NCBI GenBank assembly: GCA_016926755.1
Contig: JAFGNZ010000309.1
Coordinates: 1-35,526, forward strand
Source: Myxococcaceae bacterium
Lineage (GTDB): Bacteria > Myxococcota > Myxococcia > Myxococcales > Myxococcaceae
Direction of reading: 5' to 3'
Length of the DNA stretch: 35,526 nt
Position numbers and translations under genes: made by a program. Positions 1-35,526 of this stretch are shown here, in pieces (position 1 is the first letter of the stretch; each line of letters begins with the position of its first letter). The notes beneath the pieces are model-generated. The model did no database searches. It worked only from the letters and a program-made list of their open reading frames with translations, and had not been told where the DNA came from.

Positions 1-789
1 AACAAGCAGGTCCCGGACGGCAACGAGCCCAACCGGCCGGATCCCATCCACCCGGTCGTCACCCTCAACCCGCGCGACAACCTGGTGGCGATGATCGCCG
101 TCACCACGGGCGAGGAGGGGTACGACGACCTGAACAACAACGGCCTGTGCGACGCCTGCGAGGCGACCAACCCCAGCGGCGAGTTCAAGCCGAAGCACGA
201 TCTGACGGAGCCGTTCGTTGACAACAACGATGACGGGACCTGGCAGCCGCACGAGCGCTTCGTGGACGCCAATGGCAACGGCCAGTGGGACGGCAAGAAC
301 GGCAAGCATGACGCGGCCACCCTGATCTGGGTGCAGGAGCGCCTGCTGTGGACGGGCTGGCCGCACCCGCTGGATCGCCTGGACATCCCCCCCACCTACC
401 GCTTCCCGGTCGTCCGCCAGATCGCCCCGGCGCCGGGCAACCCCGTCGAGGTCCTCCACTTCAAGTCCTTGGAGGTCGTCTTCCTGCTGTCCGATCCCTG
501 GTTCAACCGCATCGCCCAGAACAGCAACAGCGACGGGTGCAGCGGCGGCAACATCGGCCCGATCATCGTGGAACCCCTGCCCAAGGGCGTGGCCTTCACC
601 TACTCGTCCTTCTCCATCGAGAGCTTCGCCATGCGGGACCAGCATGATCCGGCCGCGGTGCCGCAGCCGGGGCCGTATGTCCCGCCCATCGAGTTCAAGG
701 TGGCCGCCTCCTGCAAGTACACGGCGTCCCAGGAGGGCGGGCACGTGGTGCTGGTCTCCTCGCCCCTCATCGAGGGCGTCGTCCACTAG
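1..789 (+). CDS. Exported protein with Ca-binding-like Asp/Asn loops, 3' end only
   Basis: The frame is open from base 1, so this is the C-terminal 262 residues of a longer protein; its start lies outside the window. Four Asp/Asn/Gly-rich stretches are visible in the first ~105 residues (DLNNNGLCD, DNNDDGTWQPHE, DANGNGQWDG, GKNGKHD). They resemble the D-x-N-x-N-G loops of EF-hand, dockerin and thrombospondin type 3 repeats, which bind calcium in extracytoplasmic proteins. The remainder (about residues 120-262) is rich in Pro, Val and aromatic residues with a few Cys, which fits a beta-sandwich surface or secreted domain, but I do not recognise the family. The stop at 787-789 is followed by the promoter and inverted repeat of the next gene. 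Function unknown; an extracytoplasmic location is inferred only from the calcium-type loops. Confidence 0.8.
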   Translation, partial: NKQVPDGNEPNRPDPIHPVVTLNPRDNLVAMIAVTTGEEGYDDLNNNGLCDACEATNPSGEFKPKHDLTEPFVDNNDDGTWQPHERFVDANGNGQWDGKNGKHDAATLIWVQERLLWTGWPHPLDRLDIPPTYRFPVVRQIAPAPGNPVEVLHFKSLEVVFLLSDPWFNRIAQNSNSDGCSGGNIGPIIVEPLPKGVAFTYSSFSIESFAMRDQHDPAAVPQPGPYVPPIEFKVAASCKYTASQEGGHVVLVSSPLIEGVVH

Positions 790-802
790 CCTCTCAAGGG
801 CA

Positions 803-831
803 TTGACCCGGGGCCTGCGCGTCCGTAGGGT
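803..831 (+). promoter_or_regulatory. Sigma70-type promoter of the tetR-crotonase-BKACE unit
   Basis: TTGACC (803-808) and TAGGGT (826-831) are separated by exactly 17 bp. The predicted start of transcription, about 838, falls inside the perfect inverted repeat at 835-866, just before the GTG start of the TetR gene. Seen directly in sequence; promoter function is inferred. Confidence 0.5.
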
Positions 832-834
832 CCG

Positions 835-866
835 CCGCGGCTGATTCTAGAGTCAATCAGCCGCGG
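835..866. promoter_or_regulatory. Perfect 12-bp inverted repeat, candidate TetR operator
   Basis: The arms CCGCGGCTGATT (835-846) and AATCAGCCGCGG (855-866) are perfectly complementary around an 8-bp spacer. The repeat begins 3 bp after a -10-like hexamer and ends 7 bp before the GTG of a TetR-family gene, the usual place for an autoregulatory TetR operator. Alternative: a transcription terminator for the upstream gene, whose stop is 45 bp away; no T-run follows, which disfavours that. The ribosome binding site GGAGG (865-869) overlaps the right arm, so an RNA hairpin could also hinder translation. Confidence 0.55.
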
Positions 867-873
867 AGGCTGT

Positions 874-1578
874 GTGAGCCAAGAGCAGGGCAGCAAGGCG
901 GCGGAGGGAGGTCCTCGCGAGAGCGAGCGTCGCCGCACGATCCTGCGTGCGGCGGTGGATGTGTTCGCGAGCAAGGGCTACCACGGGTGCCGCATCGCGG
1001 ACGTGGCGCGCGAGGCGGGCGTGGCGTACGGGCTCGTCTACCACTACTTCAAGAACAAGGACGAGCTGCTGGAGACCGTCTTCGAGACGGGTTGGAGCGG
1101 CTTCTTCGCGCGCGTGCGCGCGGTGGCCCAGGGCGAGGGCACGCTGGAGCAGAAGGTGCACGGCATCACGACCGTGGCCTTCGAGGCCTACCGCGTGGAT
1201 CCCCGGGCGGTGAAGGTGCTGATCGTGGAGATCGCCCGCAGCCCGGGCGGCCGGGTGAACCGGCAGACGGCCTTCATGGACGCCATCCAGCTGTGCGAGG
1301 AGATGCTGTCGCGGGCCCAGGCGGCGGGGGAGCTGCGGCCCGAGGTGGATCCCAAGCTGGCCGCGGCGCTGCTCTTCGGAAACATCGAGATGGGGTTCAC
1401 CGCGCTCGTGTTTGGCATGGTGGATCCCCGGGACCCGGAGAAGATGGAGCGTGCCCGGCGGCAGATCGCCGGATCCTTTCTTTACGGTGTCCTGGCAAGG
1501 GACGCCGACCCGGAGGCGCCATGGAGCAAGGATCAGGAGAAGTCCGCTGCGCGGTCCAAGGTGGCCAGGCGCTCGTGA
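874..1578 (+). CDS. TetR/AcrR family transcriptional regulator
   Basis: A 234-residue DNA-binding repressor of the TetR family. The N-terminal helix-turn-helix spans about residues 20-66 (RRTILRAAVDVFASKGYHG, then IADVAREAGV and GLVYHYFKNKDELL), matching the family signature closely. The rest is an all-helical ligand-binding and dimerisation domain typical in length for regulators of acyl-CoA metabolism. The GTG start is chosen because GGAGG lies 4 bp upstream. The 3' end overlaps the crotonase gene by 58 bp in another frame, so the two are co-transcribed. A promoter and a perfect inverted repeat directly upstream suggest autoregulation, with an acyl-CoA or related acid as the probable inducer given the downstream enzymes. 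The ligand is inference; the family call is secure. Confidence 0.93.
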   Translation: MSQEQGSKAAEGGPRESERRRTILRAAVDVFASKGYHGCRIADVAREAGVAYGLVYHYFKNKDELLETVFETGWSGFFARVRAVAQGEGTLEQKVHGITTVAFEAYRVDPRAVKVLIVEIARSPGGRVNRQTAFMDAIQLCEEMLSRAQAAGELRPEVDPKLAAALLFGNIEMGFTALVFGMVDPRDPEKMERARRQIAGSFLYGVLARDADPEAPWSKDQEKSAARSKVARRS

Positions 1579-2306
1579 CGATTGACCGGCCGAGGGCGCG
1601 CAACGCCCTGTCGCCGGCGGTGGTGCAGGGGCTGATGGAGGCCCTCTCCCGGGCGGAGGCGGACCCGGAGGCGCGGGTGGTGGTGCTCACCGGCGCGGGG
1701 GAGAAGGTGTTCTGCGCGGGAGGCGATCTCGGGCAGCTGGGGGAGGGGGGCTTCCTGGCCACGCACGAGGGCCGGCGCACGTACGCCACGCTGCTCACGC
1801 GGCTGCAGGGCTGCCGCAAGCCCACGGTGGCGCGGGTGAACGGGCACGCGCTCGCCGGGGGGCTCGGGCTGGTGCTGGCGTGTGATCTGGCGGTGGCCGC
1901 CGAGCACGCGGAGTTCGGCACGCCGGAGATCGACGTGGGGCTCTTCCCCATGATGATGATGGCGCTGCTGCAGCGGCACGTGGGGCGCAAGCGGGCGCTG
2001 GAGCTGGTGATGACGGGAGATCGGCTGCCGGCGCGCGAGGCGCTGGCGCTGGGCTTGATCAACCGGGTGGTGCCGGCGGCGGAGCTGGACGCGGCCGTGG
2101 GCGCGCTGGCGGGGAAGCTCGCGGGCAAGAGCCAGGCGATCCTGGCGCTCGGCAAGCGGGCCTTCTTCACCGCGGAGGATCTGCCGCTGCCGGCGGCGCT
2201 GGAGTTCCTGGCGTCCCAGCTCTCGCTCAACGTGCTGGCCGAGGATGCGGGAGAGGGCGTCTCCGCGTTCCTGGAGAAGCGCCCCCCGAAGTGGAACGAT
2301 CGTTGA
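1521..2306 (+). CDS. Crotonase-superfamily enzyme (enoyl-CoA hydratase-like)
   Basis: A 261-residue crotonase-fold protein expected to act on acyl-CoA thioesters in the cytoplasm. The oxyanion-hole segments are visible (FCAGGDL near residue 64 and ALAGGLGL near 110), and the GTPEIDVGLFP segment near 133 carries the second catalytic Glu, E136, equivalent to Glu164 of rat hydratase. The first catalytic Glu (rat Glu144, in GGGCEL) is replaced by Gly116 in GGLGL. A pure enoyl-CoA hydratase role is therefore uncertain; an isomerase, hydrolase or other crotonase reaction is possible. An unusual run of four Met follows the active site (FPMMMMALLQ). The ATG at 1521 lies inside the tetR gene. The next gene starts 28 bp downstream on the same strand, so the three form one unit. 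Confidence 0.9.
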   Translation: MEQGSGEVRCAVQGGQALVTIDRPRARNALSPAVVQGLMEALSRAEADPEARVVVLTGAGEKVFCAGGDLGQLGEGGFLATHEGRRTYATLLTRLQGCRKPTVARVNGHALAGGLGLVLACDLAVAAEHAEFGTPEIDVGLFPMMMMALLQRHVGRKRALELVMTGDRLPAREALALGLINRVVPAAELDAAVGALAGKLAGKSQAILALGKRAFFTAEDLPLPAALEFLASQLSLNVLAEDAGEGVSAFLEKRPPKWNDR

Positions 2307-2334
2307 TCGCGCCGCGCGCGCGAAGGAGAGCACC

Positions 2335-3228
2335 GTGGCTCTGGTGAAGGACAAGGTCATCGTCACCTGTGCGTTGACGGGCGTGCTGGCCCGGCGTGAG
2401 CAGTGCCCGTATCTGCCGTACTCGCCCGTGGAGATCGCCGAGGAGGCCAAGCGCGCGTATGACGCGGGCGCCGCGGTGGTGCACATCCATGGCCGCGAGC
2501 CGGACAGCGGCGATCAGACGTGGAGCGCGGAGATCTACCGGCAGATCCGGGACGAGGTGCGCAAGCGCTCGCCCATCATCATCAACTTCTCCACCGGTGG
2601 CTTCAACATGGGGGTGGAGTCCGAGGCCGACAAGAAGGCGCGCCTGGCCTACGTGGCCGAGACGCGGCCGGAGATGGCGGCGCTCAACATGGGCTCGATG
2701 AACTACGCGAAGTACTCGGAGAAGCGGAAGGGCTTCGTCTTCGACTTCGTGTTCCCCAACCCGTTCTCGGACATCCTCATGGCCGCGGAGGCCATGCGCG
2801 CCGGCGGCACCAAGCCGGAGCTGGAGTGCTTCGATCTGGGGCACATCCACAACGCGCAGCCGCTGATCGCCATGGGGGCGCTCAAGCCGCCGCTCCAGTA
2901 CAGCTTCATCCTCGGGGTGCTGGGCGGGGTGGCGCCCACCGCGGAGAACCTGGCGCACATGGCCCGGCAGGTGGGCCCGCGGGACACCTGGGAGATCATC
3001 GGCATCTCCAAGGTGCAGTGGCCGCTGGTGATGGCGGCGCTGGTGCTGGGCGGGAACGTCCGCGTGGGGCTGGAGGACAACTTCTACCTGGACACGGCCG
3101 GCGCGCAGATGGCCAAGGGCAACGGGCCGCTGGTGGAGAAGGCGGTGCGGCTGGCCCGCGACGTGGGCCGCGAGCCCATGACGCCGGACGAGGCGCGCGC
3201 CGCGCTGAGCCTCCCGCAGGTGTGGTAG
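2335..3228 (+). CDS. Beta-keto acid cleavage enzyme (BKACE, DUF849 family)
   Basis: A 297-residue TIM-barrel enzyme of the 3-keto-5-aminohexanoate cleavage family, which condenses a beta-keto acid with acetyl-CoA to give acetoacetate and a new acyl-CoA. Metal ligands are visible: H50 and H52 in VVHIHGRE, and E247 in VGLEDNF, matching the His-x-His and Glu that hold Zn in the lysine-fermentation enzyme Kce. Other family marks are TGVLARREQCPYLPYSP (residues 15-31), INFSTGG (83-89) and FDLGHIHN (166-173). The GTG at 2335 is preceded by GAAGGAG, which decides the start over in-frame codons upstream inside the crotonase gene. The true keto acid cannot be read from sequence; the neighbouring crotonase suggests a carnitine-, lysine- or fatty-acid-like route. 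Confidence 0.92.
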   Translation: MALVKDKVIVTCALTGVLARREQCPYLPYSPVEIAEEAKRAYDAGAAVVHIHGREPDSGDQTWSAEIYRQIRDEVRKRSPIIINFSTGGFNMGVESEADKKARLAYVAETRPEMAALNMGSMNYAKYSEKRKGFVFDFVFPNPFSDILMAAEAMRAGGTKPELECFDLGHIHNAQPLIAMGALKPPLQYSFILGVLGGVAPTAENLAHMARQVGPRDTWEIIGISKVQWPLVMAALVLGGNVRVGLEDNFYLDTAGAQMAKGNGPLVEKAVRLARDVGREPMTPDEARAALSLPQVW

Positions 3229-3256
3229 CCGCGGCCCGGCGCCCCGCCCGGGCTAC
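3225..3256. terminator. Inverted repeat between convergent genes, possible bidirectional terminator
   Basis: GTAGCC (3225-3230) and GGCTAC (3251-3256) pair perfectly, with further GC-rich pairing possible inside. The arms contain the stop codons of the BKACE gene (plus) and the M23 peptidase gene (minus). There is no T-run on either side, so the call rests on position and symmetry. Confidence 0.35.
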
Positions 3257-4236
3257 GGGTTGGAGGACAGGGAGGCGGCTTCCTCCGCCGCGGGGGCAGG
3301 GGAGGGCTGGGGCGGAGGCTCCTCGGAGGTGGCCACCCGCGGCTCCGAGGTGTCGAAGAAGTCCAGCTCCAGCAGCCTCATGCCGTCCACCCAGAGCCCA
3401 TCGGTCTTCACGCCCCAGTGGAGGTGGGGGCCCGTGACGCGGCCCGTCTTGCCCACCAGGCCCAGCTTCTGGCCCTGCTCCACCTTCGTGCCCCGCTTCA
3501 CGTCAATGCGCGAGAGGTGGAAGTACGTGGTGTAGAGGCCACCGCCGTGGTGGAGGATCACCGTGTTGCCGGAGCTGTAGCAGTCACGCGCCATCACCAC
3601 CACGCCGTCGTTGGCAGCGTAGATGGGATCGCCCGTGTCGCCGTCGATGTCGACGCCGAAGTGCTGGCTCTGGAGCTTGCCGTTGAAGGAGCGGCGGTCC
3701 CCGTAGGGCGCGGTGATGCGATCCTGGCGGGGCCAGGCGAAGTCACGCTGGAACAGGGGCGGGACGAAGGACTGGGAGAAGGCGGCGGCGAAGGCGGCCC
3801 GATCCGCGGCGATCCGGGCCTTCACCGACGCGGCGGGCTTGACGTACTTGCCCGCCACCTGGAGCTGCCGCTCCGGGTAGCCGGGCTCCACCACCTCCAG
3901 CGCGCCGACCAGCGCCACGGGCCTGCCCGCGGCCGGGCGGGGGCCCTCCACCTTCACCTCGGCCATGCCGATGGGGTGCTCCACCGGGAGGCCGGTGATG
4001 GCCTGCCAGGTGCCCGCGGCCTCGAAGAAGCGCAGGGGCCTGCCGGCGACCGTCCCCGAGGGCGCGCCGCTCAGGCCGCGCACGGTGACGAGGATGGGAT
4101 CCCCGGGCTTCGCCGTCCCTGGCTGCACGGAGAGGCTCGGCCTGGCCTGGGCGCTCGAGGCCGCCAGCCCCAGGGCAAGCAGGGAGAAGGGGAGCAGGGG
4201 GGAGATCCGGGGAAGGAAGGAGGCGAGCGACGGCAT
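3253..4236 (-). CDS. Exported M23 (LytM/lysostaphin-type) metallopeptidase
   Basis: A 327-residue predicted periplasmic or secreted peptidoglycan endopeptidase or LytM-type activator. The start at 4236 is chosen because it gives a good signal peptide: MPSLASFLPR, a hydrophobic run to about residue 27, then an A-x-A site at SSAQA. Residues 35-115 look like beta-sandwich repeats (KPGDPILVTVRGL and GRPVALVGALEV). The M23 domain spans about 170-300 with the full zinc set: H192 and D196 in QHFGVDIDG, H240 in YFHLSRI, and H271/H273 in GPHLHWG. All catalytic residues are present, so it should be active rather than a degenerate LytM factor. It is convergent with the BKACE gene and has no same-strand partner close by. 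Confidence 0.9.
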   Translation of the reverse strand: MPSLASFLPRISPLLPFSLLALGLAASSAQARPSLSVQPGTAKPGDPILVTVRGLSGAPSGTVAGRPLRFFEAAGTWQAITGLPVEHPIGMAEVKVEGPRPAAGRPVALVGALEVVEPGYPERQLQVAGKYVKPAASVKARIAADRAAFAAAFSQSFVPPLFQRDFAWPRQDRITAPYGDRRSFNGKLQSQHFGVDIDGDTGDPIYAANDGVVVMARDCYSSGNTVILHHGGGLYTTYFHLSRIDVKRGTKVEQGQKLGLVGKTGRVTGPHLHWGVKTDGLWVDGMRLLELDFFDTSEPRVATSEEPPPQPSPAPAAEEAASLSSNP

Positions 4237-4494
4237 GAGGGCCGCAGTTGTACACCGGGATCCGCGACGCTCCGACTTCCAGGACGAGGAGCCTGCCCGG
4301 GCGCCTACCCCTCGAGCCCACCAGGCATCAGATCCGCGAGGCGACCGCCCGCTGTTCAACAGTCACGGGGGGCCGTGAGCCTCGCCGGTCGAGGAGCGAA
4401 CGTCCGAGCGCCGCTGCCGCTCGCATGGCGTTCCGAGGCCCGGGAGGGGGCCCTAGCTTCTCGGACGGAATCGCTTCCAACTGGGGGATGCTGG

Positions 4495-4953
4495 ATGCCT
4501 CGCTCATATAGCTTCGACCATTTCCAGGTGCCTTCCGCCGAGCCGCGCAGCCGGAGCCTGCGGCGCCAGGACAAGCAGCACCTGGCCGACTCGCGCCACG
4601 CTCTCCCGGAGCACGAGGAGGGAATCCACTACGGCAAGAGCCACGCGGCGACGGAGGAGATCCTCAAGGCTCGCGCCATGGCGCCCCGCCGGCCGGCGTC
4701 CACCGCGAAAGCCGGAGCGCCCCAGGCCGCTCCGCGGATCAGCCGGAACACGACGCCCATCGGCTCGCTGCCGACCACCGAGGAGCTGCCACCCCGCGGG
4801 CGCTTCCAGGATCTGCTGGAGGAGGCGCAGCGCCAGCTCGAGGTGCTGCAGAGCGGGATTGGCGACGTGGGTAAGGCCGCCATGCGGCTGGCCTCGCTCC
4901 CGCTCGAGGTGATCCGGCTGGCGGCGCGCCGCCTGCGCCTCGTCCACGGCTGA
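4495..4953 (+). CDS. Small hypothetical protein with C-terminal amphipathic helix
   Basis: A 152-residue protein I do not recognise. The first ~100 residues are polar and probably disordered, rich in Arg, His, Ser, Ala and Pro. From about residue 103 (RFQDLLEEAQRQLEVLQSG onward) it becomes a predicted amphipathic helix or short coiled coil ending in a basic stretch (IRLAARRLRLVHG). There is no signal peptide or membrane segment. The ATG at 4495 follows a GGGGG stretch by 7 bp. The next gene begins 13 bp downstream, so the pair is probably co-transcribed. That it is a real gene is supported by GC3 bias in this frame and the tight spacing. Confidence 0.65.
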   Translation: MPRSYSFDHFQVPSAEPRSRSLRRQDKQHLADSRHALPEHEEGIHYGKSHAATEEILKARAMAPRRPASTAKAGAPQAAPRISRNTTPIGSLPTTEELPPRGRFQDLLEEAQRQLEVLQSGIGDVGKAAMRLASLPLEVIRLAARRLRLVHG

Positions 4954-4966
4954 GGGCCTCCGCGCC

Positions 4967-5734
4967 GTGGAGCTGACGCTCGTCTCGTACAACATCCACA
5001 GCGGCATTGGCACGGACGGGCGCTTCGACCTGCACCGGGTAGGCGAGGTGCTCCGCGAGATCGACGCGGACATCATCGCCCTGCAGGAGGTGGGGGACTT
5101 CCGGGGCAGGACGTCTCGGGAGGATCAGCCCGAGCAACTGGCGGATCTGCTCGAGCTGCACATGGCCTTTGGCCCCAACGTGGTGCGCGAGGGGCGCCGC
5201 TATGGGAACGCCGTCCTCACCCGCCTGCCCATCCTCAAGTCGAAGAACTACGATCTGAGCGTGAACGGCCGGGAGCCTCGCGGCGCCCTGCGGTGTGATC
5301 TGGAGCTGGGCGGGGGCAGGCAGCTGCATGTCTTCTGCCTCCACATGGGGCTCTCCCTGGGAGAGCGCCGGCGGCAGGAGGGCCTGCTGCTGTCGGCGGA
5401 CATCCTCCGGGATGCCGTGCGCAAGGATCCCCTGGTGGTGTGCGGGGACTTCAACTATTGGGGCAACAGGCCGGTGCCCGCGCTGGTGCGCCGGGCCATC
5501 CACGACGCGGCGCTGGAGCTGCGCGTCCCGGCGCGCACCTACCCCTCCCGGCTCCCCCTGCTGCGCCTGGACCGGATCTTCGTGGACACGGGCGTCCGCC
5601 CGCTCAGCGTCCGACCTCACCGCTCCTCCCTGGCCAGCGTCGCCTCGGACCACCTGCCGCTGGTGATGCGTTTCGAGGCCCCGGTGCTCACCGAGCCCAT
5701 GGCGCTCTCGGCACCGGTGCAGATCATCGGCTAG
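4967..5734 (+). CDS. Endonuclease/exonuclease/phosphatase family protein
   Basis: A 255-residue EEP-fold metal-dependent phosphodiesterase. The four signature blocks are in order: VSYNIHSGIG (N9), LQEVGDF (E41), VVCGDFNYWGN (D161, N163) and ASDHLPLVMRF (D228, H229). These supply the Mg-binding Glu/Asp and catalytic His of the DNase I / exonuclease III / sphingomyelinase superfamily. There is no signal peptide, so it is probably cytoplasmic. The substrate could be DNA, RNA, a phospholipid headgroup or an inositol phosphate; the short length and SYNIHSG start resemble the broad YafD/ElsH-like group. The GTG start at 4967 lies 13 bp after the preceding stop. A hairpin follows the gene at 5747-5781. 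Confidence 0.88.
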   Translation: MELTLVSYNIHSGIGTDGRFDLHRVGEVLREIDADIIALQEVGDFRGRTSREDQPEQLADLLELHMAFGPNVVREGRRYGNAVLTRLPILKSKNYDLSVNGREPRGALRCDLELGGGRQLHVFCLHMGLSLGERRRQEGLLLSADILRDAVRKDPLVVCGDFNYWGNRPVPALVRRAIHDAALELRVPARTYPSRLPLLRLDRIFVDTGVRPLSVRPHRSSLASVASDHLPLVMRFEAPVLTEPMALSAPVQIIG

Positions 5735-5746
5735 CGTAGCGGCTCA

Positions 5747-5781
5747 CGGCGGCGTTCACTGGCCGACGCTGATGGCCGCCG
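5747..5781 (+). terminator. Hairpin after the EEP-family gene
   Basis: CGGCGGC (5747-5753) pairs perfectly with GCCGCCG (5775-5781) around a 21-nt loop, 12 bp after the stop codon. No T-run follows. A terminator role is inferred from position. Confidence 0.35.
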
Positions 5782-5802
5782 GACACAAACGCACGCGACG
5801 GG

Positions 5803-5831
5803 TTGTCGCGGCGAGGGGGGATGCCTAGGTT
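5803..5831 (+). promoter_or_regulatory. Weak sigma70-like promoter for the small membrane-protein cluster
   Basis: TTGTCG (5803-5808) and TAGGTT (5826-5831) are separated by 17 bp and lie 42 bp before the first gene of the cluster. A 6-bp inverted repeat (CGCGAC/GTCGCG) overlaps the -35 element. The hexamers match the consensus only moderately. Confidence 0.3.
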
Positions 5832-5873
5832 GGCTCCGCCCGTGAGACGCCTACGGCGCCGGCCGGAGAACTG

Positions 5874-6323
5874 ATGACCTTGGGGACGGAACAGACGGAT
5901 CGCGGAATCCCCGCGCTCGTCGGGCGCATGGCGGATGGCTTCAGCCGCCTGGTGTCTCAGCACATCACCCTGGCGCGCATGGAGCTGGCGGAGGACGCCA
6001 AGGCCATGGCGATGGATGCGGCGCGTGTCGTCGCGTTCGTGCCCTTCCTGCTGGTGGGCTACCTCTTCCTCTGCGGCGCGATCGCCGTGGCGCTGGCGCA
6101 GGCCATTGGCTATGGCTGGGCCCTGGGGGCGGTGAGCTTCGCCAACCTGGCGGGAGGGGGCTTCGGCATCTGGCGCGCCGTGTCCCGCCTCAAGAGCCGC
6201 CAGGTGATGGATGACAGCGCCCAGGAGCTCTCTCGAAGCATGGCGGTGCTCACCACGGGGAGCCCTCCGGCCGTGCCACAGCAGCCCAGGAACGTGCTCA
6301 AGGAGCCACCCCATGCCCAATAA
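5874..6323 (+). CDS. YqjE-like / phage holin superfamily inner-membrane protein
   Basis: A 149-residue integral membrane protein. A polar, helical N-terminus (1-50) is followed by two membrane segments at about 51-77 (VVAFVPFLLVGYLFLCGA) and 79-100 (GYGWALGAVSFANLAGGG), then a charged cytoplasmic tail. This pattern (R-M-E-L-A-E-D in front of two Gly/Ala-rich helices) matches the chromosomal protein family called phage holin family or YqjE. Despite the name, these are housekeeping proteins and not evidence of a prophage. It is first in a run of five small membrane-protein genes and overlaps the next by 11 bp. Enterobacterial yqjE is likewise next to yqjD, and a YqjD-like gene follows here. Role unknown; membrane or stationary-phase stress is a reasonable guess. 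Confidence 0.8.
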   Translation: MTLGTEQTDRGIPALVGRMADGFSRLVSQHITLARMELAEDAKAMAMDAARVVAFVPFLLVGYLFLCGAIAVALAQAIGYGWALGAVSFANLAGGGFGIWRAVSRLKSRQVMDDSAQELSRSMAVLTTGSPPAVPQQPRNVLKEPPHAQ

Positions 6324-6528
6324 CGGACAGCCCAAGGCCGAGCCCCGCACTCCCGCCGCCCTGCGTGCCGAGATCGAGCGCACCCGGGCGGAGCTCGCCA
6401 CCTCCGTGAGCGCGCTGCGCGAGGAGGTCGCCCAGGTGGCGGACTGGCGCGTGTGGGTGCAGCGGCGCCCGCTGCTGTGCGTGGGCACCGCGTTCATGAT
6501 CGGCTTCCTGCTCGGGCAGCGCCGCTGA
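6313..6528 (+). CDS. DUF3618-like small membrane protein
   Basis: A 71-residue protein. Residues 13-45 form a charged helix (RTPAALRAEIERTRAELATS and the following EEVAQV), and residues 53-69 a short membrane helix with a glycine-zipper look (LLCVGTAFMIGFLLGQ), ending in RR. The I-E-x-T-R-A-E-L-A-x-S/T-V start is typical of DUF3618 proteins, which are uncharacterised tail-anchored membrane proteins. The ATG at 6313 overlaps the end of the YqjE-like gene by 11 bp, which suggests translational coupling. Confidence 0.75.
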   Translation: MPNNGQPKAEPRTPAALRAEIERTRAELATSVSALREEVAQVADWRVWVQRRPLLCVGTAFMIGFLLGQRR

Positions 6529-6576
6529 GAGCTTCCACACCCCTCACCCACTCACTGCAATCCCAACCGATAGGAG

Positions 6577-6786
6577 ATGGCCCAGATGGAGATGAACCCT
6601 CAGCAGATCCAGGACCGCGCGCGGGAGCTCCAGGAGCGCATCGCCCCGCAGATTGATGAAGCGCGGCGCAACCTGGTGGACCTGAACACCCGCGTGGTGA
6701 GCTTCATCCGCGCCAACCCGGGCACCTGCCTCCTCGGGGCCCTCGCCGTGGGCTTCCTCGTCGGGAAGATCGCCTCGCGCCGCTGA
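6577..6786 (+). CDS. YqjD/ElaB-like tail-anchored membrane protein
   Basis: A 69-residue protein with an N-terminal amphipathic helix (residues 8-42: QQIQDRARELQERIAPQIDE and onward) and a C-terminal glycine-zipper membrane helix (NPGTCLLGALAVGFLVGK) ending in ASRR. This is the layout of E. coli YqjD/ElaB/YgaM (DUF883), C-terminally anchored inner-membrane proteins, of which YqjD binds stationary-phase ribosomes. The start is uncertain: AGGAG (6572-6576) abuts the ATG at 6577 but sits 9 bp from the in-frame ATG at 6586, which may be the true start (66 residues). It is the third gene in the cluster; Cys in the membrane helix is a minor oddity. Confidence 0.75.
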   Translation: MAQMEMNPQQIQDRARELQERIAPQIDEARRNLVDLNTRVVSFIRANPGTCLLGALAVGFLVGKIASRR

Positions 6787-6820
6787 GCCTTCCGCTCCCC
6801 CATTGCTTCGAGAGAAGATC

Positions 6821-7270
6821 ATGACGAATCCCCATCAGAACCCGCAGGGCAACGGCTCTCAGACCAGCAGCGAGGGCCAGGGGTTTGGCCAGCGCGTGGA
6901 CCAGATTGGCTCGGAGGCACAGCACTTGTGGAGCAACGCGCGTAGCGCGGTGACGGATCTGGGCGAGACGCTGGACCTGAAGGGCCGCGTGGACCGCAAC
7001 CCGTACGGGATGATGGCCGCCGCGCTCGGCGTGGGCTACATCCTGGGCGGTGGGCTCTTCACCCCGCTCACCGCGCGGATCCTCAAGCTCGGCGTGCGCC
7101 TGGCGGCGCTGCCCTTCGTGAAGGACGAGCTGCTCGGCATGGCCGAGGCCGCGCTCCATGGCTATCAGGCCGGTCAATCCAGCGTCGGAGGCCAGTCCGG
7201 CGCCGACCAGGCCCCCGCCGCGGGCGTCGGCACGTCTCCACGGACGGGCGGCCCTGGCAACAACAGCTGA
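6821..7270 (+). CDS. Small membrane protein with glycine-rich helix, YqjD-like middle
   Basis: A 149-residue protein. The N-terminus (1-25) is polar and rich in Gln, Asn, Ser and Gly. Residues 25-60 are helical and charged. Residues 63-85 are a Gly/Ala membrane segment (NPYGMMAAALGVGYILGGGL) closely resembling the C-terminal anchor of the preceding protein. After a second hydrophobic region (LTARILKLGVRLAALPFVK) the last ~40 residues are Gly/Ser/Ala-rich and disordered. The start at ATG 6821 is preceded by GAGAAG. It is the fourth gene of the cluster, 34 bp after the third. The shared N-P-x-G/T-(hydrophobic)-G-x-x-x-G motif suggests a duplicated anchor module. Function unknown. Confidence 0.75.
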   Translation: MTNPHQNPQGNGSQTSSEGQGFGQRVDQIGSEAQHLWSNARSAVTDLGETLDLKGRVDRNPYGMMAAALGVGYILGGGLFTPLTARILKLGVRLAALPFVKDELLGMAEAALHGYQAGQSSVGGQSGADQAPAAGVGTSPRTGGPGNNS

Positions 7271-7318
7271 CACGTCGTTCGCGCACTTCACCCTCAACTC
7301 CAACTGGAGAACTTCCGC

Positions 7319-7585
7319 ATGCTCCGAGTCAATGACCTGAAGAAGCTGGACAAGGACGATCTGCTCAACCTGATCGGCCTGGAGACCCGCAAGGACACCA
7401 CCGACTACCTGCTGCCCGCGCTGGGCGCCTTCACGGTGGGCGTGCTGCTGGGCGTGGGGGTGGGCCTGATGCTCGCTCCCAAGCCGGGCAATGAGCTGCG
7501 CAACGATCTGCGCAGCCGGTTCCAGAGCGGCCAGGAGCCGATCACCGGCACCACGCGCGGCGAGGCCGTCACGCGCGGCGTCTAG
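7319..7585 (+). CDS. YtxH-like small membrane protein
   Basis: An 88-residue protein. Residues 1-28 are charged (LRVNDLKKLDKDDLLNLIGL), residues 30-58 form a membrane helix (YLLPALGAFTVGVLLGVGVG) ending in the LMLAPKPGNELRNDL motif. That is the hallmark of the YtxH family (GxxxGxLxAPxxGxExR), general-stress-associated membrane proteins of unknown mechanism. It is the last gene of the five-gene cluster; a strong hairpin terminator follows at 7614. Confidence 0.85.
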   Translation: MLRVNDLKKLDKDDLLNLIGLETRKDTTDYLLPALGAFTVGVLLGVGVGLMLAPKPGNELRNDLRSRFQSGQEPITGTTRGEAVTRGV

Positions 7586-7613
7586 CCGGCCCCCTGGCTC
7601 CCGGCACTCCTTC

Positions 7614-7656
7614 GGGCCTCCCCCGGGCGCGGCTTGTCGCGCTCGGGCGGAGGCCC
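7614..7656 (+). terminator. Strong hairpin terminator of the small membrane-protein cluster
   Basis: An 18-nt left arm (7614-7631, beginning GGGCCTCC) pairs with the right arm (7638-7656, ending GGAGGCCC) with one mismatch and one bulged base around a 6-nt loop. A pyrimidine run CTCTTCTTCT follows at 7657-7666. It begins 28 bp after the stop of the YtxH-like gene. This is the best terminator in the window. Confidence 0.7.
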
Positions 7657-7704
7657 CTCTTCTTCTGGCCTGTCCCGCGCTCGCCTGGCGGTAGACTCCC
7701 GGCC

Positions 7705-8808
7705 ATGGCCAAGGACAAGACTCCGAAGCGCCGCTCGGGGTCGGGCAACAGGACGAAGAGCGACACCCGAGCGCCGAAGAAGGCGGCTCCCGTGGCCCGG
7801 CGTACGGCCGCCACACCGGGGCGGAGCCAGCCCCTCCCGGAGCCCGGCGAGTCGCAGGCCGCCGTGCCAGCGCAGGGGCCGTCGCGCCTGCGCCGGGACA
7901 CGCCGCGAGAGCTGCCCGCCGTTACGGAGCCCGGGGAGGGGAGTGAGGGCGGCTCCTCGGTCCTCGCGCGGCTGCGCAGCGTGGAGACGCTGGAGACAGC
8001 CTATGAGGCGTGGCTGGAGCTGAAGCTGGAGCACGGCGCCGCGCGGCTGCGCTTCGACGAGGAGCGCGAGCGGCTGGATCAGCAGGGCTCGTTCCTCGTG
8101 GGGGCGGTCCGGGCCGCGGGCATGGAGCCCAGGCCGGGCAGTGAGCCGGGGCTCGTCCCGGCGGGGGTGGAGGGCTTCCTGCGCGGTGCCGAGGGGAGGC
8201 TCGCCGAGGCGCGCGAGGAGCTGGCGCGCACGGAGGCGGACTCGGAGGCCTCCTACCAGCAGACCTTCGCGGAGATCCGCGCCACCATCACGGATCGCGT
8301 CCGGCGCTACCTGGAGGCCTCGCCCCCGCGCCTGCAGCTGCTGCTGCGCAAGGTGGGCGCCACGCGCTCCATCCTCCATGTGGCCCGCGTGGGCGGCGAC
8401 GAGGCCGTGCTGCTCTGCTACCTGCTCACCGGCCGGATCCCCTCGCGCTATGGCTTCCTCTTCGATGACTCCACCGAGGAGGTGTCCCTGCCGCCCGCGC
8501 CGCTCTACGCGGACGAGGGCGTGGAGTCGCGGGACACTCGCCCCGACGCCGAGGCCCTGAAGGCCCGGATCGGGGCGCCGGGCGAGGTGCTGCCCCTCAA
8601 GGGCTTCCTCCCGGTCTTCGTGCCGCGCCCGGCCGGCGGCGAGGACTTCTACCGGATGCTGCAGCGCGGGCCCGTGATGGAGGTGGAGGTGGCGGACGGC
8701 GCGGAGTTCCGCAACATCCTCTCGCGCGAGGAGGCGGAGCGCTTCGCGGGCCACCTCCTGCGCCTCAAGCTCGAGGGGAAGATCGAGCTCGAGCTCGAAG
8801 CCGGCTGA
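7705..8808 (+). CDS. Hypothetical cytoplasmic protein with basic tail and coiled coil
   Basis: A 367-residue protein I do not recognise. Residues 1-75 are a Lys/Arg/Pro-rich, probably disordered tail (KDKTPKRRSGSGNRTKSD). Residues ~85-205 are strongly helical with two Glu/Arg/Leu-rich coiled-coil stretches (YEAWLELKLEHGAARLRFDE near 100 and EGRLAEAREELARTEADSEA near 165). Residues 205-367 look like a globular alpha/beta domain (LLLRKVGATRSILHVARVGG and VLLCYLLTGRIPSRYGFLFD). There is no signal peptide or membrane segment. The basic tail could contact nucleic acid, but nothing more specific is visible. It lies between the cluster terminator and a convergent lipoprotein gene, so it is probably monocistronic. 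Confidence 0.8.
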   Translation: MAKDKTPKRRSGSGNRTKSDTRAPKKAAPVARRTAATPGRSQPLPEPGESQAAVPAQGPSRLRRDTPRELPAVTEPGEGSEGGSSVLARLRSVETLETAYEAWLELKLEHGAARLRFDEERERLDQQGSFLVGAVRAAGMEPRPGSEPGLVPAGVEGFLRGAEGRLAEAREELARTEADSEASYQQTFAEIRATITDRVRRYLEASPPRLQLLLRKVGATRSILHVARVGGDEAVLLCYLLTGRIPSRYGFLFDDSTEEVSLPPAPLYADEGVESRDTRPDAEALKARIGAPGEVLPLKGFLPVFVPRPAGGEDFYRMLQRGPVMEVEVADGAEFRNILSREEAERFAGHLLRLKLEGKIELELEAG

Positions 8809-8818
8809 GCCGGTCCCG

Positions 8819-9688
8819 CTACTGGGTGCGCACCACGCCCACGTCCGCGGTGCCTACCAGCAGGGCGCTCCCCAGGAAGAGGTTCGTCGTCTCGGGAGAG
8901 CCCAGGCGCACGGACTGGAAGATGACCAGGTACGTCTGCCCGGGGTCGGGGAAGGCCGTGCCGGGGATGGTGACGCGCTCCTGCCGCCACTCCGTCGGGA
9001 GGGCGACGAGCTTGAGGAAGTCGAGCGGCGTCTTGGGGGCGTTCGAGTAGGTGGGCTCGCCCTGCTCGCCGTTGTCGCTCACGGGAACGACGGTGACGAA
9101 GCCCAGGGTGCGGTCCTGGTTGGCCGGCGGAGGGTCCCGGTTGAAGGAGAGCTCCGTGTTGGCGGGCATGCGCCGGATGACCTCGGCCGGGTGGAGCTCG
9201 TCGATTCGCTCCTGGACGGGCGCGTCCTTCACCACGCCCACGAACCGCTCGCCCCCCCGCTCCGCGATGAAGCTGTAGGTGGCGCCGCTCTGGTACTCCA
9301 GGGCCTCGTCGCTGTTGCTGGAGCGGCTGTAGGCGCCGGCGCCATCGCTGGTCAGGCTCACCTTCTGGGCGCCCTGCCTCTCCAGGGAGACGGTGGCGCC
9401 GGTCAGCCCCTCCGGGGCGGAGTTCTCGCCCTCGCGCGTGCCCAGGAAGACGAAGGCCACCGTCTGGCCGGGGATGGTGATGGAGGACTGGCCCCCATCC
9501 GCCTGGACGCCGGCGTCCAGGCCCGCGGCGGCCTCCGGCGAGAAGGAGACGTCCGGGGTGGACAGCAGCGTGCCCACCATCACCGTCTCCGCGGAGATCT
9601 GGTCAACCGTCTTTCCCAGGTCGCACGCCAGGGGAGCAAGGAGACAGCCCGCGAGGGCCGACAGCAGCAAGAGGTGTTTCATCGACAT
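8819..9688 (-). CDS. Hypothetical lipoprotein
   Basis: A 289-residue exported protein of unknown function. A short hydrophobic N-terminus (MSMKHLLLLSALAGCLLAPL) contains a lipobox-like LAGC with Cys15; a second Cys at 22 (LAPLAC) is less typical. The mature part is beta-rich: VPGQ/IPGQTVAFVFLGTREG, TVSLERQGAQKVSLTSDGAG and YSFIAERGGERFVGVVKDAP. The last of these resembles a carboxypeptidase-regulatory or Ig-like sandwich. Two starts are possible, 9688 and 9682; AAGGA lies 4 bp from the first and 10 bp from the second. The gene is divergent from the CHASE2 cyclase gene, 88 bp apart, and they may share control. Confidence 0.8.
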   Translation of the reverse strand: MSMKHLLLLSALAGCLLAPLACDLGKTVDQISAETVMVGTLLSTPDVSFSPEAAAGLDAGVQADGGQSSITIPGQTVAFVFLGTREGENSAPEGLTGATVSLERQGAQKVSLTSDGAGAYSRSSNSDEALEYQSGATYSFIAERGGERFVGVVKDAPVQERIDELHPAEVIRRMPANTELSFNRDPPPANQDRTLGFVTVVPVSDNGEQGEPTYSNAPKTPLDFLKLVALPTEWRQERVTIPGTAFPDPGQTYLVIFQSVRLGSPETTNLFLGSALLVGTADVGVVRTQ

Positions 9689-9730
9689 CGAATCCTTCCG
9701 AGAGGGGCCGGCCCCCGTCCGCGAGCATAT

Positions 9731-9749
9731 CAGTCCGCGGGCAGGACTG
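9731..9749. promoter_or_regulatory. Inverted repeat in divergent promoter region
   Basis: CAGTCC (9731-9736) and GGACTG (9744-9749) are a perfect 6-bp inverted repeat with a 7-bp spacer. It lies in the 88-bp gap between a lipoprotein gene (minus) and the CHASE2 cyclase gene (plus). A self-complementary GGGGCCGGCCCC lies nearby at 9704-9715. This could be an operator; chance is plausible at this GC content. Confidence 0.3.
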
Positions 9750-9776
9750 GCGCGGGCGCGGTATCCTCCCGGCCCC

Positions 9777-12374
9777 GTGCAAAACCCTCCCGTCCAATCC
9801 GCTGGCCGTCGCTTCCTCAAGCGGCTGGGGTTTGCCCTCCTGCAGACCGCCATCTTCGGCACCCTGATCGGGGGGATTGTCTCCGTCCGCATGCCGCGCA
9901 CACAGCTCGAGACGGAGGGCGCGCCCCAGACGGTGCTGGCCCACCTGGTCGCGCTGATCGAGCGCCCGGAGCGCATCACCTACGATGTCCGCGTCCGCGC
10001 GCTGGGAGACTCCCTCCAGCGCCAGCGCCAGAAGGAGCCGAGATCGCAGGAGCAGGTGGTGGTGGTGACGGTGGACGACGACACGCTCGGCAATGCCCGC
10101 CAGGGCAATCACCAGGGCCTGGCCTCCTACCCGTGGGCTCGCGAGGCGATCGGCGGGCTCACGCGCCGGCTGGTGGCGGAGGGCTCCTCCGTCGTCGTGC
10201 TCGACATGCTCTTTCCGGAGCTGAGCCCGCGCGTGTGCTCCACCCAGGAGCCCGGAGGCGGGGAGGCGTCCGATGACGGCGCGTTCCACAGGCTGCTGAG
10301 TGAGACGCCGGGCCAGTCCGCCCTGGCCTTCTCCTGGAGCGTGCCGCGCGCCATTCCGCCCGCGCCCCAGATCTGGCCGTACCGCGTGCGGGTGGGGGCC
10401 CACGCCGGGCAGGCCGAGGCGCACGCCCAGGCCCTGAAGGTGCTCTCCACGCAGCGGGCCGCCTTCCTCATCCCCGCGGAGGACCAGGTGGAGGTGTGGG
10501 CCGGCGTGGAGGACGAGCGCGAAGGGCAGATCTTCAGCACGCGGTTCGGCGCCAGCCAGGGGGTGGTGCGCGAGCGTCGCGCCTCGGACGACACCTCGCG
10601 CGTCACCGCGTTGGATCTCTTCGTCTCCCTGGCGCGGGTGGAGGTGGAGGGGCTGGAGCCCTCCCGGCTGCTGCAGGTGCGCACGCTCCAGCACCCCGTG
10701 GTGCAGCTGCTGGGCTCCCAGAGCCTCTATGGCGCGGCGACCGGCTTCCCGGACTCGGACGGCGTCGTCCGGGGGATGCTCCACCTGATCAGCTACACCC
10801 CGCGCGAGGGAGAGCACCACGTGCTGCCCTCGTTGCCGCTGGCCGCGGCCATGAAGCAGGCCGGCACGCGGAAGCTGCGCTACGCGGACGGGCGGCTCCA
10901 CGTGGGAGACGCGTACTCCTTCCCCATGGACGAGTCGGGCTACAGCCTGACGCGCTGGGAGACGGCGGAGCCGGGGCGCACGGCGGGGGCCTCGGTGTTC
11001 CGCACCATCCGGGCGTGGAACGTCCTGCTCAACCACTTCGACGCCAACGAGGGCCGCCCGCCGCGCGCGGATCATGATCTCGATGGGCGCGCCGTGATCC
11101 TCACCAACACCTCCACCTACGCCACGGACTACAAGCCCACGCCCATCGGCAAGGCGACGCCCGGCGGCGCCGTCCTCGCGCAGTCGCTGGAGAACATCCT
11201 CCTGTCCCAGGGCATCACCCGCGCGCCTTCGAGGATGGATCTCGGCCTGACGATGGCGATGGCCTTCCTGGGCGCCGCCGTCGCGCTCACCTTCAGCCGC
11301 AGCTTCCGGTCCGGCCTGGGCGCGGTCCTCTACTTCTCCAGCATGGCGCTGCTGGGCGTGGGCTACTTCCTGGTGGCCCGCTACCTCTTCGTGGAGGAGC
11401 AGCTCTGGATCGCCGTGGCGGGCCCGCTGTTCGCCATGGTGTTCACCTTCCTCTTCACCACCATCTACTCGGTGCGCACGGAGCAGGAGATCCGCGACTT
11501 CGTCAACCACGCGCTCGGCCGCTACGTGAGCCCGGAGGTGGCGCGGCTCGTCACGCGCGATCTCACCCTGCTGGTGCGCCCCGAGCGCCGGCCGCTGACG
11601 GTGTTCTTCTCCGACATCGCCGGCTTCACCCGCCTCTCGGAGCAGATGGAGCCGGAGCGGCTCGTCCAGTTCCTCAACGAGTACCTCACCGAGGTGACGC
11701 TGGCCGTGCGCTCCTCGGGCGGCCAGGTGGACAAGTACATCGGCGACACGGTGATGGCCTTCTGGGGCGCGCCGGTGCGCTCGGATCGCCACGCGCACCT
11801 GGCCTGCGAGGCCGCCCTGAAGATGCGCGCGCTGCTGCAGGAGCGCCAGCCCGTCTGGGAGAAGAAGTACGGCCACCGCATCCAGTTCCGCTCCGGCATC
11901 AACAGCGGTGATGTCGTGGTGGGCGACATGGGCACCGAGCTGAAGTCCAACTACACGGTGTTCGGGGACGCGGTGGGCGTGGCCTCGTGGCTGGAGGGCT
12001 GCAACAAGTTCTACGGCACCGTGGTGCTGGCGGGGGAGCGCACGGCCCAGCTCGCGAGCGACGCGTACGTCTTCCGCGAGGTGGATCGGGTGCTGCTGCG
12101 CAACAAGCCGGCGCCCATCCGCCTCCATGAGCTGCTCGGGCGCCATGGGGAGATCTCCCCGCGCATGCAGGAGCAGCTCGCCCTGTACGAGCAGGCGTTG
12201 ACTGCCTATCACCAGCGCCGCTTCGACGAGGCGCTCGCGTTGTTCGAGCGCTGCTCCTCGGAGTATCAGGACACGGTGTCGGCCGTGTATGCGGGCCGGT
12301 GCCGCCGCTTCCTGGTCACCGCCCCGGCGGACGACTGGGATGGTGTCTACGAGGTGGGGAGGAGCGAGCCGTGA
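9777..12374 (+). CDS. CHASE2 adenylate/guanylate cyclase-like membrane protein, altered active site
   Basis: An 865-residue membrane sensor. One N-terminal membrane helix (about 17-38) precedes a CHASE2-type extracytoplasmic domain (about 40-475; VVVTVDDDTLG, SYPWAREAIGGL, SVVVLDMLFPE). Three further membrane helices (about 490-570) lead into a class III cyclase domain (about 600-780). Metal-binding D613 (FFSDIAGFT) and D657 (YIGDTVMAFWG) and adenine-contacting K653 are present. The transition-state Asn and Arg of the usual V-N-x-A-x-R segment are Gly734 and Trp738 (GDAVGVASWLEG), so normal cyclase activity is doubtful. A helical tail resembling a single TPR follows. The GTG at 9777 has no clear ribosome site. 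The stop overlaps the M48 gene start (GTGA), indicating coupling. It could still be a regulatory pseudo-enzyme or nucleotide sensor. Confidence 0.92.
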   Translation: MQNPPVQSAGRRFLKRLGFALLQTAIFGTLIGGIVSVRMPRTQLETEGAPQTVLAHLVALIERPERITYDVRVRALGDSLQRQRQKEPRSQEQVVVVTVDDDTLGNARQGNHQGLASYPWAREAIGGLTRRLVAEGSSVVVLDMLFPELSPRVCSTQEPGGGEASDDGAFHRLLSETPGQSALAFSWSVPRAIPPAPQIWPYRVRVGAHAGQAEAHAQALKVLSTQRAAFLIPAEDQVEVWAGVEDEREGQIFSTRFGASQGVVRERRASDDTSRVTALDLFVSLARVEVEGLEPSRLLQVRTLQHPVVQLLGSQSLYGAATGFPDSDGVVRGMLHLISYTPREGEHHVLPSLPLAAAMKQAGTRKLRYADGRLHVGDAYSFPMDESGYSLTRWETAEPGRTAGASVFRTIRAWNVLLNHFDANEGRPPRADHDLDGRAVILTNTSTYATDYKPTPIGKATPGGAVLAQSLENILLSQGITRAPSRMDLGLTMAMAFLGAAVALTFSRSFRSGLGAVLYFSSMALLGVGYFLVARYLFVEEQLWIAVAGPLFAMVFTFLFTTIYSVRTEQEIRDFVNHALGRYVSPEVARLVTRDLTLLVRPERRPLTVFFSDIAGFTRLSEQMEPERLVQFLNEYLTEVTLAVRSSGGQVDKYIGDTVMAFWGAPVRSDRHAHLACEAALKMRALLQERQPVWEKKYGHRIQFRSGINSGDVVVGDMGTELKSNYTVFGDAVGVASWLEGCNKFYGTVVLAGERTAQLASDAYVFREVDRVLLRNKPAPIRLHELLGRHGEISPRMQEQLALYEQALTAYHQRRFDEALALFERCSSEYQDTVSAVYAGRCRRFLVTAPADDWDGVYEVGRSEP

Positions 12375-13465
12375 GTCCGCCACGCATCGGCCCAGGAGTG
12401 TTGCTCGCGAGCCTGCTCACGGCCTGCCAGGCCACGGACAGGCCCGCCCTCGTGGCCCAGGTGGAGCGCAAGGTGGAGGCGCAGCGGCGCCAGCTCAACC
12501 GCGATCTGGCGGGGCCCAAGGCGCGGCTGGGCGGGCAGGTGTCCGCGCTCATGGGCTGCTCCCTGGAGCGGCGCCAGGCGTATGAGCTGGATCCGGAGCA
12601 GGAGCACACCCTGGGCCGCGCGGTGGCGGAGCGCCAGCTGGCCACGCTGGGGGTGGAGCCGCTGCCGCCCACGGATCCCGTCGCGCGCTACGTGGATCAC
12701 GTGGGGCAGTACCTCGCGCTGGTCGCGGAGGCGGTGGGCAACGCCAGCGCGCCGGACCGCACGGAGGGGCCCGAGCGGCTCCTCGGGAACCGCCCCTGGC
12801 CGCTGGAGGGCTACCGCTTCCTGGTGCTGCCCCTGGGGGAGCCTCGCGCCTCCGGCGGTCCGGGCGGCACGGTGATGATCTCCACGGGCTTCCTGCTGGG
12901 GCTCGAGAGCGAGGAGGAGCTGGCGGCGGTGCTGGCGCACGAGGTGGCCCACGTGCAGCGGGGCCACGGCGTGGAGGCGCTCAAGGACTTCCTCTGCCAC
13001 CAGGAGGCGCGCAGGCAGCCGCTGGCGGCGTTCGGCAACGGCCTCACGGCCCAGCTGTTCCAGCGCCGTGATGGCGCTCAGCGAGCGCAGGGGCAGCGCG
13101 TGCTCGCGGAGCTGTCCACCGGCGAGGCGAAGGAGGCGGCCAACCTCTATCGCGAGGAGCTCCCCTGGGACTTCGAGCTGGAGGCGGACCGCATCAGCGT
13201 CCGGCTCCTGCTGGCGGCGGGGTATGACGCGCGCGTGCTCACCGGCCTGCTGCGCCGCACCGCCCAGGAGGCTCCGGCGAGGCATGCCTGGCTCCGCATG
13301 CACCCGCCGTCCTCGGAGCGGCTGGAGACCGTGGGGCAGCAGCTCGAGGGGCTCGGCGCGGCGCAGGCCTGGCCTTCCTCGGAGGCGGTGGCCCAGCGCA
13401 CCAGGCGCTTCCAGGACGCGCTGGCGCCGCTGAGAGTGCTCTCCATCTCACAGTCCGCGCGCTGA
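12371..13465 (+). CDS. M48-family zinc metallopeptidase, lipoprotein
   Basis: A 364-residue predicted outer- or inner-membrane-anchored periplasmic protease. The N-terminus MSPPRIGPGVLLASLLTACQ carries a lipobox (LTAC, Cys19). The HExxH zinc motif is H190-E191-V-A-H194 in LAHEVAHVQRGHG. The third ligand lies in FELEADRISVRLL (E271, with D273), followed by AGYDARVLTGLLRR and HPPSSERLE, all classic for M48/BepA-Loi P-type peptidases. Such enzymes degrade misassembled outer-membrane or periplasmic proteins. The GTG start overlaps the cyclase-like gene stop by 4 bp, which links proteolysis to the CHASE2 sensor genetically. An inverted repeat follows at 13480. Confidence 0.92.
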   Translation: MSPPRIGPGVLLASLLTACQATDRPALVAQVERKVEAQRRQLNRDLAGPKARLGGQVSALMGCSLERRQAYELDPEQEHTLGRAVAERQLATLGVEPLPPTDPVARYVDHVGQYLALVAEAVGNASAPDRTEGPERLLGNRPWPLEGYRFLVLPLGEPRASGGPGGTVMISTGFLLGLESEEELAAVLAHEVAHVQRGHGVEALKDFLCHQEARRQPLAAFGNGLTAQLFQRRDGAQRAQGQRVLAELSTGEAKEAANLYREELPWDFELEADRISVRLLLAAGYDARVLTGLLRRTAQEAPARHAWLRMHPPSSERLETVGQQLEGLGAAQAWPSSEAVAQRTRRFQDALAPLRVLSISQSAR

Positions 13466-13479
13466 ACCGAGAAGTCCAC

Positions 13480-13495
13480 GCAAGTCAGGACTTGC
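13480..13495. repeat. Perfect 7-bp inverted repeat between M48 and M23 genes
   Basis: GCAAGTC (13480-13486) and GACTTGC (13489-13495) are perfect inverted copies 15 bp after the M48 stop. It could fold as a short hairpin terminator or be an operator for the M23 gene 125 bp downstream. No T-run. Confidence 0.35.
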
Positions 13496-13619
13496 CCCTC
13501 ACGGGCGTCATACCTACTCGTAGCCTCGCTCGATGCTGATTTGGGCCGAGGGTAGGAACCCACCGCTCACTGCGTTGTCTTAGGTGTGGGGGGCTGTTGA
13601 TTTCCGACAGGAGGGAGCC

Positions 13620-14285
13620 ATGAGAGTGAGCGTCTTTGTTCGCGCCGCGATGTGTGTGTTCGCACCGTTGTGGGCGCTGGGCTGTGCCTCCGTGCCGGAA
13701 CCCGGTGTCGAGGTTCGTGGGGTCTCTCTCCACATGCCAGCGCTCGCGGCCACCCTGGGGGCCGGCCGAGAGCACCGGCCCGAGTGCAAGCCCCGGCTCG
13801 AGCGCTATCCCGTCGCCGGGCGGCACAACAACGGCTACGACCCCCACTGGTCCAACTTCCAGTGCTCGCCGGAGGGGGACTCGGAGAGCAACTCGGACTT
13901 CAGCAAGGGGCGGGACTCCCACCTGGGCAACGACATCTTCGCGTTCGAGGGGACCCCCGTCGTCGCGGTGACGGAAGGCTACATCCGCAAGAGCGCCTGG
14001 GATCCCATCGGCGGCAAGGTGGTCATCATCGAGGACGCGTGCGGCTGGTGGTACTACTACGGCCACCTCTCCACCGTGAACCCCGCGCTCGTGGAGGGCA
14101 ACCAGGTGGCGCCGGGCACCTTCCTCGGCACCGTGGGCAACTCGGGCGCCGCGAGGAACGTCGCGCCGCACCTCCACTTCTCGCTCTTCCCCAGCGGCAA
14201 CTACCGGCGGGGGATTGATCCCTACAAGCTGCTCACGGGGGAAGAGGACGAGGCGTGCGAGGCCTCGCTCGTGCTCACCCGTTGA
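13620..14285 (+). CDS. M23-family peptidase, lipoprotein
   Basis: A 221-residue exported endopeptidase of the LytM type. The start at 13620 is fixed by a strong AGGAGGG seven bases upstream and by the signal sequence MRVSVFVRAAMCVFAPLWAL followed by lipobox ALGC (Cys22). The M23 domain spans about 85-210, with H101 and D105 (SHLGNDIFAF), H149 (YYGHLSTV) and H184/H186 (APHLHFSLF), so the zinc site is complete. The Cys at 56, 82 and 141 may form disulfides. It differs from the other M23 protein in this window (3253-4236) in being lipid-anchored and lacking an N-terminal beta domain. A role in peptidoglycan remodelling is expected; predation or development is possible but not shown. Confidence 0.9.
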   Translation: MRVSVFVRAAMCVFAPLWALGCASVPEPGVEVRGVSLHMPALAATLGAGREHRPECKPRLERYPVAGRHNNGYDPHWSNFQCSPEGDSESNSDFSKGRDSHLGNDIFAFEGTPVVAVTEGYIRKSAWDPIGGKVVIIEDACGWWYYYGHLSTVNPALVEGNQVAPGTFLGTVGNSGAARNVAPHLHFSLFPSGNYRRGIDPYKLLTGEEDEACEASLVLTR

Positions 14286-14319
14286 CCCGGCAGATCCGTG
14301 GCTGGCGCTCCGGAGCCGG

Positions 14320-14676
14320 CTACGGATCCTCGTCCGGATCCCCGAAGTACTCGCGCACGGGCTGATCGCGGGCGATGTGCTCGGCGACGACGCGGCGCAT
14401 CTTCTCCGGCGACATGCGCGAGTAGTAGACCTCTCCCGGCCAGCCCATGAGCTGGTAGTCCTCGGGGGAGAGCAGATCGCGCTTGCGCCCCGTGTCCTCG
14501 CGGATGACGACGTTGGGCCCCATGTGGCAGAAGCCGTAGCAGCCGCCACGGTACGCCTCGCAGTGGGACGCCAGGCCACACTGGGCAAGCTCCTCTTTGG
14601 CCGCGGCGAAGACCGCATCCGAACCGTTGGCCTTGCAGTCCATGCCCTTGCACACGGCGAGGCGGTAGCGCTTCAT
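14320..14676 (-). CDS. NuoE-like thioredoxin-fold [2Fe-2S] ferredoxin
   Basis: A 118-residue electron-transfer protein. The four Cys that should hold the cluster are C9 and C14 (VCKGMDC) and C46 and C50 (GGCYGFCHMGP). The C-x4-C ... C-x3-C spacing matches the 24-kDa NuoE family of complex I better than Aquifex-type ferredoxins, where the first pair is more widely spaced. The segment GPNVVIRED after the last Cys resembles the NuoE C-GAC-NAP-VQI segment. Extra Cys at 33 and 39 are present. It lies downstream of nuoI on the same strand but behind a hairpin, so it may be partly uncoupled. It lacks the N-terminal helical bundle of true NuoE (~160 residues), so an accessory electron carrier is equally likely. 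Confidence 0.85.
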   Translation of the reverse strand: MKRYRLAVCKGMDCKANGSDAVFAAAKEELAQCGLASHCEAYRGGCYGFCHMGPNVVIREDTGRKRDLLSPEDYQLMGWPGEVYYSRMSPEKMRRVVAEHIARDQPVREYFGDPDEDP

Positions 14677-14784
14677 GGAAAGTCCACCCTACGGAGTTTG
14701 CGCGAGCCTGGGAAGAGGTGCCCCCCCTGGGCGCGCCTGCTTTTCCGCTCGGTGGGAGGGCGAGCGGACGCGGCTGGAATGGCA

Positions 14785-14828
14785 CCGGCCCGCCAACTCC
14801 ACCGGGAGGGGTGGGGAGGGCGGGCCGG
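14785..14828 (-). terminator. Hairpin downstream of nuoI
   Basis: CCGGCCCGCC (14785-14794) pairs perfectly with GGCGGGCCGG (14819-14828); the 24-nt interior (CTCCACC and GGTGGGGAG) can extend the stem. It starts 18 bp past the nuoI stop on the minus strand. Without a T-run it may be an attenuator or RNA-stabilising end between nuoI and the ferredoxin gene. Confidence 0.5.
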
Positions 14829-14846
14829 AGGTGGCATGCCGAGGCG

Positions 14847-15575
14847 CTACTTGACGGCGCGCTCGGAGGGAGCGTGGCCGGGGCCGATCTGCTTGGGCTC
14901 GTGGCCCTTGCCCACGGCGTGCGGCGTCTTGAGCTGCACCAGGCCCTCGCCGATGCGCGTGTGGGCCTCCTTGTGCACGTGGTGCGGCTGCTCCGAGCCC
15001 TCACGCTTGTTCCACGGATCCGACGGGTGCGAGACGGCAGGCCCCTTCAGCAGCTTGGGGATGTCGTACACGAAGCCCTGGCGGTTGTACTCGGGCTTGG
15101 TGTGCTCGTAGGTGTCCATGCGGATGGCGTCCTTGGGGCACGCCTCCACGCACAGGCCGCAGACGATGCAGCGCAGCTCGTCGATGACGAACTGGGTGGG
15201 GAACTTCTCGATGACGCGAGACTCCCCCTCCTTGGCCTCCACCTCGTACTCGCCGGCCTCGATGTAGATGCACTGGGCCGGGCAGATGGTGGCGCACATG
15301 TAGCAGGCCACGCACCGGGGCTTGCCGTCCTCCCGAGGCACCAGGCGGTGCAGCCCTCGGTAGCCGGGAGGGTAGGGGATCTTCTCGTCCGGGTACTCGA
15401 CGGTGGTGATCAGGCTGGTGCCCTTGCGGTCCACCACCTGGGTGTTGGTGTCTCGCGTTCCGAAGAGGTTCCGGAAGAAGTGGCGGGCCGTGATGCCCAA
15501 CCCCTTCAGCAGCTCGGGAAGGTAGGCCCGCTCGCGGACATCCGTGCGGGGATCTTGGGTGGCCTTGTAGCCCAT
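14847..15575 (-). CDS. nuoI: NADH-quinone oxidoreductase subunit I (complex I)
   Basis: A 242-residue peripheral complex I subunit carrying two [4Fe-4S] clusters (N6a and N6b) that pass electrons to NuoB. The motifs are C88-x2-C91-x2-C94-x3-C98 ([15 protein letters not shown]) and C136-x2-C139-x2-C142-x3-C146 ([15 protein letters not shown]). The start at 15575 gives MGYKATQDP and leaves a 28-bp gap from nuoH. The C-terminal ~70 residues after the second motif are a polar, His/Lys-rich tail ([15 protein letters not shown]) longer than in E. coli NuoI (180 residues). It is the last nuo gene of this operon. Confidence 0.96.
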
Positions 15576-15603
15576 GGCAGTCCTTGTCTTGCTTCCTCGA
15601 AAC

Positions 15604-17118
<1,515 letters not shown>

Positions 17119-18888
17119 CTAGATCCCTCGTACGCGGGGAGTACCGAACTCGCGGTACCCCGGAGGACGGCCGTCGGCGCCAGTGGGCAGCGGGTTGATG
17201 CCCGGCCTCTCGCGGTCCGGCGGGGAGGCCTGCTCCCAGTTGAACGAAGCGAACTCGGCCACCTGCGGGGCCAGCTCGCGGAACACCTCACGCGCGGAGC
17301 TCCACGTCGCGCCGCCCAGGGCCTTGCTGATCTCCGCCACCCAGCGCCAGTGCGGCGCCGCGTCCCCCTTGGAGGGGTACGCCTTGCGGAAGCGCTGGAG
17401 GAGGCCGTCCTGCTGGACGAAGGAGCCCTCGTCCTCGATGTGGGCCGAGGCCGGCAGCAGCACGGTGGCCTGCGCGTCCAGCGGGGACTCGGTGATCGCC
17501 TGGGCCACGAAGACCTCGGCCCTGGCCGCCGCCTGCGCGAAGGCCTCCGCGTCGCCCGGCACCTCCGTGCCAAGGGCGTACAGCGCCTTCACCCGGCCGT
17601 TGTGCAGCGCGGGCGCCAGCTCCTCGAAGGGCTTGAGCGTCAGGCCCAGCCCCTTGGCGATGAGCTCCAGGCCCTTGCGGTTGGGGTTCTTGTCGGCCGT
17701 CATGAGGTAGTGGTCCGCGGCGCCCTGCGGCCGGCCGCCCACGTACACCTCCTTGACGCCCAGCGTGCCCTTGGCGAACGAGAGGCCCGCCAGCAGATCC
17801 TCGTTGGAGCACAGGGGCGAGGCCAACACGGCCAGCTGCGCCGAGCCCGCCAGGGGCTTGAGCGCCTGGGCCGCGGCCTTGGCCGCCTCCACGCGGGTGA
17901 GGGCCGGGGTGGCGGTGTTGGGGGCCTGGGTGGCGCGGCGGCCCACCGAGGCGCTCAGCACGCGGTTCAGGTTGAGGTACTTGTACGAGAGCCGCCCCTG
18001 ATCGCACATCCAGCTCTTGTTGATCTCCTCGTTCTCGCGCGGGCGGTAGCGGTAGGTGTCCTGGGACATCCAGTCCGCGTAGATGTTGCAGCCGCGCGAG
18101 CAGCCGGTGCACACGGAGGGGGTGGCGGACAGGAACCAGGCGCGGGCCCGGAAGCGGAAGTCCCGGCTGAGCAGCGCGCCCACCGGGCAGATGTCCACCG
18201 TGTTGAGCGAGTAGTTGCTGTCCAGCTCGCTGCCGGGGAACACGTCGATGCGCTCGTGGCTGCCGCGGCCGAACACGCCCAGCTGCGGCTCCTTGGGGAT
18301 CTCGTTCATGAAGCGCACGCAGCGGGTGCACAGGATGCAGCGCTCCTGATCCAGCACCACCCGGGGCCCCAGCACCTTGCGCTTGTTCTTGAGCACTTTG
18401 CCGCCCTCCAGGCGCGAGGGGCGGTAGTCGTACTTCATGTAGTAGTCCTGCAGCTTGCACTCGCCGGCCTGATCGCAGATGGCGCAGTCCACCGGGTGGT
18501 TGAGCAGCAGGAACTCCATCACCGCGCGCTGCTGCTCCTTCACCTTGGGAGTGCAGGTCTTGACGACCTGGCCCTCGGCGAGCGCCGTCTGGCAGGCGGG
18601 CACCAGCTTGGGCGCGTTGGAGGCCTCGATGAGGCAGACGCGGCAGTTGGCCGCGACCGAGAGCCGCGGGTGGTAGCAGTAGAAGGGGATCTCCACGCCC
18701 ACGCTGGCGGCCGCCTCGATCATGTTCGTCCCCGGCTTCACGACGACTTCGCGGCCGTCGATGGTGCAGGTGACGAAGCCCGGGTTCTTGGGCGGCGGGG
18801 GCTTGGGCGGGCCTCCGGCGGGCGCCGGCGGCTTGGGAGGATTGGGCTGCGCGTCTCCCGTCGGCTTCTGGGTGTCGTTCTCGCTCAC
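17119..18888 (-). CDS. nuoG: NADH-quinone oxidoreductase subunit G
   Basis: A 589-residue iron-sulfur subunit of the complex I peripheral arm. The cluster ligands are all visible: N1b [2Fe-2S] C71, C82, C85, C99; N5 H131, C135, C138, C144; N4 C184, C187, C190, C234; and an extra N7-type C260-x2-C263-x3-C267-x27-C295 found only in some bacteria. The N-terminus has an unusual ~36-residue Pro-rich extension (PNPPKPPAPAGGPPKPPPPK) before the ferredoxin fold. The C-terminal molybdopterin-oxidoreductase-like region (about 300-570) is shorter than in E. coli (908 residues total). The ATG overlaps the nuoD stop by 4 bp and the stop abuts nuoH. Confidence 0.95.
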   Translation of the reverse strand: MSENDTQKPTGDAQPNPPKPPAPAGGPPKPPPPKNPGFVTCTIDGREVVVKPGTNMIEAAASVGVEIPFYCYHPRLSVAANCRVCLIEASNAPKLVPACQTALAEGQVVKTCTPKVKEQQRAVMEFLLLNHPVDCAICDQAGECKLQDYYMKYDYRPSRLEGGKVLKNKRKVLGPRVVLDQERCILCTRCVRFMNEIPKEPQLGVFGRGSHERIDVFPGSELDSNYSLNTVDICPVGALLSRDFRFRARAWFLSATPSVCTGCSRGCNIYADWMSQDTYRYRPRENEEINKSWMCDQGRLSYKYLNLNRVLSASVGRRATQAPNTATPALTRVEAAKAAAQALKPLAGSAQLAVLASPLCSNEDLLAGLSFAKGTLGVKEVYVGGRPQGAADHYLMTADKNPNRKGLELIAKGLGLTLKPFEELAPALHNGRVKALYALGTEVPGDAEAFAQAAARAEVFVAQAITESPLDAQATVLLPASAHIEDEGSFVQQDGLLQRFRKAYPSKGDAAPHWRWVAEISKALGGATWSSAREVFRELAPQVAEFASFNWEQASPPDRERPGINPLPTGADGRPPGYREFGTPRVRGI

Positions 18889-20132
18889 TGCTCGACCTCG
18901 CCGCCGATCATGTTGATCGTGTCAAAGGTGGGGATGAGGTCCGCCAACATCTTGCCTTCGATGATGTGGGGCACCGCGGCCAGGATGGGGAAGCCCGGCG
19001 CGCGGACGTGGACCTTGTACGGCCGGCCGCGCCCGTCGCTCACCAGGTACCAGCCCAGCTCTCCGTTGGAGGCCTCGGTGGAGTCGTACACCTCGCCCGG
19101 GGGCACGGGGATGCCCTCCATGACGAGCTTGAAGTGGGACATCACGCCCTCGATGGTGCCGTACACCTCCGGCTTGGGCGGCAGGGCGATGCGCCAGTCA
19201 TCCACGATGATCGGCCCGTCGGGCAGCTGCTTGATCGCCTGGCGGATCATGCGGTCGGACTGCTTCATCTCCTCGAGCCGCATGATGTACCGGTCGTAGT
19301 TGTCGCCGTGCTCGCCCACCGGCACGTCGAAGTCCAGCCGGTCGTAGACCCAGTACGGGCGCGCCTTGCGGACGTCGTAGTCCACGCCGCAGGCGCGCAG
19401 GCACGGGCCGGTGTAGCCGAAGTCGATCGCGTCCTCCGCGGTGAGCACGCCGGTGCCCTTCATGCGGTCCACGAAGATGCGGTTCTTCATCAGCAGCCCC
19501 TCGACCTCCACGAGGAGCTCCTGGATCTTGTCCAGCGACTTGATCGTCTTGGCGATCCACCCCTCGGGCAGATCGCGGTTGAGGCCGCCCACGCGCCCGT
19601 AGCTGGTGGTGAGCCGCGCGCCGGTCAGCTCCGTCACCCGGTCCATGATCAGCTCACGGCCCTCGATGGCGTAGAGGAACGGGGCGAAGCCGCCCAGCTC
19701 CAGGGCCGTGGCGCCCACGCACGTGAGGTGATCGTGCATGCGGTGCAGCTCGGAGCCGATCACGCGGATGTACTTCGCGCGCTCGGGGATCTCCAGGCCG
19801 ATGAGCTTCTCCACGGCGTTGAGGAACCCGAAGTTGTTCATCAACGCGGAGTTGTAGTTGAGCCGGTCCGTGTACGGCAGGCACTGCGTCCAGGTGACGT
19901 TCTCGCAGCTCTTCTGGAAGCCGCGGTGCAAGAAGCCGATCTCCGGATCCGCCTTGACGATCGTCTCGCCCTCCAGCTCCACCTTCATCCGCACGGTCCC
20001 ATGCATGGCGGGGTGGGAGGGGCCCATGTTGATGTACATCCGCTTGGTCTGGAGGTGGGCCTCCAGCTCCGACTCATGGGCGTAGGCGTCGGTGTCCGGG
20101 TTGGGCGCTTCGGGCTTGTGGGGGGCCGACAT
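18885..20132 (-). CDS. nuoD: NADH-quinone oxidoreductase subunit D
   Basis: A 415-residue quinone-site subunit of complex I, related to the large subunit of [NiFe] hydrogenases. Family motifs are MGPSHPAMHGTVRMKVELEG (about 36-55), IGFLHRGFQKSCENVTWTQC, the His-Asp pair segment SELHRMHDHLTCVGA, TSYGRVGGLNRDLPEGW, and the C-terminal DSTEASNGELGWYLVSDG and FDTINMIGGEVEQ. A ~33-residue polar N-terminal extension precedes the conserved domain. It follows nuoC by 20 bp and overlaps nuoG by 4 bp (ATGA), so translation of D and G is coupled. NuoC and NuoD are separate here, unlike the fused NuoCD of E. coli. Confidence 0.96.
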   Translation of the reverse strand: MSAPHKPEAPNPDTDAYAHESELEAHLQTKRMYINMGPSHPAMHGTVRMKVELEGETIVKADPEIGFLHRGFQKSCENVTWTQCLPYTDRLNYNSALMNNFGFLNAVEKLIGLEIPERAKYIRVIGSELHRMHDHLTCVGATALELGGFAPFLYAIEGRELIMDRVTELTGARLTTSYGRVGGLNRDLPEGWIAKTIKSLDKIQELLVEVEGLLMKNRIFVDRMKGTGVLTAEDAIDFGYTGPCLRACGVDYDVRKARPYWVYDRLDFDVPVGEHGDNYDRYIMRLEEMKQSDRMIRQAIKQLPDGPIIVDDWRIALPPKPEVYGTIEGVMSHFKLVMEGIPVPPGEVYDSTEASNGELGWYLVSDGRGRPYKVHVRAPGFPILAAVPHIIEGKMLADLIPTFDTINMIGGEVEQ

Positions 20133-20152
20133 GGGTGAATCCTCGAAAGGCG

Positions 20153-20686
20153 TCAGGAGAGGCCGCTGGTGCCAGGGCCGCGGAAGATGTCCTTGATGGG
20201 GCGCTCGGGGATCAGCGGCTGCCGGTCGCGCATGGCGTAGTCCTTGCGCAGCGGGTGGCCCTGGAACTCATCGTACAGAAGGATCCGGCGCAGATCCGGG
20301 TGGCCCACGAAGCGGATGCCGTAGAAGTCGAAGGTGAGGCGCTCCCACCAGTTGGCACCCTTGTAGAGGGGAACCAGCGAGGGCACCTCGGGATTCGCCT
20401 CCGTCACCCGCACCTTGAGGCGCACGTGCTCGTGCCGGGTGAGCGAGTAGAGGAAGTAGACGACCTCGAAGCGCGGATCGTTCTCGGCCAGGTGCAGCCG
20501 ATCCACCGCGTCGATGGAGCCGAAGAGCTTGAAGTTCAGCTCCGGGTCATTCTTCAGGAACGCCACCACCTTCGGCAGGTGCTGGGCGTGGATGACAGCC
20601 CAGGGGCCGCCGGCCCGGTCGACGTAGCGCTCCGCGACCGCCTCCGGGAGGTGGGCGGAGACCCTGTCCAACGCGAATGTGCTCAA
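20153..20686 (-). CDS. nuoC: NADH-quinone oxidoreductase subunit C
   Basis: A 177-residue peripheral complex I subunit (30-kDa family). The signature is seen at about 110-165: NWWERLTFDFYGIRFVGHPD, then RRILLYDEFQGHPLRKDYAM. The frame is open far upstream, so the start is inferred: TTG at 20686, preceded by GAGG with a 5-bp gap and lying ~24 nt after the expected start of the promoter at 20717-20745. An ATT nine bases further upstream is a less likely alternative. It is the first gene of the nuoC-D-G-H-I operon; nuoA and nuoB must be elsewhere in the genome. Confidence 0.93.
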   Translation of the reverse strand: MSTFALDRVSAHLPEAVAERYVDRAGGPWAVIHAQHLPKVVAFLKNDPELNFKLFGSIDAVDRLHLAENDPRFEVVYFLYSLTRHEHVRLKVRVTEANPEVPSLVPLYKGANWWERLTFDFYGIRFVGHPDLRRILLYDEFQGHPLRKDYAMRDRQPLIPERPIKDIFRGPGTSGLS

Positions 20687-20716
20687 GGGGGCCTCAATGG
20701 CAGAGGAATCCGCGGC

Positions 20717-20745
20717 TTTATAGGGAGGGAGGCCCGGGGCGTCAA
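20717..20745 (-). promoter_or_regulatory. Strong sigma70 promoter of the nuo operon
   Basis: On the minus strand TTGACG (20745-20740) and TATAAA (20722-20717) are separated by exactly 17 bp. Transcription would begin near 20710, about 24 nt before the nuoC start. It lies between the rtcB stop (20830) and nuoC, so complex I expression is independent of the upstream rtcB genes. It is the best match to consensus in the window. Confidence 0.72.
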
Positions 20746-20829
20746 CGTAAAACCCCCAGCCATGTAGGGCACTTACGCGCGCAAGAAGCGCGGGTGAGGG
20801 AGGGGCTGGAGGGGGTGCCCGCGGCGCGT

Positions 20830-22296
20830 TCAGCCCTTGAGCACGGCCAGGGGGACCAGCCGCGCCACCTTCCAGGCGATGCCCGCGGTGGCCACCGCGT
20901 CCACCACGCGATCTACATCCTTGTAGGCCGAGGGGGCCTCCTCCGCCAGCTCCGCGTTCGAGGGGCACTCCACGTGGATGCCTCGGGCCTGCAGCTCCTT
21001 GCGCAGCTCCGCGCCGACCACCTGCCGCTTGGCCGCGGCGCGGCTGAGCTGCCGGCCCGCGCCATGGCAGGCGCTGCTGAAAGAGATGTCCGCGGACTGG
21101 CTCCGGCCCACCAGCACGAAGGAGGCCGTGCCCATGCTCCCGGGGATGAAGACCGGCTGCCCGATGTCCCGGTAGGCGGCGGGCAGCTCCGGACTGCCCG
21201 GGCCGAACGCCCGCGTCGCTCCCTTGCGGTGGACACACAGCTGGCGGCCTCCGTACGTCTCCACCTTGGCGATGTTGTGCGCCACGTCGTAGAGGACTCG
21301 GGGCCAGGCCTCGGCGCGAGGGCCGAGCATCCGGCGGAACACCTCGCGGACCCGGTGGGTGAGCACCTGCCGGTTGGACCAGGCGAAGTTGGCCGCGGCG
21401 CACATGGCCGCGTAGTACTCCCGCCCCTCCTGGGAGGAGAAGGGCGCGCAGGCGAGCTGCCGGTCCACCAGCCGGATCCCCTCCCGGGCCAGCGCCCGAT
21501 CCATCTGCCGCACGTAATCGGTGCACACCTGGTGTCCCAGCCCACGAGAGCCCGTGTGGATGAGGAGGGTGAGCTGCCCCTCGAACAGTCCGAGCGTCGA
21601 GGCGAGCGCCGCGTCGTCGATCCGCTCCACCCGCTGCAGCTCGATGAAGTGGTTGCCGCCGCCCAGCGTGCCGAGCTGATCGTGCCCTCGCTCCCTGGCG
21701 CGGACGGTGACCTGGGCTGCGTCGGCCCCGGGGAGGTGCCCGCCCGCCTCGATGAAGGAGAGGTCCTCCTCGGAGCCCAGGCCCAGGCCGCGCACGAGGT
21801 AGGGGACGCCCTCGTCGAGGACCCGGTCGAGCTCGTCCGGGCTCAGGGCCAGCCGGCCGTGGCGCCCATAGCCGGTGGGAATGCTCCGGGCCAGCTCGTG
21901 CGCCAGCGCCGGGAGGAGGCCCTTCACCTCTTCATGGAGGAGCCCGGTGGTGAGCAGCCTCACGCCGCAGTTGATGTCGAAGCCGATCCCGCCGGGGGAG
22001 ATGACGCCGTCGGGCAGCAGGGTGCCCGCCACCCCGCCCACGGGGAAGCCGTAGCCCTCGTGCATGTCCGGCATGCCGATGGCGAAGCCATGGATCCCCG
22101 GCAGCGTCGTCACGTTGACGAGCTGGATCAAGCTCCGGTCGCGGGACATCTGCCGGAGCAGCTCCTCGTCGGCCACGATCCGCGCCGGCACACGCATGTC
22201 CGCGCGGAAGCCGGTATCGATCTCGTAGAGCGCAGGGCCGATGTGGCGCAGGACGGGCGCGGGCTGCTGCGGGACTTCGACGTGGGTCTCCATCAT
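20830..22296 (-). CDS. rtcB: RtcB-type RNA ligase
   Basis: A 488-residue Mn/GTP-dependent ligase joining RNA 2',3'-cyclic phosphate or 3'-phosphate ends to 5'-OH ends, used in RNA repair or tRNA splicing. All metal ligands are visible: D107 and C110 (GFDINCGVR), H216 (LGGGNHFIE), H247 (LIHTGSRG), H340 (YDVAHNIAK), plus the guanylylated His at H411 (SACHGAGR). HRKGATRAFGPG near 356 and MPDMHEGYGFPVGG near 75 are further family marks. Length matches typical bacterial and archaeal RtcB. It follows archease by 30 bp on the same strand, the usual activator pair. No RtcR-type sigma54 regulator or rtcA is in the window. Confidence 0.96.
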   Translation of the reverse strand: MMETHVEVPQQPAPVLRHIGPALYEIDTGFRADMRVPARIVADEELLRQMSRDRSLIQLVNVTTLPGIHGFAIGMPDMHEGYGFPVGGVAGTLLPDGVISPGGIGFDINCGVRLLTTGLLHEEVKGLLPALAHELARSIPTGYGRHGRLALSPDELDRVLDEGVPYLVRGLGLGSEEDLSFIEAGGHLPGADAAQVTVRARERGHDQLGTLGGGNHFIELQRVERIDDAALASTLGLFEGQLTLLIHTGSRGLGHQVCTDYVRQMDRALAREGIRLVDRQLACAPFSSQEGREYYAAMCAAANFAWSNRQVLTHRVREVFRRMLGPRAEAWPRVLYDVAHNIAKVETYGGRQLCVHRKGATRAFGPGSPELPAAYRDIGQPVFIPGSMGTASFVLVGRSQSADISFSSACHGAGRQLSRAAAKRQVVGAELRKELQARGIHVECPSNAELAEEAPSAYKDVDRVVDAVATAGIAWKVARLVPLAVLKG

Positions 22297-22326
22297 CGCC
22301 TCGGAGCGGCCAGGGGCCGCGGTGGA

Positions 22327-22746
22327 TCAGACATCGAGCACGACGGTGGCGGTGAAGCCGTCTTCGTGCTCGCGGATCTCCAGCCCGTGGAAGGTGGCGG
22401 CCTTCACCGCGGTCTTGAGCACCGAGGGCGTGAAGCCGCGGATCCGCGCGTGCAGCGTCCGGTCGGAGAGCTCATCCACCTCGAAGTCGGTGTAGACGCG
22501 CTTCCAGGCGTCCGAGCGGGAGATGAGCTCGTTGAGCCAGTCGACCAGCAGCGCCTCGGTGTCCGCGGCCTCGAGGGTGACGTGCTCCACCTCCGCGTCA
22601 GGCGGAGGCTCCGAGGGCTGCTCGCCGAGCATGACGTCGGCCAGCGCGTACCCGGCCTCCTCGAAGAGCTCCGGCAGATCGGTGCCATTGATGCGCACCT
22701 GGACCTCCGCCGTGTGTGGCTCGAACTGATGGGTGCCCGTCTCCAC
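22327..22746 (-). CDS. Archease, activator of RtcB
   Basis: A 139-residue protein of the archease family, which speeds GMP loading of RtcB and allows multiple turnover. The N-terminal FEPHTAEVQVRINGTDLPEL matches the canonical DHTADV(I)G-x-R-x-x-G-x-x-L-E-E block, with Glu in place of the second Asp. LLVDWLNELISRSD (about 67-80) and the C-terminal KAATFHGLEI (about 115-124; canonical KAATYHGLEI) are also present. The GTG start at 22746 has GGGAGG five bases upstream. It precedes rtcB by 30 bp; archease-rtcB pairing is widespread and supports both calls. Confidence 0.93.
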   Translation of the reverse strand: METGTHQFEPHTAEVQVRINGTDLPELFEEAGYALADVMLGEQPSEPPPDAEVEHVTLEAADTEALLVDWLNELISRSDAWKRVYTDFEVDELSDRTLHARIRGFTPSVLKTAVKAATFHGLEIREHEDGFTATVVLDV

Positions 22747-22849
22747 GGCCGCCTCCCTGGGCAGGGGACTCCTTGCTCAGCTCAAGGTGGAGGTGCCCCC
22801 GAGCCGGAGCAACAGCCAAGGGAGCATCCCCTCGCGCCACGCAGGGGCC

Positions 22850-24124
22850 TCAGGCGACGGCGGAGGTGCCGCCGGGCAGGACCGAGTCCCGGGGGTGGGG
22901 GATGAAGAGCGCCACGGGCTGGCTCTTGCCCGGCACGTTGGCGGCGGGGGCCTCGCTCCAGAGGAAGGCATCACCGGCCTGCTCGTGGGTGCTGCGCGAG
23001 ACCAGGACCGGCGTCCCCACCGTCTTGGTGAGGCGTTCGATGCGGCTGGCCAGGTTCACCGTGTCCCCGATGGCGGTGTACTCCAGGCGCCGCGAGGAGG
23101 AGCCGATGTTGCCCAGCACCACCGGGCCGGTGTGCACGCCCACGCCCATGCGCAGGCCCGGCTCGCCGCGGGCTTCGCGCTCCGCGTTGACGGCCTCCAG
23201 CTCGCGCACCATGTCCAGCGCGCACTGCACGCCTCGGCGGGCGTGCTGCGCGTCCGCGATGGGGGCGCCGAAGTACACCATCAGCGCGTCCCCGATGAAC
23301 TTGTCCAGCGTGCCGCCGTGGCGGAACACCACCTCCACCATGCGGCCGTAGTACTCGTTGAGGATGGCCACCACCTGCTGCGGCGGCAGGCGCTCGCTCA
23401 GGGCGGTGAAGTCCCGGATGTCCGCGAAGAGCATCGTCACCTCGCGCAGCTCCGGGAACGTCTTCGAGATGGCCAGATCCTGCAGGCGCTCGGCCACCGC
23501 CGGAGAGAAGTACCGGCCGAGCCGGGCGCGCTTGAGCTCCTCGCGCGTCACCGCCGTCAACAGCGCGCGGATGCGCAGCAGCAGGTGCACGGCGCCCGCC
23601 GCGCTCGCCGACAGCACGACCACCGCGGCGAGCTGCGCCCCGATGGTGATGCCGGCCTGCGCCTGCAGCCGCACCTCCGCGAGCGCCGCCGTCGCCGTCA
23701 CCACCACCACCGCCTTGCGGCTCAGCGAGAGGGCGGACAGCAGGATCAGGCACACGTAGATGCCCACGGTGAAGCCGGCCACGCCTCCCGGCGACGGAGA
23801 CAGGGGCAGGGCCAGCGTCTGGAGCCAGAAGATCGCCGGCACGTCCACCAGCGCCAGCGTCAGGCCCGCCTGGCGCGCCAGCCACTGGGAGCGGAGGACC
23901 CCCACCAGCACCAGGGCGGTGAGGGCCCAGTACGCGGCGAACGGGGTGGAGTAGATGGCCCAGTCCACCAGCCCGCGCAGGTGCCCCAGGTAGAGGGTGA
24001 CGCCGAAGATGGCGGAGACGGCCAGGAAGCGCACCCCCGCGAGACGCACGGCGTTGCGGGCGCGCTCCGCGTCGAGCGCCCGCGCCATGCTCTGCTCGGT
24101 GCTGGGCCCTGCGGTTTCCTGCAT
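22850..24124 (-). CDS. Membrane-bound class III adenylate/guanylate cyclase
   Basis: A 424-residue cyclase with six predicted N-terminal membrane helices (about 28-185) forming a membrane sensor region, a short linker ([17 protein letters not shown]) and a class III catalytic domain (about 225-400). All catalytic residues are present: metal-binding D235 (LFADIRDFT) and D279 ([13 protein letters not shown]), base-contacting K275 and T350, and transition-state N357 and R361 ([12 protein letters not shown]). It should therefore make cAMP (the Lys/Thr pair fits ATP). It lies 103 bp upstream of archease on the same strand and might be co-transcribed with archease-rtcB, though a weak hairpin (GGGCA 22759-22763 with TGCCC 22794-22798) lies between. 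A dyad-symmetric site is upstream at 24151. Confidence 0.93.
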
Positions 24125-24150
24125 GATGCCGGGCTACCCTCTGGCTGGTG

Positions 24151-24169
24151 GTGTACTCCGGGTGCACAC
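24151..24169. promoter_or_regulatory. 19-bp imperfect dyad upstream of the adenylate cyclase
   Basis: The site has the form GTGT-N-C-N-CC-N-GG-N-G-N-ACAC, symmetric at 14 of 18 paired positions. It lies in the 141-bp divergent gap, 26 bp before the cyclase start and 96 bp before the sulfatase-fold gene. It could be an operator for either gene; it only loosely resembles a CRP site. Confidence 0.3.
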
Positions 24170-24265
24170 TCTGGCACGGCTTGGGGGAGGGGCGCACCTG
24201 GAGGGTAGGCAACGCCGGCTCGATGGCGGGCAGGGGGCTTTTCAGGTAGACGCGCGCGCGTCGCC

Positions 24266-26263
24266 ATGTCCCTCCGCGCCGCTCCCGGTCTGCTCCGCTG
24301 GTCCCTCCTTGTCGCCCTCCTGGGGGCCGGGCTGGGGCTGGGGCTGTTCGCCCTGGAGACGGAGCGGCTGCTGAGCGCGGGCGTGGTGGGCGTGGGCATC
24401 GACGTGGAGGGCCCCTACGCGGCGCTGATGACGGCGATCCGCCCGCTGCTGCCGGGCCTGCTCGTCCGTGTGGCGGCCGCCTATGCCGTGGCCGGCGCGG
24501 TGCTGGCGCTCGTGGCCGGAGTCCTCGTCCGCGCCTGGGGGCGGACGGGGTGGGGGTGGGTGGTGCCTCACTGGCTCGTGCTGCTGGCGCTGCTGGCCTG
24601 GGATCGCGCCATCGCCCGGCCCGCGCTCTTCGATGACGTGCCCCTGCTTCGCCCCGTGCTGGGCTGGCTCGTGGACCATGGAGAGCCCTGGCACCCGCGT
24701 GCGGTTGCGGGCCTATGGCTGACCCTCCACCTGGGGATGCTCGCGTGGCGCTCGCGCCAGCACCGCCGCACCCTGGGCATGGCCGTGGGCGCGGCGGCGG
24801 CGGTCGGGCTGCTCGCGGCCTGGGGGGCCCGGCCTCCCGCGAGCCGTGGCAGGCACTCGCTCGTCATCCTCATCGGCGTGGACGCGTTCCGCCCGGATCG
24901 GCTCCGGGCGCTCGGCGGGACGGGGGCGGTGGCCCCCCACCTCGATCGCTTCCTGGAGCAGGGCGCCACGCTCTTCACGCGCGCGTACACGCCCATTGCC
25001 CAGACGGAGCCCGCCTGGCGCTCCATGCTCACCGCCCGCTGGCCGCACCGCACGGGCGTGCGCTACTCGCTCACCGCCGAGTCCCGCTGGCACCAGGCCC
25101 CCACCTTCCCGCGGCGCTTCGCGGACGCCGGCTGGCGCACCGTGTTCGCCACGGACTGCTCGCGCTTCCACGCGGAGGGGCCGGACTCCGGCTTCGCCAC
25201 GCGCCTCCAGCCGCCGCGCGGCGCGGTGAACTTCCTGCTGGAGAAGCTGCGCTACCGGGCCGTGGGCCTCTTCGCGGACAACCGCCTCGGCGCCGCCTGG
25301 CTGCCCGAGTTCATCGACAACCGGGCCCTGGCCGGCATCCACGATCCCATGGGCTATGCGGAGCGGCTCTCGGCGCGGCTCGTGGAAGAGGCGAACCAGG
25401 GGCCCACGCTGTTCGCCTTCCACGCCACCGCGGCACACTTCCCGGGCGATCCCGTCCACCCGTTCTACCGGCGCTTCGTGTCTGCCTCCGAGCCGCTCGA
25501 GCGCCGGCTGCGCATGCACTTCTTCCCGGTGGTGCCGGGCGCCGCGGGAGGTGCCGGGAGCTGGAGCCGCGCGGGCGCGGAGGGGCTCTATGACGAGCTG
25601 CTCGCCCAGGCGGATGCACAGGTGGGCCGGCTCCTCGAGGCGCTCAGGCGGGCCGGGCGCTACGACGATGCGCTCATCGTCCTCCTGTCGGACCATGGCG
25701 AGAGCTTCCACGCGGATCGGCCCGAGCTGGCGGGGGCGACCTCGGTGCACGGCGCTCGGCTCTCGGAGGAGGAGAACCGCGTGCTGCTGGCAGTGAAGCC
25801 TCCCAAGGGCGTGAGCGCGCCCGCCCGGGTGGACGCACTTGTCCGACTGGTGGACGTGGGCCCCACGCTGCTGGCGCTGTCCGGGTTGCCGCCCCTGCCG
25901 GGGGAGGTGGACGGCGTGTCCCTGGCCCCGCTGCTGCGCGGCGAGCCCTTCGAGCCTCCTCCCTTGTATGCGGAGACGGGCTTCACCCACGTGAGCCCGG
26001 AGGTGTTCGATCCGCAGCACTGGCCCGGCGCGCCTCGCAGCTTCGACGCCTACCGCATCCGCCAGGATGGGGTGGTGGAGGTGGACGCCTCCGTGCACGA
26101 CGCCATGGTGCGCGAGAAGGATCGCGGCGCCTTCGACGGGCGGCGGTGGCTGGTGGACCGCCCCCGCGCCGACGGCAGCGTGCAGCGCACGTGCGTGGGG
26201 GACTGCGCGGACGCCGCGGTGTTGTCCTCCTGGCTGGACGCGGTGTTGACCCGCGCTCCCTGA
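24266..26263 (+). CDS. Membrane-anchored sulfatase-fold hydrolase/phosphotransferase with Thr nucleophile
   Basis: A 665-residue enzyme of the alkaline phosphatase superfamily. About five membrane helices occupy residues 8-190, then an extracytoplasmic catalytic domain starts at LVILIGVDAFRPDRL (metal-binding D206). The nucleophile position reads IAQTEPAWRSMLTARWPHRTG: Thr247 is where sulfatases have the Cys or Ser converted to formylglycine, as in phosphoethanolamine transferases and lipoteichoic acid synthases. D476 and H477 (LLSDHGESFH) complete the metal site. It is therefore more likely a phospho- or lipid headgroup transferase, or a phosphodiesterase, than a sulfatase. The C-terminus carries two Cys (TCVGDC). 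Substrate unknown. It is followed 26 bp later by a thioesterase gene, likely co-transcribed. Confidence 0.88.
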   Translation: MSLRAAPGLLRWSLLVALLGAGLGLGLFALETERLLSAGVVGVGIDVEGPYAALMTAIRPLLPGLLVRVAAAYAVAGAVLALVAGVLVRAWGRTGWGWVVPHWLVLLALLAWDRAIARPALFDDVPLLRPVLGWLVDHGEPWHPRAVAGLWLTLHLGMLAWRSRQHRRTLGMAVGAAAAVGLLAAWGARPPASRGRHSLVILIGVDAFRPDRLRALGGTGAVAPHLDRFLEQGATLFTRAYTPIAQTEPAWRSMLTARWPHRTGVRYSLTAESRWHQAPTFPRRFADAGWRTVFATDCSRFHAEGPDSGFATRLQPPRGAVNFLLEKLRYRAVGLFADNRLGAAWLPEFIDNRALAGIHDPMGYAERLSARLVEEANQGPTLFAFHATAAHFPGDPVHPFYRRFVSASEPLERRLRMHFFPVVPGAAGGAGSWSRAGAEGLYDELLAQADAQVGRLLEALRRAGRYDDALIVLLSDHGESFHADRPELAGATSVHGARLSEEENRVLLAVKPPKGVSAPARVDALVRLVDVGPTLLALSGLPPLPGEVDGVSLAPLLRGEPFEPPPLYAETGFTHVSPEVFDPQHWPGAPRSFDAYRIRQDGVVEVDASVHDAMVREKDRGAFDGRRWLVDRPRADGSVQRTCVGDCADAAVLSSWLDAVLTRAP

Positions 26264-26289
26264 CGCCGGCTGGGGTAGGGTGCGGCCCC

Positions 26290-26763
26290 ATGTCGAACAC
26301 GAACGAGAAGAGTCTCCAGGAGCGCTACGCCCCCCAGAACGCCTGCTTCGGCTGTGGCCCCGCCAACCCGCAGGGCCTGCGGATCCGCAGCCGGGTCGAG
26401 GGCGATCTCGTCGTCGCCGAGTGGATGCCCTCCGAGCACCACCAGGCCTTCCCCGGCGTCCTCAACGGCGGGATCATCGGCTCGCTGCTGGACTGCCACT
26501 GCAACTGGACGGCCGCCTACCACCTGATGAAGCAGGCCGGCCAGGACACGCCGCCGTGCACCGTCACCGCCGACTACAGCATCCAGCTCAAGCGCCCCAC
26601 GCCCATGGGGGCGCCGGTGCGGCTGGAGGCGCGCCCCGTGGAGCTGAAGGAGGATCGCGCCGTCATCGAGGGCACGCTCACCGCCGGCGGCAAGGTGACG
26701 GCCACGTGCCGCGGCACCTTCGTGGCGGTCAAGCCGGGCCACCCCGCCTACCACCGCTGGTAG
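26290..26763 (+). CDS. PaaI-like hotdog thioesterase
   Basis: A 157-residue hotdog-fold acyl-CoA thioesterase. The core motif FPGVLNGGIIGSLLDCHCNW (about 55-74) has the H/N-G-G-x-x-x-x-L-x-D pattern of PaaI-type enzymes, with Asn in place of the usual His before GG and Asp73-like D at SLLDC as the probable catalytic acid. The first segment (ACFGCGPANPQGLRI) is a conserved Cys-containing start seen in this subgroup. The ATG at 26290 gives the only start matching that domain. It lies 26 bp after the sulfatase-fold gene; its 3' end overlaps the convergent gene at 26729 by 35 bp. Confidence 0.9.
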   Translation: MSNTNEKSLQERYAPQNACFGCGPANPQGLRIRSRVEGDLVVAEWMPSEHHQAFPGVLNGGIIGSLLDCHCNWTAAYHLMKQAGQDTPPCTVTADYSIQLKRPTPMGAPVRLEARPVELKEDRAVIEGTLTAGGKVTATCRGTFVAVKPGHPAYHRW

Positions 26764-27343
26764 CCGGGGGCTCTTCCGGGAGCACCGGTGATACGGTCAG
26801 CGACCGCAGCGAGCCGTCGTGACCGAAGTCGAGGCGAAGCTCGACCCCATTCGTTTCGTAGCTATAGACGCCATCGAGATAGTCGCGCTTGAAGGCGGCC
26901 CCCTTCTTGTCGCGGTTGATCTGCTGGAGGGTCGAGCCCTTGTGGATGAGCGCTCCATCCACCACCAGGCGACCGCTGAAGGTCTGCCGCGGCCAGAAGT
27001 CGGGCTCCGAGTCGGTGAGTGGTGAATGCATCGTCCGGCCGAGGAGCACCACGAAGGAGGACGGCCGGGAGTCCATGGGCCTGTTGTGGTACAGGAAGAC
27101 ACCCAGCTCATCCCAGACGGAGATGTCCCGGACGTTCCGGCTCCGAGGGCCCAGCGCCTCCTGCCAGCGCTCGGGCTGCGCTTCCCACACGAGCGGCCGC
27201 CCGTTGTAGCGCACCGTGGAGCCCTCCACGGTGATGACCTGACGCGTGTCGGGCGCAGGCAATGGCGAGGTGGGGGGCTGGGCCGTGCAGACTCCCGCGA
27301 GGAGCGCCGAGACCACCAGCAGCGGGAGGGGGAGGTGTCTCAT
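26729..27343 (-). CDS. Small exported protein coupled to the HET-C-like gene
   Basis: A 204-residue protein. MRHLPLPLLVVSALLAGVCT is a Sec signal peptide, probably cut after CTA. The mature part has a patterned beta-rich core: EGSTVRYNGRPLVWEAQPER, W-x-x-x-LGPRSRNV, ISVWDELGVFLYHNRP, then FSGRLVVDGALIHKGSTLQQ and LRLDFGHDGSLRSLTVSPV. The NG-x-x-L ... LG-x-x-SR ... WD-x-x-GV-x-x-Y order recalls a family of small uncharacterised bacterial exported proteins (DUF7738-like, from memory). The ATG shares one base with the stop of the 890-residue HET-C-like gene (TGATG), so translation is coupled. An immunity or accessory role for that protein is inference from coupling and export only. Confidence 0.82.
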   Translation of the reverse strand: MRHLPLPLLVVSALLAGVCTAQPPTSPLPAPDTRQVITVEGSTVRYNGRPLVWEAQPERWQEALGPRSRNVRDISVWDELGVFLYHNRPMDSRPSSFVVLLGRTMHSPLTDSEPDFWPRQTFSGRLVVDGALIHKGSTLQQINRDKKGAAFKRDYLDGVYSYETNGVELRLDFGHDGSLRSLTVSPVLPEEPPATSGGRRGGPA

Positions 27344-30015
27344 CAGTCGATCCCCATGAGTCGATTGGCCCGCTCCACCAGCTCCTGCAGCTCCTTGGAG
27401 CGCTCCTTCGTCCAGTCCGCGATCCAGCTGCGAGAGCCGAGGCGCTTGATGGCCTCCCCATGACTGGGGATCCAGGCGCGGATCGTCTCCAGGATCCACG
27501 CGGTGCTCCCACCGGCGACGATCTGGGAGGGGTGGACGAAGTATTGGGCGGCCGTGGCGACCACCTCCTCAGCGGTGCGCTGCTTCCTCCAGGCTTGCTG
27601 GACCGCCTTGCCCACGTCCAGGACCGCCCCCGCAGCCAGCTTCGCCGCGAGCGCGTGCAGGGGGTGGTCATCGTGATCCTTGGCGAGCTGGCTGTGGGTG
27701 GGATCGGTGCTCGAAGGATCCTCCACGAACATCGTCTGGGCATCATCGATGGTGTTCGCGCTGGCGCGGACAGCGAGCCCAATGCCACTCATGAAGAGAT
27801 CCACGACCTTGCCGATGGTTTTGCACATCAGGGTGGCGAGCCGGGGATACTCCTTCTCGAGCTCGTGGATCGTTGACTGCATGCTCTTCATCAGCGCGTG
27901 GGTGTCGTGGTAGCCAAAGTCCTTCAAGAGGATGAGGATGATGAGCGAGGCGGCGGTGGGCTCCCCCGGGATACAGGTGTCCTCCTTTTGAAGGTTCTCG
28001 CCGATGACGAGGAGGATGCTGGCGGCGGTGTCCAGGGATCCGAACTTGCCGGTGGTGATGGGGAGCTCCTTCGCGGGGGTGCTCCTCCCGCGTGGCGCTG
28101 GGACCCAGGGCTCGACCCATTTCCCCAGGCAGATCAGCGCCACCTCCACGAAGTTGGTGTGGCTGAAGAAGTCCTCCAGCGTGTGCAGGGCACTGCCCAG
28201 GAGACGATAGCCCTCGGCCTTCGGCCCTTCCTTGATGGCCAGCTTGAGCTGCTCCGTCATGTAGTGGAGGGCAGTGTAAGACGCCTCGGTGCCCACCCCG
28301 CCAGTCGTGCCCGGGAGCTCGAGGAGGCCCGGCTGGTCCTGGCTGGTGAAGATGTAGTTGCGGCCGTCGGCGGTGCGCTTCGTGCAACCGACCTTCGTGC
28401 GCAGCTGGTGGTTGATCTCGGCGGGCACGGTGGTGCCGAAGTTGTGCAGCGCCAATTCCTGCCAGGTGAGCCCGTTGGCGCGGGCGATGCCGTCGAGCGT
28501 TTCCCCGTCCTTCACCCGGTGTTTTCGGGCAGGCTGGCCCTTCTTCGGGGAGCTGGTGCGGATGAAGCGCTTCATGCGCGTGGAGGGATCCACCGTCAGC
28601 GCTTCGGCGGAAGGGGGGCCATTGAACTTCTTGTCGATGTGCTGGCCGCCCGTCATCCCGCTCGGATTGTCGATGTGCTCCTCACTGCGATAGACGCCGA
28701 GTTTGTCGGTCGTCACCCTGAAGGTGGAGGCATCTCCGAACTTCAATCGGGCCAGCACGTCCAGGATGGAGGTGAGGCCCTTCTTGGTGGGAAGGAAGGG
28801 CGGGGGCCAGGTTTCCTCCTTGCGGATGGTCTTGGGATCGATGGCCTGCGAGTAGTCGCGCAGCCAGTTGCCGAAGTACACGCGCTTGCGCGCCTGGGCA
28901 TCGAAGTCAGCCTTCTCGAGAGCATCCTCGATGGACTCATGCCCGTAGGAGCCCGCGTGTCCCGCGCCGCGTCCGGCGCCGAAGAACTCGAGAGCACCTT
29001 CCCGCGCGTCGAAGTCCAGCTCATGGCGAGGGAGAAAGCGCTCCACCGCCTGGGTCAGCCCCGCGTACTCGACCTCCAGCGGCACCTCTCCCCTGGGCGT
29101 CACGTACCTGGCGAACTCGCAGCGGACCTGCTTCCTCGTCCACCCGAGGTTCACGAGCGCGTAGGCCATCCTCGCGCCCTCGTCGAGCGGGGCATCGCCG
29201 CCGACGCTGGAGTAGTGCGTCCGCAGCAGGTTGTCGACGTGGTGGCCGTACTCTTCGATGAGGGCGACGAGCAGTTTCCACGCTTCGTTGTTGTCCCCAC
29301 GGGCACTGAGCACCAGCCCGCGCGTGACGCGGATGACGCGCTCCTTTCGATCATAGGCGGCGTCGTGGCCGTGCAGCCCTCCTTCGACGATGCGAATCCC
29401 GGGCTCGGGCAGGCTGCCCTTGAGGAGCTCCGCGCGCAGGCGCACGTATGCACTCTCGGGGATATCCGAGCCGAAGAGCATCTTGAGCCACATCAGGAAC
29501 TCAGCCGAGTTCATGGCGATGGCGAGCTCACGGAATTGATCCCTCGCCAGGGTGCTGATCAGCTTCTCGTTCTCGACGTCCCAGTTCGTGCTGCCCGCGA
29601 ATGTACGGAGGGCCGTGTTCACGGGCCCCTGCTGCTGAGGGCTTCCGGCGGGAGGCAGGGGATCCGCGGTACGCAGGAGCACCAGCGCACCGCTCTGGAA
29701 GGCCTCCTCCAGACGGCGCTCGATGAGCTCCTGCTGGCGGGGATCCCGCCGGATCGACAGATCGAGCCGACTTCCCGTCACGGCCTCGTACAGCTCTTCG
29801 AGGGTTCCGCGAGTTAGCAGGGAGGCGCGCCGCGGCCCCAGGGAGGCCTGGACCATCCGCCAGGACACGCGGGCCTTGGCTTCCTCCTCCCGCAGGTCGC
29901 GCCCCCTCACGACCTGGAACTCCTCGGAGGCCCCGCGGAGCCGCCACGTTGCCCGGGAGGTGGGGGGGACTCGTCGCGGGGGGCTCCCCGGGGGCACTCG
30001 TGGGTTGGCGCTCAT
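27343..30015 (-). CDS. Large HET-C domain protein with LysM-like segment, candidate toxin/effector
   Basis: An 890-residue protein. Residues 1-250 are of unknown fold, starting with a basic Pro/Arg-rich tail. EEYGHHVD (254-261) followed by DAPLDEGARMAYAL resembles a zinc-type E-x-G-H-x-x-D helix. From about 355, GHESIEDALEKADFD and YFGNWLRDYSQAID (G382-D387) match the signature of the HET-C family known from fungal heterokaryon incompatibility. LEDFFSHTNFVEVAL (613-627) is the family's second block (E-D-F-x-x-H-x-N). A LysM-like segment (HRVKDGETLDGIARANGLTW, from 499) sits inside the HET-C region and may bind glycan. No signal peptide is seen, so export would need a dedicated system. The ATG at 30015 has no clear ribosome site. 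It is coupled to the small exported protein downstream. Confidence 0.85.
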   Translation of the reverse strand: MSANPRVPPGSPPRRVPPTSRATWRLRGASEEFQVVRGRDLREEEAKARVSWRMVQASLGPRRASLLTRGTLEELYEAVTGSRLDLSIRRDPRQQELIERRLEEAFQSGALVLLRTADPLPPAGSPQQQGPVNTALRTFAGSTNWDVENEKLISTLARDQFRELAIAMNSAEFLMWLKMLFGSDIPESAYVRLRAELLKGSLPEPGIRIVEGGLHGHDAAYDRKERVIRVTRGLVLSARGDNNEAWKLLVALIEEYGHHVDNLLRTHYSSVGGDAPLDEGARMAYALVNLGWTRKQVRCEFARYVTPRGEVPLEVEYAGLTQAVERFLPRHELDFDAREGALEFFGAGRGAGHAGSYGHESIEDALEKADFDAQARKRVYFGNWLRDYSQAIDPKTIRKEETWPPPFLPTKKGLTSILDVLARLKFGDASTFRVTTDKLGVYRSEEHIDNPSGMTGGQHIDKKFNGPPSAEALTVDPSTRMKRFIRTSSPKKGQPARKHRVKDGETLDGIARANGLTWQELALHNFGTTVPAEINHQLRTKVGCTKRTADGRNYIFTSQDQPGLLELPGTTGGVGTEASYTALHYMTEQLKLAIKEGPKAEGYRLLGSALHTLEDFFSHTNFVEVALICLGKWVEPWVPAPRGRSTPAKELPITTGKFGSLDTAASILLVIGENLQKEDTCIPGEPTAASLIILILLKDFGYHDTHALMKSMQSTIHELEKEYPRLATLMCKTIGKVVDLFMSGIGLAVRASANTIDDAQTMFVEDPSSTDPTHSQLAKDHDDHPLHALAAKLAAGAVLDVGKAVQQAWRKQRTAEEVVATAAQYFVHPSQIVAGGSTAWILETIRAWIPSHGEAIKRLGSRSWIADWTKERSKELQELVERANRLMGID

Positions 30016-30261
30016 CGCGCCCGCGAGCTTAGTCCCACGGATGCGCTGTCGAGAAGGTGAGAGGGCACCCTCAAGCGGGAGCAAGTCCAGTTGGCGGTCA
30101 TCGTGGAGCGCGCAGAGGGGGGCCGTGCCCCGGACTGGCCTCCTGACGCCAGCAGGCGAGCACGAATGCCCACCGCTGAACACGGCGGAGCCCTCCGAGA
30201 CAGTGCTGTCGGCTCCTACCTGAGGACCACCTTGACCCATGTCTCGTCTCGGAGGGGTTTC

Positions 30262-31263
30262 ATGGCAAACCGACGTCAGCTCCCGCACCGAATCCTGCCC
30301 CTGATCCTCGTAGCGCTCTCGGCGAACGCCTTCGCCTCCGTGCAAGTCGCGGGGACCTTCGAAGCCGTGCGCTCATGCGATGCATTCAAGTCATTTCAGA
30401 AAGGCACCAACCCCGGAAACATCCGGCTGGAACCGGGGCAGACCTATACCGTCGAGGAGCTCAACGAGCGGGGTGGAGACTGGGTACGGGTCAGCGTCCC
30501 GGCAGTCCGTGAGCCCTTGCGATGGGTGCCCAAGGAATGCGGCGTCACCGAGTTCACGGAGAAGGACTCTTCAGGCACTATCGAGGGCGCGGCTCGGGCC
30601 GGCAGATGCAACACCGCCAATACCTACGACAGCAACGTCCTCGCGATGAGCTGGCAGCCCGGCTTCTGCGAACACGCCAGGTACTCCGGGAGGAAGCCGG
30701 AGTGTGATGCGCTCGAGGACGGCGAGCTCGTCATCTCGCACCTGACGATTCATGGCCTGTGGCCCAACAAGCAGTCCTGCGGGACCTCGTACGGGAACTG
30801 CCGGGGGAGTGCGCTCAGCCTCTCCGAGGACACGCTCGCGGAGGTGGCGCCGTGGATGCCGAACCTGATCTACGACACCGAGCTCGCCTCGCATGAGTGG
30901 CGCAAGCATGGCTCCTGTCAGTCCCGGGATGACGACGAGTACTTCCGCGCCGCGAAGCTCGTCACCGAGGAGATCGATCGCTCCGTGATCGGTGACTACA
31001 TCAAGTCCAAGATCGGCAAGGAGATGAGCGTGAGCGACTTGTTTGCCCAGGTGAGGCGCGAGCTCGGCCCCGATGTGGAGCAGAAGATTCAACTGCTATG
31101 CGCCGGCGGCAAATACCTGCAGGAGATCCGGCTCAGCCTGCCGCGGGACGTCGTGCCTGGCCCGGATATCGCCAGGATGGTTGCGGGGGCCCCGAGGATG
31201 CGCTCGCGAACGAACAAATGCGACTCCGACACGATCTACATCGAGCGCTCCGGCCAGGAGTGA
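30262..31263 (+). CDS. Secreted RNase T2 family ribonuclease
   Basis: A 333-residue secreted ribonuclease cutting RNA through 2',3'-cyclic phosphates. A signal peptide (ILPLILVALSANAFA) ends near residue 25. Residues 28-95 form an added N-terminal beta domain, possibly SH3-like (GQTYTVEELNERGGDWVRVS). The RNase T2 domain follows with both active-site blocks: CAS1 HLTIHGLWPN (H164) and CAS2 ASHEWRKHGSC (H211, E212, K215, H216). Many Cys (116, 136, 148, 173, 180, 219) would form disulfides in the periplasm or outside. The ATG at 30262 follows GGAGGGG by 4 bp. The gene is divergent from the HET-C-like gene, 246 bp apart, and convergent with the LytTR gene. Nutrient scavenging or attack on prey RNA are both plausible. 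Confidence 0.93.
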   Translation: MANRRQLPHRILPLILVALSANAFASVQVAGTFEAVRSCDAFKSFQKGTNPGNIRLEPGQTYTVEELNERGGDWVRVSVPAVREPLRWVPKECGVTEFTEKDSSGTIEGAARAGRCNTANTYDSNVLAMSWQPGFCEHARYSGRKPECDALEDGELVISHLTIHGLWPNKQSCGTSYGNCRGSALSLSEDTLAEVAPWMPNLIYDTELASHEWRKHGSCQSRDDDEYFRAAKLVTEEIDRSVIGDYIKSKIGKEMSVSDLFAQVRRELGPDVEQKIQLLCAGGKYLQEIRLSLPRDVVPGPDIARMVAGAPRMRSRTNKCDSDTIYIERSGQE

Positions 31264-31305
31264 GGGCGCGGCTCTCCTACAGGAGGTCCCAATTCTCAGC
31301 GGAGC

Positions 31306-32082
31306 TCACCCCTCCACGCCCCAGCGCTCCAGAAAGGCCTCCCGGAAGGTGCGGCTGAGCACCACCGAGCTACCATCCACGAGCACCAGCAGCCCATCAC
31401 CGTGAGCCCAGGGCTCCAGGCGCACCACGGCCTCGAGCTGGACGATCTCGCTGCGGTGCACGCGCACGAAGCGCCTGGGATCCAGGCGTGACTCCAGGCT
31501 CTTGAGAGTCTGGCGCACCAGGTGCTGCCCCTGCTCGGAGAAGACACGGACGTACTTGTCCTCGGCGCAGAAGCGGCTCACCCGGTCCACGCGCAGGGCG
31601 GTCCAGGCCTCTCCCACCTTCACCAGCAGGCGCTCCAGGGGCCGCTCCCGAGGTCCGGACAGCTCCAGGCCCGAGAGCAGCGCCCTCATCTGCCGAGGCC
31701 CGGAGCCCCCGGCCTCGAGTAAGGCCCAGGACTTGTCCAGCGCCTTCCGGAACCGCTCGGCGTCATAGGGCTTGAGCAGGTAGTCCACCGCGTGGGCATC
31801 GAACGCCTTGAGGGCGAACTGATCGTAGGCCGTAGAGAAGATCACCTGGGGGCAATTCTCCGCGCCCAGCGTCTCCAGCACCTCGAAGCCGGTGAGCCCC
31901 GGCATCTGGATGTCGAGCAGGAGCAGATCCGGGTGCAGGGACTCGAACCTCGCCACTGCCTGTTCGCCGTCCGCCGCCTCGCCCGCCAGAAAGAAGCGCG
32001 CATCGTCCGCCAGCAGGCGCTTCAGCTTGGCCCGCGCTGGGGCCTCGTCATCCACCACCAGGACGGAGTAGCGCCTCGTCAT
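31306..32082 (-). CDS. LytTR-family response regulator
   Basis: A 258-residue response regulator. The receiver domain (1-120) has acidic D11 and D12, phospho-acceptor D57 (LLLLDIQMPG), T84 and K104 (DYLLKPYD). The LytTR DNA-binding domain (about 155-255) shows RLLVKVGEAWTALRVDRVSR, EDKYVRVFSEQG, LESRLDPRRFVRVHRSEIVQ and a degenerate final strand. It follows the histidine kinase gene with a 4-bp ATGA overlap, a cognate pair of the LytS/LytR (YehU/YehT, BtsS) kind. Targets are usually neighbouring membrane or transport genes, but none is obvious in this window. Confidence 0.94.
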   Translation of the reverse strand: MTRRYSVLVVDDEAPARAKLKRLLADDARFFLAGEAADGEQAVARFESLHPDLLLLDIQMPGLTGFEVLETLGAENCPQVIFSTAYDQFALKAFDAHAVDYLLKPYDAERFRKALDKSWALLEAGGSGPRQMRALLSGLELSGPRERPLERLLVKVGEAWTALRVDRVSRFCAEDKYVRVFSEQGQHLVRQTLKSLESRLDPRRFVRVHRSEIVQLEAVVRLEPWAHGDGLLVLVDGSSVVLSRTFREAFLERWGVEG

Positions 32083-33380
32083 CGCGTCTCCGCCTGGGAG
32101 GCGCGGCCCAAGGTGGACAAGGGCAGCCACAGCCGGACTCGGGCCCCTCCTTCGGCGCCCGTCCCCTGTTCCAGCCGCCCCTCCGGCCCGTAGAGCAGCG
32201 CCAGCACCTGCCGCATCCCCGAGAGCCCGAGCCCGGGCCCGCGGGTGAGCGCCGGCTGCGCCGTGAAGCCACGGCCGGTGTCCTCCACCTCGAGCATCAA
32301 GGCTCCTGCCTCGCGCCGCGCCCGGAGCCGGATCTCCAGCCCCTCGGTCCGATCCTGGTTGTGCTTGAGAGCGTTCTCCACCAGCGTCTGCAAGGCGAAA
32401 CGCGGCACCTGGAGGGCCTCCAACCCTGGCTCCAGCTCCCACTGGAGCCGGAGCCGCTCTCCCAGGCGGGCCAGCATCAGCGCCAGGAAGCGCTCGGTGT
32501 GCCCCTGCTCCTCGGCGAGCGTCCAGGTCGGCGCCGCGCTGCGCTCCAGGCTGCGGCGCAGCACCAGCCCCAGATCGCTCAACAGCCGGTCCGTCTTCAC
32601 GAGATCCTCGTACATGACGGCGCTGACGGTGTTGAGCGCGTTGAAGAGGAAGTGGGGATCGAGCTGGCCCATGAGCACCCGGAGCTGGGTGGAGCGCAGC
32701 TCACCCTCAAGCTGGGCCTCGCGCAGGGCCAGCGCCTGGCGCTCCCGCCAGACGCCATAGAGGGTGAGGACCGTGGTCGTGACTCCATAGGCGATCAGAT
32801 CCTGCTGGGCCTCCATGGGGACGCGCAGCCACAGCACGCCGTAGTCATAGGGGCCCCAGCCCAGCAGCGGGTGGAGCAGGTAGCGGAAGGCCAACATGAG
32901 GGTGATGTGCCCGGCCGAGAAGAGCAGGAAGGCCCCCAGGTGCAGCCCGAGCAGCCGCGCCCAGGCCCGCGCCGCGCCCGGCCCGGACGTGGGAGGCAGC
33001 GGTGCATTGAGCACGGCCGTCAGCTGGATGGGCACCATGGGGAAGGCGCCGAGCACGCTGGTGAGCTCCCAGAAGAACGGGCGTGAGGCGGGCACCGAGC
33101 TGCGATCGGTCCGCAACGCCAGCCACGCCGAGGTTCCCAGCCACAGCCCCAGGGCCACACAGAGCCCCAGCAGCATCAGCGCCGGGCGGAGGCGGATCCG
33201 CGGCCATCTCCAGGGAGGAGCGTGGTACGGCGACGGAGGGGGGGCAGCGGCTTCCATCGGGCGGGCTCGGCCCCCATGATCCACCGCGCGAGGCTGGGGA
33301 TCCAGCACCGCCGACGTGTCCTGGCGCTGCTTCCGAACGCCTGGCGCGCGAGGCGTGAGGGCGCAGGAGGCTCCTCTCAT
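32079..33380 (-). CDS. LytS/YehU-type sensor histidine kinase
   Basis: A 433-residue kinase. A Pro/Arg-rich N-terminus leads to four membrane helices (about 64-90, 102-122, 143-166, 195-213), a coiled linker and the HisKA_7-type domain with H243 in GQLDPHFLFNALN, then a HATPase domain (ENALKHNQ near 335, DTGRGF and GPGLGLSGMRQVL). Two starts compete. ATG 33380 has a strong AGGAGG six bases upstream but lies in the loop of a hairpin and adds a non-conserved 41-residue leader. ATG 33257 (MEAAAPPPSP) has no ribosome site but fits the usual domain start. The stop overlaps the response regulator start by 4 bp. Confidence 0.92.
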   Translation of the reverse strand: MRGASCALTPRAPGVRKQRQDTSAVLDPQPRAVDHGGRARPMEAAAPPPSPYHAPPWRWPRIRLRPALMLLGLCVALGLWLGTSAWLALRTDRSSVPASRPFFWELTSVLGAFPMVPIQLTAVLNAPLPPTSGPGAARAWARLLGLHLGAFLLFSAGHITLMLAFRYLLHPLLGWGPYDYGVLWLRVPMEAQQDLIAYGVTTTVLTLYGVWRERQALALREAQLEGELRSTQLRVLMGQLDPHFLFNALNTVSAVMYEDLVKTDRLLSDLGLVLRRSLERSAAPTWTLAEEQGHTERFLALMLARLGERLRLQWELEPGLEALQVPRFALQTLVENALKHNQDRTEGLEIRLRARREAGALMLEVEDTGRGFTAQPALTRGPGLGLSGMRQVLALLYGPEGRLEQGTGAEGGARVRLWLPLSTLGRASQAETR

Positions 33381-33392
33381 GAGGGGCCTCCT
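33365..33392 (-). terminator. Near-perfect 12-bp hairpin, terminator or translational switch
   Basis: AGGAGGCTCCTC (33365-33376) and GAGGGGCCTCCT (33381-33392) pair with one mismatch around the 4-nt loop TCAT. It lies 19-46 bp after the stop of the Cys-repeat protein gene, the place of a terminator, but has no T-run. On the minus strand the arm carries the AGGAGG ribosome site and the loop the ATG of the longer histidine kinase frame. Confidence 0.5.
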
Positions 33393-33410
33393 GCTCTCAC
33401 CGCGTGCGCA

Positions 33411-34946
33411 TCAGCGGTAGATGCACGCGATGTTGGACGTGGTGGTGCCCAGGTCCACAGGCACCCCGGAGATGGCTCCCATGCTCTGGTAGCACCAGCG
33501 GTGAGCCGCCGCACGACAGGCCTTGGAGGAATCCGGCCCGGCCAGGGGCGCGTTGTTGCAGCCCGTGCTCGCACCCCAAATGTTGTTGTCTACATTGCTG
33601 AAGTAGCCGCGGTTCGACGGCTGGTTGATGCAATTGATGTAGATGTTTGTGGCCCCATCGAACTCCTGAGGCAGTCCGCCCGTGTAGCCCCCATTGATGG
33701 GGTTGGCGCAGTAGCGGCTGGCTGCTGAGGTGCACGCTTTCGAGTACTCTGGCGTGATCAAGACGTTGCCCACCGTGCAGTCAGGGTTGATGACGGTCAG
33801 GGTGGAGACCGGAATGTAGAACCCCTTGGCGCGGAAGCAGGCGAGATACGCGTCGTAGGAGGTGCGCTCGACGATGGTTCCGCCCTCCCATCCCAGACTA
33901 TTGCAGTGGCGGCGGGCGGCGGCGATGCAGGTGCGGCTGTATCCGACGGTGGAGTCCATGTTCTCGCCCGTACAACCGGTGAGAGCTTGCAGGGTGGCGT
34001 TGGAGACCTTGGTGATGAAGTTGTCATCGACGTAGCCATTGCAGTTGTTGTCGATGTTGTCACGGGTCTCGGGCGTGGGGGTGCCGGGCGTGCAGATGCC
34101 CGCCGAGCCGTTGACGCAGGCCGCCACCGTCCGCTGGCAGGCCCCCACGCCGCAGGTGAGGGTGCCGAGGTTATCGTCGATCACGCCGTCGCAGTCATTG
34201 TCCTTGCCATCGCAGACCTCGGGAGCGCAGGTCTCCACGCTCAACGTCAGAGTGATGTCTCCATGGCGGCAGTCGAGGGTCGGCTCATCGTCCCCCAGGG
34301 TGACGAGGGTGAAGGTGCGCGCGTCGGGCTCGGTGGGGTAGAGCGCCTCGTCCACTGCCGAGAAGGCGGAGAGGTTGACGTTCATCGTCCCGACCGTCTC
34401 CGTCACCGGCACCGTACAGTTCGCACCCGTGGCCCCCGAGCTACACCAGGCCGGCTGCAGGTTCTGGTTGTCGATGGGCTGGTGGAAGATCTTGGACCAA
34501 ACGTACTGCACCGGGCTCGTGCCCAGCGAGCTCGGGGAGTTGGAGTACTCTGCCGCACGCCGGTCGCTACTCATGAGGATGGAGTTGTTGTAGTTGAGAA
34601 GCATCACATCGTCGTATTTGAACGTGGTGTTGTGGGTGCTGCGCAGTTGGATGGAGGTGATTCGGCGGCCCGCCAGCCCGGTGATGGTGCGGGGCTCCTC
34701 CAACCGGCCCGAGGCGTACCCGTTCAAGGGATCCTGGAAGCTGCAGCCGCCGGTCGCGTGGTTGTCCGGCCAGCTCAGCGTGTAGATTGACGTAAGCGCC
34801 TGATTCACCTGAGCCAGAGACGACTCTGGGGGGGCTTCGCCCGCCTTGGACTCGTCCTCGGTCATGCCGCACCCAGGTCCCCAGAGGAGCGCCAGGCAGG
34901 GCAGGAAAAGGCGGGCTGACAGCGCATGCATGAGATATTTTTTCAT
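33411..34946 (-). CDS. Exported protein with MopE-type motifs and three Cys repeats
   Basis: A 511-residue predicted lipoprotein or secreted protein: MKKYLMHALSARLFLPCLAL precedes a weak lipobox GPGC (Cys26). Residues 50-235 are a beta-rich domain of unknown family. Two MopE-like metal-binding motifs follow: EVCDGKDNDCDGVIDDNLG (243-261) and ETRDNIDNNCNGYVDDNF (293-310), as in a Methylococcus copper-binding protein. The C-terminal third is a threefold repeat at about 325-371, 390-440 and 463-510, each with four Cys in the pattern C-x13/14-C-x7-C-x21/25-C around S-x-x-C-x-x-A-A-x-R-x-C. The ATG at 34946 has AGGAG nine bases upstream. Codons use more Asn, Thr and Tyr than the neighbours. Function unknown; surface or matrix binding is a guess. 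Confidence 0.85.
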   Translation of the reverse strand: MKKYLMHALSARLFLPCLALLWGPGCGMTEDESKAGEAPPESSLAQVNQALTSIYTLSWPDNHATGGCSFQDPLNGYASGRLEEPRTITGLAGRRITSIQLRSTHNTTFKYDDVMLLNYNNSILMSSDRRAAEYSNSPSSLGTSPVQYVWSKIFHQPIDNQNLQPAWCSSGATGANCTVPVTETVGTMNVNLSAFSAVDEALYPTEPDARTFTLVTLGDDEPTLDCRHGDITLTLSVETCAPEVCDGKDNDCDGVIDDNLGTLTCGVGACQRTVAACVNGSAGICTPGTPTPETRDNIDNNCNGYVDDNFITKVSNATLQALTGCTGENMDSTVGYSRTCIAAARRHCNSLGWEGGTIVERTSYDAYLACFRAKGFYIPVSTLTVINPDCTVGNVLITPEYSKACTSAASRYCANPINGGYTGGLPQEFDGATNIYINCINQPSNRGYFSNVDNNIWGASTGCNNAPLAGPDSSKACRAAAHRWCYQSMGAISGVPVDLGTTTSNIACIYR

Positions 34947-35450
34947 TCGGACGAACTCCTGTTTTCAGGGAGACAGCAGAAGCGTTGCTAAAAGCTTGAA
35001 TCGCTACAGCTCAACCACCGCCGCAAGGCATGCCGCATCGTGCTGCCGATGAGGACAGCGAGGGTCAAGATCCGCATGTGCCGCAGGAAGCTTCTCCTGA
35101 ACGGTTGGGTGCGTCGGGAATCGGCACGGAAAGGTGTTGATCATCATCCCGGTGTCCAGGATGGGGGCAGCCGCATCGAGGCACCATGCGGATGTCGCGA
35201 GCCGGTCTCTGGGCGGCGCCAGCCGGACTCCAGGCCCGCCGTGAGCCGAAGAAGCGAGATCCACGGATCCAGCAAGAGAGCCCGAGCTTGCTGGGTCGGC
35301 CCCAGCGGCCGCAAGAGGCTCTCATGTGGCAAGGACGGCTGGGGCCATGATGAGGAGGGCTCCCCACCGGTTTGCGGCGCCCCGCGCCAACCCACCCCGG
35401 AGGAGCCGTGAGCCCCTGCGCCGCGACGACAGTCCTCCGCCTGGGGTGCG
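34947..35450. other. Gene-free region (about 500 bp)
   Basis: No convincing coding frame on either strand; the open frames are short and of low-complexity Arg/Pro/Gly composition without domain patterns. It must hold the promoter of the minus-strand gene at 34946 and the 3' untranslated end of the gene entering from the right. A short perfect inverted repeat (CCGCAT 35171-35176 with ATGCGG 35186-35191) is the only structure noted. A small RNA or decayed gene cannot be excluded. Confidence 0.5.
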
Positions 35451-35526
35451 TCACAACACGCGGGCGGCGCGGGCCTCCTCCAGCGTGTACTCCTGCAGGA
35501 TGGTGCCGAAGGGGCCTGTCTTCTGG
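35451..35526 (-). CDS. 3' end of an unidentified minus-strand gene
   Basis: From the right edge a frame reads QKTGPFGTILQEYTLEEARA, then ARVL and TGA at 35453-35451. The composition is normal protein with GC-biased codons, unlike other frames here, so it is probably the last 24 residues of a real protein. Too short to identify. Its start lies outside the window. Confidence 0.6.
   Translation of the reverse strand, partial: QKTGPFGTILQEYTLEEARAARVL

Follow-up and report, generated by a model that had tools for sequence, protein, structure and literature searches.

Results

The CHASE2-cyclase gene and its surroundings

The window, by which we mean the whole stretch of 35,526 nucleotides analysed here, is the entire contig C10 and part of a 9.6 Mb genome. 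It encodes a CHASE2-class III cyclase-like protein, flanked by genes for a predicted lipoprotein and an M48-family metalloprotease, and a second class III cyclase (Table 1). Profile searches with the CHASE2-cyclase protein gave 98.8 bits for the CHASE2 domain (PF05226, cut-off 26.3) and 79.5 bits for the class III cyclase superfamily (PF00211, cut-off 21.9). Helices are predicted by the structure model at residues 486-511, 513-540 and 548-579, and again in the C-terminal region (795-812, 816-830 and 833-847), where D853-E859 of the closing motif are invariant in alignment A1. Judged from its sequence, the product is a membrane-bound CHASE2 receptor, with ligand sensing predicted to take place in the envelope.

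Confidence in the model is good for the cyclase domain (residues 600-790 mostly above pLDDT 80, mostly 80-95) and for the C-terminal helical hairpin, and low for CHASE2 (10-sequence alignment). All top matches of the predicted domain in Foldseek were class III cyclases, led by CyaC of Spirulina (Arthrospira) platensis (PDB 1wc1, with ATP analogues; E 1e-16) and followed by Cya2 and CyaB; in the model, the cyclase fold is kept. CyaC and CyaB of Pseudomonas aeruginosa (PDB 3r5g, E 1e-15) are class IIIb adenylyl cyclases that share with the window protein the fold, at ~30% identity, the two metal-binding Asp residues and the purine-specifying Lys/Thr pair. They differ from it in their sensor domains and in having Asn and Arg where the window protein has Gly and Trp.

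Elsewhere in the window, genes for the RNA ligase RtcB and archease (20830-22746, minus strand) adjoin the second cyclase, with genes for the 49-kDa and 30-kDa subunits of Complex I beyond them. A 1000-aa ORF (27343-30345, minus strand) contains a region resembling Het-C (PF07217, E 3e-51), besides weak matches to LysM and VWA7_N.

Table 1 Features of the CHASE2-cyclase locus and of the second cyclase in the window.
Feature	Position	Strand	Basis or remark
Predicted lipoprotein, 289 aa, N-terminus MSMKHLLLLSALAGCLLAPLAC-D	8819..9688	-	Divergent; starts 88 bp apart from cyclase gene
CHASE2-class III cyclase-like protein, 865 aa, GTG start	9777..12374	+	Translation; orthologues align from identical start position
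CHASE2 extracytoplasmic sensor domain, residues 61-494	9957..11258	+	Pfam PF05226, E 5e-28
Predicted transmembrane helices, residues ~495-575	11259..11501	+	Structure model, low to moderate confidence
Class III cyclase-like catalytic domain, residues 606-777	11592..12107	+	Pfam PF00211 (Guanylate_cyc), E 3e-22; model; Foldseek
Asp613, first metal ligand, kept	11613..11615	+	Residue check
Lys653 (purine-specifying) and Asp657 (second metal ligand), kept	11733..11747	+	Residue check
Gly734 (GGC) replacing transition-state Asn	11976..11978	+	Residue check, alignment
Trp738 (TGG) replacing transition-state Arg	11988..11990	+	Residue check, alignment
C-terminal helical hairpin and D-W-D-G-V-Y motif, residues 791-865	12147..12371	+	Model, alignment
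M48-family metalloprotease, lipoprotein-like	12371..13465	+	Pfam PF01435; GTG start overlaps cyclase stop (GTGA)
Second class III cyclase, canonical six residues (N357, R361)	22850..24124	-	Profile search, residue check

The substituted residues are shared by three species

The original prediction for this DNA held that the CHASE2 protein keeps its metal-binding Asp residues and Lys653, has lost both transition-state residues, and shares the window with a second cyclase that retains Asn357 and Arg361. Translation agrees on each point: Asp613, Lys653 and Asp657 are intact at exactly the numbering claimed, Asn is replaced by Gly734 and Arg by Trp738, and N357 and R361 are present in the second cyclase. 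Thr727, which with Lys653 makes up the purine-specifying pair, is also intact. The protein thus has the two metal-binding Asp residues and the purine-specifying pair of a competent cyclase but neither the transition-state Asn nor the Arg, and both replacements are conserved in three species.

The numbering of D613, K653, D657, T727, G734 and W738 is exact, and the stretch YTVFGDAVGVASW reads Y-T-V-F-G-D-A-V-G-V-A-S-W. The sequence YTVFGDAVGVASWLEGCNKF was also found in two other genomes, at 79-81% overall identity, one of them that of Hyalangium versicolor, the closest named relative (79% identity). The longer run N-Y-T-V-F-G-D-A-V-G-V-A-S-W-L-E-G-C-N-K-F is identical in three genomes of the genus, H. 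versicolor included. Since the identical stretch occurs in three genomes, the Gly/Trp substitution is real and fixed in the clade, and an error of sequencing, assembly or reading frame was rejected as its source.

Five less related cyclase-like proteins of the same genome are also altered at the six positions: L011 (contig C12, QSKAEQ), L013 (C98, EAETPW), L015 (C212, RRDTDR), L016 (C128, DKDTNW) and L017 (C177, RLDTRW). Trp stands at the Arg position in three of the five, which makes the Arg-to-Trp change of the window protein no isolated case.

Catalytic residues were lost repeatedly across the Myxococcaceae

A search at E <= 1e-150 returned one match each in 81 of 96 genomes of the family, and more orthologues were taken from the class. 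The main alignment comprised 80 family orthologues, mapped on a maximum-likelihood tree, and 17 additional sequences brought the set to 97. Most Myxococcaceae have the CHASE2-cyclase gene as one orthologous copy, and its reading frame is open in all family orthologues found except one.

At least one of the six active-site residues is changed in 90 of the 97 orthologues; all six are kept in 5/80 of the family alignment and 7/97 of the enlarged set, the latter belonging to genera g2, g5, g8 and g10 together with two deeper orthologues. Because the outgroup CHASE2 cyclases and the basal orthologues are canonical, the ancestor had Asn and Arg. Among the 97 orthologues, 7 separate clades have lost Asn734 (to Gly, Ala, Ser, Arg, Lys or Thr) and 5 have lost Arg738 (to Trp, Phe/Tyr, Lys or Ala). 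The count of Asn losses was the same with or without regain allowed (7 and 7; 6 and 6 for the smaller set, on its IQ-TREE tree). Many lineages keep the Arg and have only the Asn gone, a change that, judging by mammalian cyclase mutants, may lower their activity rather than abolish it. The metal-binding Asp pair is kept in 90/97 orthologues, with Asp657 invariant in the 80 family orthologues of the main alignment, and was lost twice: Asp613 became Ala in four species of the window's genus and Asp657 became Glu in genus g23. Three further orthologues (L096, L097 and L098, from genomes G081, G082 and G045) combine an alignment gap at the Lys653 position with loss of the Asn, leaving a doubly damaged site.

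Within the window's own genus, the four Asp613Ala species keep Asn and Arg, three species carry Gly/Trp with both Asp residues kept, and the neighbouring genus g8 is canonical. In the orthologue alignment proposed with the original prediction, Gly/Trp is common to three Hyalangium-type species, but does not extend to the nearest genus. A recent local change is partly true for Gly/Trp, yet it was rejected as an account of the whole, as Asn loss recurs in 7 clades and is no local accident.

As controls, three other cyclase orthogroups were assembled from genomes of the same family, with 30 members each. All six residues were canonical in 30/30 orthologues of the second window cyclase, 29/30 of the CHASE2 cyclase of contig C67 and 30/30 of that of C258. 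Canonical sites were thus found in 89/90 control cyclases as against 7/97 focal orthologues, a difference far beyond chance. Since the controls stay canonical, residue loss is a property of the focal orthogroup, and a general habit of cyclases in these genomes was rejected.

The lipoprotein gene accompanies the cyclase gene almost throughout. A homologue lies adjacent to the cyclase gene and divergent from it in 72/80 loci, at identities down to ~40%; the lipoprotein is single copy in 85/85 genomes of the class that hold one, including one genome of another family, where it again stands beside the CHASE2 orthologue. Profile searches with the 289-aa protein gave no Pfam or NCBIfam match. The M48 gene follows the cyclase gene only in the Gly/Trp trio and in genera g2 and g8, and an operon with the protease as a functional unit was rejected as a general arrangement.

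The cyclase domain remains under purifying selection

Pairwise comparison of the cyclase domain gave dN/dS values of 0.16 in the Gly/Trp trio (three pairs only), 0.11 in the Asp613Ala clade, 0.21 in g6 (Corallococcus-like, genus guessed), 0.29 in g19 (Myxococcus-like, genus guessed) and 0.36 in the Lys/Phe-Tyr clade. For the Gly/Trp trio, this puts the cyclase domain below the CHASE2 domain of the protein itself (0.35) and no higher than canonical cyclases from these species (0.18-0.32); in the Asp613Ala clade the cyclase domain likewise falls below the CHASE2 domain. Between genera, dN of the focal cyclase domain is ~1.4-1.7 times that of the control cyclases, for which partial relaxation could be the cause. 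Taken together, low dN/dS within clades and more replacement changes between genera indicate that the domain is maintained while the catalytic constraint is lifted. A conserved gene, lost catalytic residues and purifying selection, the combination that marks a pseudoenzyme, are all found in this orthogroup; inactivity itself is a prediction.

Five positions are unique to the Gly/Trp trio: Thr658, Phe729, Trp738, Cys742 and Phe745. In the model, Gly734, Trp738, Cys742 and Phe745 would share one face of the helix predicted at 731-746, which suggests a coordinated remodelling of that face.

Discussion

We consider it probable, at roughly two chances in three, that the gene encodes a CHASE2 receptor whose cyclase domain has turned into a pseudo-cyclase and which would signal without cAMP. 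Different lineages have lost different residues, in sister species even a metal-binding Asp, which argues that the reaction is dispensable. Loss of Asp613 should abolish catalysis, by analogy with the D41A and D71A variants of Xanthomonas campestris XC_0250, which are dead (PMC3770947). The CHASE2 domain would sense the state of the envelope, perhaps via the divergently encoded lipoprotein, and the signal would act on the cytoplasmic pseudo-cyclase by altering its dimerisation or its nucleotide-bound state, with output through protein contacts instead of cAMP. In the Gly/Trp species, Trp738 would fill the position of the phosphate-stabilising Arg and block turnover, while binding of a metal-nucleotide complex may persist; given the retained metal Asp residues, the domain perhaps binds ATP or a cyclic nucleotide. 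The wider proposal, that the orthogroup gave up cyclic-nucleotide synthesis in at least seven lineages and was kept as a metal-nucleotide-binding switch coupled to the divergent lipoprotein, is a tentative one that we hold to fall somewhat short of probable. The canonical orthologues of g2, g5, g8 and g10 and the two deeper ones may still be enzymes.

A signalling pseudo-cyclase had been one of the two readings in the original prediction, and it is strongly supported on evolutionary grounds by the repeated independent loss of different residues in one retained orthologue and by purifying selection on the domain; what tempers it is that replaced residues do not automatically make a cyclase inactive. 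XC_0250 has Leu157 and Ala161 at the transition-state positions, and the purified protein is an active guanylate cyclase (PMC3770947), so that loss of Asn and Arg alone is no proof of inactivity. The window protein resembles it in that both transition-state residues are replaced and the metal Asp residues kept, and differs in that XC_0250 joins TPR repeats to the cyclase and has Ala at the substrate-specifying position, whereas Gly/Trp stand here beside an adenylyl-type Lys/Thr pair. An active enzyme of slow or altered chemistry, relying on residues other than Asn and Arg, would accord with this precedent, with the retention of the metal Asp residues, Lys653 and Thr727 among the Gly/Trp species, and with the purifying selection seen in the domain. 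We nevertheless regard it as rather unlikely: the replacements vary by lineage (G, A, S, K, R, T for Asn; W, F, Y, K, A for Arg), unlike a fixed alternative mechanism, Asp613 is lost in sister species and Asp657 has become Glu in another genus, and residues 653 and 727 are still of the adenylyl type, unlike those of XC_0250. The lineage-specific choice of lost residues and the faster evolution of the domain between genera would also be expected if the cyclase half were a vestige under weak constraint, in a gene kept for its CHASE2 and transmembrane parts. Such plain decay is very improbable in view of within-clade dN/dS values of 0.11-0.36, lower than those of the CHASE2 domain in the Gly/Trp and Asp613Ala clades, of a frame open in nearly every family orthologue, and of the near-invariance of Asp657, numerous glycines and stretches of the C-terminal motif.

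The second reading originally proposed, a protein that works only as a heterodimer, was weakened. Active-site residues are split over unlike halves in the alpha and beta subunits of soluble guanylate cyclase and in C1 and C2 of mammalian adenylyl cyclase (PMC3591389), and the window protein could similarly supply a metal/Lys/Thr half-site to the Asn/Arg of a canonical cyclase. The Gly/Trp species, with one half-site intact and the other lost, have the pattern expected of such a half, and candidate partners are at hand: the second window cyclase lies ~8-13 kb from the CHASE2 gene in most genomes, and another CHASE2 cyclase ~20-50 kb from it in several. Unlike in these two systems, however, no partner with complementary residues was found to occur consistently with it. 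No counterpart of the second window cyclase turned up at E <= 1e-80 in G006, G065, G075, G076 and G078 (100% complete), several of them near-complete genomes and all with an altered orthologue, and obligate pairing with it was rejected on this failure of co-occurrence. None of the four Asp613Ala genomes has the L003-type CHASE2 cyclase (E <= 1e-180), nor do most g6 and g19 genomes, and the L002-type is missing at threshold in the complete genome G003. None of the 18 cyclase-domain loci of the window's genome has the complementary defect (Asp lost, Asn/Arg kept), and in some orthologues both half-sites are impaired (Asn lost together with K653T or deletion of the Lys). An obligate heterodimer half is on this evidence distinctly unlikely, as is obligate pairing with any of the three cyclases tested; a facultative heterodimer is possible.

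The preferred reading, a pseudo-cyclase receptor, can be set beside the CHASE2 cyclases CyaD1, CyaD2 and CyaK of Sinorhizobium meliloti, which likewise join a membrane CHASE2 part to a class III cyclase and whose sensing depends on the outer-membrane protein NsrA (PMC13001267). They differ in making cAMP and in having a beta-barrel as envelope partner, whereas here the predicted lipoprotein is a conserved neighbour and a candidate partner only. A CHASE2 protein changed by quorum signals, WP_011554259.1 (PMC9257966), is a candidate for the Myxococcus orthologue.

Among kinases, non-catalytic relatives of the enzymes have been studied extensively, and they are also known among GGDEF/EAL proteins. 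Bacterial class III pseudo-cyclases that serve as receptors have hardly been reported; in the open literature, with most subscription journals outside its scope, we found neither one of these nor an orthogroup of this kind. If the wider proposal is true, the lipoprotein-coupled switch would be a kind of receptor new to the CHASE2 cyclases. Members of the orthogroup annotated as adenylate/guanylate cyclase are probably mis-annotated as enzymes. The family of the genetically tractable myxobacteria, which are predators living in soil, holds here a replicated natural experiment, one receptor that is canonical in a few genera and variously substituted in many, and the orthogroup allows a direct test of the role that a CHASE2 'cyclase' has when cAMP synthesis is impossible.
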